Shown piece after piece: positions 1-64,000 of a stretch of DNA of 64,000 nt. Below the pieces are notes generated by a model that was not told the DNA's origin, made no database searches, and saw only the letters and a program-made list of their open reading frames with translations. The first letter of the stretch is position 1. Each line of letters begins with the position of its first letter. Made by a program: the position numbers and the translations under genes. Source of the stretch: Parabacteroides distasonis ATCC 8503 (GTDB lineage Bacteria; Bacteroidota; Bacteroidia; Bacteroidales; Tannerellaceae); assembly GCF_000012845.1 (NCBI RefSeq), contig NC_009615.1:1821501-1885500 (forward strand), in the 5' to 3' direction.

Positions 1-2159
1 GAGCTGACGAATATCGTAATTTCGTAACGGATCGTTTTGGGGCGGAATCAAGCGCCGTTAAATTATTAGGAAAAGAAAATACGGATTGGCAGAAAGAGAT
101 CTTCCGTACAGCCGTGGGAACCGATCATAATATCACGGTATCCGGAGGCTTGAATAATATGCCTTATCGTGTATCCGTCGGATATACAAACCAAAATGGT
201 ATATTGAAAACCTCTAAGTTCGAACGTTATACTGGATCTGTAAACCTAGCTCCCAGTTTCTTCGAAGATCATTTAAATATTAACTTCAACGCCAAGGGAA
301 TGATCTCAAATAATCGTTTCGCCGATACGGGAGCTATCGGAGCGGCAATCGCATTCGACCCGACTCAACCAGTCATGAACGGCAACAGTAAATACGGAGG
401 TTATTTTGCTTGGGAAAATGCCGGTGAATTTATCTCAATCGCTACAAAAAACCCGGTAGCGATGCTTCAACAGAAAAAAGAAGAGGCTAATTCTAAAAAC
501 TTGGTCGGTAATATCCAAGTTGATTATAAATTCCATTTCCTTCCCGAATTACGTGCGAACTTGAATTTAGGTATGGATATGGCTACCGGTACGCAAGACA
601 TTTACTATCCGAAAGAATCTCCATTAGGTTACGTGGATAACGGCAAAACAGGTTATGAGACAATCGACAAATACAATCACCTATTGGATTTTTATTTGCA
701 ATACGCTAAGGATTTCAATGAAAAGCATCATTTTGATATCATGGCTGGTTACTCTTGGCAACATTTCCATCGTTCCACAGAGAACGCATACAATAACTTG
801 AACGGAGATAACCCGACTTCTTATATTTTCAAGACAGAAAGTTATTTGATCTCTTTCTTCGGACGTGTCAATTATTCATTCATGAATCGCTATCTTATCA
901 CCGCTACCTTACGTAACGATGGCACTTCCCGCTTCTCTAAAGACAACCGTTGGGGATTGTTCCCTTCCGTGGCTTTAGGATGGAAGATCAAGGAAGAGGG
1001 CTTTATGAAAGACGTGGACGCTGTATCGGATTTAAAACTACGCTTGGGTTATGGTATTACCGGTCAACAGGATATCTCGCAAGGAGACTACCCGTATATG
1101 GCGACTTATTTCGCGGGACAAGACGGAGCCTACTATCAATTTGGCGACCAATTTGTTCCTATCGCCCGTCCCGACGGTTACAACCCGAACTTGAAATGGG
1201 AGGAGACTACTACTTGGAACGCCGGATTCGACTTCGGATTCTTAGATAACCGTATCACTTCATCCTTGGATTATTATTACAGGGAAACTAAGGACTTGAT
1301 CAATGTGATCGACGTACCGGCCGGAACAAACTTCAAGAACCGTATCGTCAGCAATATCGGTTCTTTGAGAAATCAAGGTGTTGAGTTCTCCATCAACGCT
1401 AAAGCGATCTCAACCTCTGATTGGAAATGGGACCTAGGCTTTAATGTCGCTTGGAACAACAACGAGATTACGAAGCTAACCGCACAGGATGACGCCTCAT
1501 CCATCGTATTGACAGGAACCGTAGAAGGTGGTACCGGGACCATGATACAGGCACAAGGTGTGAATCACCCGGCGAACTCATTCTATGTATACGAGCAGGT
1601 ATATGATCAACAGGGTAATCCGATCGAAGGATTATACGTGGACCGCAACGGAGATGGTGTGATCAATGATGAGGACCGTTATTTCTGCCATAAACCGGCA
1701 GCCGATGTAACGATGGGCTTTACTTCTAAATTGGTATGGAAAGCATGGGATTTCAGTTTCTCACTTCGTTCCAACCTCGGGAACTATGTATATAATAATG
1801 TAGCCTCATCCAATGCGGCATTAAGTGAAGGTAGTATTAACAATAAAGGCTATCTATCCAACCGTCCGCTATCCGCTTTCGATACGAATTTCCAGAACAT
1901 GAACGTATTGTCCGATTATTATGTACAAAACGCATCCTTCTTACGCTGCGATAATATCACGTTGGGTTACTCTTTCAACAAATTATTCGGCGTATTGGGC
2001 GGACGTATCTACGGAACCGTACAGAATCCTTTTGTTATCACGAAATATAAAGGATTGGATCCGGAGGTAGCGAACGCAGCTGATAAGACCTTCGGTATCG
2101 ATAAGAACGTATATCCTCGCCCATTGGTAGGTATACTCGGTGTAAGTCTTAACTTCTAA
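1..2159 (+). CDS. SusC/RagA-type TonB-dependent outer-membrane receptor, 5' end outside window
   Basis: C-terminal part of a SusC-like porin that imports oligosaccharides through the outer membrane using TonB energy, working with the SusD lipoprotein encoded next. The frame is open from base 3, so the gene continues upstream; the GTG at 114 is internal. What is visible is the late plug and beta-barrel: the family signature DWQKEIFRTAVGTDHNITVSG occurs near the left edge in shortened form (DWQKEIFRT at about 87-113), followed by many amphipathic strands, and the protein ends with an aromatic (GVSLNF), as barrel proteins do. The TonB box and carboxypeptidase-like N-terminal domain are not in the window. 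The SusD gene starts 20 bp downstream, so the two form an operon. Substrate cannot be read from the sequence. Confidence 0.95.
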   Translation, partial: ADEYRNFVTDRFGAESSAVKLLGKENTDWQKEIFRTAVGTDHNITVSGGLNNMPYRVSVGYTNQNGILKTSKFERYTGSVNLAPSFFEDHLNINFNAKGMISNNRFADTGAIGAAIAFDPTQPVMNGNSKYGGYFAWENAGEFISIATKNPVAMLQQKKEEANSKNLVGNIQVDYKFHFLPELRANLNLGMDMATGTQDIYYPKESPLGYVDNGKTGYETIDKYNHLLDFYLQYAKDFNEKHHFDIMAGYSWQHFHRSTENAYNNLNGDNPTSYIFKTESYLISFFGRVNYSFMNRYLITATLRNDGTSRFSKDNRWGLFPSVALGWKIKEEGFMKDVDAVSDLKLRLGYGITGQQDISQGDYPYMATYFAGQDGAYYQFGDQFVPIARPDGYNPNLKWEETTTWNAGFDFGFLDNRITSSLDYYYRETKDLINVIDVPAGTNFKNRIVSNIGSLRNQGVEFSINAKAISTSDWKWDLGFNVAWNNNEITKLTAQDDASSIVLTGTVEGGTGTMIQAQGVNHPANSFYVYEQVYDQQGNPIEGLYVDRNGDGVINDEDRYFCHKPAADVTMGFTSKLVWKAWDFSFSLRSNLGNYVYNNVASSNAALSEGSINNKGYLSNRPLSAFDTNFQNMNVLSDYYVQNASFLRCDNITLGYSFNKLFGVLGGRIYGTVQNPFVITKYKGLDPEVANAADKTFGIDKNVYPRPLVGILGVSLNF

Positions 2160-2179
2160 TTTTAAATCAGGATATCTAT

Positions 2180-3727
2180 ATGAATACGAAATTCTTTAAA
2201 TATATAATACCGGCTTTATCGCTGGTTTTCAGCGTAAACTTCACCTCTTGCCTAGGTGATCTCGATGTTACGCCTATCGATCCGAACCTAAACGTAGAGT
2301 TCGATCAGAACGCCAATTTCGCCAAGATCTATGCGGGATTAGCCATCACAGGAAATAAAGGTCCCGACGGACAAGGAGATATCGCCGACACGGATGAGGG
2401 AGCGTCGGGTTTGATGCGTATGCTATTCAACCTGAATGAGCTTCCTACGGACGAGGCGATTTGCGCTTGGTCTGGCGACGTGGATGTATATCCCTTGAAC
2501 TTCGCTAAGTTTACCGCCTCGAACGGTGTGGTATTGAATATGTTCAACCGTCTGTACATCCAAATCGCTCAGTGTAATAACTTCTTAATACAGACAGAGG
2601 GCAAGGATGACGAGGAAAGTCTTACACAGCGTGCTGAAGTTCGTTTTATCCGTGCCTTGGATTATTATTATTTGATTGATTTATATGGCAATGTCCCGTT
2701 CGTTGATGAGAACACGGGTATCGGTACCTATGTTCCCGAACGGATTACCCGGGCGAATCTCTATACCTATATAGAGAAAGAGTTGAAAGAAATCGAGCCA
2801 CAAATGAAGGCTCCCCGTGCAAATGTATATGGACGTGCCGATCAAGCCGCCGTATGGATGCTACTTTCTCGCTTATATCTGAACGCAGAAGTATATACAG
2901 GTACCCCTCAATGGTCTGCCGCCGCTGAATACTCAAAGAAAGTCATGGACGCCGGTTTCTCTCTGGCTCCTAATTATGGAGATAATTTCCTTGCAGATAA
3001 CAACACCTCTCCCGAGATGATCCTGCCGATTTGTTATGATGGCGTACAGACCCGCTCTTGGTCCGGATTGTTCTTTATCGCCAGCTTTATCAGTGGTGAC
3101 ATGAACGCACTGGTTGATTTCGGGACTAAAGAAGCATGGGGTGGTAACCGTGCCCGCATGGCATTGGTGAAAAAGTTCGCTTCTGACGGAGACTTATCGA
3201 AAACAACTGATACACGTGCCTCTTTCTGGACTACAGACCGTACATTCGAGATCAATAAGCCGACCGAGTTTACAGAAGGTTATTCTGTAACTAAATTCAA
3301 GAATATCACGAAATCCGGACAAATCGGTCACGATCCGAATCAGCAGTTCCCGGATATGGATTTCCCATTGTTCCGTTTAGCCGAGGCTAATCTGACCTTT
3401 GCCGAAGCCACAATACGGGCGGGAGGCGATAAACAAGCCGCTTTAAGCGCTATTAACCAGCTACGGAAAAGAGCGAAAGCCACGGAAATTACGGCAACCG
3501 ATCTTACTTTGGATTTTGTGCTTGATGAGAAGGCCCGTGAGTTCTATTTTGAGGCGCAACGCCGTACGGATTTGATCCGCTACAATAAGTTCACCTCCAA
3601 TTATACTTGGGATTGGAAAGGCGAGACAGCGGGAGGTACTTCAATCTCCAGTCACTTCTCATTGTTACCGATTCCTTCGACCCAACTCGTGGCAAACAGT
3701 AACTTGAAACAAAATCCGGGTTATTAA
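2180..3727 (+). CDS. SusD/RagB-family nutrient-binding outer-membrane lipoprotein
   Basis: 515 aa. Surface lipoprotein that caps the SusC channel and binds glycan. A signal peptide ends in the lipobox FTSC with lipidated Cys24. The TPR-like helical fold is suggested by helices rich in RAEVRFIRALDYYYLIDLYG (about residues 150-170), a classic SusD signature, and by the C-terminal block EFYFEAQRRTDLIRYNKF and LLPIPSTQL followed by NPGY, which is the usual SusD ending. Length is normal for the family. It lies 20 bp after the SusC gene and 28 bp before a SusE-like gene. I cannot assign a ligand. Confidence 0.96.
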   Translation: MNTKFFKYIIPALSLVFSVNFTSCLGDLDVTPIDPNLNVEFDQNANFAKIYAGLAITGNKGPDGQGDIADTDEGASGLMRMLFNLNELPTDEAICAWSGDVDVYPLNFAKFTASNGVVLNMFNRLYIQIAQCNNFLIQTEGKDDEESLTQRAEVRFIRALDYYYLIDLYGNVPFVDENTGIGTYVPERITRANLYTYIEKELKEIEPQMKAPRANVYGRADQAAVWMLLSRLYLNAEVYTGTPQWSAAAEYSKKVMDAGFSLAPNYGDNFLADNNTSPEMILPICYDGVQTRSWSGLFFIASFISGDMNALVDFGTKEAWGGNRARMALVKKFASDGDLSKTTDTRASFWTTDRTFEINKPTEFTEGYSVTKFKNITKSGQIGHDPNQQFPDMDFPLFRLAEANLTFAEATIRAGGDKQAALSAINQLRKRAKATEITATDLTLDFVLDEKAREFYFEAQRRTDLIRYNKFTSNYTWDWKGETAGGTSISSHFSLLPIPSTQLVANSNLKQNPGY

Positions 3728-3755
3728 TCGTAAAACCTATTAATAAGTAACAATT

Positions 3756-4865
3756 ATGAATAAAGTCAATATATTATCCATCGTGTTTGCGGGCATCTGT
3801 GCTTTTTCTGCCTGCACGGACGATAAAGATCCGGTTATCAATGACCTAAAGGACTCAGAAGGTAATAATATATCTTTTACCCTCAATGCTCCGAATAACA
3901 GTTCATATACTTTAATGCCGGAAAATGCCAGTAGTATCATCGATATTTTTACCTGTGAACAACCGGATTACGGTTTTGCGGCAGGTGTAACGTATACCGT
4001 ACAAGTCTGTGAAGGAGGAACTGAATTCGAGAAATTCGAGTCGCTGCCAACTACCGGTTCCGGCGAAAAAGTCTTGATCAAGACATTCGAGCTGAATGAT
4101 GCCATGAACAATTTGGGAATGGTTAATCCTACCGTAGCTTATAATGTGGACTTCCGTCTTAAAGCATTTATTAACGACAGTGTTCCCGAACTTTATTCGA
4201 ACACGGTAAACATGGCGATCACTCCATATAGTGGCGCCCGTACCCAAGTTTATTTTGTGGGTGACATATTCGACAACGGATGGAACAATAACGACCCATC
4301 GATGCGTATATTCGCTGATGACGATGTCAATAATATGTTATTCACTTACACAGGTTTCGTAAAAGCCGGTAGCGCATTCAAGATCATTCAAACCCCGGGT
4401 GATTGGGGCATTCAATGGGGTTACGACAGCGACGGAGCATTAAGCAATGACGGCGGTAGCGGTAATATCGAAGGCTTCACGCAGGATGGCTATTATACGA
4501 TCACGTTAGACTTGGCTGGTAACAAATACAGCATCGAACCTTATACCGGAGCGACAACCGAATACAAACAAATCTCCCTGATTGGAGACTTCAATGATTG
4601 GGGTGGTGATCTAGATTTACAACAGGCTAGTTACGACAAGCACATCTGGATCGGCGAGAAAATAGAGATTCCGTCCGATGGCGGTTTGAAATTACGTGCG
4701 GATCATGACTGGGCCGTAAGTTTCGGTGGCAGCAATAGTTTATGGAACGATAAACAAGGACAATTCGCCAAATTTGACGGAGGTGATAATGTAAAGGTTT
4801 CCGCCGGTACCTATTTTATCAAGTTTAATGACTTAACGAAACATATCATTCTACTAGCCGAATAA
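3756..4865 (+). CDS. SusE/SusF-like surface glycan-binding lipoprotein
   Basis: 369 aa. Signal peptide with lipobox FSAC (Cys20). The N-terminal part (about 30-155) has the beta-sandwich pattern of SusE N-domains (FTLNAPNNSSYTLMPENAS). Two C-terminal repeats follow, starting at YFVGDIFDNGWN (about 165) and SLIGDFNDWGGD (about 274), which resemble the tandem starch-binding modules of SusE/SusF. Third gene of the SusC-SusD operon. Such proteins hold glycan at the cell surface but do not cleave it. The SusE likeness hints at an alpha-glucan substrate, but no glycosidase of the locus is in the window to confirm this. Confidence 0.85.
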   Translation: MNKVNILSIVFAGICAFSACTDDKDPVINDLKDSEGNNISFTLNAPNNSSYTLMPENASSIIDIFTCEQPDYGFAAGVTYTVQVCEGGTEFEKFESLPTTGSGEKVLIKTFELNDAMNNLGMVNPTVAYNVDFRLKAFINDSVPELYSNTVNMAITPYSGARTQVYFVGDIFDNGWNNNDPSMRIFADDDVNNMLFTYTGFVKAGSAFKIIQTPGDWGIQWGYDSDGALSNDGGSGNIEGFTQDGYYTITLDLAGNKYSIEPYTGATTEYKQISLIGDFNDWGGDLDLQQASYDKHIWIGEKIEIPSDGGLKLRADHDWAVSFGGSNSLWNDKQGQFAKFDGGDNVKVSAGTYFIKFNDLTKHIILLAE

Positions 4866-4877
4866 GGCATTACTTAA

Positions 4878-4922
4878 ATTACCATCCTTTACTTGATTTA
4901 AAAGTCAAGTAAAGGTGGTAAT
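4878..4922 (+). terminator. Long hairpin after the SusE-like gene
   Basis: Arms 4878-4896 and 4905-4922 pair over about 18 positions with one mismatch (CCTTTACTTGA against TCAAGTAAAGG) around an 8-base loop. It begins 12 bp after the SusE-like stop codon. There is no clear T-run, so it may be a 3'-end stabilising hairpin rather than a strict intrinsic terminator. Confidence 0.5.
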
Positions 4923-5050
4923 AGATAAAAGTAACGCTTGTGTTTATGAATTATGCCTCAAAAGATATGTTTTAGAACATGATTTTGTTAAATCAAGTTA
5001 AGCAAATGAGATTTCCAAACTATTCATTATGCTACATAACATAAAATCTC

Positions 5051-5058
5051 TATATTTG
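5051..5058 (+). promoter_or_regulatory. Bacteroidetes-type -7 promoter element of a candidate small RNA
   Basis: TATATTTG is a perfect match to TAnnTTTG. No protein-coding gene lies downstream on this strand before the terminator at 5104, so it would drive a short transcript. No good -33 TTTG is seen at the expected distance. Confidence 0.5.
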
Positions 5059-5063
5059 CACTG

Positions 5064-5132
5064 TGTTTTTCATGGTATTAGATTTAAGGTTAACAATTGA
5101 GATTGGCTGTCCGTGATGGATAGCCTTTTTTT
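5064..5132 (+). ncRNA. Candidate short transcript (about 70 nt) between promoter and terminator
   Basis: Bounded by the -7 box at 5051-5058 and an intrinsic terminator at 5104-5131. The start is an estimate of +1 about 6-7 bases after the -7 box. It contains a 14-codon ORF (ATG 5072, stop TGA 5114 inside the terminator loop), which might be a leader peptide, but the downstream gene is on the other strand, so this is not an ordinary attenuator. It would run antisense into the 3' end of the winged-helix gene at 5141-5362. I do not recognise an Rfam family. Confidence 0.4.
5104..5131 (+). terminator. Rho-independent terminator
   Basis: GGCTGTCC and GGATAGCC (5104-5125) form an 8-bp stem, with one G-T pair, around loop GTGAT, followed by a run of T. 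The T-run is only on the plus-strand side, so it ends a rightward transcript. Confidence 0.7.
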
Positions 5133-5140
5133 GTTTCCTT

Positions 5141-5362
5141 TTAATAGTACATATTGGATTTGATGCCATTGCTGACATACAACAAACCATTCTTTCTCGT
5201 GATATAAATATTGTTTTCTCTAGCCAACCAGCCAATAGCCAAGGCTAGGTCCTCAATACTTAAAGACAATTTACGGCTTAACTCTTGCGTAGATATTTCA
5301 TTTACCTCGTTTAGCGCATGCCACACTTTTCCTGCGTTTAGTCCAATTCTTCCTTTTTCCAT
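5141..5362 (-). CDS. Small winged helix-turn-helix protein
   Basis: 73 aa from the ATG at 5362; an upstream in-frame TTG at 5368 is less likely as the start. It begins MEKGRIGLNAGKVWHALNE and has the helix-helix-helix-wing pattern of the small winged-helix family common in Bacteroidales: VWHALNEVNEISTQELSRK, then LALAIGWLARENNI, then a beta wing ITRKNGLLYVSN. The protein is about the size of one wHTH domain, so it probably binds DNA without a ligand domain. Target unknown. It is convergent with the candidate small RNA, whose terminator lies 10 bp beyond its stop codon. Confidence 0.8.
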   Translation of the reverse strand: MEKGRIGLNAGKVWHALNEVNEISTQELSRKLSLSIEDLALAIGWLARENNIYITRKNGLLYVSNGIKSNMYY

Positions 5363-5529
5363 AATCAAAATATTTTTCTAGTAAACAAACTATATTCTTT
5401 TTGTTTCCTCTTTCCTACGATTAGTAGTCATTTGTAAAGTTCGCCCTTAAATTTTAGGGAATCAATATCCATTCTTTCGTTTCTATGTTCTATTTTTATT
5501 ATCTTGAATAATAAGTATTTATTAATTCC

Positions 5530-5537
5530 TATATTTG
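5530..5537 (+). promoter_or_regulatory. -7 promoter element for the AraC-type regulator gene
   Basis: TATATTTG, perfect TAnnTTTG match, 20 bp before the ATG at 5558. It lies inside the longer reading frame that begins with TTG 5504, which argues for ATG 5558 as the true start. Confidence 0.6.
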
Positions 5538-5557
5538 AGACGAATTACCGATTAGAT

Positions 5558-6427
5558 ATGGAAAAGGAAATGCTCACATTCGATATCACGAACGATTTTA
5601 TCGTCGGAGATCGTATCACAAAAGAGACGCTAAACAAATACAGCAAGCTGCCTCATAAGATAAAGGCAGGTTTGTTTCTCCTTTGTGTAGAAGGTTCCGT
5701 GCAGGCTTCTATCAATCTAGCGAAGTATACGATTAACAAATATGATTTCGTGACCTTAGTGCCCAGCAATTTTATCCAGTTTCATGAAATATCGGACGAC
5801 GCACGTTTCTATTTCGCCGGATTCTCTTCGGAGTTTATGACAAACATCAATTTTATTAAATCAACCATGAGCTTTCTTCCCGTTATCACGGAACATCCGA
5901 TCATGCCGCTGGAAGAATCTGTAGCTCAATTATATATTGACGGATACCGTTTATTGATACGTGCGCAATCCTTATCCCCGTCTTATTCTATGGTAAATAA
6001 AAACCTAGTCATCGCTTATCTCACGATATTCATGCAAGGAACGGCTGAGTTATATAAAAATCATAGCCATTGGACAAATGGAATCCGTACGCGCACCAAT
6101 GAGATTTACCGTAAGTTTATCCAACTTGTCGTAGAGCATTATACCACCGAGCACAGCGTTTCTTTTTACGCCGCTCAATTAAATTTGTCGTTACCTCATT
6201 TCTGCACGACTATTAAGAAAGCGATCGGACTTACTCCTTTGGAAATCATCTCCTCCATTATCACGATGGATGCCAAGGCACAATTAAGATCAACAGACTT
6301 AACCGTAAAAGAGATCGCTTTCTCTTTAGGCTTTAACAACCTGTCTTTTTTCAACAAATATTTCAGGCAGCATACGGGAATGACACCTCAAGAATATAGA
6401 AGAATGAAAATTCCCTCAAGCACGTAG
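5558..6427 (+). CDS. AraC-family transcriptional regulator
   Basis: 289 aa from ATG 5558; the frame extends upstream to TTG 5504, but a -7 box sits between the two. The N-terminal 160 residues look like a cupin-type sensing domain (GLFLLCVEGSVQASINLAKY, then VTLVPSNFIQFHEI). The C-terminal 100 residues are the AraC double HTH: YAAQLNLSLPHFCTTIKKAI, then TVKEIAFSLGFNNLSFFNKY and the signature FRQHTGMTPQEYRR. It is near the SusCDE operon but separated by a small gene, so control of that locus is possible but unproven. Its stop is 8 bp from the 3' end of the GH27 relic on the other strand. Confidence 0.92.
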   Translation: MEKEMLTFDITNDFIVGDRITKETLNKYSKLPHKIKAGLFLLCVEGSVQASINLAKYTINKYDFVTLVPSNFIQFHEISDDARFYFAGFSSEFMTNINFIKSTMSFLPVITEHPIMPLEESVAQLYIDGYRLLIRAQSLSPSYSMVNKNLVIAYLTIFMQGTAELYKNHSHWTNGIRTRTNEIYRKFIQLVVEHYTTEHSVSFYAAQLNLSLPHFCTTIKKAIGLTPLEIISSIITMDAKAQLRSTDLTVKEIAFSLGFNNLSFFNKYFRQHTGMTPQEYRRMKIPSST

Positions 6428-6434
6428 CCAGCAA

Positions 6435-6560
6435 TCACTTCTTTAGTAAAACCATACCATCGATATCGGGCATCCATGAGCTCCATCCCATCGTGGGAGG
6501 ATCATACGCAAAAACAGAAGATGCCAAGAAAAGTAAGGCGATTGATATATAGTTTCGCAT
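6435..6560 (-). pseudogene. Remnant of a secreted GH27-type alpha-galactosidase (signal peptide plus first motif)
   Basis: A 41-codon ORF from ATG 6560 to TGA 6435-6437. It encodes a good signal peptide (LLFLASSVFAYD) followed by PPTMGWSSWMPDIDG. The motif PPMGWSSWN is the start of mature GH27 alpha-galactosidases; here the reading frame ends 20 residues later and no further GH27 sequence is seen, because the AraC regulator's 3' end abuts it. The likely explanation is a deletion that removed almost the whole enzyme. Identification rests on one short motif. Confidence 0.5.
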
Positions 6561-6640
6561 GGTATAAAATTTTCATGTATAACGTTCTTAATCAAACAAA
6601 AATAAGAAAAGTGCATCAGACCGCCAAATCGGGATAAACG

Positions 6641-6680
6641 AAAAAAGGGAAGTATGCCTTTTTGACGTGACATACTTCCC
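6641..6680 (-). terminator. Rho-independent terminator of the M13 peptidase gene
   Basis: Perfect 10-bp stem: GGGAAGTATG at 6647-6656 and CATACTTCCC at 6671-6680. Six T on the minus strand (6646-6641) follow it, 27 bp after the peptidase stop. Confidence 0.85.
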
Positions 6681-6706
6681 TCATTTATATAAACTCTGTA
6701 TTTGGG

Positions 6707-8749
6707 TTACCAGATAACTACCCGATCAGCCGGAGCCATAAACATCGGATCACCCTCTTTAATGTCAAAAGCGGCATAGAACGGGGCGATATTACGCAAG
6801 GCAGCGTTCACACGCCATTTTCCCAATGAATGCGGGTCGATCTTGGTACGACGACGGATCTCCTCGGGACGGATATTTTGTCCCCACAACGTCGCATATC
6901 CCAAGAAGAAACGTTGTTCATTCGTGAAGCCATCGATCGGGGCCGGAGTCTCTTTGCCCTTCAAGCTATTCAAATAAGCTTGGTGAGCGACCAACAAACC
7001 TCCGTGGTCGGCGATATTCTCACCCAACGTAAAACGTCCGTTGGCATGAAGCGTATCTATTACGATAATCTGGTCATATTGATCAACCAATTTATCAGCA
7101 CGCTCCTTGAAACGAACAGCATCCTCGGCAGTCCACCAATCGATCAAATTACCATCCTTATCGTAGTTACGTCCCTGATCATCGAATCCATGCGTCATCT
7201 CATGGCCGATTACCACGCCAATAGCGCCATAGTTCACCGCATCATCGGCATCCGGATTAAAGAATGGAGGCTGAAGGATCGCAGCCGGGAAACAGATCTC
7301 ATTCGTAGTCGGATTGTAATAAGCGTTCACGGTCTGCGGATTCATATGCCAACGAGACTTATCGACCGGCTTATCCACGTCCGCCAATTGATAGGCCATA
7401 TCGAAGATGTTAGAACGGCGGACATTCGCCCAATAAGAATCGTCCTTGATCTCCAAGCCACTATAATCACGCCATTTGTCCGGATAACCTATTTTCACCG
7501 TAAAAGCGGCCAATTTCTCTTGCGCTTTCGCCTTAGTCGTATCGCTCATCCATTCCAAGCCATTGATCCGCTCGCTCAAAGCAGTCTGCAAATTCCCCAC
7601 TAGCGTCAACATCTTTTCCTTAGAAGAAGCCGGGAAGTATTTCTCTACATACATCTCGCCGACAGCCTCGCCCAACGCACCGTTTACCGTATTCAACGAA
7701 CGCTTCCAACGAGGTTGTTGTTCCTGCTTTCCGGACATTACCTTTCCATAGAACTCAAAATCAGCGTCTACAAAATCATCACTTAGGTACGGAGCCGCCG
7801 CACTCAATAAATTAAACGCCAAATAATATTTTTGCTCATCGACCGTCGTATTCTGCAAAGCCTTATTCATATCCTTATAGAAGTTGATTTGCTTCGCATC
7901 CAACTCTTTCAGCCCGGCTAATCCCATGGATTCAAAATATACATCCCAATCCAACGGGGATTCTATTTGCTTGAAATCCTCGTAAGCCAATTTATTATAG
8001 TTTTTCTGGGAGTCACGCAAATCCTCACGGCCATAAGAGATCTCAGCGATAGCCTTCTCTATTTTCATCACGGCATCCACCGCCGCATCCGCCTGTTCCG
8101 GGCTTGAGCCGGCCAACGTAAATAACTTATTTATATAAGCCCTGTAAGCGTCACGCATCTTAGCGGAACCTTCATCTTCCAACAAATAATAATCCCGATC
8201 GCCCATTCCGATACCAGCCTGATACAGCTGGACGATATTCATGGCACTATTCTTCTCGTCAGCGTCCACGAACAAAGCGAAGAACGGAGCCATGCCTTCC
8301 TTATGAAGCGTAGCCACCATCTTAGAGACATCCGATTTCGTCGCCAGCGCATTGATAGCGGCCAGTTCCTCTTTGATAGGAGCCACTCCATCGGCATTCA
8401 ACTTCGTGCTATCCAATCCCATCGCATACAAAGCGCCGATCTTCCCGGCGACACTACCCGCCTCATGGGGCGTAGCGCTAAGTTCCTCGATCAATACCCG
8501 GAGCTGCTCTTGGTTATTCTCTAGTAATTGGTCGAAAGTTCCGAAACGAGCGTATTCCGGTTTCAAAGGATTATTCTTAATCCATCCACCACAAGCGTAT
8601 TCATAAAAATCCGTACCTGCGGCAACCGTGGTATCCATATTCGCAGGATTAATAGCAGCGATCTTCACTACCTCTTTCTGAGGAGTGTTACAACTCGCTA
8701 AAGCGACTATCCCAGCCGCTAAAAACGGAAACATTTTTCTCTTTCTCAT
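6707..8749 (-). CDS. M13-family (neprilysin/PepO-like) zinc metallopeptidase, lipoprotein
   Basis: 680 aa. Lipoprotein signal with lipobox ALASC (Cys20), so it is anchored in the periplasm or on the outer membrane. M13 landmarks are intact: substrate-binding NAYYNP, zinc motif HEMTH at 516-520, third zinc ligand Glu577 in GENIADHGG with Asp581, and the C-terminal Trp (VVIW) typical of the family. Length matches full-size neprilysin-type endopeptidases, which cut peptides up to about 40 residues. It is a single-gene unit with its own promoter (8779-8786) and terminator (6641-6680), divergent from the GH51 gene across a region with an unusual 22-bp repeat array. Confidence 0.95.
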   Translation of the reverse strand: MRKRKMFPFLAAGIVALASCNTPQKEVVKIAAINPANMDTTVAAGTDFYEYACGGWIKNNPLKPEYARFGTFDQLLENNQEQLRVLIEELSATPHEAGSVAGKIGALYAMGLDSTKLNADGVAPIKEELAAINALATKSDVSKMVATLHKEGMAPFFALFVDADEKNSAMNIVQLYQAGIGMGDRDYYLLEDEGSAKMRDAYRAYINKLFTLAGSSPEQADAAVDAVMKIEKAIAEISYGREDLRDSQKNYNKLAYEDFKQIESPLDWDVYFESMGLAGLKELDAKQINFYKDMNKALQNTTVDEQKYYLAFNLLSAAAPYLSDDFVDADFEFYGKVMSGKQEQQPRWKRSLNTVNGALGEAVGEMYVEKYFPASSKEKMLTLVGNLQTALSERINGLEWMSDTTKAKAQEKLAAFTVKIGYPDKWRDYSGLEIKDDSYWANVRRSNIFDMAYQLADVDKPVDKSRWHMNPQTVNAYYNPTTNEICFPAAILQPPFFNPDADDAVNYGAIGVVIGHEMTHGFDDQGRNYDKDGNLIDWWTAEDAVRFKERADKLVDQYDQIIVIDTLHANGRFTLGENIADHGGLLVAHQAYLNSLKGKETPAPIDGFTNEQRFFLGYATLWGQNIRPEEIRRRTKIDPHSLGKWRVNAALRNIAPFYAAFDIKEGDPMFMAPADRVVIW

Positions 8750-8778
8750 TTTGTTTAGTCTTTTGCCTTAAAACCTTA

Positions 8779-8786
8779 CAAAGATA
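8779..8786 (-). promoter_or_regulatory. -7 promoter element for the M13 peptidase gene
   Basis: Minus-strand TATCTTTG, perfect TAnnTTTG, 29 bp before the ATG at 8749. Confidence 0.6.
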
Positions 8787-8805
8787 CGATAAATACGCAA
8801 AAGAA

Positions 8806-8870
8806 AAACATGTACGTGTTTCTTTTAAAACATGTACGACTTTTTCCGAAAACACGTACGTGTTTTTCGA
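8806..8870. repeat. 22-bp-period palindromic array (3 units), locus A
   Basis: Units start at 8806, 8828 and 8850, exactly 22 bp apart, with cores AAACATGTACGTGTTT, AAACATGTACG and AAACACGTACGTGTTT. The third, 8849-8866 (AAAACACGTACGTGTTTT), is a perfect 18-bp palindrome. GTAC is the centre of every unit. It sits between the divergent promoters of the M13 peptidase and GH51 genes. See findings for four sister arrays with the same period. Confidence 0.8.
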
Positions 8871-8904
8871 ACGATAAAAGGATTTATATATTCAAGAATA
8901 AGTG

Positions 8905-8912
8905 TATCTTTG
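8905..8912 (+). promoter_or_regulatory. -7 promoter element for the GH51 gene
   Basis: TATCTTTG, perfect TAnnTTTG, 19 bp before the ATG at 8932. Confidence 0.65.
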
Positions 8913-8931
8913 CCAATAAATCATTTATATC

Positions 8932-10467
8932 ATGAAGAAACTAATAATCAGCGTTTGGGCATTTATCGCCCTTCCTTTATTCGCTCAACGAGACGCGAAT
9001 ATCCGTATTTATCTGGAGCAAGGTAACCAACAGATCAGTAAACATATTTACGGGCAATTCGCCGAACATCTAGGGAGTTGTATCTACGGTGGCTTATGGG
9101 TGGGACCAGAGTCCGACATCCCTAATACCCAAGGATACCGTACGGATGTCTTAAACGCGTTGAAGAAACTACAGATCCCGAACTTACGTTGGCCGGGCGG
9201 TTGCTTCGCCGACGAATATCATTGGATGGATGGAATCGGCCCCAAGGAAAATCGCCCGAAAATGGTGAATAATAACTGGGGAGGGACGATTGAGGATAAT
9301 AGTTTTGGAACCCATGAGTTCTTGAATCTATGTGAGTTATTAGGTTGTGAGCCTTACATCAGCGGAAACGTGGGAAGCGGTACGGTTGAGGAAATGGCTA
9401 AATGGGTGGAATACATGACCTCGGAAGGAGACAGCCCTATGGCCAACCTACGCCGGAAAAATGGCCGGGATAAGGCATGGAAAGTCAAGTTTTTCGGCGT
9501 TGGGAACGAGAGTTGGGGATGCGGGGGCAGTATGCGACCGGAATATTATTCCGACCTTTACCGTCGTTACTCTACGTATTGCCGTAACTATGATAGCAAT
9601 GTCTTGTTCAAGATCGCCAGCGGTGCCAGCGATTATGATTACAACTGGACCGAGACGCTGATGAAACAAATCGGCGGACGCATGGATGGTATCTCTTTAC
9701 ATTATTATACAGTAGGAGATTGGAACAATAAAGGCTCCGCTACCGATTTCAACACGGAGGATTATTACTGGACCTTAGGAAAATGCCTTGAGATAGAGGA
9801 TGTCGTTAAAAAGCATATCGCTATCATGGATAAATACGACCCGAAGAAAAATATAGCCCTCATGGTAGACGAATGGGGTACTTGGTGGGATGTGGAACCC
9901 GGTACGATCCCCGGCCATCTGTTCCAGCAAAACACGATGCGCGACGCTTTCGTAGCCGCTCTTACCCTACATGTCTTCCACAAATATACGGATCGGGTAA
10001 AAATGGCCAATATCGCACAGATTGTCAATGTATTGCAATCCATGATCCTCACGAAAGGCAAGGACATGGTGCTTACGCCTACTTACCATGTGTTCGAGAT
10101 GTACAAGGTTCATCAAGACGCTACCTTTTTGCCGATGGACTTAATCTGCGACAAGGAGAAAGTAAGAGACAACCGGGAAGTGCCGGTCGTAAGCGCCTCC
10201 GCATCCCGGGATTCGCAGGGTAAAATCCATATCTCGTTGGCGAACGTAGATCCCCGGCAAAGCGAGAACATCCATATCGACCTGCAAAACGTAACGATAA
10301 AGAGCGTGAACGGGCGTATCCTGACAGCGTCCTCCATAAACGACTATAACACATTCGATTCGCCGGAGAAGGTCAAGCCGGAAGTTTTCAAGGGAGCCAA
10401 GGTGGAAAAGGGAAAGTTAAGCGTCAGCCTGCCTCCCATGTCGATCGTCGTATTAGAAGTTTTATAA
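8932..10467 (+). CDS. Secreted GH51 alpha-L-arabinofuranosidase
   Basis: 511 aa. Signal peptide ALPLFAQ, so periplasmic or secreted. It removes terminal alpha-L-arabinofuranosyl residues from arabinan, arabinoxylan or their oligomers. GH51 landmarks: [10 protein letters not shown] near the N-terminus, [14 protein letters not shown] (substrate loop), acid/base Glu193 in GVGNESWG and nucleophile Glu314 in VDEWGTWW, followed by the C-terminal beta domain ending in [10 protein letters not shown]. It has its own promoter and no SusCD genes beside it, so it appears to be a stand-alone enzyme gene. Confidence 0.95.
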
Positions 10468-10505
10468 AAAGACGGACAATAACATGGCAATGTTTCTATA
10501 ATTAT

Positions 10506-10513
10506 TAACTTTG
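10506..10513 (+). promoter_or_regulatory. -7 promoter element for the nucleotidyltransferase gene
   Basis: TAACTTTG, perfect TAnnTTTG, 36 bp before the ATG at 10550. It falls within the upstream extension of the reading frame and so supports ATG 10550 as the start. Confidence 0.6.
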
Positions 10514-10549
10514 CCCGAAGAATTAAAAAACACATTAAAGAAACGCATT

Positions 10550-11452
10550 ATGAAACCTACATTATTTGTATTGGCAGCCGGAATGGGTAGTCGTTATGGA
10601 GGATTAAAACAATTGGACGGCCTAGGTCCCAATGGCGAGACCATCATGGACTATTCTATTTTCGATGCTATTCGTGGCGGGTTCGGTAAACTTGTATTCG
10701 TTATCCGCAAATCTTTCGAGAAAGACTTCCGTGAGAAAATCATCTCCAAATATGAGAACCATATCCCGGTTGAAGTCGTATTCCAAGATTTGAACGATCT
10801 TCCGGAGGGCTTCACTTGCCCGGAGGGACGTGAGAAACCGTGGGGAACCAACCATGCCGTATTGATGGGCAAGAAGGTTATCAATGAGCCTTTCGCCGTA
10901 ATCAACGCCGATGATTTCTACGGACGTGACAGCTTCGCCGTATTAGGCAAGCAATTGTCTGAGATGGATGGCAAGAAGAATGATTATTGCATGGTAGGCT
11001 ACCGTGTAGGTAATACGTTGAGCGAGAGCGGTTCCGTAGCACGTGGTGTTTGCGCCACGAACGAGGAAGGTTATCTGACAGGCGTCGTGGAGCGTACCGC
11101 TATCGAACGTATCGACGGAGATATCCAGTTTGTAGACGAGAACGGAAAGAAGGTCGTATTGGAAGAAAATACGCCGGTATCCATGAATATGTGGGGCTTC
11201 ACTCCCGATTACTTCGAGTATTCCGAGGAATATTTCAAGGAGTTCCTAAAAGCCAATATGGGTAATTTAAAGAGTGAATATTTCATCCCGTTGATGGTAA
11301 ATAAATTGATCACGGAAGGAACAGCCCGTGTGAAAGTATTGGATACAACCTCCAAATGGTTCGGCGTAACTTACGCGGCGGATCGTCAAGGCGTTGTGGA
11401 TAAGATCCAAGCCTTGGTAGACGCAGGCGAATATCCAAGCAAATTATTCTGA
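10550..11452 (+). CDS. Sugar-phosphate nucleotidyltransferase-like protein
   Basis: 300 aa from ATG 10550. N-terminal Rossmann-like nucleotide-binding motif FVLAAGMGSRYGGLKQL (about 5-21) is the pyrophosphorylase GxGxR signature, and GLGPNGETIMDYSIFDA follows as in the NTP_transferase fold. PFAVINADDFYG carries the DD pair that binds metal and nucleotide. It most likely joins a sugar-1-phosphate to a nucleotide, but neither sugar nor base can be predicted; this family is widespread in Bacteroidales without a clear assignment. Monocistronic, convergent with the alpha/beta hydrolase gene across a 22-bp repeat array. Confidence 0.8.
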   Translation: MKPTLFVLAAGMGSRYGGLKQLDGLGPNGETIMDYSIFDAIRGGFGKLVFVIRKSFEKDFREKIISKYENHIPVEVVFQDLNDLPEGFTCPEGREKPWGTNHAVLMGKKVINEPFAVINADDFYGRDSFAVLGKQLSEMDGKKNDYCMVGYRVGNTLSESGSVARGVCATNEEGYLTGVVERTAIERIDGDIQFVDENGKKVVLEENTPVSMNMWGFTPDYFEYSEEYFKEFLKANMGNLKSEYFIPLMVNKLITEGTARVKVLDTTSKWFGVTYAADRQGVVDKIQALVDAGEYPSKLF

Positions 11453-11503
11453 TTATAAGGTCCTTATGGCTGATTCCTCAGCAGGAAGTAACAGCCGTGG
11501 CCT

Positions 11504-11613
11504 AAGACTCTTATCGTATCACCCTTGTGAAGCGATCTTTTCACCTCTGTGAAGCGATCTTTTCACGGGGGTGATACGATCTTTTCACCTCTGTGAAAAG
11601 ATCAATACCTCCT
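11504..11613. repeat. 22-bp-period palindromic array (about 5 units), locus B
   Basis: Units start at 11504, 11526, 11548, 11570 and 11592, exactly 22 bp apart. The best unit is TGTGAAGCGATCTTTTCACC (11526 and 11548), a near-palindrome GTGAA-N2-GATC-N2-TTCAC. The 11504 unit holds the inverse version (ATCGTATCACC against GGTGATACGAT at 11570). The last unit is degraded after GATC. It lies between two convergent genes; it could fold as hairpins, but there is no T-run typical of an intrinsic terminator. Confidence 0.8.
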
Positions 11614-11654
11614 AATGAAAACGATACTATATATATTTCCATTACCCAAAAGAC

Positions 11655-12680
11655 CTAGTCCAAAGCTTTTGTATGTAACCATTCAGAAAGCAAATCCGCA
11701 ACCTCTATATTATTTAAATCCGACATAGGGAAATGGGTATTGCCATGTAATCCTACCTCCGGTAAATGAATAACGGTGACATCCCCACCCTGATCATTCA
11801 GCATTTTTGCCCATATCTTCATCAAGCGCAAACGGCGTGTCCATTCATATAACTCCGGACGCTCATCGGTTTCGGGTAAATTATCTCCATAATAAATGAC
11901 GATAGGGACCTTGGTATATTCCATGAATACGGACATAGGTACTTCAATGCCTTCCATTTTCTTGGAAAGCGTAATAAACTTAGCCTCCTCCGGCAATTGC
12001 CCTTCCGGAAAAGGAACCGCTCCACCCGGTTCGTATGATGCGATAGCCTTAATGTTTCTCGTCTTAAGCAATGTATTCCATCCAACGGGCCCGCCTTGCG
12101 AATGGGTAATAAATACGCCCGGGCCTATCTTGTCGAACAAAGCGGCGTAGGCATCCGAATAGACCTCAAAATCCGTCGTGCCAATAGTCGGCGTCATTTG
12201 ACGAAAGTATTGGTCCAAGGTTTCCTTATCCCGCTTAAACTGTACTCCTTCAAAATAATCCGGCCAGATACCTACACGAAAACGGTTAAACCAAACCTCC
12301 TCGTCAAACGCCGGAGAAATTGTCACGCTCTCCGTACCTCTACCGGCGTTCCCTCTACGAGGCTGATCGACAAGATAGACACAAAACCGGCGACGTAAGA
12401 AAATATTCTGGAAGCCCTCACGCCCGTCGGGTGTGGTTTCCCATGTCTTAGAAAACTGCCCTACACCATGGGCGAATACCAATGGGTATTTCCTCGCTCC
12501 GACCGGCTTTTGATAAAATACGTACGCATGGTCGCCATGAAAAGTATGCCCTAATGAATCAACCAAGACCGTACCTCCAACAGCGAAGCTGCCTTGCTCA
12601 TCCACCATCAGAACACGCTCATCTCGCTGTTTACATCCAACAAGCAAGAGAATGATACCAAGTATAAAAACAGGTCTCAT
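11655..12680 (-). CDS. Alpha/beta-hydrolase lipoprotein
   Basis: 341 aa. Lipobox LLVGC with Cys16, so probably exported and anchored. The core fold is recognisable: VFAHGVGQFSKTWE (oxyanion region), then ITHSQGGPVGWNTL with the nucleophile serine in a HSQGG elbow, and a late HLPEVGLHGNTHFP with the candidate catalytic His. Substrate unknown; related proteins are annotated only as alpha/beta hydrolases. It starts 17 bp after the aldo/keto reductase stop, so the two genes form an operon; a joint oxidative or xenobiotic role is possible but speculative. Confidence 0.85.
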   Translation of the reverse strand: MRPVFILGIILLLVGCKQRDERVLMVDEQGSFAVGGTVLVDSLGHTFHGDHAYVFYQKPVGARKYPLVFAHGVGQFSKTWETTPDGREGFQNIFLRRRFCVYLVDQPRRGNAGRGTESVTISPAFDEEVWFNRFRVGIWPDYFEGVQFKRDKETLDQYFRQMTPTIGTTDFEVYSDAYAALFDKIGPGVFITHSQGGPVGWNTLLKTRNIKAIASYEPGGAVPFPEGQLPEEAKFITLSKKMEGIEVPMSVFMEYTKVPIVIYYGDNLPETDERPELYEWTRRLRLMKIWAKMLNDQGGDVTVIHLPEVGLHGNTHFPMSDLNNIEVADLLSEWLHTKALD

Positions 12681-12697
12681 ATTTCCGATAGCTTAAT

Positions 12698-13861
<1,164 letters not shown>

Positions 13862-13897
13862 AACTTATGACCTTTCTAATTAATATTCCATTCACGG

Positions 13898-13905
13898 CAA
13901 AAATA
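13898..13905 (-). promoter_or_regulatory. -7 promoter element for the aldo/keto reductase operon
   Basis: Minus-strand TATTTTTG, perfect TAnnTTTG, 36 bp before the ATG at 13861. Confidence 0.6.
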
Positions 13906-13957
13906 CTACGTTCCTACATCCAAACATGTATCAAAACCACAGATAGACATACCAATT

Positions 13958-15232
13958 TCATCGGTCATACTCCTTATCCGTCACAGCCCGGAGCTGTACG
14001 GCATGATTCTCGATCGCATGTTCCGTAATGGTCATACACACGATAGAGCTACCCGGTGTCGCCCCATTCCAATGGCGTACATTAGGAGGTGTCACGATCA
14101 CATCACCCTTCCGGATCACACGTTTCTCTCCTCCTTCCTCTTGATAATATCCTTCTCCATCAAGTACTAACAAGGTTTGTTCGGCATCCGGATGGTAATG
14201 CCAGAAATTACGACTGTAAGGTTTGAATATAAAATGCGCGATCATCGTATTACCAGACTCCTTCAACAAGGAGACATAGACATCCCCCGTATTATACTCC
14301 GACGAAGCCTTTGCGTCAGCAGGGAAAATCAATGTCTCGGCACTTTGTTCACCCTCGCTAGAGCTGAGAGCTACAAGGTCAAAAGCTTCTCCCGGGGCTA
14401 AGACATGAACACGTTCCGGATTGAAGATACGCTCTTCTAGCATTTTAGGGTCGGCATTGAATGGTTTCATATCGGGAGCATCCACCGTTCCCCAATGAGA
14501 CAGGAGAAGCTGCGCTTTAGGATAAGCATTTGCGATCTTTATGGCTCCCTCCAATCCTATATGCCATGAATCATCCGAAAAATCAAAGAAAATCACGTCC
14601 GGGGCAGGTAATTCCAAGAACTCAGGAAGAAAGCGGGAATCTCCCGGTGCCCAAATTAAGCCATCCGGTGTTTTCATGAGGAAACCACAATAATCTTCAA
14701 CCTTAAATTCACGCGTATATCCCGGATACTCATTTTGCCACGTATGGTAAGCCGGAGTTAACTTGATAGAAATCGGACCAACATTAAAAGTCTCCCCGAT
14801 ACGATGTCCGAAAGAGTTCAAACCCTGTGCTTCCATCAAAGAATCCATGTAGAATGTAGAATGATATTCCCGGCATACAGAAGACATTTCCGTACAAGTA
14901 GGAACACTGTAATGATCATTGTCGCAATGAGTGATCAATACCGCATCCAAATGGGGAACATCTTTAGGGGCGATCGGCATATTTATTAACAAAGGCATAT
15001 CAAATCCCTTCAACATAGGATCGACCATCAAACACGTACCACGGCTATTAATCAGAAAGCCAGCGTTCCCCAACCAGCGTATAACCGTATGCCCGGTTGA
15101 CTCAAAAGCCTCTTTGCAGAAAGGTTGTGATGCAGGAGGGATGGCTTGACCCTTTTCATTATAAGAAAACTGAGCCTTTATGTTTAAGACAATCCCCCCT
15201 AAAATTAAAATAGCTAAGATACTTGCTCTCAT
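13958..15232 (-). CDS. Exported metallo-beta-lactamase-fold hydrolase fused to a cupin
   Basis: 424 aa. Signal peptide ending near NIKAQ. Residues about 45-290 form a UlaG-like MBL domain: VIRWLGNAGFLI, then the metal motif THCDNDHY, where Asp stands in place of the second His of the usual HxHxDH. Later ligands are probably AYHTW, APGDSRFL and LLSHWG. Residues about 310-410 form a metal-binding cupin (FWHYHPDAEQTLLVLDGEG, then GDVIVTPPNVRHWNG). A fusion of hydrolase and cupin suggests two steps on one small molecule, but I do not know the reaction. Single gene with its own promoter at 15267-15274. Confidence 0.85.
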   Translation of the reverse strand: MRASILAILILGGIVLNIKAQFSYNEKGQAIPPASQPFCKEAFESTGHTVIRWLGNAGFLINSRGTCLMVDPMLKGFDMPLLINMPIAPKDVPHLDAVLITHCDNDHYSVPTCTEMSSVCREYHSTFYMDSLMEAQGLNSFGHRIGETFNVGPISIKLTPAYHTWQNEYPGYTREFKVEDYCGFLMKTPDGLIWAPGDSRFLPEFLELPAPDVIFFDFSDDSWHIGLEGAIKIANAYPKAQLLLSHWGTVDAPDMKPFNADPKMLEERIFNPERVHVLAPGEAFDLVALSSSEGEQSAETLIFPADAKASSEYNTGDVYVSLLKESGNTMIAHFIFKPYSRNFWHYHPDAEQTLLVLDGEGYYQEEGGEKRVIRKGDVIVTPPNVRHWNGATPGSSIVCMTITEHAIENHAVQLRAVTDKEYDR

Positions 15233-15266
15233 AGTATATTGAATTTAGAGTTTTAAATTTCTATGA

Positions 15267-15274
15267 CAAAATTA
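15267..15274 (-). promoter_or_regulatory. -7 promoter element for the MBL-cupin gene
   Basis: Minus-strand TAATTTTG, perfect TAnnTTTG, 34 bp before the ATG at 15232. Confidence 0.55.
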
Positions 15275-15395
15275 CCTAGATTCAACATAAAACGATGTGC
15301 ACATATTACAGATGTTTGTAACGCTATTACGGTTTCCTACCAAAGAAATCATGTTTAGACCTATTCCTTTGATCATAGATATCGATATTTATTCT

Positions 15396-15403
15396 TATTT
15401 TTG
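15396..15403 (+). promoter_or_regulatory. -7 promoter element for the cyclophilin-dinB operon
   Basis: TATTTTTG, perfect TAnnTTTG, with TTTG at 15368-15371 upstream at slightly more than the ideal spacing. The ATG of the first gene is at 15430. Confidence 0.55.
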
Positions 15404-15429
15404 TCCATCTAAAACTAATAGAAATAAAT

Positions 15430-16101
15430 ATGAGACGGATTCTTACGATGTTGTTTGTTTCGGTATTTATGCTTTCGCTATGCCCGCTGCATGCGCAAGA
15501 GACTGAGACATTGGTGCTGATTGATACGGATATGGGTAAGATTAAGGTGAAACTGTTCAACGACACGCCGTTGCACAGGGATAATTTTATCAAGAACGTA
15601 AAAGAACACCGTTACGATGGATTATTGTTCCATCGGGTTATCAAGCAATTCATGATACAAGGAGGCGATATCAACTCGAAAGACGCTCCCTTGGACGCAC
15701 ATCTGGGCGACGGAGATCTAGATTACACCATCCCCGCCGAGTTCGTGTATCCGAAATATTTCCATAAGCGGGGAATGCTCTGTGCCGCACGTACCCCGGA
15801 TGAGGAGAATCCCGAGAAGGCCTCATCAGCGACTCAATTCTATATCGTAACCGGAAAGTTCTTTACGGAGATGGAGCTAGATAAGATGACCAAGGAGAAA
15901 GGCATCAAGTTTACGCCGGAGCAAAAAGAAGCCTATATGCTGGAAGGCGGAACGCCTCATCTGGACGGCAACTATACGGTGTTCGGAGAGGTTATACAGG
16001 GTATGAAAGTCGTGGATAAGATACAGTTCGTCGAGACGAACGCCGAAGACAGGCCCACGAAGAACATAAAGATCAAGTCAATGAAACTCATAGAAAAATA
16101 A
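15430..16101 (+). CDS. Exported cyclophilin-type peptidyl-prolyl isomerase
   Basis: 223 aa. Signal peptide ending LCPLHAQ, so the enzyme acts in the periplasm on folding envelope proteins. Cyclophilin core: LHRDNFIKNVKEHRYDGLLF, HRVIKQFMIQGGD (catalytic Arg and Phe), SSATQFYIVTGKFF and YTVFGEVIQGMKVVDKI. An insertion between the core strands (about 135-175) is typical of the Bacteroidales members. The next gene, 5 bp on, is a close paralogue without a signal peptide, suggesting a periplasm/cytoplasm pair from duplication. Confidence 0.95.
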   Translation: MRRILTMLFVSVFMLSLCPLHAQETETLVLIDTDMGKIKVKLFNDTPLHRDNFIKNVKEHRYDGLLFHRVIKQFMIQGGDINSKDAPLDAHLGDGDLDYTIPAEFVYPKYFHKRGMLCAARTPDEENPEKASSATQFYIVTGKFFTEMELDKMTKEKGIKFTPEQKEAYMLEGGTPHLDGNYTVFGEVIQGMKVVDKIQFVETNAEDRPTKNIKIKSMKLIEK

Positions 16102-16106
16102 GTAAA

Positions 16107-16871
16107 ATGGAAAATCAAGCAACTGAGACAAAGGTGCTTATGCACACCAACAAAGGAGATATAAAGTTGAAATTATATAACGACACGCCATTACATCGTG
16201 ATAACTTTATCAAGTTGGTAAAAGAAGGGCAATATAACGGCTTGCTGTTCCACCGTGTGATCAAGGATTTCATGATACAAGGAGGTGACGTAACTTCCAA
16301 GGATGCCCCAATGAACAAGCAACTGGGAGCGGGCGATCTGGGCTATACCGTTCCCGCCGAATTCCGTTACCCGAAATATTTCCATAAGAAAGGAACCCTT
16401 TGCGCCGCACGTACCGGAGACGAAGTGAACCCGGAAAAGGCCTCTTCCGCCTCCCAATTCTATATCGTAACGGGGAAAAAGTATTCGGAACAAGAGTTGA
16501 ACCAGATGGAAAAGCAACTGGAAGGCCGTCTGAAACAAGAGATATTCGCCCGCCTGCAAAACGAGAACAAGTCTAAGATCATGGAATTCTATCGCAGTGG
16601 TAACAAGGAAGAACTGGCGATCCTTCGTGATACCTTGATCGGCAAGACCGAGCTGGAGGCCGAGAAGCGGAAAGACGAGGTAAAGTTAAACCCGGAACTC
16701 CGTGAGGCTTACAAGAATGTAGGTGGCGTACCGTTCCTCGACAATCAATACACGGTTTACGGAGAAGTGGTGGAAGGCATGGATGTCGTAGACGCCATAC
16801 AGTCCTCCAAGACCAACAAGCAAGATCGTCCGACCGAGAATATCGTCATTAACTCCGTAGAGATCTTATAA
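16107..16871 (+). CDS. Cytoplasmic cyclophilin-type peptidyl-prolyl isomerase
   Basis: 254 aa, no signal peptide. Same landmarks as its upstream paralogue: LHRDNFIKLVKEGQYNGLLF, HRVIKDFMIQGGD, SSASQFYIVTGKKY and YTVYGEVVEGMDVVDAI. It differs by a longer charged helical insertion (about 130-200, QELNQMEKQLEGRLKQE and following) in the middle of the fold. It catalyses cis-trans isomerisation of Xaa-Pro bonds, presumably in the cytosol. Second gene of a probable operon with the exported cyclophilin and dinB. Confidence 0.94.
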   Translation: MENQATETKVLMHTNKGDIKLKLYNDTPLHRDNFIKLVKEGQYNGLLFHRVIKDFMIQGGDVTSKDAPMNKQLGAGDLGYTVPAEFRYPKYFHKKGTLCAARTGDEVNPEKASSASQFYIVTGKKYSEQELNQMEKQLEGRLKQEIFARLQNENKSKIMEFYRSGNKEELAILRDTLIGKTELEAEKRKDEVKLNPELREAYKNVGGVPFLDNQYTVYGEVVEGMDVVDAIQSSKTNKQDRPTENIVINSVEIL

Positions 16872-16937
16872 TGCGGTTATCGGCTTCATAAACCGACGAA
16901 GGGGCTTATCGCGAATATCAGTAATAAAAGAGCTATC

Positions 16938-18023
16938 TTGAGAAAGATCATACATATCGATATGGATGCCTTTTATGCCTCGGTGGAACAACGAGACAAT
17001 CCGGAGTTGCGAGGAAAACCCCTAGCGGTCGGGCATGCGGAGCAGAGAGGCGTAGTAGCCGCCGCTAGCTACGAGGCCCGGAAATATGGGGTACGTTCCG
17101 CCATGGCGTCTCAAAAAGCCAAACGTTTATGCCCGGACCTGATATTCGTACACGGAAGGATGGACGTATATAAATCCGTCTCACGCCAGATCCACGAGAT
17201 CTTCCACGATTATACGGATATCATAGAACCCCTTTCCTTGGATGAAGCCTTCTTGGATGTCACCGATAATAAACAAGGCATCTCTCTCGCTGTAGATATC
17301 GCCAAGGAGATCAAGAAACGGATCTGGGAAAACTTGAACCTGATAGCGTCAGCGGGAGTCTCCTACAACAAATTTCTAGCGAAAATAGCCTCGGATTATC
17401 GAAAGCCCAATGGATTATGCACCATCCATCCAAGCCAAGCCCTCGATTTCATAGCACGTCTTCCCATTGAGTCCTTTTGGGGAGTAGGCCCCGTAACAGC
17501 CCGGAAAATGCATACACTCGGTATCCACAACGGGCTGCAATTACGGGAATGTTCGGGGGAGATGCTTACCCGCCAGTTCGGAAAGGCGGGAATACTTTAT
17601 TATGAGTTTGCCAGAGGTATAGACAACCGTCCCGTAGAAGCGGTACGAATCCGGAAGTCGGTAGGTTGCGAGCATACGCTAGAAAAAGATATCTCCCGCA
17701 AATCCTCTGTTATCATCGAGCTTTATCACGTAGCGACCGAACTTATCGGCAGGCTGGAACGTTCCGGATTCAAGGGAAACACACTTACCTTAAAGGTCAA
17801 GTTCCACGATTTCAACCAAATCACGAGAAGCCTCAGCCGTCCGGAAGAGTTAACAACCTTAGATAAGATCCTTCCCTTGGCCAAGGAATTGCTGAAAGAA
17901 GTGGAATATACCGAGCATCCCATCCGACTGATCGGCCTATCCGTATCTAATCCCGTAAAAGAGGAGCCTCATACGAAAGACCGTTGGGAACAATTAAGTT
18001 TTGAGTTCAGCGACTGGAAATAA
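16938..18023 (+). CDS. dinB: DNA polymerase IV (Y-family translesion polymerase), TTG start
   Basis: 361 aa, normal for DinB. It copies past damaged bases at low fidelity. Catalytic landmarks: IHIDMDAFYASVEQ with metal-binding Asp8 near the start and SLDEAFLDVT with the second acidic pair; GVSYNKFLAKIASDYRKPNG and the helix-hairpin-helix FWGVGPVTARKMHTLGI follow, then the little-finger domain. Between the upstream stop (16869) and the core there is no ATG or GTG in frame, so TTG 16938 must be the start, which may keep translation low. It lies 66 bp after the second cyclophilin. The usual C-terminal beta-clamp motif may be QLSFEF near the end. Confidence 0.95.
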   Translation: MRKIIHIDMDAFYASVEQRDNPELRGKPLAVGHAEQRGVVAAASYEARKYGVRSAMASQKAKRLCPDLIFVHGRMDVYKSVSRQIHEIFHDYTDIIEPLSLDEAFLDVTDNKQGISLAVDIAKEIKKRIWENLNLIASAGVSYNKFLAKIASDYRKPNGLCTIHPSQALDFIARLPIESFWGVGPVTARKMHTLGIHNGLQLRECSGEMLTRQFGKAGILYYEFARGIDNRPVEAVRIRKSVGCEHTLEKDISRKSSVIIELYHVATELIGRLERSGFKGNTLTLKVKFHDFNQITRSLSRPEELTTLDKILPLAKELLKEVEYTEHPIRLIGLSVSNPVKEEPHTKDRWEQLSFEFSDWK

Positions 18024-18031
18024 TACTTGCC

Positions 18032-20602
18032 CTAGAAGGATAGCTTCATCATAAAACGTATACCCTTTGTCTGGATGCCCGGATGATCCTTATAGGTCAG
18101 ACGCCATACATAATCCAAACGCAAGAACTTAAAGATATTCTCGATACCGACACCCGCCTCCATATAAGGAGTAGACGGGTCCATCAGGTAAGAGCCCTGC
18201 GGGAATAAGAACAAGCCTTCATTCTGCTCACTGATATACGGATTATTCTTATCCGTCAAGTGTCCGAACATACCCCGGAAAGAAAAGACCTCTCTCCATT
18301 TTAACTTCTTGATAAGCGGGATACGGTTCAACAAGGCTCCGTTCATGAAATAAGTAATATCCCACGAAGCGTACTCATCGTTGATGAACTCCATCGCATT
18401 CATATTCGTATAAGATTCCGGTTGCACCAAATACGACAAGTTTGCGTTTGGCAAGATCAACAAAGGATAAGGGGCTTTTGTCCAAACTTTACCTGCTTTA
18501 GCGAGAATATCCACATAACCGAAAGCAGAGAACCAGAAGCGTTTCTGGATACCGATCTCCGTCTTCTGATAATCATACGAACTACCTAATACATCTTGGA
18601 AAGCCATCGTATGGTTCAAGGTGAATACCGGTGCGTCAAGCGTAATCGGATAACGGTAATTACGAGTCTGGTAGAATTTCTCATTCGGGGCAAAACGGAA
18701 CTTAAACTCCACTTCCGACATCCGGTAGGAATCGGTAGCCGTGATCTGGCCATCCGGACCGATACGGTCGAATGCGGCGTAACCGGTTGAGTATTCCTTA
18801 AAATTCCGAAGTACCGCCCCATAAGCCCAGCCGTTATAATGTTCACGGTAATAGGTCAGTTCCATATTCCTTAAATAGGTGGCACGTGTATCCTTCTGCC
18901 GCTTCAAGGCTAAGAACATATTATCCTTGTTGGTATACATATACTGCTGACCTAACTGGTTAATATCATATAGGTACTCAAACCGAATAGAATGCACGGG
19001 AAATTCTTTCCGATAATCCTTCTTATCGATAAAAGAATATTCTACGATACCATCATATTTCAACTTGCGGTCTTTCGATCCATAAGCCAAATAACCATCC
19101 AAGAAAAGACGTTTACTGAACGCCGTTGTCGTGGTTCCACCGACACGGAAGCGGGCCCCCTCAATCGCGTTACCACTGATATAGGTGTTCATCGGACCAA
19201 ACTCGAACTTGCTCTTCTCCGGAATCTTATTCGTCGCGATATAACCGGAGGTAAGGATCGAAACAACCTTCTCCGTCACATAGAAAATAGGAACGGAACG
19301 AAGTTTCGCCATTAGCAACTCCACGTTATTCTGCTTGCGAGTTCCCGCCTCAGTAGGACGATTCTCCTCCCAGAAATCCGCCGAACGGCGATAAGCTTCC
19401 ATCGGTATAATAATAGGTGCGCTCTCCTCGAATACTTTAGGATCATCGGGTCCCTCAAATGCTTGATTCGAATAGATATTCAAACGGCGGGCATACATTC
19501 CTTTCGATTTCTCCGTCAATTTGAAGTCCACGTTGATATCATCTTTCGTAATGATACGAGTCCCATCCGGGGCACGGTCGAAAGTCTGCTCGATCGTCAT
19601 TCCACCGACAAAATTCAAGTTGATCTTCTTCGGGACATTCAACTTAACCTTCTGCACGAAATAAGTAGAATCCAACGTGATAAAAAGATGTCCCGTAAAG
19701 CCGAACGTCTCCGGAGTAAACGGAGCGAAACCCAAATCCACACACTTCTGTCCGGCGACCTCCACCGTGTCTAGCAAATAATATTTATAGAAGTTAGGTC
19801 CCATCGTAGACATAGGGCTAACGAAACGGTTCAAGAACAAAGGAATATCATTCTGGAAGATATTCACTTCCCGGAATACCTCATTCAAGAACTGTTGCAT
19901 ACCGTCTCGTGAGAAGACCTCATCCACACCAGCCGCTTTCGTAGCCTGAACGACCCTCTTTTCCGTCTTCGGGTCTTTACGATAATAAACGGTCTGGATT
20001 TTCTCACGTTCGGATACCGGCAAGATCGTCTTTCCCACCTCCAACGTATCGATAAACTCAGTCAAGAAGTCAAACTTTCCCGCCTTTCCATCCTTTTTCG
20101 GTTTCGGTTGGTAATCGTTCATAGCGAAGACCATCTTCTCGTATTGATCATACCGAAAATAATCATGATTACGAGGATCGTTGCTCTCCCGACGTGCGAT
20201 AGCGTTTTTGATAAAGGTAACCGCAGGATTATCCTTCTTCCGATATCTTTCCTTTCCCGGCTTGATGATCACCTCCGACAAATTAATACTTGTCGGAGCT
20301 AGCTGAATCTTCAAATGTTCCGCTTTACCCGGAACGAATTTCAATTCTTTCTCCGTATAACCCAAATAAGAGACCTGTAAAGTACGTACCTTAGATGAAG
20401 AGGAGAGCGTAAAAGCCCCATCCAGATCTGTCGTAGCACCTATCGTAGTTCCCTTCAAAATCACAGCCACATAAGGCAAAGGTTCTCCCGTAATGGAATC
20501 AGTCACGATTCCTTTTATCATGTAGTTCTGGCTCTTCGCTACCCAAGCGAACGCCAATAAAAGCCATATAAAAACAATTCTCTTCCCCATCAGATCTGAC
20601 AC
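18032..20602 (-). CDS. DUF5686 outer-membrane protein with carboxypeptidase-regulatory-like N-domain
   Basis: 856 aa. Signal peptide ending WVAKSQ. Residues about 27-105 are the CarboxypepD_reg-like beta-sandwich seen at the start of many Bacteroidetes outer-membrane proteins (IKGIVTDSITGEPLPYVAV, then TTDLDGAFTLSS and VSYLGYTEKEL). The rest is a large DUF5686 region whose C-terminal half has alternating aromatic strands like a beta-barrel and ends in a Phe (MMKLSF). Function not established; an outer-membrane role is inferred. Own promoter at 20617-20624. Its 3' end meets dinB convergently with only 8 bp between stops. Confidence 0.85.
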   Translation of the reverse strand: MSDLMGKRIVFIWLLLAFAWVAKSQNYMIKGIVTDSITGEPLPYVAVILKGTTIGATTDLDGAFTLSSSSKVRTLQVSYLGYTEKELKFVPGKAEHLKIQLAPTSINLSEVIIKPGKERYRKKDNPAVTFIKNAIARRESNDPRNHDYFRYDQYEKMVFAMNDYQPKPKKDGKAGKFDFLTEFIDTLEVGKTILPVSEREKIQTVYYRKDPKTEKRVVQATKAAGVDEVFSRDGMQQFLNEVFREVNIFQNDIPLFLNRFVSPMSTMGPNFYKYYLLDTVEVAGQKCVDLGFAPFTPETFGFTGHLFITLDSTYFVQKVKLNVPKKINLNFVGGMTIEQTFDRAPDGTRIITKDDINVDFKLTEKSKGMYARRLNIYSNQAFEGPDDPKVFEESAPIIIPMEAYRRSADFWEENRPTEAGTRKQNNVELLMAKLRSVPIFYVTEKVVSILTSGYIATNKIPEKSKFEFGPMNTYISGNAIEGARFRVGGTTTTAFSKRLFLDGYLAYGSKDRKLKYDGIVEYSFIDKKDYRKEFPVHSIRFEYLYDINQLGQQYMYTNKDNMFLALKRQKDTRATYLRNMELTYYREHYNGWAYGAVLRNFKEYSTGYAAFDRIGPDGQITATDSYRMSEVEFKFRFAPNEKFYQTRNYRYPITLDAPVFTLNHTMAFQDVLGSSYDYQKTEIGIQKRFWFSAFGYVDILAKAGKVWTKAPYPLLILPNANLSYLVQPESYTNMNAMEFINDEYASWDITYFMNGALLNRIPLIKKLKWREVFSFRGMFGHLTDKNNPYISEQNEGLFLFPQGSYLMDPSTPYMEAGVGIENIFKFLRLDYVWRLTYKDHPGIQTKGIRFMMKLSF

Positions 20603-20616
20603 CTCATTAAACTCCG

Positions 20617-20624
20617 CAAAAGTA
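20617..20624 (-). promoter_or_regulatory. -7 promoter element for the DUF5686 gene
   Basis: Minus-strand TACTTTTG, perfect TAnnTTTG, 14 bp before the ATG at 20602. Confidence 0.55.
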
Positions 20625-20703
20625 CAACAGGATCATTTATATAAATGTTCCAAAACACATGCAATATATTCCAATTAGCAACAAAACAGGCAAAAATACA
20701 CAC

Positions 20704-20790
20704 GTATATACGCAACGCCCCTCAGCAGTATAGGCATAGGCCTGTATCTATACCAGCGTAAGCCAACACCTATACCGGCGTGGCACGAAC
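20704..20790. repeat. 22-bp-period repeat array (about 4 units), locus C
   Basis: The units CTATACCAGCG (20748) and CTATACCGGCG (20770) are 22 bp apart. Two more diverged units carry TATACGC at 20707 and TATAGGC at 20729, giving steps of 22, 20 and 22. The array ends at the fkp stop codon. The CTATACCGGCG core is shared with the last unit of locus D (CTATACCGACG at 43066), so loci C and D look like one family. Confidence 0.65.
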
Positions 20791-23640
20791 CTACGAACGA
20801 CTAATCTGAAGCCCCTTATTCGACAAGCTCATCTCCACGAACCGGGCGTTCGAATTGGGTGGAGAAAGAGTTAATATCTTTCGGATTTGCAGGGCCGCAC
20901 CCGGGTCTTTCGCTACGATATATAAGTAACCACCACCGCCTGCTCCCGGAAGTTTATATCCCAAGGCATAAGCCTGTATCTTGGAGATAATAGCTTCCAC
21001 CGCCGCCGGATTCGTTCCGGAATCGAGTGCCTTATTTTGCTCCCAAGTCTTTCCGACCAATTTACCATAAGCCACGAAGTCTCCGCATTGGATCGCCTCG
21101 TACATATCGAGCGCATGGGCTTTCATCTCGGACAAAAGACCTAAATGCACCTCGCTATTCAAGAACATACCCCGTACGATTTCCGACAAAATATCTTTCG
21201 CCGTACGAGTAATTCCCGTATAATAAAGAAGATGACAAGGCCGGTATTCCGGATCAGTAAACAAATATTCCGGCAGCCAACGTACCAAAGGATTCTGATT
21301 AAAACCCTCGTTCGTTTGCAAGAGTTTCAAACCGTGCAATACACCACCGTATTGATCTTGCCATCCCCCGCCGGTAGTCAGCAATTGTTCTAAAATCAAG
21401 GTGCGGTTTCCGATCTCATTCTTATCCCAAGCCAAGCCACAAAAATCAGAGATAGCGCCCAGCACGGTAGCCGCGAGGATCGAGCTAGTGCCTAAACCGG
21501 AACCCGCCGGTATCGCCGCCAACAAGGTAATCTCGAGCCCGCTACCAAAAGCTTCCAGCTGGACATCCAAAGAAGCATAAGCCTCCGCCGAGAATTCCGG
21601 GACAAATCCCGCCAAGGCCAAAGCCGCTTTCGGGATGGAAAACGGCGATCCTACCTTATTATAATCACGAAGCTCATCCCATGAAGAGATAACCTCCATC
21701 GCTCCCAGATCGATCGAGCGAAGGATAATCTTATGGGTATCGGAAGGCTTGATATAGACTTGTAGTGGTGGTTGCCCGTTTAACTCGATCGCCACGTTCA
21801 CCACGTTTCCACCCGCATATAAGCAATAGGGCGGCGTATCTGTCCACCCACCTGCCAAATCAATACGTACCGGACTACGTCCCCATACGATCTGGTCCCG
21901 ATAGACATTCAAACACGGCTGCTGCTTACTTCCGAGGACGGAACCGACCAGCCCCTCCCGCAACAAAGCGAAAGCCTTTTGCTCCTCCTCCTTATACGCT
22001 ACCCCCGAGATCTTCATCACCTGAGAACGGAACATATGATTATGTATCCTTTTCATCAACGGATTATCCTCGGGAAGGGCTTTCGGTAAGACAATCTTGT
22101 CTTTGGCGAAGCTTTCCGCTGCATCCGAAAGATCCAATTGATAGAATACACTTTTCTCATGATTAGCGGCCAATAATGACCAGTCTTTTTTACGGAAAAC
22201 TTCTCGCTGAGCTACTAAACGGCGTAAATTCGCTTGATCGGACAAATCATTCGCCGATAATTTTCGGGCGGAAAGCCAAATATGCTTTCCCTCTTCCCTA
22301 TCCAGCTCCGTAATCATCCAGCGCAGCACTTTTCCCAGCTCATCCACGGTTTGGCAAACAGGGAACAAAGGTGCGTTTTGTATATCCTCATTCCCTCCCA
22401 AGGTGATACCTCGCTCCATCGCCCAAGTCAAGATAGGTTTCCCCATAAACAAGGTAGACACATCAGACAAGGCCCCTTTAAACAAGTCATTAAAACCATA
22501 GGGCCTTGCCGCCCAATTGGTTTCCCCTACCGGGACAACATCTACACAGATACCTTCCGGCAGGGATAAGTTCCAATTATTCTCCGGAACACCCGTTATA
22601 ATTTGCTGGCCACGTAACGTCCAATTCTCACCGATATAACTATTCTCTATCCATAATTCCGAATTCTCAGCGGTCAATTTCTGGTGTAACACCGCATTCT
22701 GCACAAACATGGCGGGATGTGGTTTCACCTTACGCTGCATGATCGCACGTTGATCCCTAACTAAGTTCTGTACCGCCAATGTAGAGGAAATCAACTCACG
22801 GCTAGTTCCATAATGATAGAACTCTCCACCCGGAAGCGGCAGAATCGCTACTGAAAGCTGATTTAACTCCGAGTCCGTGATACGTGGATTCTTCCCCAAG
22901 GCCAACCCGAACTCAGCATATAAATCATACGCCTTCATCGCCTTGCCATCTTCGGTATAGGAATGTTTCATTAATAACCGCACCGCCTTGTCGCTTAGCA
23001 GCCAGATACCGATATCCATCAAGAATAAATGACTACCCGCCAATTCCCCCAAAGTTTCCAACGAAGGCTTCTGTAGCATGAAGTCCAGAGTGTCCGGAGA
23101 CTTACGGCTCGATACAAAAACCCCGTGATTCTTGGCCAACGAAGGCTCGACCCATAAACCGTAACAAACCACATCTACCTCAGGAATCTCCTGCAAAGGC
23201 TGGTTAGCACGGATATATACGTCACCGCTAGCGATCAAGGTATGAAGCGATTCCGGCGCCTTTTTCATGATCCGTTCATAAAGAGGTAATTGCAAAGACA
23301 ATAAGTTCTGGGATAACCTCTGCCCTCTTGCCCAGCGAAACACAGGGATCGGAGTCAATATTTTCCCGGATGGCGCATATCCGGGCAAACGGCGGCTTTG
23401 CCCTCCGGCATGCAACAAGATACGCTTCTCCTGTCCCAACCACTCCTCCACGGATACATCAGGGGCCTCTTTTCGCCGGGAGGCCTCCAACAACCAAGTC
23501 GTTCCTCCCCCGGATCCCAAGCGGGCACCTACCGGATCCGAGGTGCAAAACCATTCCTCCGTACTTACATGCTCTATCGCATGGAAACAATCAACCAAAT
23601 TTGGAGGTAAAGACAATAACTTTTTCATACCCATGATCAT
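20791..23640 (-). CDS. fkp: Bifunctional fucokinase / GDP-L-fucose pyrophosphorylase
   Basis: 949 aa from ATG 23640. This start is chosen because AAGGAG (23648-23653) lies 7 bp upstream; a longer frame to 23703 has no such site. It converts L-fucose to L-fucose-1-phosphate and then to GDP-L-fucose, letting Bacteroidales decorate capsules and glycoproteins with host fucose. N-terminal pyrophosphorylase (about 1-430) carries DPVGARLGSGGGTTWLL and ILLHAGGQSRRLPGY. C-terminal GHMP kinase (about 580-949) carries VRIDLAGGWTDTPPYC and IPAGSGLGTSSILAA, ending with KLPGAGGGGYLY. It is next to the capsule locus but has its own promoter (23669-23676). Confidence 0.96.
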   Translation of the reverse strand: MIMGMKKLLSLPPNLVDCFHAIEHVSTEEWFCTSDPVGARLGSGGGTTWLLEASRRKEAPDVSVEEWLGQEKRILLHAGGQSRRLPGYAPSGKILTPIPVFRWARGQRLSQNLLSLQLPLYERIMKKAPESLHTLIASGDVYIRANQPLQEIPEVDVVCYGLWVEPSLAKNHGVFVSSRKSPDTLDFMLQKPSLETLGELAGSHLFLMDIGIWLLSDKAVRLLMKHSYTEDGKAMKAYDLYAEFGLALGKNPRITDSELNQLSVAILPLPGGEFYHYGTSRELISSTLAVQNLVRDQRAIMQRKVKPHPAMFVQNAVLHQKLTAENSELWIENSYIGENWTLRGQQIITGVPENNWNLSLPEGICVDVVPVGETNWAARPYGFNDLFKGALSDVSTLFMGKPILTWAMERGITLGGNEDIQNAPLFPVCQTVDELGKVLRWMITELDREEGKHIWLSARKLSANDLSDQANLRRLVAQREVFRKKDWSLLAANHEKSVFYQLDLSDAAESFAKDKIVLPKALPEDNPLMKRIHNHMFRSQVMKISGVAYKEEEQKAFALLREGLVGSVLGSKQQPCLNVYRDQIVWGRSPVRIDLAGGWTDTPPYCLYAGGNVVNVAIELNGQPPLQVYIKPSDTHKIILRSIDLGAMEVISSWDELRDYNKVGSPFSIPKAALALAGFVPEFSAEAYASLDVQLEAFGSGLEITLLAAIPAGSGLGTSSILAATVLGAISDFCGLAWDKNEIGNRTLILEQLLTTGGGWQDQYGGVLHGLKLLQTNEGFNQNPLVRWLPEYLFTDPEYRPCHLLYYTGITRTAKDILSEIVRGMFLNSEVHLGLLSEMKAHALDMYEAIQCGDFVAYGKLVGKTWEQNKALDSGTNPAAVEAIISKIQAYALGYKLPGAGGGGYLYIVAKDPGAALQIRKILTLSPPNSNARFVEMSLSNKGLQISRS

Positions 23641-23647
23641 TCTAAGA

Positions 23648-23653
23648 CTCCTT
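23648..23653 (-). promoter_or_regulatory. Ribosome-binding site deciding the fkp start
   Basis: Minus-strand AAGGAG, 7 bp before ATG 23640. Strong Shine-Dalgarno sites are rare in this window, so it is good evidence for this start. Confidence 0.6.
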
Positions 23654-23668
23654 CTTATTTTTCGAAAG

Positions 23669-23676
23669 CAAAAGTA
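23669..23676 (-). promoter_or_regulatory. -7 promoter element for fkp
   Basis: Minus-strand TACTTTTG, perfect TAnnTTTG, 28 bp before the ATG at 23640. Confidence 0.55.
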
Positions 23677-23848
23677 ACTTAAATTTTCTATACGGATATC
23701 CATTAACCCTTTTTATTACAATTTGTATGGAGTTCAAACCCACTCAACTTCTTTAACACACCCATAAAAAAGTTTGTTTTTACTAAAACACACTATCAAT
23801 CAATCCGTTTCCAGTATCTTGGTTGTTGTTTAATTAAATATAGGACAT

Positions 23849-24478
23849 ATGGTATACGGTTATGTAAGAGTCAGTACAGACAAACAAACTACTGAAAACC
23901 AGCGATTCGAGATTGAGAAATTCACAAAATCGAGGAACATGAGAATCGACAGGTGGGTAGATGAGACGATCAGCGGGACAAAAGTAATCGCCGATCGCCA
24001 ACTTGGTAAATTATTAAAGCAAATACGTAAAGGCGACATCCTGATCACGACGGAACTGTCACGTCTCGGACGTAATCTTATGCAAGTTATGAGCTTCCTT
24101 CATCAATGTATGGAAAGAGACATCATTGTATTTACGGTAAAGGAAGGTTACGAACTCGGAAATAACATTAACAGTAAAATCTTGGCATTCGCATTTAGCC
24201 TAAGCGCCGAAATTGAACGCAACCTGATTTCGCAACGAACGAAAGAAGCGTTGGCTCGGAAAAAAGTGCAAGGTGCCAAACTGGGCCGTCCAAAAGGAGA
24301 GCGACCGGAAGCCTGTAAGCTAAAAGGTAAGGAAGAGATGATCTTGCAGTATATTAAAGAACATAAGACTAAAGTATATATCAGCAAGAAACTGGGAGTA
24401 AACCGGCAAACCTTGAGGGAATTTCTCAAGACTCATCCGGAAATTCCACGGAAATGGAAAAGAATACAGAAGGATTAA
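23849..24478 (+). CDS. mpi: Mpi-type serine recombinase (DNA invertase family)
   Basis: 209 aa. Small serine invertase: catalytic Ser9 in YGYVRVSTDKQTTENQ, the active-site arginines in ITTELSRLGRN (about 68-78), the long E helix with FAFSLSAEIERNLISQRT, and a C-terminal HTH (KTKVYISKKLGVNRQTLREF). In B. fragilis the homologue Mpi inverts capsule promoters genome-wide. This copy sits between fkp and ndk, just outside the 3' end of a capsule locus, which fits such a role, but no Mpi site was identified here. The capsule promoter at 52 kb has its own neighbouring tyrosine recombinase. The symbol follows the family resemblance. Confidence 0.88.
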   Translation: MVYGYVRVSTDKQTTENQRFEIEKFTKSRNMRIDRWVDETISGTKVIADRQLGKLLKQIRKGDILITTELSRLGRNLMQVMSFLHQCMERDIIVFTVKEGYELGNNINSKILAFAFSLSAEIERNLISQRTKEALARKKVQGAKLGRPKGERPEACKLKGKEEMILQYIKEHKTKVYISKKLGVNRQTLREFLKTHPEIPRKWKRIQKD

Positions 24479-24555
24479 CAACTCAAGCAATAATTAACGT
24501 ATGTTAAATTAGTTTAGTTTAGCAGACTTATCGCTCGTTTATTTGTTTATTCCCA

Positions 24556-24653
24556 TTAACTTGCGGAGGAATAAGATAGAAATATACTTGAAATATCCTA
24601 AAAAACATTTCATCCTTTATTCCTCTATCATTCATAAAACGCCGCAAGGTTAA
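24556..24653. other. Structured intergenic region between mpi and ndk
   Basis: Imperfect inverted repeats: TTAACTTGCGG (24556) against CCGCAAGGTTAA (24642), and AGGAATAA (24567) against TTATTCCT (24617), with GATAGA/TCTATC inside. These can fold into one long interrupted hairpin. It could end the mpi transcript or be a leader of ndk; there is no T-run after it. Confidence 0.4.
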
Positions 24654-24702
24654 CATGTATTCAAGACATCAAACATTTGTTTAATCTTTTAATATAAATC
24701 TT

Positions 24703-25164
24703 ATGGAAAAAACATTGGTTATTTTAAAGCCTTGTACCGTTCAGCGAGGGCTGATCGGTGAAATCGTAACCCGTTTCGAAAAGAAGGGACTCCGTCTGGC
24801 CGGCATGAAGATGGTTTGGCTAACTGACGAGATCTTGAGTGAGCACTACGCCCACCTGAAAGAAAAGCCTTTCTTCCAACGTATCAAGGACGCAATGAGT
24901 GTATGCCCGGTAATTGTATGTTGCTGGGAAGGGGTAGATGCCATACATGTAGTAAGAACCTTGGCCGGCACTACCAATGGTAGAAACGCCGCTCCCGGTA
25001 CGATACGGGGAGATTATAGTATGAGCGTACAAGAGAATATCGTACACGCATCAGACTCACCGGAGACAGCCGAGATCGAATTGAAACGCTTCTTCAAGGA
25101 TGACGAGATATTCGATTATGAGCTGAAAAACCTATTGAGTCTTTACGCCAATGACGAGTTTTAA
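24703..25164 (+). CDS. ndk: Nucleoside diphosphate kinase
   Basis: 153 aa, usual NDK size. It moves the gamma-phosphate between nucleoside triphosphates and diphosphates through a phospho-histidine. Landmarks: EKTLVILKPCTVQRGLIGEI (start), TTNGRNAAPGTIRGDYS (nucleotide site), and catalytic His115 in ENIVHASDSPETAEIEL. The short Kpn loop region is intact. Single gene, followed 13 bp later by a strong hairpin. Confidence 0.97.
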   Translation: MEKTLVILKPCTVQRGLIGEIVTRFEKKGLRLAGMKMVWLTDEILSEHYAHLKEKPFFQRIKDAMSVCPVIVCCWEGVDAIHVVRTLAGTTNGRNAAPGTIRGDYSMSVQENIVHASDSPETAEIELKRFFKDDEIFDYELKNLLSLYANDEF

Positions 25165-25176
25165 ATAAAAAAGAAT

Positions 25177-25214
25177 AGCCGGAAACGAGAGAAATCATTC
25201 TCACCTTTCCGGCT
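25177..25214. terminator. Hairpin between ndk and the capsule locus
   Basis: AGCCGGAAA (25177-25185) pairs with TTTCCGGCT (25206-25214), with an inner GAGA/TCTC pair. On the minus strand it is followed by ATTCTTTTTT, so it is a better terminator for the leftward capsule operon (ending 25360); it may also protect the 3' end of ndk. Between it and the operon is an orphan 8-codon ORF (25291-25317). Confidence 0.6.
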
Positions 25215-25359
25215 CTCATATTTAGAAACCAACATCCTATTCTCCCGAACTGAATGAACAACCTAATTACTAATCTAAAAATCTAATACCATGAAAAACA
25301 CACTACTATATCTATAACAGGGCATCCCTGCAAAATGTTTAAGGGATTTCATCCTGAAA

Positions 25360-26550
25360 TTAGAAAGCCGATAAAAAACGTTTGTACACCTCCAGTTGCC
25401 TTTCAAAACAGAAAGTCGTCTGGGATAATCTTAAGCAGTTCGCTTTTAGCTGTCGATACTCCTCATCCGGCAAGTGGCTCATGGCTTGTACATTTTTAGA
25501 AAGTCGCTCATAATCTCCGGGGGCCGAGACAAGGCCCAACTGATTCTCCTTTACAATCTCCTCGCCCTCGCCGCCTCCACAAAACAAGATAGGAACGCCT
25601 AACGGCAGCAAATCAAATAATTTAGAAGGTACCGCCCCCCTTATACGAACCGTCAAGGGGATAATGGAGGCATGGTAACGTGTAAGCTCCTCACGCATCC
25701 GTTCCTTGGGCAAAGAGCCATGATAAAAGACCCCTTTATCATGTGTCCTCACATAATCCTCTATCTCCAAGGCTTGATTGCCCCCTCCAAATAAATGAAG
25801 CTCCGCTCCCATCCCTTTAAAATCGACACACTCTATCAACTCCAATATATTCTGCGCCACGCCCAGCAAACCGGCATAGACGATCCTGAAAGGCTTTCGA
25901 GAAGAAGGGGTTTGATTCGGTAAAACAAAACGATGCTGCAAATTCCGATACAAGAACGAGGCCTTGCCCGGCTCATACCGTTTTATATAATCCACGATCT
26001 CCTTACTCTGCCCTTGACAGGCCGTGGCCTTACGATAAAGGAACCGCTCGATACGCCCCATCACCCCATGATAAACGCCCCCCTCTTTCATGGCCCCCAG
26101 CTCCACGGCCGACAATGGCCAAAGGTCTGAGACGTTCAGTACCACCTTTTTCCGGTAGCAGCAACGAAAAAGCAACATGGCCGAGGCCGCCGCCAAAACA
26201 GGAGGGGTCTGGATGATCACCTTATCATAAGATTTTATACGCTTACGCTTGAGAGCGAAACACCAAAGGGTCGTGGCGAAAGCGCACATACTGGCAAGAC
26301 GGACCAACGGTTTCTTCGAGATCGAGGCATACGTCCAGTACCTGAAGACCGTTATCCCGTTTACATCCTCTGTCTTGGAAAAAGCCCCCCTATATCCATC
26401 AAAGATACGTCCCTTGGGATAATTGGGTAAGCAAGTCAACACATCCACCTTTATCCCTAAGCCAGACAGTCCCTCCGCCATGTTCGTAATGCGTGAGGGT
26501 GCCGCACCGATCTCTGGAAGATAAGAGGGAGAAACGATCAAGACCCTCAT
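25360..26550 (-). CDS. Family-4 glycosyltransferase (WbuB/WcaI-like), last gene of capsule operon
   Basis: 396 aa from ATG 26550, which overlaps the wecB stop as ATGA; the frame extends to 26586 but coupling favours the shorter form. GT-B fold: N-terminal VLIVSPSYLPEIGAAPSRIT and LTCLPNYPKGRIFDGYRG, typical of WbuB-like transferases, and C-terminal FRIVYAGLLGVAQNILELIE with PLTVRIRGAVPSKLFDLLPLG near the nucleotide-sugar site. It probably adds one sugar to the lipid-linked capsule repeat; placed after wecB/wecC, it may transfer ManNAcA or a neighbouring residue. Confidence 0.9.
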   Translation of the reverse strand: MRVLIVSPSYLPEIGAAPSRITNMAEGLSGLGIKVDVLTCLPNYPKGRIFDGYRGAFSKTEDVNGITVFRYWTYASISKKPLVRLASMCAFATTLWCFALKRKRIKSYDKVIIQTPPVLAAASAMLLFRCCYRKKVVLNVSDLWPLSAVELGAMKEGGVYHGVMGRIERFLYRKATACQGQSKEIVDYIKRYEPGKASFLYRNLQHRFVLPNQTPSSRKPFRIVYAGLLGVAQNILELIECVDFKGMGAELHLFGGGNQALEIEDYVRTHDKGVFYHGSLPKERMREELTRYHASIIPLTVRIRGAVPSKLFDLLPLGVPILFCGGGEGEEIVKENQLGLVSAPGDYERLSKNVQAMSHLPDEEYRQLKANCLRLSQTTFCFERQLEVYKRFLSAF

Positions 26551-27707
26551 TCCTTCCGGTTCAAAAATTCCACGATCCTTCCGCAAGCCAATCCATCCCC
26601 ATAGGGATTAACCGCCTTGCTCATCGCATCGTAATAAACAGTATCATCAAGCAACGCCGAGACCTCGCTCACGATCTTATCATAGTCCGTTCCGACCAGT
26701 TTCACCGTACCTGCCGCGAGAGCCTCCGGACGCTCGGTCGTATCACGCATCACCAACACGGGCTTGCCCAATCCGGGGGCCTCCTCTTGGATACCGCCGC
26801 TATCGGTCAGCACTATCGTTGATTTCTCCATCAGATAGACAAACGACAGATATTCCAATGGCTCAATGAAGAACATATTCTCCAAATGAGAAAGATCCTC
26901 GCCGAATACCTCGTGAATCGGCTTGCGCACATTAGGATTCAAGTGCATAGGATAGACAAAATCCACCTCCGGATACTTCCGGGTCAAGTCCTTGATAGCG
27001 GTACACATATGGATGAATCCATCACCGAAGTTCTCCCGGCGATGACCCGTGATCAACACCAATCTCTTACCCTCAACCAGACGGTTCACGTCATACCCCG
27101 AACGTAAAAGCACGCCTTCCAACTCCTTGTCCAGCTCAGCGTCCGTCTTTATCTTAGTCACCACTTGCCGTAAGGCGTCTATCACCGTATTGCCGGTAAC
27201 CAAGATTGAGTCCGGATTCACGTCCTCTCGCATCAAGTTCTGCTTGCTCAACCGCGTGGGTGCGAAATTATACGTGGCGATACGCCCCGTGACCTGACGG
27301 TTCATCTCCTCCGGCCATGGGCTATAGATGTTGTGGGTACGAAGGCCGGCCTCTATATGACCTACAGGTATCTGTTGGTAGAAAGCGGCCAAGGCGGCCG
27401 CCGTGCTCGTGGTGGTATCCCCATGCACCAGCACGACATCGGGTGTCGCCTCACGCAACACGTCACGCATACCGGTAAGGACACGGGCGGTCACGTCATA
27501 TAAGTCCTGACCCTGCCTCATGATATTCAAATCATAATCCGGCGTGATCTCGAACAATTTTAACACTTGATCCAACATTTCCCGATGCTGTCCGGTAACG
27601 CACACGATGGTCTCGAACGACTCCGGATGTTTTTGGAACTCCTTCACCAGCGGAGCCATCTTGATCGCCTCGGGACGGGTCCCGAATACTAACATTATTT
27701 TTCTCAT
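26547..27707 (-). CDS. wecB: UDP-N-acetylglucosamine 2-epimerase (non-hydrolysing)
   Basis: 386 aa. Interconverts UDP-GlcNAc and UDP-ManNAc, providing the substrate for the adjacent dehydrogenase. Landmarks: MLVFGTRPEAIKMAPLVKEF at the start, GDTTTSTAAALAAF, HIEAGLRTHN, TGHRRENFGDG, and LTDSGGIQEEAPGLGKPVL in the UDP-binding C-domain. Its stop overlaps the start of the next glycosyltransferase gene by ATGA, and it begins 29 bp after the wecC stop. The wecC-wecB pair predicts ManNAcA in the polymer. Confidence 0.96.
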   Translation of the reverse strand: MRKIMLVFGTRPEAIKMAPLVKEFQKHPESFETIVCVTGQHREMLDQVLKLFEITPDYDLNIMRQGQDLYDVTARVLTGMRDVLREATPDVVLVHGDTTTSTAAALAAFYQQIPVGHIEAGLRTHNIYSPWPEEMNRQVTGRIATYNFAPTRLSKQNLMREDVNPDSILVTGNTVIDALRQVVTKIKTDAELDKELEGVLLRSGYDVNRLVEGKRLVLITGHRRENFGDGFIHMCTAIKDLTRKYPEVDFVYPMHLNPNVRKPIHEVFGEDLSHLENMFFIEPLEYLSFVYLMEKSTIVLTDSGGIQEEAPGLGKPVLVMRDTTERPEALAAGTVKLVGTDYDKIVSEVSALLDDTVYYDAMSKAVNPYGDGLACGRIVEFLNRKE

Positions 27708-27736
27708 TACTGCGTATTCTTCTATTTAGCGAACGA

Positions 27737-28942
27737 TTATTTCTTGAATGTCCCGCAAAAGTCCAGCACCTCCACGTCATCCCGATAATTCAACCCCGCA
27801 AACTCCCTATGATTCACCAAGAAGACCACTATATCCGCCTTCTCGTATGCCTCCTTATAAGGGGTCAGCTTAAACAACTTATGCTCCGAAACGTTCGGCT
27901 CCACCACCATGATATCAGCGTTGTTGCACGATTGCAACACCTTCGTCGTTATTCCCTTGGCCGGCGATTCACGTAAGTCATCGATATCAGGCTTGAAAGC
28001 CAAGCCCATCATTGCCACCGCCGGCTTACGCCCATGCTTCAACTCAAACCGCAGCATGGCGTTCCTCACTTTCTCAGCGCACCAGAAAGCCTTGTAATTA
28101 TTCGTCTCACGGGCCGTCGAGATCATACGGCTCTCCATCGGAAACTCCGCCGTGATGAAATAAGGGTCCACCGCTATGCAATGACCGCCAACTCCGCAAC
28201 CCGGCCGTAAGATATTCACACGGGGATGCTTGTTCGCCAAATCGATCAGCTCCCACACATTGATCCCGGCCTTATCACAAATAAACGACAGCTCATTGGC
28301 GAAAGCGATCTGTACGTCCCGGCTTGAGTTCTCGGTCAATTTACACATCTCGGCCGTCTTGCTATTCGTTGGGTGAAGCGTACCCTTCACGAACTGGCCG
28401 TAGAACTCCATCGCCTTACGGGTGGAGGCCTCGTCCATGCCGCCGATGACCCGGTCGTTATGCACCAACTCATGGATCACGTTACCCGGAAGCACCCGCT
28501 CCGGGCAATAAGCGATATAGATCTTGCCCTCCAGTTCCGGCCGCTCCGAGAAAATCAACCTAGCCATCCGTTCGGTCGTCCCCACCGGCGATGTAGACTC
28601 GATCACGTACAAATCCCCCTCCTTCAACAAAGGAAGCACCATACGGGTAGCCGACTCAACGAACGATACGTCCGGCTCATGATCCCCCTTGAAAGGAGTG
28701 GGTACCACCATGAAATAAGCGTCGCTCACCCGAGGCTCGGTGTACGCCTTGAAATGTCCGGAGGCCAGTACCTCCCGCAACATCTCCTCCATACCCGGCT
28801 CGATGATATGCAATTTCCCCTGGTTGGTAACCTCCACCACTTGAGCGTTAATATCCACGCCGGCGATCTCCACCCCGTGCTTTGCGGCAATAATAGCCGT
28901 GGGCAGGCCAATATAGCCCAACCCCATGAAACATGCTTTCAT
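27737..28942 (-). CDS. wecC: UDP-N-acetyl-D-mannosamine dehydrogenase
   Basis: 401 aa. Oxidises UDP-ManNAc to UDP-ManNAcA with two NAD+. Landmarks: Rossmann MGLGYIGLPTAIIAAKHG, ESTSPVGTTERMA, YCPERVLPGNVIHEL, and the catalytic cysteine loop LRPGCGVGGHCIAVDPYF (about 250-267). The C-terminal UDP-binding domain contains MMGLAFKPDIDDLRESPA. A neighbour of wecB, so the two steps are consecutive. Confidence 0.95.
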   Translation of the reverse strand: MKACFMGLGYIGLPTAIIAAKHGVEIAGVDINAQVVEVTNQGKLHIIEPGMEEMLREVLASGHFKAYTEPRVSDAYFMVVPTPFKGDHEPDVSFVESATRMVLPLLKEGDLYVIESTSPVGTTERMARLIFSERPELEGKIYIAYCPERVLPGNVIHELVHNDRVIGGMDEASTRKAMEFYGQFVKGTLHPTNSKTAEMCKLTENSSRDVQIAFANELSFICDKAGINVWELIDLANKHPRVNILRPGCGVGGHCIAVDPYFITAEFPMESRMISTARETNNYKAFWCAEKVRNAMLRFELKHGRKPAVAMMGLAFKPDIDDLRESPAKGITTKVLQSCNNADIMVVEPNVSEHKLFKLTPYKEAYEKADIVVFLVNHREFAGLNYRDDVEVLDFCGTFKK

Positions 28943-29003
28943 AAGAAATATGTGTTATTTTTTAAGTAAGATATTAGGCAGATCAAGAATGGTCCAATAA
29001 CGA

Positions 29004-30614
29004 TCAACCGATTGTATAAGAAAGTCTCTTCACAAAATGAATACGAATTGTCTTAGATAGGTGAAAACGGTTATACGTAAATGACACTTGGTCATCTACA
29101 ATCTCGACAGAGGATGCGCCGGCCACTCTTATCGCCGCGATACTCGTCACTATCTCATTTCGTGAACAAGATATGATCTCCACATCCGGAGCCAGATGGA
29201 TCAAGCTTACGGCTTTCACGGCTGTTGAGACAGAATCCTCTATCCTAAAACGATCCTTATCAATCGTAAATTTTCGCAGATGCCTACCCAATGAGCCAAA
29301 ACCATCATGCCAAGCCTCTACCTCATTCGGAGAATCTTTAAGAAGCGTCACCCTTGCCCGCCTCCCCACACGAAAGCCTCCCCATACCTCGCTAGAGTTC
29401 TTATCCCCTAGCACCACCGTATTATGGGCCGCCGTGCCACGCTCGTATTGCCTACGGGCTGTCTTTTCATACGTAGAAATTCCGGTATCCATAACGAAAG
29501 GCTTACCCCCTATCCGCAACTCATAATTGAACGTATCCGCATGCGAATGGCCGGGTTGGTAAGAGGCCCTTATGTCTCCAACATCCACGATAGCCTCCCA
29601 ATGGCCCGCCATCAATTTTCGATAGCCACACGCTCCCATCGGAAGCTTTTCCCAGTCCATATCCAATCGCTTAGCGTATGCAAACAATTGAGTCGGAGAA
29701 GGCGCGATTCCCTCAGCGGAATCATTCAGGAGAGGTATCGTATTATCTTTATAAACGACAGAGGCTAAATGTCCCAACATACCACCGGCTTTTTCTCGTA
29801 AGCGTTCATTCAAACCTTCCTGCCCTATAAACCGCAAATTATTTACAGAGACATTATAGCAATCCAGCAATCGATCCAATAATATACAATGATACATCGG
29901 TGATTGCTCGTAATGAGCGCCATCCGGAAGGAGTTGCTCTTCCAGTTCCCGCAACAATAAGCCTTTCGCCTTTTGATAGATCGGCTCATCCTTAAAATAA
30001 AGCCCGGCCCATAACAAGGAGAAAGCGTCTTCCAATAAGTGATTCCCTAAAAGATGATATTCCAGATTATCCAGTAAAATCTGATATTGGGCATACAAGG
30101 AGGAATCCCATTTTCGTTTATTCTCAGCCAGAATATAAGGATGATATTTCGACAGGAACTTGATCCAATTGATGCCTCGTAAAGCGATCGGATAAGGTTC
30201 CAGACCATTCCTATTCCCCTCTATTTCATCGACAAACTTATCGATCCAGCAAACGGCCTGTTCGAAAGATATAGTTTCTTGATGAAGGTAGTCCATATAA
30301 TTTAGATTATAGGACCATAACTTACCAAAGCTCTCATCGTTCCATCCTAGAAAAGCGGATTCCGTACCCAAGAAAGAGAAATGCCCCGTAACACTATCCA
30401 AGTCCGTATATTTCGAGATGAAAAGTTTAAAAGACAAAGGATGTCCCACTCTCGGTAATGACAATACATACCGAAAGCTCCTGTATTTCCTAATATATGC
30501 CCGTAGCCTATACCAGACTTGATAACGAACTTGGCGAGATCTCAAGTTCCGAAGAGTAGAAATATATAATTTTAGAGATTCACCCAACATCTCTCTTTCA
30601 AGCTCGTAATGCAA
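29004..30614 (-). CDS. Heparinase II/III-family protein of the capsule locus
   Basis: 536 aa. Alpha/alpha toroid N-domain (about 60-300, several Trp-rich helices such as LEDAFSLLWAGLYFK) and a C-terminal beta-sandwich with the family motif YQPGHSHADTFNYELR and RGTAAHNTVVLGDKNSSEVW. No signal peptide is visible, so it may act inside the cell or at the membrane, unlike secreted lyases. In capsule loci such genes travel with bi-domain oxidoreductases, as here, where its start overlaps that gene's end by up to 43 bp. The role is probably uronate polymer editing, which fits the ManNAcA prediction, but this is inference. ATG 30590 is an alternative start. Confidence 0.85.
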   Translation of the reverse strand: MHYELEREMLGESLKLYISTLRNLRSRQVRYQVWYRLRAYIRKYRSFRYVLSLPRVGHPLSFKLFISKYTDLDSVTGHFSFLGTESAFLGWNDESFGKLWSYNLNYMDYLHQETISFEQAVCWIDKFVDEIEGNRNGLEPYPIALRGINWIKFLSKYHPYILAENKRKWDSSLYAQYQILLDNLEYHLLGNHLLEDAFSLLWAGLYFKDEPIYQKAKGLLLRELEEQLLPDGAHYEQSPMYHCILLDRLLDCYNVSVNNLRFIGQEGLNERLREKAGGMLGHLASVVYKDNTIPLLNDSAEGIAPSPTQLFAYAKRLDMDWEKLPMGACGYRKLMAGHWEAIVDVGDIRASYQPGHSHADTFNYELRIGGKPFVMDTGISTYEKTARRQYERGTAAHNTVVLGDKNSSEVWGGFRVGRRARVTLLKDSPNEVEAWHDGFGSLGRHLRKFTIDKDRFRIEDSVSTAVKAVSLIHLAPDVEIISCSRNEIVTSIAAIRVAGASSVEIVDDQVSFTYNRFHLSKTIRIHFVKRLSYTIG

Positions 30615-32689
30615 GCGAAAGTAGCTTTCGTCGTATTCAATATACTCTCAAATGGAATCAATGGCTCACCGCCCTCCCGGATACGTTCATTCAACAACGT
30701 AAATTGACGTTTTTGCCCTTTATCCATACCGGCCTTCATCGATGAGAAACCCTTAAAACCATACCCGGTCAATTTACGCCAGTTATCCAAGACCAAGACC
30801 CTCTCCTGAGAAAAAACCTCCACACGTTCCTTGGCGTACGATTTCGAGCCGTTCGCAAAGTAATTGATCACGGCGTTCGTCCCATTCGCGTAACGAAGCA
30901 ATATGCTGGCATTATCCGTATTCTCCTCCGGATTTTCGCCTAACGCATTCATGCAGACCGCCACGACCTCCGAGCCCGCCAAGAAGGAACATAGATCGAT
31001 AAAATGGCAAGCCTCTCCAATGATCCGCCCTCCACCTATCTCAAGATCATGCACCCACACTTCCCGCGGGATAAATCCGGCGTTCATCGTCGCCACTATA
31101 TTTTTAGGTCCGTCACCTAGCAATCGCCTCATCTTCTCGGCGAACGGAGAGAAACGCCGGTTAAAACCAACCGTCAAGGTCGTGCCCTCAGGAGCCCCTT
31201 GATAAGCCCGTATGATATCATCCAATTCCGTCTCATTCAAGCATAACGGTTTCTCCACGAATACGCTTTTCCCATTCCGTAAAGCCTCTATCACCATCCG
31301 GGCATGCAGGTTATGGCGTGTCGTGACCATCACCAAATCCACCTCCGGATCTTTCAATATATTTTGATAGTCCGACGTGGCGTTCTCCGCCCCCGCCTTC
31401 CTCGCCAATATCTTGGCGGACAATCCTTGGGCGCTCGCTATATACTTGATTCTAGCATGGGCCTTAGCCAAGCAAGGTATGATCATGGCGGAGGTATAAT
31501 TACCCGCCCCAATAATCCCGATCTTGCCATTTCCACTCACAAAGGCATTACTGCCGATAGAGACAACTGACTCCATCTTCGAATCAGCGGGAAAACGTAA
31601 TATGGAAGCGATCGATCCTTTCTTACGCATATCGCCGTAAATCTCCTCATAATCGGCCAAGTCCACCTCTTCCGTTATCAACGACTTGACATCCAACGAT
31701 CCGGAAGAGATCGCGTGGAGTATCGTCTCAAAATTACGCTTTTCCGTCCAGCGGACATAAGCCAACGGATAATCGTGCCCCTTGTTCTCATATTCCTCGT
31801 CATAACGTCCGGCCCCATACGAGCAAGATACCTGAAAACTCAACTCCTTCTTATAGAAGTCATCCCTTCGCATATTCAATCCGACAACACCCACCAAAAC
31901 GATCCGTCCCCTCTTACGGGACATCTCACTCGCTTGATGGATCACCTCATGGTTTTGCGTGGAGGCCGTGATCAAGACACCATCCGCACCGATACCCCCC
32001 GTATAATCCTCCACGAACCTTACCGGATCCGTACCTCTGCCCGGATTAACAGCCACGATTCCCTTCGAGGCGGCCATATCCACCTTCTGCTGGTCAAAAT
32101 CCACCCCGATAACCTTACAGCCGTTCGCTCTCAACAACTGCGCCGCCACCAGACCGATCAATCCCAGACCGACCACCACAACCGTCTCTCCCAACTGAGG
32201 ATTCAGCAAGCGGATTCCCTGCAAACCAATCGAGCCAATCACCGTAAAGGCCGCTTCCTCATCCGTTATATCATCCGGCACCTTCGCCACCAGATTCTTC
32301 GGCACACAAACAAACTCCGCATGGTTCCCGTTCGAGGCCACCCGATCGCCCACCTTGAATTCCGCAACACCTTTCCCGACTGCTACTACACGTCCGACAT
32401 TGCAATATCCCAAAGGCAAAGGCTGCCCTAGCTTATTGAACACGGCCTCCAGTGTCGGTTGTAAACCATCCGTCTTTATCTTGTCCAAAACTTGCTTCAC
32501 CTTATCCGGTTGTTGCCGTGCCTTATCAATCAGGTTCGCCTTTCCGAACTCCACGAGCATACGCTCCGTTCCTAAAGATACTAGCGTACGAGTCGTTTGG
32601 ATTAAAACATAGCCGGATTTTACTTGAGGAACAGGAACTTCTTCCAAGATGGTTGATCCGGATTTGAGGTCTTGAATTATTTGTTTCAT
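30572..32689 (-). CDS. Bi-domain oxidoreductase: zinc-type dehydrogenase fused to Gfo/Idh/MocA domain
   Basis: 705 aa. Residues about 1-370 are a medium-chain dehydrogenase/reductase (LGYCNVGRVVAVGKGV, ETVVVVGLGLIGLVAAQLL with the GxGxxG NAD(P) loop). Residues about 385-700 are a Gfo/Idh/MocA oxidoreductase (KIGIIGAGNYTSAMIIPCL, VFVEKPLCL with the catalytic EKP Lys). A recognised fusion in polysaccharide loci, usually beside a heparinase-like gene as here. It is expected to act on a sugar or sugar nucleotide, perhaps by oxidising and then reducing it; the substrate is not known. It precedes the heparinase-like gene in the operon. Confidence 0.9.
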   Translation of the reverse strand: MKQIIQDLKSGSTILEEVPVPQVKSGYVLIQTTRTLVSLGTERMLVEFGKANLIDKARQQPDKVKQVLDKIKTDGLQPTLEAVFNKLGQPLPLGYCNVGRVVAVGKGVAEFKVGDRVASNGNHAEFVCVPKNLVAKVPDDITDEEAAFTVIGSIGLQGIRLLNPQLGETVVVVGLGLIGLVAAQLLRANGCKVIGVDFDQQKVDMAASKGIVAVNPGRGTDPVRFVEDYTGGIGADGVLITASTQNHEVIHQASEMSRKRGRIVLVGVVGLNMRRDDFYKKELSFQVSCSYGAGRYDEEYENKGHDYPLAYVRWTEKRNFETILHAISSGSLDVKSLITEEVDLADYEEIYGDMRKKGSIASILRFPADSKMESVVSIGSNAFVSGNGKIGIIGAGNYTSAMIIPCLAKAHARIKYIASAQGLSAKILARKAGAENATSDYQNILKDPEVDLVMVTTRHNLHARMVIEALRNGKSVFVEKPLCLNETELDDIIRAYQGAPEGTTLTVGFNRRFSPFAEKMRRLLGDGPKNIVATMNAGFIPREVWVHDLEIGGGRIIGEACHFIDLCSFLAGSEVVAVCMNALGENPEENTDNASILLRYANGTNAVINYFANGSKSYAKERVEVFSQERVLVLDNWRKLTGYGFKGFSSMKAGMDKGQKRQFTLLNERIREGGEPLIPFESILNTTKATFACITSLKERCWVNL

Positions 32690-33732
32690 AAAGAATTATA
32701 TATTTTCAATATTTCATTTACAACATCAGGTACATTTTCTCTAAAATCTATAGTCTCATATTTATCCTTCTTATAGATTTTCAACACTTTATCCTTTAAA
32801 TCTAAATAGTTTCTGTTTTCAAAAAGTAATGTTCCCGCAGGTCTCTCACATACATCACTTGCTATAGCAGGAGTATTTACCCACAAAGCCTCTTTTACAG
32901 ATATCCCCTCGATATCAGTAGTAGTAGGACGAATAAAAACATCTGAAATCTTCCAATATTCAAATGCGTTTTGTATTATACCAGAAACTATCTTCACATA
33001 CTCTTTTAAATGATAATTCTCAATTCTTTTCTGAAGCTCCTCATAATATTTTTTATTACCTATTTCTGGCAAACAGAATAACAAACCTGCATTAATACCA
33101 TCCTTCCTTAAATCATAAATCAAGTCTATCAAAAGATCTAATCCATATAAATCCAAACCATCTTCAACAACCAAACGAAAAGCATTTGCAGAAATCAGAT
33201 AATTACATTTTTTTCTAAATTCTAACACCCCCTTTGGCAATCCACAAGACTCAGACTTCATCGGAGGAATAAAAGCAGGAATCACATGCAATCGATTTTC
33301 TGACAATCTATACTTTTGAACAAGAATATCTGAATACTTTTTACTATTCAAAATAATAAAATCCGCTCTATGAAAAAACGATGTAAACACAAATTGTTTA
33401 AACGAAGACTTCATCCTCGCTATTCTTTGATTATGTAATGTCACACCAATCTTATGACGAATTCCAAATAGCAAAAGGAGTAAAAATATTACATATGAAT
33501 TTGAATGAACATGTATAATCCTTCTTCTCTTCCACAATAAAGAAAAAATATAAAATGGCAATGAATGTATATTTTCTATATATTCAAAACCTTTCACTTT
33601 AGATCCATAATTTATTAGAAAGATTAATCTATATTTATTTAAGCCATGTATTAATCGCTTAACATGAATAGACACACCTCCTAAAGGCGGAGGATAAACT
33701 CCTAGAATATTAATAATATTAATAGAATTCAT
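32686..33732 (-). CDS. Family-4 (GT-B) glycosyltransferase
   Basis: 348 aa. N-terminus INILGVYPPPLGGVSIHVKR with the glycine-rich acceptor loop of GT4 enzymes. C-terminal part VFIRPTTTDIEGISVKEALW has the EX7E-type nucleotide-sugar motif in reduced form. Clearly more AT-rich than the wza-wzc head of the locus, like the neighbouring wzy and wzx, suggesting these body genes arrived together by exchange. It adds one sugar to the repeat unit; donor and acceptor are unknown. Its stop overlaps the bi-domain oxidoreductase start by 4 bp. Confidence 0.85.
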   Translation of the reverse strand: MNSINIINILGVYPPPLGGVSIHVKRLIHGLNKYRLIFLINYGSKVKGFEYIENIHSLPFYIFSLLWKRRRIIHVHSNSYVIFLLLLLFGIRHKIGVTLHNQRIARMKSSFKQFVFTSFFHRADFIILNSKKYSDILVQKYRLSENRLHVIPAFIPPMKSESCGLPKGVLEFRKKCNYLISANAFRLVVEDGLDLYGLDLLIDLIYDLRKDGINAGLLFCLPEIGNKKYYEELQKRIENYHLKEYVKIVSGIIQNAFEYWKISDVFIRPTTTDIEGISVKEALWVNTPAIASDVCERPAGTLLFENRNYLDLKDKVLKIYKKDKYETIDFRENVPDVVNEILKIYNSL

Positions 33733-33738
33733 TACAAC

Positions 33739-33925
33739 TTATTTATTAGATATTAAATATTCATCTATAGTAATGAAAGAACGAGGAGAATTACTGAAAG
33801 ATGGATCCTCCTAGCGTCAACCTTTACCTCGGCTATTCTTTCACGAATAACCTTATACCACTTTTAAAGATATTACAGGGCACTTTATTCTTTTCACAAA
33901 AGGACTTAAGAGAGTCACTACTTGG
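33739..33925 (-). pseudogene. Frameshifted relic resembling a Bacteroidales transposon-associated HTH protein
   Basis: Reading the minus strand from 33925, fragments in successive frames give SLKSFCEKNKVPCNIFKS, then WYKVIRERIAEVKVDA, then EDPSFSNSPRSFITIDEY and a stop at 33739. Joined, they resemble the small helix-turn-helix proteins that accompany IS66-like elements. At least two frameshifts separate the parts, so it is dead. The 373-bp gap (33733-34105) between two glycosyltransferase genes otherwise holds only the 12-bp inverted repeat listed separately. Confidence 0.4.
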
Positions 33926-34054
33926 TGATACCTCTGATTGATACTAAAAAAATCGTTCTAAATATTCGATGCTATACATAATTTTTATTTTTTGTAAGTA
34001 ACGAATGTATTACTTTTAACTATGAGCCCTTTATTGAGAGTTTATCACCAAGTA
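33919..34054. repeat. 12-bp perfect inverted repeat flanking about 110 bp
   Basis: TACTTGGTGATA at 33919-33930 and its exact complement TATCACCAAGTA at 34043-34054. It lies beside the transposon-like relic and could be the ends of a small decayed element or a large hairpin. No target-site duplication was recognised. Confidence 0.45.
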
Positions 34055-34105
34055 AACTATAATAAGTAATAAATATTCACACTCCGGAATCACTTCCATA
34101 TTGAT

Positions 34106-35182
34106 TTAGTTTATTAGTTCCTTTATTACAAAATTTTCTATATCTACATCCAAATCAGAAAGAGAACGAGCATTGCGATAAGTATCTAGAGCACCATCAC
34201 ACAATTTCCGATGGTAATCTGTATCTACACATAGTTTTAAAATGGATTTTTTAAGATCCAATATATTTTTATCCCTCACTAATATGCCATTTCTATCATT
34301 TTTTACTGTAAAAGGTATAGCTGAATTGTCAAACGCTATCACTGGCAGTCCGTAAGACATTGCTTCAATTAACACCATACCATAACCTTCCAACAAAGAC
34401 GGAAATACAAAACAATATGCTCGAGAATAATATGACTTCAATTCTTCATCTGATATACGTCCTACAAAAGTTACAACATCCTCCAACCCATATAAGTGAA
34501 CCAAAGACAACAGACGTTTATAGTATTTTTTGTAAGAAAGATCTCCCACAATATCCAAATGAATCCCAGATCTTTCCTTTTCAGACATCTGTCCTATTGC
34601 CTCCAGTAGATATAAAAGTCCTTTCCGTTGATATACAGTACCAACAAATAATAACCGTTTTAACACATAGCAAGAAGATGTTGGAACATCTTTCTTGAAT
34701 GCCATTTCGAGAAAAACAGTACGACTATCTGGTCTCATCTGCTTTATCAAGGAATGCGTATATGGATTGGGAGTTATAACAGCGAAAGACACCCCCAGCC
34801 CCAGCCATTCCAACATGTATTGTAATAGTCTTTTTATTCCAGACATTTCCTGATACCGAAAATGATGATGAATAACGTAGACTTTCAACTTAGGATAAAA
34901 TATTCTGAAAAAATAAAGCAACCAAATAGATTGAGCAAACCAACTGCTATTTAAGAATACAGCATCGTATGAACCGATTCTCCTACACGACCAGAGTATG
35001 TATGCAGGCAACAACCACTTATTAATGTGTCTAGTATGATCCTTTGTAAAAAAGGACATATCTATCTGTCCAGAAAAAAGTATTCTTTTAAAAAGATAAG
35101 AATCATATAATTCTCCTCCTGTCGTAGGATATAGATAATTCCCCGATGGATATAACACAAGTACTTTCTTTTTCTTTTTCAT
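34106..35182 (-). CDS. Family-4 (GT-B) glycosyltransferase
   Basis: 358 aa from ATG 35182, chosen because it overlaps the wzy stop as ATGA; the frame continues to an ATG at 35221. GT-B features: N-terminal KVLVLYPSGNYLYPTTGGE, linker region LLFVGTVYQRKGLLYLLEAI, and the donor-site motif FVFPSLLEGYGMVLIEAMSY with the E-x7-E pair. Translationally coupled to wzy and AT-rich like its neighbours. It adds one residue of the capsule repeat; specificity unknown. Confidence 0.88.
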   Translation of the reverse strand: MKKKKKVLVLYPSGNYLYPTTGGELYDSYLFKRILFSGQIDMSFFTKDHTRHINKWLLPAYILWSCRRIGSYDAVFLNSSWFAQSIWLLYFFRIFYPKLKVYVIHHHFRYQEMSGIKRLLQYMLEWLGLGVSFAVITPNPYTHSLIKQMRPDSRTVFLEMAFKKDVPTSSCYVLKRLLFVGTVYQRKGLLYLLEAIGQMSEKERSGIHLDIVGDLSYKKYYKRLLSLVHLYGLEDVVTFVGRISDEELKSYYSRAYCFVFPSLLEGYGMVLIEAMSYGLPVIAFDNSAIPFTVKNDRNGILVRDKNILDLKKSILKLCVDTDYHRKLCDGALDTYRNARSLSDLDVDIENFVIKELIN

Positions 35183-36360
35183 TTCCATATTATTATGTTT
35201 GATATAGACAATGTAAACCATATTATCAGCAGGGTATATATAGTATTAGAAAGAGCTGAAATATCTCCACTTGTAGCAAACTCTATTGTTAAAATATAAG
35301 CAATTCCAGAAGCATTTGGAAATCCTATCCTCTTTGTTAGATTAAATATTATAATAAGAAGAAAAGTCATCAGAAACAGGTTAAAAAGAAATATGTAAGG
35401 AGATTTAACATATGACATTATTAAAACCCCTATGACACCAGGCATAGTTGAACTGTTTTCTAATTTTGAATGCTTTATTTGCTCTTCCACATAGAATCCA
35501 GTACTCTTAAACTCAGGTCTGTATCCCCAATAATGTAATGTATCATAAAAGTAAAAAAAATCGGGGATTAATTCCAAATCATAAACATTTTGTGACGAGT
35601 TCTGTAAAATATAGGCACTGTTGGAAAAACTACTTATTCGTCCACATAATTTCCCAACCATTATATCAATGTTTGAAGTTTCACTCATCCCTCCTTGTCC
35701 CCTTAATTGTGCACGAACATTATAAGCGGAAGAGACAACAATCGGAACCAAATAGAGTATCGCTAATACAAACAAGAAATTTCGCTTCACAAAAGATTTC
35801 ACCTTCTTGCCTTGCCTAAACAATAAGATGAGTAATAGAATAAAGAACCCTCCTAAAGAATGAGCAAGAATCGTGTGAATAGAAAACAAAAGAACAGTTA
35901 CAGCAAGATTTTTACGGCTATTGGAAATCAGCAAATAAGCAATAACCCATGGACGTACCATCAACTTGAAGAAAGCCGAACGGATATAAGAAAAAAATCC
36001 GCCGTCTATTTCTATCGAAGTTCCCATTTGGCCATATCCAGTAAAGAGTAGACCTATATGAACCAACAATAAAAGCCATGTAATATTGCGAATTATCGCA
36101 ACCTTGAACTTATCGGGTACATTTTCTGTCTCTTTAGACCTATACCGTTTATACAATCCATATATACCTATATAAGGAATGATAGTCAATACAGCTATAA
36201 CCAACAAAGCAGGTAACGGAAATAACACATCACGTTGTATGAAATCCCCGTTATACACTCCCAATATAATGGTATACAAACAACTGCCAATTATTGCCAA
36301 CATATATGGCAGTAAAACCAGCTTTGCACCATATGTATCTATTCTTGAGACATCAGACAT
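35179..36360 (-). CDS. wzy: Wzy-type capsule repeat polymerase (integral membrane)
   Basis: 393 aa, with about 10-12 hydrophobic segments spread over its length and a larger soluble loop near 230-300 (NSAYILQNSSQNVYDLELIP). This is the only multi-spanning protein in the locus besides Wzx and the initiating transferase, so it is the best candidate for the polymerase that joins repeat units on the periplasmic face. Wzy proteins share little sequence, so the call rests on topology and context. It lies between a GT2 gene and a GT4 gene. Confidence 0.75.
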   Translation of the reverse strand: MSDVSRIDTYGAKLVLLPYMLAIIGSCLYTIILGVYNGDFIQRDVLFPLPALLVIAVLTIIPYIGIYGLYKRYRSKETENVPDKFKVAIIRNITWLLLLVHIGLLFTGYGQMGTSIEIDGGFFSYIRSAFFKLMVRPWVIAYLLISNSRKNLAVTVLLFSIHTILAHSLGGFFILLLILLFRQGKKVKSFVKRNFLFVLAILYLVPIVVSSAYNVRAQLRGQGGMSETSNIDIMVGKLCGRISSFSNSAYILQNSSQNVYDLELIPDFFYFYDTLHYWGYRPEFKSTGFYVEEQIKHSKLENSSTMPGVIGVLIMSYVKSPYIFLFNLFLMTFLLIIIFNLTKRIGFPNASGIAYILTIEFATSGDISALSNTIYTLLIIWFTLSISNIIIWK

Positions 36361-36406
36361 AAAACTAATAAAATTGCTAACTGTTTATGATAAGATTCAA
36401 CAATAG

Positions 36407-37345
36407 TTAACGACAAAAAGTATAAAAAAAACGTGCAATATAAGGTGATATATAGAATGCTATCCAAAAAAGAGTCTTCCTCTTAAAAGAGAAGTTTTGA
36501 TGAAGAATAGCTTTTCTCACACCTTCAAAATCTTTTTTAAATGTTACGATATATGGGTTTTCTCCTGCAGATGTTAGGATAACACATGCTTGCCTATATC
36601 GTAAAGCAGGATAAATTTCTTTAAATTGATTCTCTGATAATTTGCAACGAAGTAAATCGCAGAGTTTTTCACATTGCTCTACCAAAATTTTCACAGGACG
36701 ACGTGTTAACGAGCTGTAATTTACATTTTGGACATAATGATAAAATGCTTTTGGTACATATGCCATCTTTATAGGATGTGCCAACAGGCATACACTGACA
36801 TAAGTATCTTCTCCATATGACAACCCTTCCGGAAAATTCACATCATATTTGCTGTAACAAGCTCGCTTAACGAGCTTGTTACAGCAGCTGCCATGCAGCT
36901 GCTGGAACACATCTTTTAGCATCACACAATGCTCTAATATAAATAACCGTTGCTTCACGTAAGTAGATTTCTTGGAAGTATCCCGCCATACATCACAAAT
37001 TATCATATCTGCATTTTCTTCTTTTGCCTTTCCGTATAGTTCCTCCAGCATATTCGGTTCCACCCAGTCATCTGGGTCAGCGTGTATCACGTACTCGCCT
37101 CTTGCATTGTTCATTCCACACTGTCGAGCGGACGCTACTCCACCATTCTCTTTATGGAATACACGGACACGATTGTCCTTCCGGGCATACTCGTCGCAAA
37201 TTTCTCCGGAACGATCGGGACTCCCATCATCTACCAGCAAAATTTCATAGTCTTGAAAAGTCTGTGCTAGCAGGCTGTCTACACAACGCCGCAAGCAGGA
37301 TTCCGCTTTGTAAACAGCAACAATAATAGAAATTACAGGTATCAT
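36407..37345 (-). CDS. Family-2 (GT-A) glycosyltransferase
   Basis: 312 aa. Classic GT2 start: ISIIVAVYKAESCLRRCVDS, YEILLVDDGSPDRSGEICDE, then VRVFHKENGGVASARQCGMN and the metal-binding acidic motif in HADPDDWVEPNML. The C-terminal helices are variable as usual. It adds one sugar to the undecaprenyl-linked repeat on the cytoplasmic side. It starts 100 bp downstream of the wzx stop and ends 46 bp before the wzy start. Confidence 0.92.
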   Translation of the reverse strand: MIPVISIIVAVYKAESCLRRCVDSLLAQTFQDYEILLVDDGSPDRSGEICDEYARKDNRVRVFHKENGGVASARQCGMNNARGEYVIHADPDDWVEPNMLEELYGKAKEENADMIICDVWRDTSKKSTYVKQRLFILEHCVMLKDVFQQLHGSCCNKLVKRACYSKYDVNFPEGLSYGEDTYVSVCLLAHPIKMAYVPKAFYHYVQNVNYSSLTRRPVKILVEQCEKLCDLLRCKLSENQFKEIYPALRYRQACVILTSAGENPYIVTFKKDFEGVRKAILHQNFSFKRKTLFWIAFYISPYIARFFYTFCR

Positions 37346-37445
37346 TTGTTATATTTATTAAACATTTTTTACTTTGAATATTATAAACCATACAGCCTAT
37401 CTTAGCTAACTTTTTAATGTATCATACAACCTATATATCACTATA

Positions 37446-38993
37446 CTATTTTCTCCCATTCATCATACTTTGAATTCTTCGAATAAAGCGATTCAAACCA
37501 AGTCCTAAAAAATAAAACATAGATAAAAGAATGAGTGTATACAAAATTGTAATAAACACTCCATATACAAAAGAAGATAAAGCACTTTCAAATGAGTGCA
37601 TTGGGACAAATTTCAATACAGAATAAATAAGTATTATACTAACAATTGCAACACTTAAATGCTTAACGTACATAATTATATACAATTTCAATCGTTGTTT
37701 CAAAGCTTTTCGAAACAAATAATAAGGTTTCCAACAAAAAACAACAAGAAATAAACTTATCAACACACCCAACAATACACCATTTAACCCCCAAAAATAT
37801 CCTAATAACACAGACAAACAGATATTGATAGAAGCCTCCGTAACTGGAGCAAAAATATCACCAAACAAACCATAAGCATTGATATAAGCATCCACGGTCG
37901 TACGGTTTAATTGAATAAACAAAGTAACAGTCATCAATAGCAATGTCATGGTATCCATCACATATTCATTACCCACCCAAAGTATTATAAATAAAGGAGT
38001 CAACATAAACACTCCAAAACACATTATACAAGTGAATAGAAAACGAACAGAGAATAATTCCTCAAACACCGACATAATCTGTTTACGATTTCCCTCTGCC
38101 ACTAAATTCCCAATTCCTGCGTTCATGCTATTAAAAATGGCAGTCATCAAAGTTTGAATCCCAAGGATAACCAACATGTAATTGCCATATAACGCCACTA
38201 CAGTTAGTGTAGTGTAGGCGTAAATAATGATCGGGCTAGTTTGTGTCAAAGCAAAGCTACCGATCTTATGAAAAAACAATTGCTTAACTTTCTTAATAAT
38301 AGCTGGATACTTTCTCGATAATTCCCGACCTCGTCCTAATTTAGTTTCTAGAAATGGATAAGTCTGCCGGACCATTCTATTTAACACCAACGAAGCTACG
38401 ATCGCAAACACAATCTCCAATACCAACCACCATACATAACCGTCTCTCAAATATCGAATCGCCAATATCTGACAAAGGGTTTTAATCAACATCGAGGCCT
38501 TATAGCTATACTGGATCTTATACTCTTTCTGGTCAGCGGATAAAACGATCTGCTTATAATTAACAAAATAACTCAGCAATGCACTAACTAGCAGCACTCC
38601 GAAAGAAGCATACGCATACCATAAGGGTAACGGCATCTTAGCGAAGATCCAAGGGAAAAACGCCATCAACACGAGACTTCCCACTATCACGATCCATGCG
38701 ATACGCCGATACAACCAGCCTTGCAAGGAAACAATCTCATTGATAGCAACCGTATCCTTCTCTAATAAAGGCTTATATAATGTACAAGCAATGGCTGATC
38801 CTATTCCTAATTCCGCAAGGTTCAAGAACTGAAGCAAATTGGTAGCCGTAGTATTCAGTCCCAAGATCTCTGCCCCAAGATAATCCAAGAATACCTTACG
38901 GGAGAAAAATTGAAGAACCAGATTAATAAAATAAAAAGCCAAGGCTACCAAACTATTTTTTATACTTTTCGAAGTTCGTGAGTCTGTTACCAT
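37446..38993 (-). CDS. wzx: Wzx-type lipid-linked oligosaccharide flippase
   Basis: 515 aa, with about 12-14 hydrophobic segments in the MATE/PST arrangement. N-terminus SLVALAFYFINLVLQFFSRK and LGAEILGLNTTATNLLQFLN match polysaccharide-transport flippases, with the conserved region LNLAELGIGSAIACTLYKPL. It moves the lipid-linked repeat across the inner membrane. First gene of the capsule body after the toxin-antitoxin pair. Just upstream (38996-39193) lies the relic of a different wzx, suggesting gene replacement. Confidence 0.9.
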   Translation of the reverse strand: MVTDSRTSKSIKNSLVALAFYFINLVLQFFSRKVFLDYLGAEILGLNTTATNLLQFLNLAELGIGSAIACTLYKPLLEKDTVAINEIVSLQGWLYRRIAWIVIVGSLVLMAFFPWIFAKMPLPLWYAYASFGVLLVSALLSYFVNYKQIVLSADQKEYKIQYSYKASMLIKTLCQILAIRYLRDGYVWWLVLEIVFAIVASLVLNRMVRQTYPFLETKLGRGRELSRKYPAIIKKVKQLFFHKIGSFALTQTSPIIIYAYTTLTVVALYGNYMLVILGIQTLMTAIFNSMNAGIGNLVAEGNRKQIMSVFEELFSVRFLFTCIMCFGVFMLTPLFIILWVGNEYVMDTMTLLLMTVTLFIQLNRTTVDAYINAYGLFGDIFAPVTEASINICLSVLLGYFWGLNGVLLGVLISLFLVVFCWKPYYLFRKALKQRLKLYIIMYVKHLSVAIVSIILIYSVLKFVPMHSFESALSSFVYGVFITILYTLILLSMFYFLGLGLNRFIRRIQSMMNGRK

Positions 38994-38995
38994 TG

Positions 38996-39193
38996 CTACA
39001 AAGAATTGTGTTTAATACAAAAATTGCTCTCCATGATAAAGAGCATACGCACGTAGAGGAACAGCGTATTCTTCGCTATCCGCTTATTATTCTCTGATTT
39101 ACTAGGAATAAAGACAAGTACACAAACCACTCCCATCCCGCCGGTAAACCAGTAGGGCAAAAAACGAGTGTCTTGATTTAAAATGAGTTTAAA
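38996..39193 (-). pseudogene. Relic of an earlier wzx flippase N-terminus
   Basis: An open frame on the minus strand from 39193 to TAG 38996-38998 contains SENNKRIAKNTLFLYVRMLF, which matches the usual start of another class of Wzx proteins (NKRIAKNTLFLY), but it runs into unrelated residues and stops 2 bp before the ATG of the present wzx. Upstream of the motif the frame encodes a hydrophobic stretch (TGGMGVVCVLVFIP) like the end of another membrane protein. It reads as a recombination scar where one capsule body replaced another. Confidence 0.5.
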
Positions 39194-39212
39194 CTATATT
39201 TATCGTGATAAG

Positions 39213-39587
39213 TCACCGAGACAAATCCCTCAGCATAACACAAATAGTGGAGTACAAATCCGGAACCTCCTTTTGAAGACTATAAAGTATCACGCTTGCG
39301 TCAATATCAAAATAATGATGGACAATGATATCTCTCATCCCTTTAATATCCTTCCAGTTTACAGCCGGATATTTAAGAAGTAATTCCTTATTCGTTATTT
39401 TGTCTAGATTTTTGATTGCCTCACCTACAGCGACAAGTTTCATACAAACACTATCCAATAGAATCATACCAGACTCATTCATATAAAAATCATCAACCTT
39501 ATGAATATGCGAAGTTCTTGCCATTATCATTGAAAGAGTATCCTTTATCTGCGACAAGGTATCCAAGGCCAACTCCGTATCAAACAT
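39213..39587 (-). CDS. hepT: HEPN-domain toxin of the HepT/MntA pair (DUF86)
   Basis: 124 aa. HEPN RNase fold with the catalytic motif Arg85-x4-His90-x-Tyr92 (RDIIVHHY), the Tyr being the residue that the MntA antitoxin AMPylates in characterised systems. VNWKDIKGMRDIIVHHYFDI is a DUF86 hallmark. It overlaps its partner's stop by 8 bp, as usual for this family. Located in the middle of the capsule locus on the same strand, so it is transcribed with, or inserted into, the operon. Confidence 0.9.
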   Translation of the reverse strand: MFDTELALDTLSQIKDTLSMIMARTSHIHKVDDFYMNESGMILLDSVCMKLVAVGEAIKNLDKITNKELLLKYPAVNWKDIKGMRDIIVHHYFDIDASVILYSLQKEVPDLYSTICVMLRDLSR

Positions 39588-39873
39588 AGATTCCCTCCCT
39601 CTCGATTCGTTTACGAAGCAACTGATTCATCCGGTCTCTAAGACGGATGATATCCACCGGGCTTCCCAACAATTCTTCCAATTCATTTTTCAAATGGGAG
39701 AGAGAGAAAAGCCCTTGCGCCTCACCCTCGTAATAAATGTCCACATCACTGCTTTCCGTCTGTTGATCACGAGCTACAGAGCCAAAGATACCCATCTTCA
39801 AGATTCCGTACTTTTTGCCTTTACGAACCTTGAAGTCTCTTAATAACGCTAGGATCTCTTGTCTCGACTTCAT
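39580..39873 (-). CDS. mntA: MntA-type nucleotidyltransferase antitoxin
   Basis: 97 aa from ATG 39873; the frame extends to 39942 with an unlikely hydrophobic leader. Minimal nucleotidyltransferase with GS-x10-DxD: Gly31-Ser32 and Asp43-Asp45 in GSVARDQQTESSDVDI. In studied HepT/MntA pairs it adds AMP to the toxin's Tyr and so silences it. It precedes and overlaps hepT by 8 bp. Confidence 0.88.
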   Translation of the reverse strand: MKSRQEILALLRDFKVRKGKKYGILKMGIFGSVARDQQTESSDVDIYYEGEAQGLFSLSHLKNELEELLGSPVDIIRLRDRMNQLLRKRIEREGIYV

Positions 39874-39942
39874 AAGAAAATAGAATATTGACAAAGAAAC
39901 AAATAAATATCCAATTATGCAATCATTCATAAACCAAAACAC

Positions 39943-40371
39943 CTACCCCTCCCCCAGCACATACTTCACGATCGCCCGCCGGATATTGCGCAAGCTCTTG
40001 CCTTGCTTGAAGGGGAGCAGGGGGATGATGGCGTTGATGAATTCCTTGCTCTTGATAAGTTTGGCCGGTTCCACGCAGTCGCAAAAGACCTCGTTGAAAA
40101 GGTCGGTCAGCACCGTTTGGCAGAGGGTGGCCACATCCGGGCATTGGGCGATTCGCTTTACGAAGTCGTGACGCACCTCCTCGTCTTGGATATAGGAGGC
40201 TAATAAATCACACGGCTCCGGATCCGGCCTCACGTCTTTTTCCGAAACGACCTCCGGCTTTTCTCCCGGGTCCAAGCAAATATATTGAATGGCAAACATG
40301 GCGTTGGGCAGCACCTGTATGTTCTCGCCATGGATGTGCAGCACACACGGGCTCGCTTTCTCTTCACTCAT
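39943..40371 (-). CDS. Conserved hypothetical protein of the accessory island
   Basis: 142 aa, acidic, no signal peptide or membrane segment. A mixed N-terminus (VLHIHGENIQVLPNAMFAIQ) is followed by mostly helical sequence with repeated Cys (CQTVLTDLFNEVFCDCVEPA) and a basic tail (KQGKSLRNIRRAIVKYV). I do not recognise a family. It is divergent from the VirE_N gene across 137 bp containing two 15-bp direct repeats, so the two may be co-regulated. Confidence 0.6.
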   Translation of the reverse strand: MSEEKASPCVLHIHGENIQVLPNAMFAIQYICLDPGEKPEVVSEKDVRPDPEPCDLLASYIQDEEVRHDFVKRIAQCPDVATLCQTVLTDLFNEVFCDCVEPAKLIKSKEFINAIIPLLPFKQGKSLRNIRRAIVKYVLGEG

Positions 40372-40409
40372 ATCTTCTTCTTTTTCCTGTCACCGAATTA
40401 CTTTTATGC

Positions 40410-40445
40410 GCAAATAACTTACCGATAGGTGCAAATAACTTACCG
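40410..40445. repeat. Two 15-bp direct repeats, 21-bp period, in a divergent promoter region
   Basis: GCAAATAACTTACCG occurs at 40410-40424 and 40431-40445. The 21-bp spacing is two turns of the helix, so two protein molecules would bind the same face. It lies between the unknown gene (minus) and the VirE_N gene (plus): an operator or iteron-like site. Confidence 0.6.
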
Positions 40446-40508
40446 GACCGTTTTTTCTCACTCTTTTACCTTTCCTTTACCAGCCTAAACTTTAAATCAA
40501 ACGAGTTA

Positions 40509-41072
40509 ATGAAAGAATGTATCATGTCCTTTTTCAACGCCCCCATCTCCAATCAAGTGCCGAGTGGCGTGACCAGTGTCAAACAGTTGCATACCTATAT
40601 CACCTCCAACGAGTGGCTGAAAGAACGAACGCTCAGCGTACAGGACGCTTTGAGCGACGAGAAACGGTTCCGCAAACTGAAGCAAAACTTACTGCCATAC
40701 GTCACACCGGCCGGGGTCTTCTCCTATCGCAAGGAAGACCGCCTGTTATTCCTTTCCGGAGAGTTTGTCATCGATATCGACCATCTCCCCTCGCCGGAGG
40801 AAACCCTCCACTGGCGAGACACCTTGTTCGCCGATAATAAACTGAGACCGGACCTAGCTTTCGTCAGCCCAAGCACCACAGGCGTGAAACTGCTCGTCCC
40901 CTACCGGCTCTCACCCAAGGCTTCCATAGAGGAATCTTTTGATAAGGCACGGCTATCGGCATGGGAATACCTGAAATGGAAATACGGATTGAATGCGGAT
41001 GCCTCAAACGCCGATCTCTCACGGGCGTGTTTCCTCTGCCATGATCCCTCCGCTAAGCTGCGGGAGAGTTGA
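40509..41072 (+). CDS. VirE_N (BT4734/BF3469-type) domain protein
   Basis: 187 aa. Contains the VirE N-terminal / BT4734-like domain, related to archaeo-eukaryotic primase folds: FVIDIDHLPSPEETLHWRDT and LAFVSPSTTGVKLLVPYRL with the conserved Asp and Ser-Thr loop, then SNADLSRACFLCHDP, the family's closing motif. These proteins usually precede DUF3987 helicase-like proteins in Bacteroidales, as here (55 bp gap), and may form a primase-helicase pair. Function unproven. ATG 40524 is an alternative start. Confidence 0.85.
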   Translation: MKECIMSFFNAPISNQVPSGVTSVKQLHTYITSNEWLKERTLSVQDALSDEKRFRKLKQNLLPYVTPAGVFSYRKEDRLLFLSGEFVIDIDHLPSPEETLHWRDTLFADNKLRPDLAFVSPSTTGVKLLVPYRLSPKASIEESFDKARLSAWEYLKWKYGLNADASNADLSRACFLCHDPSAKLRES

Positions 41073-41127
41073 TAGTTGACAAGTGACTGTTGACAGTTTA
41101 AATCATAAATTATAACTTATAAATCAA

Positions 41128-42960
41128 ATGAACCCATTATCAGATTTAGAGCGGCTTGTCGCCGCCATCGAACACCAAGGGGCGAACATCGCTCCCACTT
41201 ACCAAGAGTATATGCCGATCGCCTTCGCCACCGCCAACGATTGCGGGGAAGCGGGAAGGACGTTCTTTCATCGCATCTGCCGCCTGTCCGAGAAATACGT
41301 CTACGAAGAAGCGGACAAGCTATACGACCACGCCCTCAAAGCGGGCAACGGGCGCAACGGATTAGGCTCCGTCTTCCACTGGGCCGAGATTGCCGGCGTA
41401 AAAACGGACAAGCAACTGGCCGACACCTTCCGCCAATACCCGAGGGAGAACAAGAATCCTTCAAACCTTCAAGCCCCTCTCACACCCACACACGCACATA
41501 CGTACGCACGTGAGGACTTGCCACCCGCTTTCCCGAATTATCCGTGGCCCCCGTTCATCAAGCAGATGATCGATTGCGGGAACTCCATCGCCCAGCGTGA
41601 CATACTCCTGCTGGGAGTATTCACCGTACTCGGGGGCACCTTGAACAAGCGGGTACGGGTGTTATACGGACAAAAATACATGTATCCATGCCTACAAACC
41701 TTCATCGTAGCGCCTCCCGCCTCCGGAAAAGGAGCCTTGACATGGGTCAGGCGCCTAGCTGAACCTATTCACGAGGAGATGATGGCCCGCTACAAAGACA
41801 GCCTAAAGAATTATCGGGAGGAAAAGAACCGATGGGACTCACTCGGCAAGAAACGCTCCGAGACGCCCGAGCCGGAACAACCGCCCCTCAAGATGTTCCT
41901 CATAGCCGGCGATAACTCGGGTACCGGTATCTTAGAGAACCTCATAGAGGCCGACGGCGTGGGGCTGATCTGCGAGACCGAGGCTGATACCGTGAGTACC
42001 GCCATCGGAGCGGATCACGGCCATTGGAGCGATACCTTGCGTAAATGCCACGACCATGAGCGACTGGCCTTCAACCGGCGTACTAATCATGAGTACCGGG
42101 AATGCGATGAGTCTTATCTCAGCGTATTGCTAAGTGGAACCCCGGCGCAAGTAAAGCCGCTAATCCCCTCGGCGGAGAACGGCCTGTTCTCTCGCCAGTT
42201 ATTCTATTTCATGCCACCTATCGATGAGTGGATGGACCAATTCGATTCGGAAAGCGAGGATTACGGCCTACGCTTCGCCACATGGGGAACACAATGGAAA
42301 CAGGTACTGGACCTGATCAACGGATCGGTCCAAACGATCCAGCTAAGGCTATCCGAGAAACAGAAAGAGCTGTTCAACCAACGGTTCGCCCAGTTATTCT
42401 CCCACGCCGGTTACGCCTATGGAGGTTCCATGCGAAGCGCCGTCGCCCGTATCGCCATCAATACCTGCCGGATCCTGAGTATAGTAGCCCTGTTGAGAGC
42501 CTTGGAGAAATTCCTCCCTCCCCAACAAAAAATTTTCAATTCTCAATTTTCCATTTTCAATTCCCCCGGTCTCTCCCCCGCCCCGGAGATACCCATCGAG
42601 AATATCAAGGATGGTATCGTCCCCAAGCTGGACCTGCGGGTCACCGACGAGGATTTCCAAGCCGTACTCACGCTCATAGAGCCTCTTTACCGCCATTCGA
42701 GCTACGTGCTGGGCTTCCTGCCTACCTCCGAGGCCATCCCTGTCCAGACCTCTCCTGAACAGGCTTTATTCAATGCCCTCCCAATGATGTTCTGCCGTCG
42801 GCAGGCCGTGGAGGAGGCAGCGAAGAACGGCATACCCGAGAAAACACTCGACTCCTCCCTCAAACGGATGCTGGAGAAGGGAACACTGATCAAGACCGCA
42901 CGGGGCGAGTACGCTTTCTCCTCGCACGTGTGTGTGCGTGAGGGACGCCCGAAGGAATGA
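41128..42960 (+). CDS. DUF3987 (YfjI-like) helicase/primase-associated ATPase
   Basis: 610 aa. Walker A APPASGKG at 195-202 (Lys201), preceded by LLLGVFTVLGGTLNKRVRVL, and a probable Walker B in GVGLICETEAD. The family occurs in plasmid and phage replication modules. In frame at about residues 468-480 it carries KIFNSQFSIFNSP, encoded by the TTCAATT-type intergenic repeat (42531-42563), an apparent insertion into a variable linker. Downstream it ends near a 22-bp repeat array. It may act with the VirE_N protein on DNA. Confidence 0.85.
   Translation: MNPLSDLERLVAAIEHQGANIAPTYQEYMPIAFATANDCGEAGRTFFHRICRLSEKYVYEEADKLYDHALKAGNGRNGLGSVFHWAEIAGVKTDKQLADTFRQYPRENKNPSNLQAPLTPTHAHTYAREDLPPAFPNYPWPPFIKQMIDCGNSIAQRDILLLGVFTVLGGTLNKRVRVLYGQKYMYPCLQTFIVAPPASGKGALTWVRRLAEPIHEEMMARYKDSLKNYREEKNRWDSLGKKRSETPEPEQPPLKMFLIAGDNSGTGILENLIEADGVGLICETEADTVSTAIGADHGHWSDTLRKCHDHERLAFNRRTNHEYRECDESYLSVLLSGTPAQVKPLIPSAENGLFSRQLFYFMPPIDEWMDQFDSESEDYGLRFATWGTQWKQVLDLINGSVQTIQLRLSEKQKELFNQRFAQLFSHAGYAYGGSMRSAVARIAINTCRILSIVALLRALEKFLPPQQKIFNSQFSIFNSPGLSPAPEIPIENIKDGIVPKLDLRVTDEDFQAVLTLIEPLYRHSSYVLGFLPTSEAIPVQTSPEQALFNALPMMFCRRQAVEEAAKNGIPEKTLDSSLKRMLEKGTLIKTARGEYAFSSHVCVREGRPKE
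42531..42563. repeat. TTCAATT-type repeat inserted inside a coding sequence
   Basis: Contains AATTTTCAATTCTCAATTTT and a second half-copy, the same AT-rich repeat otherwise found before start codons at 43523, 44398, 48532 and 49841. Here it lies within the DUF3987 gene without breaking the frame, adding about 11-13 residues. Confidence 0.7.
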
Positions 42961-42973
42961 AGGAATGAAGGAA

Positions 42974-43083
42974 ATGCCACTACTGTCATTGCCCGTAAGC
43001 ACTACCGTCGCAGCCCTACGCCAGTACTGGCGTTGTCTGATGCCAGTACCGGCATCGCCGCTCGCCTATACCGACGGGTGGCG
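42974..43083. repeat. 22-bp-period palindromic array (5 units), locus D
   Basis: Units at 42974, 42996, 43018, 43040 and 43062, exactly 22 bp apart: ATGCCACTACTGTCAT, TAAGCACTACCGTCGC, ACGCCAGTACTGGCGT (a perfect 16-bp palindrome, 43018-43033), ATGCCAGTACCGGCAT and TCGCCTATACCGACGG. TAC lies at the same place in every unit. It sits between the convergent DUF3987 and DUF4248 genes. The clearest of the five arrays. Confidence 0.85.
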
Positions 43084-43093
43084 GTGTCTCCTC

Positions 43094-43333
43094 TCAAGGA
43101 CGACCCAAGTAACGGAAGATCAGCTCCACTTGCAGGGAGGTGAAGACCCGTTGCCTCGAGCGGTAGCCCGTATCACCAAGCTCCCGGGTCAGACGATCGT
43201 TATACCGCATCCATTCCGCCAGCCGGTTCAGGGCCGAGACGGGGCTGATCTCGGGGGCGTAGGCCATGGCCAGCTCCCGCTTGGAATAGGGCCGCACGGG
43301 CCACTCGTCGATTTGTGTATATCCTGTTCGCAT
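43094..43333 (-). CDS. DUF4248-domain protein
   Basis: 79 aa. Matches the DUF4248 family: YSKRELAMAYAPEISPVSAL, then LAEWMRYNDRLTRELGD and the end QRVFTSLQVELIFRYLGRP. The pattern SKRELA...A...LF..LG.P is that of a small helix-turn-helix-like domain that Bacteroidales encode beside HU-like proteins, as here. Probably DNA-binding, by context; function unknown. Confidence 0.85.
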   Translation of the reverse strand: MRTGYTQIDEWPVRPYSKRELAMAYAPEISPVSALNRLAEWMRYNDRLTRELGDTGYRSRQRVFTSLQVELIFRYLGRP

Positions 43334-43522
43334 ATCGTTCGCATTTTTAAGATTTATCTTATTGGTATAAAGATACTTAAAACATACGACACGAACAACT
43401 ATACGGATGTTTATTTTTCAGCATATCTCCTCTTTTATCTCCCTTATTCATCCACTGTCAGCGGTATTCATTTCAGAGGAAACCGAATGTCGTACATTCG
43501 TTATCGAAAACAAATCGATTTC

Positions 43523-43560
43523 ATTTTCAATTTTCAATTATCAATTTTTAATTATCAAAT
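43523..43560. repeat. TTCAATT-type repeat before the HU-like gene
   Basis: ATTTTCAATTTTCAATTATC followed by AATTTTTAATTATC, ending 2 bp before the ATG at 43563. It forms the 5' leader and probably keeps the start site unstructured. Confidence 0.6.
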
Positions 43561-43562
43561 CT

Positions 43563-44060
43563 ATGGCTTTAAATTACAGCGTGTCCCTTCGGACCAACCC
43601 TATCAAGAAAGACGAGCCGGCGAAAGCGTACGCCACGGCACAGATCAATGGTGAGCTATCGCTCAAGCAGCTGAGCCGCCGGGTATCCATGCAAACCACC
43701 GTCAGCCGGGCGGATGTGGTGGCGGTATTGATCTCCACTGTCGAGAACCTGCTCGATGCCCTCCAAGAGGGGAAACAGGTGGATTTCGGCGAACTGGGTA
43801 AATTCCGGCTCCATATCCTCAACGAGGGTGCGGAGAGTCTTGAGAAATTCACATCTACAAACATCACCGGGGTTAGTATCCAGTATATACCGGGCGAGGA
43901 CTTGAAGAATGTCTTCGCCGGGCTGGAGTTCCAACCTGTGGCTACTCGCAAGGCTCAGCAAGCGGTGCTCCGTGCGGAGAAGGCTGGGGAGACTACCGTG
44001 GATATCTCGAAGAAGCCGGCTGCTGGGGGTGGGGATTCGGAGTCGCCTGATGAGATCTAA
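43563..44060 (+). CDS. HU-family DNA-binding protein (long variant)
   Basis: 165 aa from ATG 43563; the upstream frame is repeat-derived. HU-like domain with a leading extension: MALNYSVSLRTNPIKKDEPA, then SLKQLSRRVSMQTTVSRADV, VENLLDALQEGKQVDFGELG and FRLHILNEGAESLE. The Bacteroidales HU-related proteins of this type carry a C-terminal tail, here Ala/Lys/Gly rich (SKKPAAGGGDSESPDEI). It should bend or coat DNA. Placed in the accessory island next to DUF4248. Confidence 0.9.
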   Translation: MALNYSVSLRTNPIKKDEPAKAYATAQINGELSLKQLSRRVSMQTTVSRADVVAVLISTVENLLDALQEGKQVDFGELGKFRLHILNEGAESLEKFTSTNITGVSIQYIPGEDLKNVFAGLEFQPVATRKAQQAVLRAEKAGETTVDISKKPAAGGGDSESPDEI

Positions 44061-44061
44061 C

Positions 44062-44265
44062 GTGTCACTTTTGGCTTGACCCAAAAGTAACCAAAAGGTC
44101 AAGGCTGACGCTGACGGGCTACTTCGAGACCTACGCTCGCTGTCGCATCCCAACTCGCTACGCTCAGACAGGGATGCTCCTCACGCTCGCTACGGTCTCT
44201 TCGCTTGACGCCCGTCCGCTGAGGCCGTCCGAAGGAAAGCGAAGCTTTCCTCTTATATCAGCCGG
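44062..44265. repeat. Palindrome-rich non-coding repeat element
   Basis: Contains CTTTTGGCTTGACCCAAAAG, where TTTTGG/CCAAAA pair, and GCATCCC/GGGATGC arms near 44146-44175, followed by GCTCGCTACGG-type repeats and GGAAAGCGAAGCTTTCC (44234-44250, a perfect palindrome). I recognise this kind of sequence as a dispersed Bacteroidales intergenic repeat. No ORF is supported in it. Confidence 0.55.
44234..44250. repeat. Palindrome GGAAAGCGAAGCTTTCC
   Basis: Complementary arms GGAAAGC/GCTTTCC around GAA within the repeat element; a possible hairpin before the smalltalk gene. Confidence 0.5.
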
Positions 44266-44305
44266 GATTCCTAATTCATAACTCATAATTTAAAATTCAT
44301 AATTC

Positions 44306-44389
44306 ATGAAAAAGTCCGTATGGAGTACCATTATCAAAGTGATCATCGCCGTAGCTACCGCCATCGCGGGAGCACTTGGCATCCAATAA
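44306..44389 (+). CDS. Smalltalk protein
   Basis: 27 aa, too short for most ORF callers. Sequence starts MKKSVWSTIIKVIIAVATAI and ends AGALGIQ: one hydrophobic helix after a short basic head. It fits the tiny 'smalltalk' protein family of Bacteroidales, which typically sits between an HU-like gene and an N-acetylmuramoyl-L-alanine amidase gene, exactly as here. A holin-like membrane role beside the amidase is a guess from size and context. Confidence 0.8.
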   Translation: MKKSVWSTIIKVIIAVATAIAGALGIQ

Positions 44390-44397
44390 TGTATTCT

Positions 44398-44420
44398 CTA
44401 ATTTTCAATTTTCAATTATC
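44398..44420. repeat. TTCAATT-type repeat before the amidase gene
   Basis: CTAATTTTCAATTTTCAATT, immediately before the ATG at 44421. Confidence 0.6.
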
Positions 44421-44867
44421 ATGGGTAAGGCTTATTGTTTCTACCAGAATTACAGGGAGGTTCGCCTCCTTGTAATTCATTGCTCGGCTACACGATATGA
44501 CAGGGATTTTCCTGTGGAGGCGCTCCGTTCATCGCACAAGGCACGGGGATTCGCCGATATCGGCTATCATTTCTATATCACACGGGACGGGGAATTACAC
44601 CGCTGCCGGCCGGTCAATCAGATCGGGGCGCACGCAGCCGGATGGAACGACAAAAGTATCGGTATATGTTACGAGGGAGGACTCGACGAACAAGGCCGTC
44701 CAGCTGATACCCGGACCTACGCCCAGCGGTGTACCTTGATGGATCTGCTACGGCAATTACGAAGGGACTATCCGGAGGCACGCATCCTAGGACATTACCA
44801 ATTAAGCCCTTACATACGCAAGGCTTGCCCTTGCTTTGACGCAAGGGAGGAGTATCTCGTCTTATAA
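44421..44867 (+). CDS. N-acetylmuramoyl-L-alanine amidase (type 2)
   Basis: 148 aa from ATG 44421. It cuts the amide between MurNAc and the stem peptide of peptidoglycan. Zinc ligands are visible: His in LLVIHCSATRYD, the His region in ILGHYQLSP, and Cys in KACPCFDAR. Core FADIGYHFYITRDGELHRCR and GAHAAGWNDKSIGICYEGG are standard. No signal peptide, so release would need lysis or a holin-like partner such as the smalltalk protein upstream. Prophage-like, but the surrounding genes are not a complete phage. Convergent with the capsule initiating transferase. Confidence 0.93.
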   Translation: MGKAYCFYQNYREVRLLVIHCSATRYDRDFPVEALRSSHKARGFADIGYHFYITRDGELHRCRPVNQIGAHAAGWNDKSIGICYEGGLDEQGRPADTRTYAQRCTLMDLLRQLRRDYPEARILGHYQLSPYIRKACPCFDAREEYLVL

Positions 44868-44916
44868 AATAGATACCGGCTCGTCATTCACTCGCTAGAT
44901 TGTCCGGTTTCACGAC

Positions 44917-46056
44917 TTACTTTGTAAAAATACCCCCTATCTCTTTCAGCTCTTGCTCTTTATGATGCCTCGTTATGAAGCGGTTGATCGTCAAGTGAAG
45001 GATAGACCATAAAACCAAGTTCAAGAGCAAGAGGTAGGTGGCGTTTACCTTCATGGCCAATAAGACATTCAATACGATGAAAAAAACAGATACGCACAGA
45101 ATCGTCACCATCACCATCCGTACACGCATACCCGTACGAAGCAGCTTGTGATGGAAATGATTCTTATCGGGCAAGAACGGGTTACGATGATTACGAAGGC
45201 GATGAAGCACCACACGGATCACATCGAGTAAAGGGACCAAGACCGTGGAGAAAGCGATCACCATATAGGGATTTGGTAACTCCGGTGAGACTTGGTTCGA
45301 CACGCACAGATGGATGATCAGGAAACTGATCACGTAGCCCAGCGTAAGACTACCCGCATCACCCATAAAGAGCTTATGGCCACGGTTTGCGTTGCCAAAG
45401 ACGTTGTAACACCAAAAAGGCATGAGGACTCCCAGCGTACAGATGGCCAACAAGGCGTACACATACTGCATGCGGATAAAGAAGATCACGCTCAAGACCG
45501 ACAGGGCGATACTGCACAAACCGGAGGCCAAGCCATCGATACCGTCTATCAAGTTAATGGCGTTCGTGATATACACCACGATAAAGACCGTGACGGGGAT
45601 CCCCACCCAAGCGGGAACCGAGTACACACCGAACAAGCCTCCCAAGGAACCGAACCAATTACCGGACAGTACTAATAATAACGCCGACACGATCTGGACG
45701 GCGAACTTGTAACGGTAGCCAACACCCACTAGATCGTCGCAGACACCCACTAGATAGAGTAACGTCATGCCCACGAACAGAAAGAGATACTCATAGAGCA
45801 TGTTGAACGACAGGCTCGATGAGCCCATATCCCAAAAGTACAGGCGGAAGCCTATCACAAGGAACATGGACATCAGGATCACCGGAAAAAACGACAGGCC
45901 GCCCAGACGGGGGACCGGCGTCGTATGTACCTTACGGGAATCCGGGACATCATATAACCGTTTCTTGTGGGAGATCACCAAGATCCTCGGGATGATCACC
46001 ATCCCGAACAGCACGGAGAAAAGGAAGCCCGACAGTAGTAGTAATGTTATTTGCAT
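44917..46056 (-). CDS. WecA/MraY-type polyprenyl-phosphate sugar-1-phosphate transferase
   Basis: 379 aa, about 10-11 membrane segments. It starts capsule synthesis by moving a HexNAc-1-phosphate from UDP onto undecaprenyl phosphate. Landmarks: RKVHTTPVPRLGGLSFFPVI, LVGVCDDLVGVGYRYKFAVQ with the Asp pair, NAINLIDGIDGLASG, LFMGDAGSLTLGYV and the cytosolic HIR-type motif LPDKNHFHHKLLRTGMRVR. The exact sugar cannot be deduced; GlcNAc or a derivative is likely. Starts 14 bp after the wzc stop. Confidence 0.93.
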   Translation of the reverse strand: MQITLLLLSGFLFSVLFGMVIIPRILVISHKKRLYDVPDSRKVHTTPVPRLGGLSFFPVILMSMFLVIGFRLYFWDMGSSSLSFNMLYEYLFLFVGMTLLYLVGVCDDLVGVGYRYKFAVQIVSALLLVLSGNWFGSLGGLFGVYSVPAWVGIPVTVFIVVYITNAINLIDGIDGLASGLCSIALSVLSVIFFIRMQYVYALLAICTLGVLMPFWCYNVFGNANRGHKLFMGDAGSLTLGYVISFLIIHLCVSNQVSPELPNPYMVIAFSTVLVPLLDVIRVVLHRLRNHRNPFLPDKNHFHHKLLRTGMRVRMVMVTILCVSVFFIVLNVLLAMKVNATYLLLLNLVLWSILHLTINRFITRHHKEQELKEIGGIFTK

Positions 46057-46070
46057 GATTTGCGTATTAG

Positions 46071-48524
46071 TTATTTCTTCTTGTCACCGGCCTCGAAACC
46101 GTAACCATAGCCGTAGCCATAACCGTATCCCTTGCCGTAGCCGTATTTCTTGCCGTAACCGTAGCCGTAGCTGTTCTTGCGCTTCGTCATGTCCAAGCCG
46201 TTGATCACCGTCGCGAGCTTCGGGAACTTTCGCTCACGCCGCAACACGTTGATGTAGCTGAAACCGGCCTTCGGTGTCACGTCCGCACGGCAGACGTACA
46301 CGCACATGTCGGCCACACGGCCGATGATCGCCGTGTCCGTAACCATGCCGATAGGGGCTGTATCCAAGATGACATAGTCGTAGCGTTCCTTCAACCGGGC
46401 GATAGCCTTCTCCAGCACGTCACGGGCGACCAGCTCAGTCGGGTTCGGGGGGATGGGACCGCCCGGGAGGATATCGAGGTTAGGGCTGATATCGGATCGC
46501 TGGACCATGTCAAACAACTCCACGTGATCAGGGTCGCTAAGGTAGTTCGTGATGCCCTCCATCTTACGGGAGATATTGAACACCTTGTTCAGGCCCGGCT
46601 TGCGGATGTCCATGCCGACCACCACCACCCTCTTGCCCAAGTAAGCCAAGCTCACCGCCAAGTTGCCAGCGACGAAAGACTTGCCCTCGCCCGGTTGCGT
46701 GGAGCTGAAAAGGATCACACGCTCGTCCTTGCCTAGCATGAACAAGAGGTTCGTGCGCAACCCCCGGAACATCTCCTCCATCAGGTCGTTCTTGTTCTCA
46801 CGCACCACGATCGAGCCCTCACCCGTCTTCTTGACCAACGGGAGCTCCGCCAAGATAGCCACGCCCGTGATCGCCTCGACGTCCTCACGGTTCTCGATCT
46901 TGTATTTCAACAGGTCATGAAGGTAGACAATGCCCACCGGGATCGCCAGGCCCAAGATCAACGCCGCAAGCATGAAAACCATCCTCTTCGGGGCGACAGG
47001 ACGCTCATCGGCGAGCGGCTCCTCGATGATGCGGCCGTTGTTTGCCGTGGCTGCCAGCGTGATGGCGTTCTCCTCACGCTTCTGCAACAGCATGACGTAC
47101 AACGTGGCCTTGATCTCCTGCTGGCGGGAGATCGTCATGAACTCCTTCTCCTGCCTCGGGGCGTCGCTGATGCGGCTCTCGAACTTGCTCGCCTGACGGT
47201 CGATGTCCGCCTTGGCGATCTGGAGACCCTTCAAGACACTGTTCACCGTCGTCCTCACGTTGCGGCGCATAGCCTCGATGCCGGCGTTCATGTTGATGAT
47301 GGCCGGGTTGCTGTCCGAAGAGGTGCGCAACAGGCGCTTGCGCTCGATGATCATCGTGTTGTACTGGTCGATGACAGAGGTGAGGTTTTGATCCCGCAGG
47401 CCCACGTTGGCAGGGATCACCTCGTCCATGTTCGCAGGATCGTCGATATAATTGCGGAGATACTGCACCAAGTTGATCTGCGTGGCGTTCTCCGTACGTT
47501 GTTGCTCATACCTCGAGCTTTCCTGCAAAGCCATCTGGGCGTCGCTCGTCAAATTCGTCAGGCCGGAGCGTTGCTTGAAGGCAGCGAGCTCGCTCTCCGT
47601 AGTGCCCAGCTCGCCGTTGATGATGCCGATGCGCTCCTCGATGAACTCAGCCGTCTTCTGCGCCACCTCGTTCTTCTCGTCGTTGGCGTCCTGGTTGTAG
47701 AACGACACCAAGCGATTGATGAAGTCCACGCCTCGTCGCCTCACCGTGTTCCTCAAGGATACCTTGGCGATCGTCGTCGTCTTGGACGAGGGTGTCACGC
47801 TCAACTCCTTGCCGTAAGCCTCGGCAGTGGACGTGGGCGTATGGACGTGGGCCACCAGCTCGATCTCCCCGCCCTCCAACTCGGGTATGGAATCCATGCC
47901 CGTGAAACTGAAAACCCCCACGGGGGTGGGCAATATGGCGGGGAGCCTGTCGAAGCCCTGCTCCATCGTCTCCTCGTCACCCTCCTTGTCGATCTTGTAC
48001 TCCGCTCTCACCGTTAGCTGACCCTCCTTCGTGTAGCGCATGCGCAGCTCGACGGGGGCCACCAGACGGTCCGCCTCCTCGGGGGTGATGAACACGTTAA
48101 CGGGGGAGTTCTTGTATAACGGGGGGTTGAAGCCCAAGGCGTTCGACTCCTCCATGTCGATATATAGGCCCATGTCACTCACCACCTTCTTGATCAACGT
48201 GCGGGACCTCAGGATCTCGACCTCGTTGTCGAAGTTGCTCGTCATCGAGAGCATGCCGAGGTCCTGTATGGCGGCAAGGCCGCTGGCGGCGTTAGCCCCC
48301 TTCTTCTCGTCCTCCTTGATCAGCACCGACGACGTGACGTTATACACCGGCGTCTGGTAACGCAGGAACACGTACATGCCGATACAACAGGCCAGCACGC
48401 TCGCCACGAACCAAGGCCAATAAACCATATACTTGAAAAACACGGCGTAAAGATTGATCTCACGATCCTCCCCCTCCGGATTGTTATTATTATTATTGCT
48501 TGTATTTATACCATCGTCCACCAT
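46071..48524 (-). CDS. wzc: Wzc-type polysaccharide co-polymerase / tyrosine autokinase
   Basis: 817 aa. N-terminal Wzz domain with TM1 (MVYWPWFVASVLACCIGMYV), a long coiled coil (about 240-480), TM2 (MVFMLAALILGLAIPVGIVY) and a cytoplasmic BY-kinase: Walker A STQPGEGKSFVAGN, Walker A' GMDIRKPGLN and Walker B YVILDTAPIG. The C-terminal Tyr cluster, the autophosphorylation target, is extreme here: a Gly-Tyr tail with 10 or more Tyr (KKYGYGKGYGYGYGYG part). It controls chain length and export with Wza. Confidence 0.95.
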   Translation of the reverse strand: MVDDGINTSNNNNNNPEGEDREINLYAVFFKYMVYWPWFVASVLACCIGMYVFLRYQTPVYNVTSSVLIKEDEKKGANAASGLAAIQDLGMLSMTSNFDNEVEILRSRTLIKKVVSDMGLYIDMEESNALGFNPPLYKNSPVNVFITPEEADRLVAPVELRMRYTKEGQLTVRAEYKIDKEGDEETMEQGFDRLPAILPTPVGVFSFTGMDSIPELEGGEIELVAHVHTPTSTAEAYGKELSVTPSSKTTTIAKVSLRNTVRRRGVDFINRLVSFYNQDANDEKNEVAQKTAEFIEERIGIINGELGTTESELAAFKQRSGLTNLTSDAQMALQESSRYEQQRTENATQINLVQYLRNYIDDPANMDEVIPANVGLRDQNLTSVIDQYNTMIIERKRLLRTSSDSNPAIINMNAGIEAMRRNVRTTVNSVLKGLQIAKADIDRQASKFESRISDAPRQEKEFMTISRQQEIKATLYVMLLQKREENAITLAATANNGRIIEEPLADERPVAPKRMVFMLAALILGLAIPVGIVYLHDLLKYKIENREDVEAITGVAILAELPLVKKTGEGSIVVRENKNDLMEEMFRGLRTNLLFMLGKDERVILFSSTQPGEGKSFVAGNLAVSLAYLGKRVVVVGMDIRKPGLNKVFNISRKMEGITNYLSDPDHVELFDMVQRSDISPNLDILPGGPIPPNPTELVARDVLEKAIARLKERYDYVILDTAPIGMVTDTAIIGRVADMCVYVCRADVTPKAGFSYINVLRRERKFPKLATVINGLDMTKRKNSYGYGYGKKYGYGKGYGYGYGYGYGFEAGDKKK

Positions 48525-48531
48525 CTCTCTA

Positions 48532-48561
48532 AATTTTCAATTCTCAATTCTCTATTTTCAA
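48532..48561. repeat. TTCAATT-type repeat between wza and wzc
   Basis: AATTTTCAATTCTCAATTCT and a further TATTTTCAATT. On the minus strand it forms the leader ahead of wzc. Confidence 0.55.
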
Positions 48562-49359
48562 TTATTTAAGTATGTTCACCAACAGGCCGGCGATCGAGAC
48601 CAAGATCGAGATCGAGCTCACCCACAACGTCGTGCTGTTACCGATATCGGAGTTCTTCGCCTTCGTCTCGTTCGGCGTGACATAAAGGATGTCGTTCTGT
48701 TTCAAATAATAATACGGGGAGGTCACGATTCCGGCGTTGTTCAGGTCAAGGTTGATGATCTTGCGCTTCCCGCTCTCGTCCTCGCGGATCAGCTTCACGT
48801 TGTCACGTACGCCGTAGATCGTCATGTCGCCGGCCATCGCCAACGCCTCCAGAACGTTCACCTTCTCGTTCCCGATCGTGAAGCTGCCCGGACGGGCCAC
48901 CTCGCCCAAGACCGAGATCTTGTAGTTCGCCATGCGCACCGTCACGATGGGCGCCTCCTTCAAGTAAGGCCTCAATCTCTCACGGATCAGGCTCTCCGCC
49001 TCGTTCTTCGTCAAGCCGCCGACCCTCAGCGTACCGATCACAGGGAAGTCGATCTCGCCGGAGTTGTTCACGAGGTATTGCTGCAACGTGGGTTGCGTCG
49101 TCGTGTTGATGTTCGTCAGGGCCGCGTTCAACGGGGTCTGCACCGTCAGGTTGAACGGGGCCGCCGCCTGAGGGTCCGTCGTGTTGACCGTGATGCTCAA
49201 CAGGTCCTTCGGCATGATCTTGGCGTCATACAGGGGAAGCGTCCCCTCGAAATCGTTCACCGCCTCCGGGTTCTGGAGGTAGGGCACGTTCTTGTAGGAC
49301 GTGCACGCCGCCAGCAAAAGGGGCAGCGAGAATAGGAACAGTAGTCTTTTGATCTTCAT
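48562..49359 (-). CDS. wza: Wza-type outer-membrane polysaccharide export lipoprotein
   Basis: 265 aa. Lipobox LLLAAC with Cys19. Poly_export domain (DLLSITVNTTDPQAAAPFNL and TLRVGGLTKNEAESLIRERL) and a SLBB domain (ISVLGEVARPGSFTIGNEKV). A hydrophobic C-terminal segment (WVSSISILVSIAGLLVNILK) may form the outer-membrane spanning helix, as in Wza. It carries capsule polymer across the outer membrane with Wzc. Shorter than E. coli Wza, with fewer SLBB repeats, as usual in Bacteroidales. Confidence 0.93.
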   Translation of the reverse strand: MKIKRLLFLFSLPLLLAACTSYKNVPYLQNPEAVNDFEGTLPLYDAKIMPKDLLSITVNTTDPQAAAPFNLTVQTPLNAALTNINTTTQPTLQQYLVNNSGEIDFPVIGTLRVGGLTKNEAESLIRERLRPYLKEAPIVTVRMANYKISVLGEVARPGSFTIGNEKVNVLEALAMAGDMTIYGVRDNVKLIREDESGKRKIINLDLNNAGIVTSPYYYLKQNDILYVTPNETKAKNSDIGNSTTLWVSSISILVSIAGLLVNILK

Positions 49360-49406
49360 ATTATTTTGTTATCGTTTTTATTTCTTTAAACACGGATGAC
49401 ACGGAC

Positions 49407-49835
49407 TTAACGGAAAAGGCGGGACAGGAAACCTTTGGGTTTCTCCGGCTCGTATTCCGACTCGTATTTACGCGTCAAGTCCTCATAGCTCAGTCCCTTG
49501 GTCACCATCTCGTAGATCGTGCCCCAGTCCGGGAGGCCGCCGAGGTTGCGGTCGTCGATGAAAACGTCCGCCTTCAGCTTGCGGGAGAAGTGGTTGTTCC
49601 GGTCTCTCTCCTCCTCCGGGTAGTCACGGTTCACCGCGTAGAACTCCAAGCCACGCTCACGGCAGAAGGACAACGCCTCCTCCAAGAGCCCGCCCTCACG
49701 GACCGTCCAAAGGATCAGCTTATGCCGATCCGATTGCAATTTCCTCAACGTCTCGATGGCGAAAGGAAGCTCACGACCGATCGCCGGATACTTGTGCTCG
49801 ACGATCGTACCGTCGAAATCTACCGCTATTATCAT
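49407..49835 (-). CDS. HAD-superfamily hydrolase of capsule loci
   Basis: 142 aa from ATG 49835; an upstream TTG in frame (49850) lies in the repeat leader. HAD motif I DFDGTIVEH with the nucleophile Asp, motif II-like LILWTVREGG, and motif IV DVFIDDRNLGG. A small cap-less HAD phosphatase seen in Bacteroidales capsule operons; substrate unknown, perhaps a sugar phosphate. Lies between the small upxY-adjacent gene and wza. Confidence 0.85.
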   Translation of the reverse strand: MIIAVDFDGTIVEHKYPAIGRELPFAIETLRKLQSDRHKLILWTVREGGLLEEALSFCRERGLEFYAVNRDYPEEERDRNNHFSRKLKADVFIDDRNLGGLPDWGTIYEMVTKGLSYEDLTRKYESEYEPEKPKGFLSRLFR

Positions 49836-49840
49836 CTCTT

Positions 49841-49866
49841 TAATTCTCAATTTTCAATTCTCAATT
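49841..49866. repeat. TTCAATT-type repeat before the HAD gene
   Basis: AATTCTCAATTTTCAATTCT followed by CAATTA; minus-strand leader ending just before ATG 49835. Confidence 0.55.
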
Positions 49867-50008
49867 ATAAAAGGGCCGGACCACCGGACGGCCGGAGTGG
49901 TATATGTTAAAGCGGGGTCAGCCTATCGGCCAAAGCCAAGGGGTCTCCTAGCCGCTAGAGACGGCCATTGCCATCCGGGGGATCCGACCGTTTCTTTTCT
50001 GCCCTTAT

Positions 50009-50413
50009 CTAATTCTCGCTTAACCGGGGCAAGCCCTCCACCTCGCCGGCGTGCCATTCACGGTAGTCCGCCAAGGGAAACCCGGGGACGGTCAATAGCT
50101 TGTAATCCGACCCGTCTCTTCTCAAGATATGCTTGCGGGTATATGAGCGGAGCGAGCGATCCGTAACGGACACCATCACGATCGGGAACGGGTAGGCGAA
50201 CAGGCGCAACGGAGTGGTCTCGCTATCCGGGAACGCACGATGCAGCTGGTAGGCCGAACGCTCGAACGCTACCCAGTAGGGACCCGTGCAATACAGGTGT
50301 ATTGAGTTTCGGTTCGCACGCTCACGATCCATGATCTCTGTCAAACGCTCACGCAACAGGTTCATCAGCCGGATGCCCGAAGGGACGCCGCATGTCTCTC
50401 TCTCTTCTCTCAT
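50009..50413 (-). CDS. Unknown protein with MutS-domain-I-like motif, next to upxY
   Basis: 134 aa. Occupies the place where upxZ is usually found, 5 bp after upxY, but I see no UpxZ-like sequence. The stretch IHLYCTGPYWVAFERSAYQL resembles the start of MutS domain I (x-x-x-G-x-F/Y-x-x-F/Y-x-x-D/S-A), as in small stand-alone 'MutS-like' proteins of Bacteroidales. The rest is basic (SLRSYTRKHILRRDG). It may bind nucleic acid. Function unknown. Confidence 0.55.
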   Translation of the reverse strand: MREERETCGVPSGIRLMNLLRERLTEIMDRERANRNSIHLYCTGPYWVAFERSAYQLHRAFPDSETTPLRLFAYPFPIVMVSVTDRSLRSYTRKHILRRDGSDYKLLTVPGFPLADYREWHAGEVEGLPRLSEN

Positions 50414-50418
50414 ATCTT

Positions 50419-51531
50419 TTATTCATCGCCGTTCCCGTGCCCGAACCAGCGGTCGTAATCCCGTAAACGACGTATCAACACGGACTTGCTCCTCTTGGGC
50501 GAGGCCTCCTCCATCCAAGGGCCAACCAGCTCGTGCGCCATGCGCTGGTAGAGGCTGCTGTCCGTACAGCCGTACAGCGTGACCAGCAACAAGGCACGGG
50601 ATTGCGGCGCTTTTATCACCGGGAGCATGCTGCGCATCGTGGAGAGCAAACGATCGAACTCATCCGACTCGCCCAAAAGCAGATAGGCTGGAAGGAGCAA
50701 AGAGTAAAGCTTGCAACGGATCACGTCGGTCTCACCACGGAGAGAGGCGTAGCCACGCAGGACCTCACGGGCCAGACGGGCATCCTCATCCACTACCACG
50801 CCAGAGGCGTGGTAACGGCCCAAGGCCCCGTGCAAGCCCTCCGACAGACGGTCGTTGTCCAAATGGGTATACACGTGCTTGCCCCCCGTGTTCAGCTCGA
50901 TCAACTCGTACTCCCCAGCTCTCACCTCGAACAAGGGGACCCACAGACAGTCGAGGATACGCACCATCACGTCCTTATGCCCACCGCCCGGCTGCACCAC
51001 CACCTCCGCCTCCATGTCGGTAAAAGGGCCGGAGGTGATACGCACACGGTCGCCTTTCAACAAGCGGCCGCTATCTGGCACGTATACGGGAAGCTCGTTG
51101 GAGTAAGAAGCCGCGACCCAACGCAAGGTATCCATCTCACGATCCGAGAGGTACGGGAAATAAGACCGCCCGCCGGAGGAAACCCGGGGGAGGAAATTAT
51201 ACAGGGGAAGCGTACGCTTCAGGCTAAAGATCTCGTTCTCCGAGGCGTGGACGAACACGTAGTTGTACAGCAGGGGCCGTTTCGTGTTGACCATCTTGCC
51301 GCCCACCTTCCTCGCCTCGACATACGAGGGGGAGAAATACTCGAACAAGGCCTCCCCACGACGCTCACGGCGGGAAAGCTCAGCGTCCAGCCCCTTCGAG
51401 GGGCTGATCCTGTCACGCCCGCCACCGGCGGTAGGGAGCGTGAGCACGTACCAGCGGACGGCCTCCTGGTCACGTCGCTTCAGAACATGCGCCATGAACC
51501 TATCCGAGCACTTGCCTGTTAATATATCCAT
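50419..51531 (-). CDS. upxY: UpxY-type NusG-like capsule antiterminator with C-terminal extension
   Basis: 370 aa, about twice the usual UpxY length. NGN domain about 25-120 (RWYVLTLPTAGG, then KRPLLYNYVFVHASENEIF and YNFLPR). KOW domain about 155-215 (KGDRVRITSGPFTDMEAEV, then VPLFEVRAGEYELI). Residues 225-365 are helical; parts (LLLPAYLLLGESDEFDRLL, LLVTLYGCTDSSLYQRMA) resemble UpxZ, the trans-acting inhibitor of other UpxY proteins, so this may be a Y-Z fusion (inference). First gene of the capsule operon, 155 bp left of the invertible segment. It would prevent early termination in the long leader. Confidence 0.88.
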   Translation of the reverse strand: MDILTGKCSDRFMAHVLKRRDQEAVRWYVLTLPTAGGGRDRISPSKGLDAELSRRERRGEALFEYFSPSYVEARKVGGKMVNTKRPLLYNYVFVHASENEIFSLKRTLPLYNFLPRVSSGGRSYFPYLSDREMDTLRWVAASYSNELPVYVPDSGRLLKGDRVRITSGPFTDMEAEVVVQPGGGHKDVMVRILDCLWVPLFEVRAGEYELIELNTGGKHVYTHLDNDRLSEGLHGALGRYHASGVVVDEDARLAREVLRGYASLRGETDVIRCKLYSLLLPAYLLLGESDEFDRLLSTMRSMLPVIKAPQSRALLLVTLYGCTDSSLYQRMAHELVGPWMEEASPKRSKSVLIRRLRDYDRWFGHGNGDE

Positions 51532-51686
51532 CTCTATGATTATCTTTTCCAGTGGTTATCCCATGGTCCGAAAACAGACCCCACGGCAATTCAGAGCCCT
51601 ACCAAGAATCATTTACATCATCTTGATAAACAGCGTTTTATATTTTTAAATATGGCATTACTGAAAATTACCATCTCTCGAAATCT

Positions 51687-51709
51687 TAGGCTACTTGGGG
51701 AGTAGCCTA
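51687..51709 (+). repeat. Left inverted repeat of the capsule promoter switch
   Basis: 9-bp arms TAGGCTACT and AGTAGCCTA around the 5-bp core TGGGG. The partner at 52031-52053 is its reverse complement with one mismatch. The asymmetric core gives direction, so recombination between the two would invert the DNA between them. Confidence 0.9.
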
Positions 51710-51741
51710 AAAGGTGCGAGAACGGTTATCACCCGGTTGTA

Positions 51742-51827
51742 GAGACGGGGCACGCCCCGTCTCCCACTGTCTGATAGTAGCTTTAAGTTACCATTTGGAG
51801 GGGATGAGACGGGGCATGCCCCGTCTC
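51742..51827. repeat. Two REP-like palindromes inside the invertible segment
   Basis: 51742-51763 (GAGACGGGGCA then CGCCCCGTCTC) and 51806-51827 (GAGACGGGGCA then TGCCCCGTCTC, a perfect 22-bp palindrome). The TGTA/TACA flanks show they face opposite ways. This dispersed TGTAGAGACGGGGC-type repeat occurs in many Bacteroidetes. Confidence 0.75.
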
Positions 51828-52009
51828 TACAGGAATACACACAGGTTATAAGGCATGGTGGAATGATACCGGGAACAAGAGGTCATTTCACCCGCATCAC
51901 CATGTCTATACGTCTAGGATAAAACAGGAAAATCAAAAAATAGAGAGGATCAAACGCCTACAATGAGTAAACAAGCGCATTTGTTTGCTTGTTTTTAGTT
52001 ATTTTTTAC

Positions 52010-52017
52010 TACATTTG
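52010..52017 (+). promoter_or_regulatory. -7 element of the invertible capsule promoter
   Basis: TACATTTG, perfect TAnnTTTG. In this orientation it reads through the right repeat into the 3' end of the recombinase gene, antisense. Confidence 0.8.
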
Positions 52018-52030
52018 CGCCGTGAAAGAA

Positions 52031-52053
52031 TACGCTACTCCCCAAGTAGCCTA
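52031..52053 (-). repeat. Right inverted repeat of the capsule promoter switch
   Basis: Reverse complement of 51687-51709 at 22 of 23 positions; the only mismatch is C at 52033. It ends 6 bp from the recombinase stop codon. Confidence 0.9.
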
Positions 52054-52059
52054 CTCCCT

Positions 52060-52992
52060 TTACCCTACTTTCGGTACATGATTGTACACACTCTCAAAAC
52101 AAATTTTATTCACCGCAGACATCTTTTCCAACGAGAAACTTTTCAAATAGATTTGCGTAGTCTTGATCGATTTATGGCCCAATAGTTCGCTGATCATCTC
52201 AATCGGGACATCCTGTTCCTTCAAAATCATCGCAAAAGAATGACGGATCGAATATGAGGTGATCGGGATAGACACACCGCAGGCTCTCGCCAACCTCTTC
52301 AAATTCCGGTTAAAATGGGCCAAAGCGGAAGTGTACTCCTTGTAGGCTTCTTTTCCCACTTTTATCCCTTTCAAGAAAGGAAACAAATAGGGTGAGTCCT
52401 TACCTACATCACTTGACAGTTCCCTCAGCGACTCCCATGCGGTAGATTGTACCTCTATAAGCATCGGAGTACCCGTTTTCTGGCGTTTATATTCCAAAAC
52501 CCCACCCCGGACATTCTCCTTTTTCAGATGAGCGAAATCCACGAATGCCATACCGCAAAACTGGAACATCAGGCACAATGCCTGCCGTGTTTTTCTCAGT
52601 TCCGGATCATCTAATGAGGCCGTCATCAGAGAACGTAATAAATCCTGTGGTAACGCCTTTTTGCGTTTGCTCTCTATACCCGTGAAAACTCCCTTAAATA
52701 AATAAGGGATATAGGGGGCCAACCCTTCCTCCACCGCCATGTTGTACACACAACGGATCCGACGCATATAGGTCGACACCGTGTTCCATGTACATCCTTT
52801 ATTCAACAAAAAGGCCTGATAACGCCGAAGGTTCTCCTTATTGACATAGATATAGGGAATTACCTCCAACCCACAAAACCGCATGAATGAGTTCAATGCA
52901 TCCTGATAGCTCTTCGCCGTGGAATAACGCCCATCCACACGCAATTTATAGATATACAACCTCATCCCTTCTACTAAATCCTTTTTCTCCAT
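52060..52992 (-). CDS. Tyrosine recombinase next to the capsule promoter switch
   Basis: 310 aa, the usual size of the Bacteroidales promoter invertases. SAM-like N-domain about 1-100 and catalytic domain about 110-300. Visible: Lys172 in YKRQKTG, Tyr247-x-x-Arg250 in TSYSIRHSFA (this family has Tyr for the first His), His273 in LLGHKSIKTT and nucleophile Tyr282. At the first arginine position, Arg before GM-x-FVD in relatives, there is Cys146 (QFCGMAFVDF), coded TGC, one transition from CGC. If that alignment holds, the enzyme may be inactive. Stop codon 6 bp from the right inverted repeat; own promoter at 53024-53031. Confidence 0.9.
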   Translation of the reverse strand: MEKKDLVEGMRLYIYKLRVDGRYSTAKSYQDALNSFMRFCGLEVIPYIYVNKENLRRYQAFLLNKGCTWNTVSTYMRRIRCVYNMAVEEGLAPYIPYLFKGVFTGIESKRKKALPQDLLRSLMTASLDDPELRKTRQALCLMFQFCGMAFVDFAHLKKENVRGGVLEYKRQKTGTPMLIEVQSTAWESLRELSSDVGKDSPYLFPFLKGIKVGKEAYKEYTSALAHFNRNLKRLARACGVSIPITSYSIRHSFAMILKEQDVPIEMISELLGHKSIKTTQIYLKSFSLEKMSAVNKICFESVYNHVPKVG

Positions 52993-53023
52993 ACTATCGC
53001 TATTTTTTCGTGATAAAACTTAG

Positions 53024-53031
53024 CAAATGTA
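53024..53031 (-). promoter_or_regulatory. -7 promoter element for the recombinase gene
   Basis: Minus-strand TACATTTG, perfect TAnnTTTG, 31 bp before the ATG at 52992. Confidence 0.65.
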
Positions 53032-53057
53032 ATACAGATCCGGGAGGTTGAGCATAT

Positions 53058-53089
53058 ACAAAAAAAGGCGAACCAACCGGTCCGCCTTT
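53058..53089 (-). terminator. Terminator of the M3 peptidase operon
   Basis: AAAGGCG-x-ACC (53064-53074) pairs with GGT-x-CGCCTTT (53079-53089); on the minus strand seven T follow. It lies 21 bp after the second M3 gene's stop. Confidence 0.75.
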
Positions 53090-53109
53090 ATAAAATCTCC
53101 ATTTCTAGA

Positions 53110-55269
53110 TTATTTCAGTCCTCTATTCTTCAGCAACGGATCCGTACCCGGTTCCTTGCCACGGAAATTCTTGTACATATCCATAGCGTCGTCGATACCG
53201 CCCGGGGTCAAGACATATTTACGGAATTTATCGGCACATTCTTGATTAAAGATGTCGCCGGTTTCCTTGAATGCCTCGAAAGCGTCGCAATCCAATACCT
53301 CAGCCCAGATGTAGCTATAATAGCCGGCGGTGTAGCCGCCACCCATCGTATGGTTGAAGTAAGTCGTACGGTAACGGGAAGGGATTTGTTTCAGCAAACC
53401 ACGACGGCCTAACGTCTGTTGCTCGAAATCCATCACGTTCAAGTTGGCCGGAACATTATTCGTCTGGTCAACGAACTTGATCACCTTCTTATCCGCAGCG
53501 TCACCACTGATCGCATGGAAATCCATATCCAGATAAGAAGCCGCCAGATACTCCGTCGTAGCGAAACCTTGTCCGTACTTACCGCTCTTATCCAACTTCT
53601 CGATCAACTCGGCCGGGATCACCTCGCCGGTCTGATAATGCTTAGCGTACACCTTCAATACTTCCGGCTCGAATACCCAATGCTCCATAACCTGTGAAGG
53701 CAACTCCACGAAATCACGAGGAACACCGGAAACACCGGAGTAATGCACGTCACGGAACAAGCCGTGCAAACCATGACCGAACTCATGGAACAATGTATTC
53801 GCCTCATCAGCGCTCAACAACGCAGGTTGTCCCGGAGCGGGCTGGCTAAAGTTACAAACGATCGTTACGACCGGAGCCACACGCTTGCCATCCTTATAAG
53901 CCTGCGGACGATAAGAACCACACCACGCACCACCACGCTTGCTAGCACGAGGGAAGAAATCGAAATAAATAACGCCCAAATGAGAGCCATCCTTATCTTT
54001 GCACTCAAAAGCCTGCGCTTCCGGATAAGGCAACGGAATATTACGGATCGGGGTGAACGTGATACCATATAACTTATTAGCTACATAGAAAGCACCCTCA
54101 CGAACATTATCCAACTTCAAGTAAGGACGAACCTCATTCTCATCCAAATTGAATTTAGCCTTCTTGGCCTTCTCGAAATAATAACGCCAATCCCAGCCCT
54201 CGGCCTCGAAATTGCCGCCTTCTTTCTTGATCTCGGCGTTTATATCGGCCAATTCCTCTTTCGCTTTCGCCAAAGCAGGCTTCCAAACCTCATCTAACAA
54301 TTGATAAACCTTATCCGAGCTTTTCGCCATACGATCCTCCAACACGAAAGAAGCGTAATCATCATAGCCCATCAACTTCGCTTTCGCCAAACGAGCGGCA
54401 ACCAAATCACGAACCACTTCCTTGTTATCGTTCTCATTATTATTATTACCACGGTTGATATAAGCGTTGAACATCTTCTCACGCAACTCACGTTTATCGG
54501 AATATTGCAAGAACGGCATCACGCTCGGGTTCTGCAAGGTAAATACCCATTTGCCTTCCATCCCGGCATCCTTAGCCGCTTGAGCGGCGTTAGCGATCAA
54601 GGTCTCGGGCAGACCGGAAAGATCCTCCTGCTTGTCGATCACCAATTTAAAAGCGTTCGTCTCTTTCAGCATATTCTGTCCGAAAGTAAGCTGTAGCATG
54701 GAGATCTTGCTATTCAACTCACGCAATTTAGCCTGATCCTCAGCGGAAAGATTAGCGCCACCCCGAACGAAGTCCTTATAAGTCTCCTCCAATAACTTCA
54801 TTTGCTCCTTATCGAGACCCAACTCATCCTTCTTATCGTATACCGCCTTCACACGAGCGAATAATTTCGGATTCAAGTTGATATCATCACTATATTTTGA
54901 CAATAGCGGCGACATCTCACGGCTTAACGCCTGCATCTCATCATTCGTATTCACGCTATTCTGTCCACCGAAAACGATCTGGACCTTCCGAAGCAACGCA
55001 CCCTGCTCATCCAAAGCGACAATCGTATTCTCGAACGTCGGCTCCTCCGGGTTATTCACGATCGCCTCGATCTCCTTGCGTCCCTCTTCCATGCCTTGCA
55101 ATAGGGCCGGTTTGTAGTGCTCGAACTTGATTTGATCAAAAGGTGGAACTCCAAACGGGGTGGTATATTCCGCAAAGAACGGGTTCTCACCCTCCACGGT
55201 CTTCTTTTCGGAAGTACCGCAGGCAGTAAGCATAACGGCTAATCCTGCTGCCATAATTAATTGTTTCAT
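53110..55269 (-). CDS. M3-family metallopeptidase lipoprotein (Dcp-like), second of tandem pair
   Basis: 719 aa. Lipobox LTAC with Cys17. Thimet-oligopeptidase/Dcp fold; zinc motif HEFGH at 495-499 in LFHEFGHGLHGLF, with GVPRDFVELPSQVMEHW holding the third ligand Glu. Dcp enzymes remove C-terminal dipeptides from short peptides. Very similar to the gene 41 bp upstream, so it comes from a tandem duplication. One difference is an extra stretch near HAISGDAADKKVIKFVDQTN that the paralogue lacks. Probably co-transcribed with it. Confidence 0.94.
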   Translation of the reverse strand: MKQLIMAAGLAVMLTACGTSEKKTVEGENPFFAEYTTPFGVPPFDQIKFEHYKPALLQGMEEGRKEIEAIVNNPEEPTFENTIVALDEQGALLRKVQIVFGGQNSVNTNDEMQALSREMSPLLSKYSDDINLNPKLFARVKAVYDKKDELGLDKEQMKLLEETYKDFVRGGANLSAEDQAKLRELNSKISMLQLTFGQNMLKETNAFKLVIDKQEDLSGLPETLIANAAQAAKDAGMEGKWVFTLQNPSVMPFLQYSDKRELREKMFNAYINRGNNNNENDNKEVVRDLVAARLAKAKLMGYDDYASFVLEDRMAKSSDKVYQLLDEVWKPALAKAKEELADINAEIKKEGGNFEAEGWDWRYYFEKAKKAKFNLDENEVRPYLKLDNVREGAFYVANKLYGITFTPIRNIPLPYPEAQAFECKDKDGSHLGVIYFDFFPRASKRGGAWCGSYRPQAYKDGKRVAPVVTIVCNFSQPAPGQPALLSADEANTLFHEFGHGLHGLFRDVHYSGVSGVPRDFVELPSQVMEHWVFEPEVLKVYAKHYQTGEVIPAELIEKLDKSGKYGQGFATTEYLAASYLDMDFHAISGDAADKKVIKFVDQTNNVPANLNVMDFEQQTLGRRGLLKQIPSRYRTTYFNHTMGGGYTAGYYSYIWAEVLDCDAFEAFKETGDIFNQECADKFRKYVLTPGGIDDAMDMYKNFRGKEPGTDPLLKNRGLK

Positions 55270-55310
55270 CTTTACTGATTTTTTGATTTATGAGTTATAA
55301 ATTGTTCTGC

Positions 55311-57431
55311 TCATTTTAGCCCTCTGTTCTCCAACAGCGGATCGATGCTAGGTTGTTTGCCACGGAAATTCACGTACATGTCCATAGCGTCGTCGATGCC
55401 GCCCGGGGTCAGTACGTATTTACGGAATTTAGAGGCAACCTCCGGGTTGAAGATATTACCCGTCTCCTTATAAGCTTGGAAAGCGTCGCAATCCAACACT
55501 TCCGCCCAGATATAACTATAATAACCGGCTGTATATCCACCTTCCATCGTATGTCCGAAATAAGTGGAGCGATAGCGAGACGGAATCTGACGGATCAGAC
55601 CACGATCGCCCAAGACCTTCGCCTCAAATTTCTCGATATCCAAATCGGCAGGGATCTCTTTCAATACATGATAATCCATATCCAGATAAGAGGCGGCCAG
55701 ATACTCCGTCGTAGCGAAGCCTTGTCCATACTTGCCACTCTTGATCATCTTGTCTACAAGGGCTTGCGGTATTACCTCGCCGGTCTGGTAATGTTTAGCG
55801 TACACTTTCAATACCTCCGGCTCAACGGCCCAATGCTCATCGACTTGCGAAGGTAGCTCCACAAAGTCACGAGGCACGTCGGACACGCCATAATAATGAA
55901 CATCGCAGAATAAACCGTGCAAGGCATGACCGAACTCATGGAATACGGTCTCGGTCTCGTCGGCCGTCAAAAGCGCCGGTTGTCCCTCCGCCGGTTTGCT
56001 GAAATTAAATACGGTAGTAACCACCGGGGCTACCCGTTTCCCATCCTTATACGTTTGTGAACGGTAACCGCCGCACCATGCGCCACCTCCTTTGCCCGGG
56101 CGGGTAAAGAAATCCATATACAATACGCCCAGATGCGTACCATCTTTATCCTTGCACTCGAAAGCGAGAGCGTCGGGGTCCGGTTTCGGGATGTCCTTGA
56201 TCTCGGTAAACGTGATACCGTATAATTTATTGGCTACATAGAAGATGCCCTCACGTACATGTCCCAACTCAAAATAAGGACGCATCTCGTTCTCGTCCAA
56301 GTTATATTTCGCTTTCTTGGCTTTCTCGAAATAATAACGCCAGTCCCAGCCCTCGGCCTCGTAATTACCGCCTTCCTTCTTGATCTCGGCGTTGATATCG
56401 GCCAATTCCTCTTTCGCTTTCGCCAAGGCAGATGGCCAGATTTTATCAAGCAAGTCGTACACGTTCTTCTCGTTCTTCGCCATATTCTCTTCCAATACGA
56501 AAGCGGCATAATCCTCATATCCCATCAATCGGGCTTTCTCCAGACGAGCGGCAACCAGCTGCTTAACGACCTCCTTATTATCATTCTCATTATTATTGTT
56601 GCCACGATTCGTATACGCCTTGAAGATCTTCTCACGCAAATCACGCTTATCGGCGTATTGAAGGAAAGGCATCACGCTCGGATTATGGAGGGTAAACACC
56701 CACTTACCATCCAGACCATTCTCTTGGGCCGTTTGCGCCGCCTTGACGATCACGTCTTCCGGCAGACCGGATAAGTCCTCTTTATTATCGATCACTAATT
56801 GGAAATCGTTGGTCTCTTTCAGGGTATTCTGTCCGAAAGTAAGTTGGAGCATGGATATCTTCTCGTTCAGCTCACGCAACTTCGCCTGCTTATCCTCCGG
56901 CAGATTGGCTCCTCCCCGGACAAAACTTTTATAGGTTTCCTCCAACAGCTTCTTCTGTTCCTTATCCAGATGGAAGCTCGCCTGATTCTCATATACGGAT
57001 TTCACCCGGGCGAAAAGCTTGGGATTTAAGCTGATATCATCCGAATGTTTGGATAAAAGGGGATAAAGCTCACGTTCGAGCTCTTGGATCTCGTCCGTGG
57101 TATTCACACTGGATTGGCCACCGAAAGCATACATTACTTTAGTAAGCAACTCGCCACTTTGGTCTAAGGCCACGATCGTATTCTCGAATGTCGGCGCATC
57201 CGGATTTGCCACGATCGCCTCAATCTCCTTCGACTGCTCTTCCATGCCTTTCAAAAGAGCCGGCTTGTAATGAGCCACCTCTATTTGGTCAAACGGAGGC
57301 ACCCCGAACGGTGTCGTATACTCCGCAAAAAACGGATTGGGTGTAGCGCCTTCCGCTACATCGCTTTTCTTTGAGGAGGAACAAGCTCCCAAAATAACCG
57401 CTAAACCTGCGGCCATAAGCGTTTTATTCAT
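55311..57431 (-). CDS. M3-family metallopeptidase lipoprotein (Dcp-like), first of tandem pair
   Basis: 706 aa. Lipobox LGAC with Cys17. HEFGH at 498-502 in VFHEFGHALHGLF and VPRDFVELPSQVDEHW downstream. Same domain plan as the following paralogue and the same start of the mature protein (NPFFAEYTTPFGVPPFDQI). It probably degrades peptides in the periplasm, giving dipeptides. Has the operon promoter at 57460-57467. Confidence 0.95.
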   Translation of the reverse strand: MNKTLMAAGLAVILGACSSSKKSDVAEGATPNPFFAEYTTPFGVPPFDQIEVAHYKPALLKGMEEQSKEIEAIVANPDAPTFENTIVALDQSGELLTKVMYAFGGQSSVNTTDEIQELERELYPLLSKHSDDISLNPKLFARVKSVYENQASFHLDKEQKKLLEETYKSFVRGGANLPEDKQAKLRELNEKISMLQLTFGQNTLKETNDFQLVIDNKEDLSGLPEDVIVKAAQTAQENGLDGKWVFTLHNPSVMPFLQYADKRDLREKIFKAYTNRGNNNNENDNKEVVKQLVAARLEKARLMGYEDYAAFVLEENMAKNEKNVYDLLDKIWPSALAKAKEELADINAEIKKEGGNYEAEGWDWRYYFEKAKKAKYNLDENEMRPYFELGHVREGIFYVANKLYGITFTEIKDIPKPDPDALAFECKDKDGTHLGVLYMDFFTRPGKGGGAWCGGYRSQTYKDGKRVAPVVTTVFNFSKPAEGQPALLTADETETVFHEFGHALHGLFCDVHYYGVSDVPRDFVELPSQVDEHWAVEPEVLKVYAKHYQTGEVIPQALVDKMIKSGKYGQGFATTEYLAASYLDMDYHVLKEIPADLDIEKFEAKVLGDRGLIRQIPSRYRSTYFGHTMEGGYTAGYYSYIWAEVLDCDAFQAYKETGNIFNPEVASKFRKYVLTPGGIDDAMDMYVNFRGKQPSIDPLLENRGLK

Positions 57432-57459
57432 GCCATTGTTATATTAGAATTACAATGGA

Positions 57460-57467
57460 CAAAGATA
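57460..57467 (-). promoter_or_regulatory. -7 promoter element for the M3 peptidase operon
   Basis: Minus-strand TATCTTTG, perfect TAnnTTTG, 28 bp before the ATG at 57431. Confidence 0.65.
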
Positions 57468-57542
57468 ACGAAGTTTTGCGTTACAATTCTATTTCAAATT
57501 GTTATTATTTAGAATCCGGAAAAAGATTTTCACAATTCACAC

Positions 57543-57581
57543 AAAAAAGATCCCCAAAGGGAGATCTTCCCTTCGGGGACC
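57543..57581 (-). terminator. Terminator of the small acidic protein gene
   Basis: GATCCCCAAAGGG and CCCTTCGGGGACC pair (with G-T pairs) around AGATCTT, followed on the minus strand by six T (57548-57543). It lies about 15 bp after the stop at 57596. Confidence 0.75.
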
Positions 57582-57595
57582 CAATATGCATTCAT

Positions 57596-57775
57596 TCAAT
57601 GTTCAATCGAATCGCTCTCTATACCGTCCTCGATATTTTCATTTTCGATCGTTTCTTGTAAATCTTGAATGTCATTAGACGTGTAATCATCCGACAATAC
57701 CGAATTGGTAGACATGGTCTCATCGTGAAGATCATCGCTCTCATCCCATAACGTTTTCATTATATTCTCTGGCAT
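57596..57775 (-). CDS. Small acidic hypothetical protein
   Basis: 59 aa, ATG 57775 to TGA 57596-57598. Very acidic and rich in Asp, Glu and Ser: MPENIMKTLWDESDDLHDET at the start and NIEDGIESDSIEH at the end, with no hydrophobic core. AAGAG precedes the ATG, and a strong terminator follows the stop, so it looks like a real gene. Not recognised; perhaps disordered. Confidence 0.6.
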   Translation of the reverse strand: MPENIMKTLWDESDDLHDETMSTNSVLSDDYTSNDIQDLQETIENENIEDGIESDSIEH

Positions 57776-57883
57776 ATCTCTTATATTTTAAAGTTATATG
57801 CCTATTCAACAACCTCGACAAAGAAATTGTTGTTCCAATAAAAATAGTTCACTAATTTTAGCGAGATTAACGCAAGAAATAAT

Positions 57884-58831
57884 ATGAATCGAATTTGTAG
57901 TCTTTTTGGTATTCAGTATCCCATCATACAGGCGGGAATGGTTTGGTGTAGTGGTTGGCGGCTAGCTTCAGCGGTTAGTAACGCCGGTGGATTAGGATTG
58001 ATCGGGGCAGGCTCCATGCACCCGGAAGTGCTCCGGGAACATATCCGTAAATGCGAGGCGGCGACCGACAAGCCTTTTGGCGTGAATGTCCCGCTGATGT
58101 ATCCGGAAATCGATACCTTGATGCGGATATTGGTGGAGGAAAAAGTGAAGATCGTATTTACCTCCGCCGGCAACCCGAAAATATGGACAAAGTATTTGAA
58201 GGATCATGGCATGACGGTCGTTCACGTGGTAAGCAGCTCTAAATTCGCCACGAAATGCGAGGAGGCCGGAGTGGATGCCATCGTTGCCGAAGGCTTCGAG
58301 GCCGGCGGGCACAACGGACGGGAGGAAACAACTACGATGTGCCTGATCCCCGCTGTCCGGAAAGCGACCTCTCTCCCCCTTTTGGCGGCAGGAGGTATAG
58401 GAAACGGTCAAGCGATGCTAGCGGCACTCGCACTAGGGGCCGACGGCGTACAGATAGGCACTCGTTTCGCCCTAACCAAAGAAAGCTCGGCACACGAGAA
58501 TTTCAAGAAACTATGCTTGAATCTTAAGGAAGGCGATACGAAGTTATTATTAAAGAAACTGTCTCCTACCCGTCTGGTAAAAGGAGATTTCGCTACGGCA
58601 GTGGAAGAAGCGGAAGCCCGGGGAGCGTCCGTGGAAGAATTACGTGAGTTATTGGGCAAAGGACGTGCCAAGAAAGGAATCTTTGAGGGCGACCTAAAGG
58701 AAGGCGAGTTAGAGATCGGACAGGTAGCGTCTTTATTCTGGGAGGAATTATCCGTGGAAGAGGTGATGAAAGAATTGATCCGTGACTTTAAGCTATCCTT
58801 AGAGAACGTAAAAACACAGTTGTGTTCGTGA
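57884..58831 (+). CDS. FMN-dependent enoyl-ACP reductase II / nitronate monooxygenase family
   Basis: 315 aa TIM barrel binding FMN. Landmarks: IQYPIIQAGMVWCSGWRLAS, NAGGLGLIGAGSM, KPFGVNVPLMYPEID, VAEGFEAGGHNGREETTTM with the family's His, and PLLAAGGIGNGQAMLAALAL followed by GADGVQIGTRFALT. Both FabK (fatty-acid synthesis) and nitronate monooxygenase share these features; FabK is more likely in Bacteroidales, but I cannot decide. The last codons overlap the first unit of a 22-bp repeat array, so the array shapes the protein's end (KTQLCS). Confidence 0.85.
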   Translation: MNRICSLFGIQYPIIQAGMVWCSGWRLASAVSNAGGLGLIGAGSMHPEVLREHIRKCEAATDKPFGVNVPLMYPEIDTLMRILVEEKVKIVFTSAGNPKIWTKYLKDHGMTVVHVVSSSKFATKCEEAGVDAIVAEGFEAGGHNGREETTTMCLIPAVRKATSLPLLAAGGIGNGQAMLAALALGADGVQIGTRFALTKESSAHENFKKLCLNLKEGDTKLLLKKLSPTRLVKGDFATAVEEAEARGASVEELRELLGKGRAKKGIFEGDLKEGELEIGQVASLFWEELSVEEVMKELIRDFKLSLENVKTQLCS

Positions 58832-58896
58832 GAAAACACAACTGTATCTGTGGATAAACACAACTGTGTTCAAGAGAAAACACAGTTGTGTTCCTT
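58813..58896. repeat. 22-bp-period palindromic array (4 units), locus E
   Basis: Units at 58813, 58835, 58857 and 58879, exactly 22 bp apart: AACACAGTTGTGTT, AACACAACTGTATC, AACACAACTGTGTT and AACACAGTTGTGTT. Each is a near-palindrome. The first is within the end of the FabK-like gene and the last touches the TolC stop (58898), between convergent genes. Confidence 0.85.
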
Positions 58897-58897
58897 A

Positions 58898-60082
58898 TCA
58901 TAATCGATACTTATACAATTGCGCCATGACCTTTTGGTATTGGTTTTGCAATTGCAGGTAGTTTTGCACGCTTTGGTAATAGGTCGTCACATCCACGAAA
59001 TACTCGATCATAGAGATTTGCCCGGCCTGTATAGCCTTGTTCAACAAGACCAAGCTATTCTGCCTTTTCAGCACATCCTTATATTCATCGATAGATTTCT
59101 TTAAGGAGACAGACTGGTCATATAGCTGCCTCAACCCATTCTCTACCGTGAAAGAAGCGCTCTCCAACTGCATCTCCGTATAGCGGGCCTGAGCCTTCGC
59201 CTGTTTCACGTTATTACGGTTCGAGAACAACGGGATGGTGATTCCTACCAAGAAACCATTGAAACGCTCTCCACCCGAGGCGGGATTCATACGATACCCT
59301 AACTCAAAGCCGGGCAGACCTTTCGCCTTATTCACGCTCACCTGCCGAAGAGCTGTCGTCTGGTCGCTACGCAAGGTCTGTAATTGCGGATCGGATTGCA
59401 TCGCCTCCGTCCGCAGCTCATCAAAGGAAAGCACATCCTTATCCGGCAAGGCGTAAACCGTATCCGTAAACTCGATAGCGATACCGCCGTTCAGGGTAGC
59501 CAGCTCCTGCAGCTTGGCAATACGGGAAGTCTCGTTCATCCGGGCCTCTGTCCGAGCGTTCAATAATTCCAGATCGATCTTGTTTGTCTCAAGGATATTC
59601 GCATTTCCTTTCTCCAAACGAGTCGCATAAAAAGCGGAAAGTTGCTCGGCGTTCCTAAGACGGGTATCCAATAGGTTCTTCTGCTGGTTCAACAGCACCA
59701 AATCTAGGCAAACCTCTTTCACCTGCAACAAGATTTGCTGACGAAAAGCCATCCCTTGACGATCCAAACCCGCGGATTTCGCCTTCGTCAGCTTATGCTT
59801 CCGGACATATACGGACGGGAAATCAAAGCTTTGGGAAGCCACGAACTCGCCCGTGAATCCCATCCCTTCTTTATTCCCCCAGAAATGCGAATAAGAGACC
59901 GAAGGGTCTGGCAAATTATTATCCAACTTCGCCTCCAGCTTCTGCGACTGGACCAACTGGCTGTTCGCCTGTAAATCCTTATTGTTCGCCTCCACGCTCC
60001 GGAGCACGTCCTCTATAGAAGTCTGGGCGGAAAGGCCGCCTGTCAATACAGACAAGGCGGCGACTATAATATATGATTTCAT
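58898..60082 (-). CDS. TolC/CusC-type outer-membrane efflux protein
   Basis: 394 aa. Signal peptide ending GGLSAQ. Two OEP repeats of long coiled-coil helices: SIEDVLRSVEANNKDLQANS and LRTEAMQSDPQLQTLRSDQT with the repeat-start pattern. Part of a CusCBA-like export operon with the RND pump (5 bp upstream) and adaptor. Rather short for TolC but normal for Bacteroidetes CusC-type proteins. It would form the outer-membrane channel. Confidence 0.92.
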   Translation of the reverse strand: MKSYIIVAALSVLTGGLSAQTSIEDVLRSVEANNKDLQANSQLVQSQKLEAKLDNNLPDPSVSYSHFWGNKEGMGFTGEFVASQSFDFPSVYVRKHKLTKAKSAGLDRQGMAFRQQILLQVKEVCLDLVLLNQQKNLLDTRLRNAEQLSAFYATRLEKGNANILETNKIDLELLNARTEARMNETSRIAKLQELATLNGGIAIEFTDTVYALPDKDVLSFDELRTEAMQSDPQLQTLRSDQTTALRQVSVNKAKGLPGFELGYRMNPASGGERFNGFLVGITIPLFSNRNNVKQAKAQARYTEMQLESASFTVENGLRQLYDQSVSLKKSIDEYKDVLKRQNSLVLLNKAIQAGQISMIEYFVDVTTYYQSVQNYLQLQNQYQKVMAQLYKYRL

Positions 60083-60087
60083 AAAAC

Positions 60088-63000
60088 TTATTCTTTATTC
60101 TTGTTCATTATCAGATAAACAATCGGGATGATGAATCCGTTTAAGAACGTAGAGGTTAATAAACCACCCAAGATCACCGTCGCCATCGGGCTTTGGATCT
60201 CATTCCCGGGAAGATCGCCATTCAACGCCAACGGGATCAACGCCAAGGCGGAACTCAACGCCGTCATCAAGATCGGGTTCAAACGGTCTAGGGAACCTTG
60301 TATCACGGACTCACGCAATCCCATTCCCTCTCCACGCAAATGCGTATAGTGGCTGATCAGCAGCATACCGTTTCGGGTAGCGATACCAAACAAGGAAATG
60401 AAACCGATAATCGCCGGGATACTGATCTCGCCGGAAGTAAGCCATAGGATAATCACGCCACCGATCAACGCCAACGGCAGGTTCAACAAGATCACGCCAC
60501 TCTCCTTCACGTCCTTGAACTCATTGTACAGTAACATGAAGATCACCAATAACGACATCAACGACGTCAGCAATAAGGTACGGCTGGCCGCCGCCTCGCT
60601 CTCGAACTGGCCACCATATTCGATATGGTATCCCTCCGGCAAACGGATATTAGCCTCTACCCGATCCTGTATCTCATTAACCACACTTCGCAAGTCACGT
60701 TCCGATACATTGGCGCTAATCACGATCTTACGTTGCACATTCTCACGATTGATCGTATTCGGACCGGTCACCGAACGGATATCGGCCACGTAGCTTAGCG
60801 GCACTTTCTGTCCGGCGGCATCGATCATCAGATTGCTAATATCATCCATCGTGGCACGGCTAGCGTCGGAGGTCTTCACGGTCAGGTCGAAGCTCTTACC
60901 ATCGTCGTACACCTGACTTACGGCCTCTCCTCCCAACATCACGTTGATATATTCCTCGAACTCCGGCAGGGGAATGCCATATTTAGCCAGCAACTCACGT
61001 TTCGGGGTGATTGTCAACTGCGGACGCTCGATCTGCTGCTCTACCTTCAAGTCCACCAGACCCGGGATCGTTTGGATAGCGGCCTTGATCTGGTTTCCGA
61101 TCGTAAACATCAGGTTCAAGTCCGTACCAAACAGCTTGATAGCGATATTCGCCTCCGTACCGGAAAGCATAGCGTCGATACGATGGGAAATAGGTTGCCC
61201 GATCTCTATATTAGCGCCGCTGATCGTAGATAACTTCTTGCGGACATCATTCATCACCTCATCCCGACTACGGTCTTGCAATTCGAAAGGAGCCTCGATC
61301 TCGGAAACATTCACGCCCAAGGCATGCTCATCCAATTCCGCACGACCGGTCTTCCGAGCCACAGTCTTTATCTCGGGTACTTGCAACAGCAACGCTTCCG
61401 CACGGCGTCCGATCTGATCCGACTCGTCCAAGGAAATTCCCGGAAGCGAGCTTACGTTGATCGTAAAAGAACCCTCATTGAACGGGGGCAAGAAACTACG
61501 TCCCAAATGAAAGAAGATCACCAAGGCGACCACAAACAAAGCGATCGTGGTACCTAGCACCCATTTCTGGTAAGCCAACGCTAACTCCAAAGCCCGTTTA
61601 TACACCACCTTCAACTTCCGGGCTATCCAAGCCTCACGCAGTTCCTTCATTCCCGTCGCTTTACGGTTCAGCAAATAGCTACAAAGCACCGGGGTCAAGG
61701 TAAGCGCCACCACCGTAGAAGCAAACAACGCCACGATAAAAGCGATACCCAGCGGAACCAACATACGGCCTTCCATACCACTCAAGAAGAACAAGGGCAC
61801 GAAGCTCACCACGATAATCAAGGTAGAGTTCAAGATCGGCATACGTACCTCACGGGAAGCGTCGTAAACCACCTCCAAGGTAGAGCGTTGCTGATCCGGA
61901 GGCAAGAGCCGGTTTTCCCGGATTCGTTTATACACGTTCTCCACGTCCACGATAGCGTCATCCACCAAGGAACCGATAGCGATCGCCATACCTCCCAAGC
62001 TCATCGTGTTAATCGTCAATCCCATGTAGTGCAATACGATGATAGAGACCAGCAAAGATAACGGCAAGGCTACCAACGAGATCACCGTCGTACGTATATT
62101 CATCAAGAACAGGAACAAGACGATCACCACGAAGAAACTACCCTCAAACAAGCTCTTCTTTACATTATTAATAGAGTTATCGATAAAATGACTCTGGCGG
62201 AATATATCCGTAGAGACATGTACATCCGCCGGCAAGTTCTTCCGCAAATCGACAACAATCTCGTCCAGCTTCTCCGTCAACTTCTCCGTACTCGTATCCG
62301 GCTGTTTGGTCACAGTAATCAGCACGGCTGGCTTTGTCCGCTCGGAAGCGGTTCCCAGCTTCGGGCTTTTACCGCCGATCTTAACCGTAGCGATATCACC
62401 CAGCGTAACCGGATACTCATTCACGGTCTTCACCACACCCTGAGCGATCTCCTCCGCCTTCGAAGTCGATAAGACTCCTCGGATGATGTATTCGTTCGAG
62501 AACTCATACAATACACCACCATTGGCGTTCCGGTTCATATTCCGACAAACATCCAACACCTCGTTCAACCCTACACCGTAGTGCTTCATACGAGCCGGGT
62601 CCAACAAGATCTGGTACTCCTTAATATCGCCACCGATCACGGCAACCTGCGCCACACCGCCCGTAGACAACAAACGGGGACGGATCGTCCAGTCGGCGAT
62701 CGTACGTAAGTCCAACAAAGACGTGGAATCGGCGGTCAAACCGAGGATCATCATCTCACCCAAGATGGATGACTGCGGGCCTAAGGTCGGTTTACCTACG
62801 TTCTCGGGAAGGCTCTCACCCAAGACAGCCAGTTTTTCGGACACGATCTGACGAGCCCGGTAAATATCCGTACCCCAATCGAACTCTACCCAAACCACGG
62901 AGAATCCGGTGGTAGACGAGGAACGCACACGCCGTACGTCCATCGCACCGTTCACGGCAGTCTCCACAGGGAATGTCACCAAGCGTTCCACCTCCTCGGG

Positions 63001-63171
63001 AGCCATACCGTTCGCCTCGGTCATGATCACGACCGTTGGGGCGTTCAAGTCCGGGAACACATCCACGTCCGTATTAAACGCCGTGTACGTACCCCAGATC
63101 ATCAGCAATAGCGCACAAACCAAGATTACCAACCGGTTGTGCAATGAATAATAAATTATCTTATTTAACAT
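60088..63171 (-). CDS. CusA/CzcA-family heavy-metal RND efflux pump
   Basis: 1027 aa with 12 membrane segments in two repeats. HME-RND signature: LVILVCALLLMIWGTYTAFN (TM1), VFPDLNAPTVVIMTEANGM, and in TM4 GSLVDDAIVDVENVYKRIRE with the proton-relay acidic residues. It pumps cations such as Cu, Ag, Zn, Co or Cd from periplasm and cytosol through the TolC partner. The metal cannot be assigned; no metal-responsive regulator is in the window. 15 bp after the adaptor gene. Confidence 0.95.
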   Translation of the reverse strand: MLNKIIYYSLHNRLVILVCALLLMIWGTYTAFNTDVDVFPDLNAPTVVIMTEANGMAPEEVERLVTFPVETAVNGAMDVRRVRSSSTTGFSVVWVEFDWGTDIYRARQIVSEKLAVLGESLPENVGKPTLGPQSSILGEMMILGLTADSTSLLDLRTIADWTIRPRLLSTGGVAQVAVIGGDIKEYQILLDPARMKHYGVGLNEVLDVCRNMNRNANGGVLYEFSNEYIIRGVLSTSKAEEIAQGVVKTVNEYPVTLGDIATVKIGGKSPKLGTASERTKPAVLITVTKQPDTSTEKLTEKLDEIVVDLRKNLPADVHVSTDIFRQSHFIDNSINNVKKSLFEGSFFVVIVLFLFLMNIRTTVISLVALPLSLLVSIIVLHYMGLTINTMSLGGMAIAIGSLVDDAIVDVENVYKRIRENRLLPPDQQRSTLEVVYDASREVRMPILNSTLIIVVSFVPLFFLSGMEGRMLVPLGIAFIVALFASTVVALTLTPVLCSYLLNRKATGMKELREAWIARKLKVVYKRALELALAYQKWVLGTTIALFVVALVIFFHLGRSFLPPFNEGSFTINVSSLPGISLDESDQIGRRAEALLLQVPEIKTVARKTGRAELDEHALGVNVSEIEAPFELQDRSRDEVMNDVRKKLSTISGANIEIGQPISHRIDAMLSGTEANIAIKLFGTDLNLMFTIGNQIKAAIQTIPGLVDLKVEQQIERPQLTITPKRELLAKYGIPLPEFEEYINVMLGGEAVSQVYDDGKSFDLTVKTSDASRATMDDISNLMIDAAGQKVPLSYVADIRSVTGPNTINRENVQRKIVISANVSERDLRSVVNEIQDRVEANIRLPEGYHIEYGGQFESEAAASRTLLLTSLMSLLVIFMLLYNEFKDVKESGVILLNLPLALIGGVIILWLTSGEISIPAIIGFISLFGIATRNGMLLISHYTHLRGEGMGLRESVIQGSLDRLNPILMTALSSALALIPLALNGDLPGNEIQSPMATVILGGLLTSTFLNGFIIPIVYLIMNKNKE

Positions 63172-63186
63172 GCAACATCCCTCCTA

Positions 63187-64000
63187 TTAATGGCTATGGC
63201 TATGAGCCGGTATCGCGTTAGAAGCGGAAGACAACTTGATCTGGTAAGCGCCACGGGTCACGACCTCATCGCCCGGTTTCAATCCGGAAAGGATCTGTAC
63301 CTCCGAGCCGTTATTCGCTCCCAGCGTCACCCATTGCTTCTTATAGCCTTCCTCATCCAGACGGATAAATACCGAATAAACGCCCTGCTCCTCGATAAGG
63401 GCGGAGACAGGCACGCTCAAGACATTCTCCATCGGCTTTGTCAACAAAAAGATCTCCACGAAAGAACCGGGGATAACCGCTCCTTTATTATCGAACTCGA
63501 AAGTCACCGGTACATAGAAAGAGTTCATATCGGAAGCCTTTCCATACGATAACAACCGTCCACGCAAATCAGACAATTTATAGAGAGCGTTATCATACGG
63601 AGTCATGAAATTAGCGGTTTGGATCATGGGAAGATCGTTGTAATACCTCTCAGACACGTCCGCACGCAATACCAAACGATTGTTTTGCGAGATCGTAGCC
63701 AAAGGCTGACCTACGGATACATAATCACCCTCTTTCACTTGGATGTTCTTCAAGTAACCATTCAAGGGAGAGACTACAGACACACCTTTCGCCGTCTGTT
63801 TTCCCGCTATCGCCTCATAAGCGACCTTGGCGTTCTCGTAATTCAAGCGGGCCTGCTCGAAATCCTTGGCGGATACGATCTTATCGCCTACCAAGGCTTG
63901 CATACGCTCGTATTCCTTTTTCGCCGTCTCATAAGCGAATTTAGCCTTTGCCGCCACGTCTCCATCAGAGAGGGCGTTGGAAGCGATACTCAACACGGCC
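63187..64000 (-). CDS. RND efflux periplasmic adaptor, N-terminal part outside window
   Basis: About 271 residues seen. The frame is open to the edge, so the GTG at 63996 is internal. Coiled-coil hairpin (about KAKFAYETAKKEYERMQALV), lipoyl domain (GVSVVSPLNGYLKNIQVKEG), beta-barrel (SFVEIFLLTKPMENVLSVP) and membrane-proximal end. It ends with His-rich IPAHSHSH, a probable metal-binding tail that fits a role with the CusA-like pump. First gene of the three in the operon. Confidence 0.92.
   Translation of the reverse strand, partial: AVLSIASNALSDGDVAAKAKFAYETAKKEYERMQALVGDKIVSAKDFEQARLNYENAKVAYEAIAGKQTAKGVSVVSPLNGYLKNIQVKEGDYVSVGQPLATISQNNRLVLRADVSERYYNDLPMIQTANFMTPYDNALYKLSDLRGRLLSYGKASDMNSFYVPVTFEFDNKGAVIPGSFVEIFLLTKPMENVLSVPVSALIEEQGVYSVFIRLDEEGYKKQWVTLGANNGSEVQILSGLKPGDEVVTRGAYQIKLSSASNAIPAHSHSH

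Follow-up and report, generated by a model that had tools for sequence, protein, structure and literature searches.

Intergenic arrays of palindromic units share a 22-bp pitch across several unrelated sequence families in Parabacteroides distasonis

The genome of Parabacteroides distasonis ATCC 8503 carries short intergenic arrays of palindromic units that repeat every 22 bp, and several sequence families of such arrays coexist in this one genome on one pitch. We studied a 64,000-nucleotide stretch of the chromosome (the window), in which an initial annotation had marked five arrays, together with 40 stretches of 20 kb from the same genome; with the window, this sample comes to 864 kb, or 18% of the genome. 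The central proposal of that annotation, a common architecture in which a fixed period underlies differing sequences, is supported by the several unrelated families that we find on the 22-bp pitch. With moderate confidence, and judging from sequence, we regard the arrays as dispersed intergenic elements resembling BIMEs, with a two-turn pitch that would suit a candidate DNA-binding protein.

All five window arrays have the positions and the period first described for them, and none carries a strand assignment. TRF independently reports period 22 at 8805-8868, 11519-11597 and 58811-58893 (arrays A, B and E); it gives no period-22 report at arrays C or D. Array A (8805..8868) consists of three palindromic units of the AAAACACGTACGTGTTTT type on a 22-bp pitch and is placed between divergent genes for an M13 peptidase and an arabinofuranosidase. 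Array B (11512..11603) has four units of the form NTNTCAC-N4-GTGANAN around GATC, also on a 22-bp pitch, and sits in the gap of convergent genes. About four units around TATA(C), with one 20-bp step, make up array C (20700..20787), which lies 4 bp beyond a stop codon. Array D (42974..43083) holds five units with the centre TAC on a 22-bp pitch and contains ACGCCAGTACTGGCGT; it begins 14 bp after the stop at 42960 of a forward-strand gene with DUF3987 and PriCT_2 domains (41128..42960). The next gene downstream, also on the forward strand (43407..44060), encodes an HU-HIG domain protein, and array D was scored as convergent in our orientation count owing to a doubtful 79-aa ORF on its other side. 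The four AAACACARYTGTGTTT units of array E (58811..58893), again on a 22-bp pitch, occupy the whole of a convergent gap: the array covers the final 21 bp of a nitronate monooxygenase-family gene on the forward strand (57884..58831), overlapping its 3' end, and an outer membrane efflux protein gene on the reverse strand (58898..60082) starts 5 bp past it. The arrays had been described as lying at gene ends or in divergent promoters, and this agrees with what we see, A being divergent, B and E convergent, and C and D just past stops.

Palindromy was measured as the number of self-complementary pairs at three to five centres spaced 22 bp apart, and compared with 200 Markov shuffles and with spacings of 17-27 bp. 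Arrays A (20/24 pairs), B (22/32), D (27/40) and E (23/32) each score above all 200 shuffles and above any of the other spacings between 17 and 27 bp. The claim that the units are palindromic thus holds at these four loci and is not supported at array C, where the value of 15/32 is not above chance, being equalled or beaten by 55 of the 200 shuffles. Array C clusters with array D, and its counterpart in a sister genome (G004) is longer by one 22-bp unit.

The period is not peculiar to the window. A palindrome-blind scan of the 864 kb returned 27 arrays at period 22 and 16 at its harmonic, 44, against 0-9 at every other period from 12 to 49, so the absence of enrichment that would have spoken against the first description is not what the genome presents. 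Nearly all of the period-22 arrays (26/27) lie outside genes, 25 of them fully, with array E overlapping a gene by a quarter; the single array within a called gene is L009. Gene calls cover 86% of the sample and were made, outside the window's ORF list, with a simple codon-scored ORF caller. Palindromy is significant against column shuffles (p < 0.05) in 20 of the 27 arrays and not in the other seven. Neighbouring units differ by 25 double-compensated changes, against 0-3 in six controls slid by 1-3 bases, a count for which the centre was chosen to maximise pairing. At a lower threshold, 34 of the 271 sampled gaps of 60-700 bp in this common gut bacterium, whether at the ends of genes or separating divergent ones, contain an array of period 21-23. 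Chance may account for a few of these, since other periods give 0-5 intergenic hits each at a similar threshold.

Arrays of this kind also occur beyond P. distasonis. When palindromic units are required, their density is 22.0 per Mb in the genome's own sample, 12.0 in other Parabacteroides (502 kb) and 3.1 in other Bacteroidales (1283 kb), and 400 kb from Bacteroidota of other orders yields none; the corresponding means for other periods are 0.12, 0.00, 0.62 and 0.25 arrays per Mb. Enrichment beyond Parabacteroides is modest, and the Bacteroidales loci sampled all flank one gene, hence they are not a random sample. Clear arrays beyond the genus include, at 22 bp, L190 and L221 from Bacteroides and L193 from Mediterranea and, at 23 bp, L231 from Bacteroidaceae. 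As a separate observation, a genome of the same class from outside the order (G098) has non-palindromic 22-bp tandem repeats with CGTCATTGCGAG at L259, L261 and L262, equal in period to the P. distasonis arrays and different in architecture.

We clustered 36 sampled arrays (27 at period 22, seven at period 23, plus C and D from the window) and obtained seven groups of two to five members and 13 singletons. One cluster brings arrays C and D together with three further arrays, array E stands alone in the sample, and array C as a query finds three places in the genome, itself included. Family A, named for the array at window 8805, occupies at least 35 distinct loci, a lower bound in that 40 of 48 candidates were scored. 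Its members mostly have three or four units: all three GTAC centres follow one another at exactly 22 bp in 28 of the 35 tabulated rows, which represent 34 loci (L305 and L339 are one locus, and L337, with two units, is left out), and a fourth unit is present in several copies. Nine genome loci belong to family B (window 11513), all nine with four units at 22-bp steps, and the four bases between its half-sites are almost free, with 24 distinct versions among 36. Unit number is therefore nearly fixed in the two families that we examined closely, and exceptions exist, including an eight-unit array at L012:12965. By inspection, the pitch is constant while the length of the palindrome varies, which speaks for a role in DNA rather than RNA, as do the almost free inner bases of family B. 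The statement that the sequences differ between loci proves to be right only within the window; across the genome, A and B are recurrent families.

Under the reading that we prefer, an array would be a set of about three to eight palindromic units on the two-turn (22-bp) pitch. Probably arrays have been copied whole from locus to locus and have then gained or lost units in 22-bp steps, and a site can lose its array or come to hold one of another family. Each array could be a series of half-sites that alternate in orientation and recur once per helical turn, to which a dimeric or polymerising DNA-binding protein might bind. At gene ends and between divergent promoters such a series might serve as an insulator, a gyrase site or a terminator-helper site. 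The combination of a two-turn pitch with unrelated sequences favours a protein on DNA, and the earlier suggestion of a protein bound to one face of the helix stays a candidate because the pitch suits it. The presence of many unrelated families in one genome is awkward for a single sequence-specific protein. Also weighing against this reading, the P. distasonis arrays are divided among codirectional, divergent and convergent gaps (15, 10 and 7) much like gaps in general (131, 63 and 40). HU-HIG proteins were considered as the binder and set aside; the genome has 23 matches and nothing connects them to the arrays.

Comparison of units within and between loci bears on how the arrays spread. Within a locus, unit identity is 0.781 for family A and 0.788 for family B, against 0.784 and 0.800 when both locus and position differ. 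The highest identities (0.803 and 0.821) are those of units that hold the same position at separate loci, an effect greater than in all 300 order shuffles for each family; this similarity is partly favoured by the placing of copies by best match to the query, which leaves the within-locus comparison unaffected. The comparison covers families A and B only, without L305 and L286. Since units are no more alike within a locus than between loci, local amplification, put forward earlier as an origin, does not explain A or B, and these two families do not behave as local tandem minisatellites. Probably whole arrays have been copied between loci, or each position is separately constrained.

One tentative account is that the arrays are non-autonomous, MITE-like elements mobilised in trans by a cellular transposase or recombinase, with the palindromes as its recognition sites. 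It is compatible with the BIME-like reading, and both can be true. The number of A copies argues for it, as does a frame around part of the family, 179-189 bp long and bounded by TTATTGT direct repeats. Pairs of TTATTGT with 162-190 bases between them number 18, against 7 for the reversed control pattern; 12 of the 18 frames enclose A units, two (L373 and L374) enclose other units, and L368 starts with a different array. Such a frame around a subset of A suggests a mobile element moved in trans, and the absence of the family at L291 and L332 in G004 points the same way. However, only 12 of the 35 A copies lie near two TTATTGT and five more have the same flanks, which leaves 18 without the frame or common flanks. 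Nor does inspection show terminal inverted repeats on the A frame, whose ends are direct repeats, and the genome has no match to the Y1 transposase (PF01797), a search that matched in 41 of 60 searched genomes of the order and in the E. coli control. An REP/RAYT origin was rejected on the same result. No common flanks were found for the family B copies. L373 and L374 (G000:C1:3160382 and 3237909) each have a 184-bp TTATTGT frame with three ACTATNNATAG-type palindromic units on a 22-bp pitch, in the layout of the A frame.

Alternatively, the arrays could act in RNA, as rows of hairpins that terminate mRNAs or stabilise their 3' ends, often in both directions, a proposal that we consider unlikely. 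In its favour, codirectional arrays of P. distasonis hug 3' ends: the upstream stop is closer to them than the downstream start in 14 of 15 cases. Among three further members of the genus the figure is 3 of 7. Gene ends with an array also more often lack a terminator-like hairpin with a T run (13/27 against about 39/188 at other ends, p 0.004, with 39 back-calculated from 0.21). Such a hairpin is present at the other 14 of the 27, in some cases inside the array, and strong terminator scores (>= 22) are equally frequent with an array (0.22) and without one (0.25), which argues against the proposal. So do the divergent gene pairs that flank 11 of the 35 A copies. A hairpin role does not require a constant 22-bp pitch, and T runs are absent from many families by inspection; in family A, runs of A and of T do flank the units.

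Tests of pairing were divided. On the transcribed strand, 22 G-U mismatches (8 of them from L093) stand against 13 A-C mismatches, counts that lean toward RNA but not significantly (p 0.18). Arm variants of family B show no covariation (z -0.8 and -1.5), which argues against RNA pairing. Family A shows a tendency to complementarity between variant half-sites of separate units, seen in 10 of 14 cases and in about 6 of 19 once the right-hand sides have been shuffled among copies; a count of 10 is attained by 263 of the 5000 shuffles (L305 removed). This complementarity is suggestive of single-strand pairing, while half-site covariation by plain permutation has mixed signs in the same family (z -3.4 to 2.1). 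A known structured RNA was also sought and rejected: Rfam matches at the gathering score consist of FopS alone in the window and none in 11 element loci.

Sister genomes show that the arrays change by whole units and are sometimes absent. We searched both G004 and G023 with probes adjoining 28 arrays, and G004 with 28 probes beside A copies; the seven A rows without a probe comprise five that duplicate probed sites or each other, L305 (the same locus as L339) and L295. We dropped L154 and L163 (second probe match), L169 (contig end) and L177 (short match), and among the A copies in G004 we excluded L362, L366 and L367 from the indel comparison and L348, L366 and L367 from two-sided anchoring. 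In 24 comparisons with good flanks, four sites (window 8805, window 20700, L103 and L095:11429) show unit differences of precisely 22 or 44 bp. Other indels measure 1, 23, 39, 65, 71, 95 and 156 bp, the larger of which delete most or all of the array. Among the A copies compared with G004, L287 differs by 22 bp and L301 by 44 bp, the latter split over two alignment gaps. For the window itself, array A is shorter by exactly 44 bp in G023, array D is retained in G004 with 29 of 134 aligned sites different, and array E has two units in G017. In G023 a single, ordinary terminator-like hairpin stands in place of array E, a substitution that favours the RNA proposal. Between sister species, units are thus gained or lost in steps of 22 and 44 bp, and some arrays are missing from one relative or the other. 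By the side of this, L146, the G004 ortholog of L095:11429, ends its array in a 40-bp perfect palindrome; the matching stretch of the P. distasonis genome has no such palindrome and is by eye closer to another neighbouring unit.

Sites may also exchange one family for another. Among G004 sites anchored on both sides, 21 keep their own family, six have no array and five hold a different array of 21-22 bp (L281, L282, L284, L292 and L095:6004); the corresponding numbers in G023 are six, nine and one (L006). Some sites counted as having no array keep about one unit of their own family (window 8805, L010 and L095:11429 in G023; L301 in G004), and 17 of the 65 sister comparisons, having no two-sided anchor, are unclassified. 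Another array thus appears in 5 of the 11 G004 gaps that lack their own family, against 34 of 271 gaps in P. distasonis itself (p 0.007), and in 6 of 21 when G023 is added (p 0.04); of the other gaps within the G004 loci, 2 of 21 hold an array. Replacement at the same site is suggestive, the sample being small and three of the six calls weak (L281, L292 and L095:6004, scores 12.6-13.8). One could envision an architectural code of Bacteroidales in which arrays with an alternating half-site at each helical turn are bound by a polymerising chromosomal protein that responds to spacing and dyad symmetry rather more than to sequence. If so, any family could serve at a given gene boundary, and a sister would keep an array of another family there; we judge such a code improbable.

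The poorest account is that the arrays are functionless minisatellites whose units multiplied in place through slippage or template switching: it draws on the 22- and 44-bp differences between sisters, on the higher divergence of arrays than of their flanks (0.104 vs 0.069) and on 6 of 45 change clusters that match another unit, but the other 39 have no template, which speaks against template switching as the main force, the units of A and B are not more alike within a locus, and slippage would leave a single pitch in unrelated families unexplained, so that we hold it to be very improbable.

In architecture, the nearest known counterparts of the arrays are REP/BIME elements, among them the BIMEs of enterobacteria; such elements are described as dispersed, extragenic and regularly spaced palindromes with compensated changes (PMC2817692). 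The likeness lies in extragenic, regularly spaced palindromes in many copies, and the difference in the lack of a Y1 transposase match and in the one 22-bp pitch that several unrelated families share here. REP sequences bear an unpaired GTAG or CGTC tag at one end of the palindrome, and CGTC-tagged palindromes are reported in Bacteroidetes (PMC3733652). By eye, neither tag is present in the consensus units of family A or B.

Nearest in taxonomy and period are the BrickBuilt elements. Their host, Porphyromonas gingivalis, belongs to the same bacterial order. They are described as intergenic tandem repeats of 23 nt at 19 loci of one genome, forming one repeat family of 1 to 22.8 copies with terminal inverted repeats like those of IS5-family elements (PMC4596501). 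The TTATTGT frame recalls the BrickBuilt leader and tail. The arrays differ in having many families, periods of mainly 22 bp, a near-fixed unit number in A and B, and direct rather than inverted ends to the frame. The kinship with BrickBuilt proposed in the initial annotation thus amounts to a resemblance in tandem repetition and period, and the inverted repeats of those elements are not seen here by inspection. Plasmid iterons, to which an initiator protein binds, are direct repeats some 22 bp long whose phase matches two helical turns. They are like the arrays in repeat length and two-turn phase, and unlike them in that the arrays are chromosomal, intergenic and present in many copies. A CRISPR array was rejected, as the units are separated by only a few bases, with no unique spacers of repeat length.

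We found no description of such 22-bp palindrome arrays by title or abstract among open-licence papers. The phylum does have some previously known repeats of a related sort, since 41-, 23- and 22-nt tandem repeats had earlier been noted in P. gingivalis W83, as mentioned in PMC4596501, alongside the CGTC-tagged palindromes of Bacteroidetes (PMC3733652). A two-turn pitch common to unrelated sequences is a concrete clue to a candidate activity in Bacteroidales that binds or copies DNA; transcription termination and promoter insulation in this order may be influenced by the arrays.

Three further features were observed in passing. HU-HIG proteins (PF18291) have 23 matches in P. distasonis (G000) against 0-3 in 40 other genomes of the phylum. 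The Rfam match in the window, at 5063-5135, is to BTncRNA_FopS (RF04319), a paralogous small RNA family of Bacteroidetes. Short arrays of period 7, mostly A/T-rich, occur between 41 and 50 kb of the window, at 41067, 41099, 42531, 43519, 44267, 44400, 48528 and 49842.
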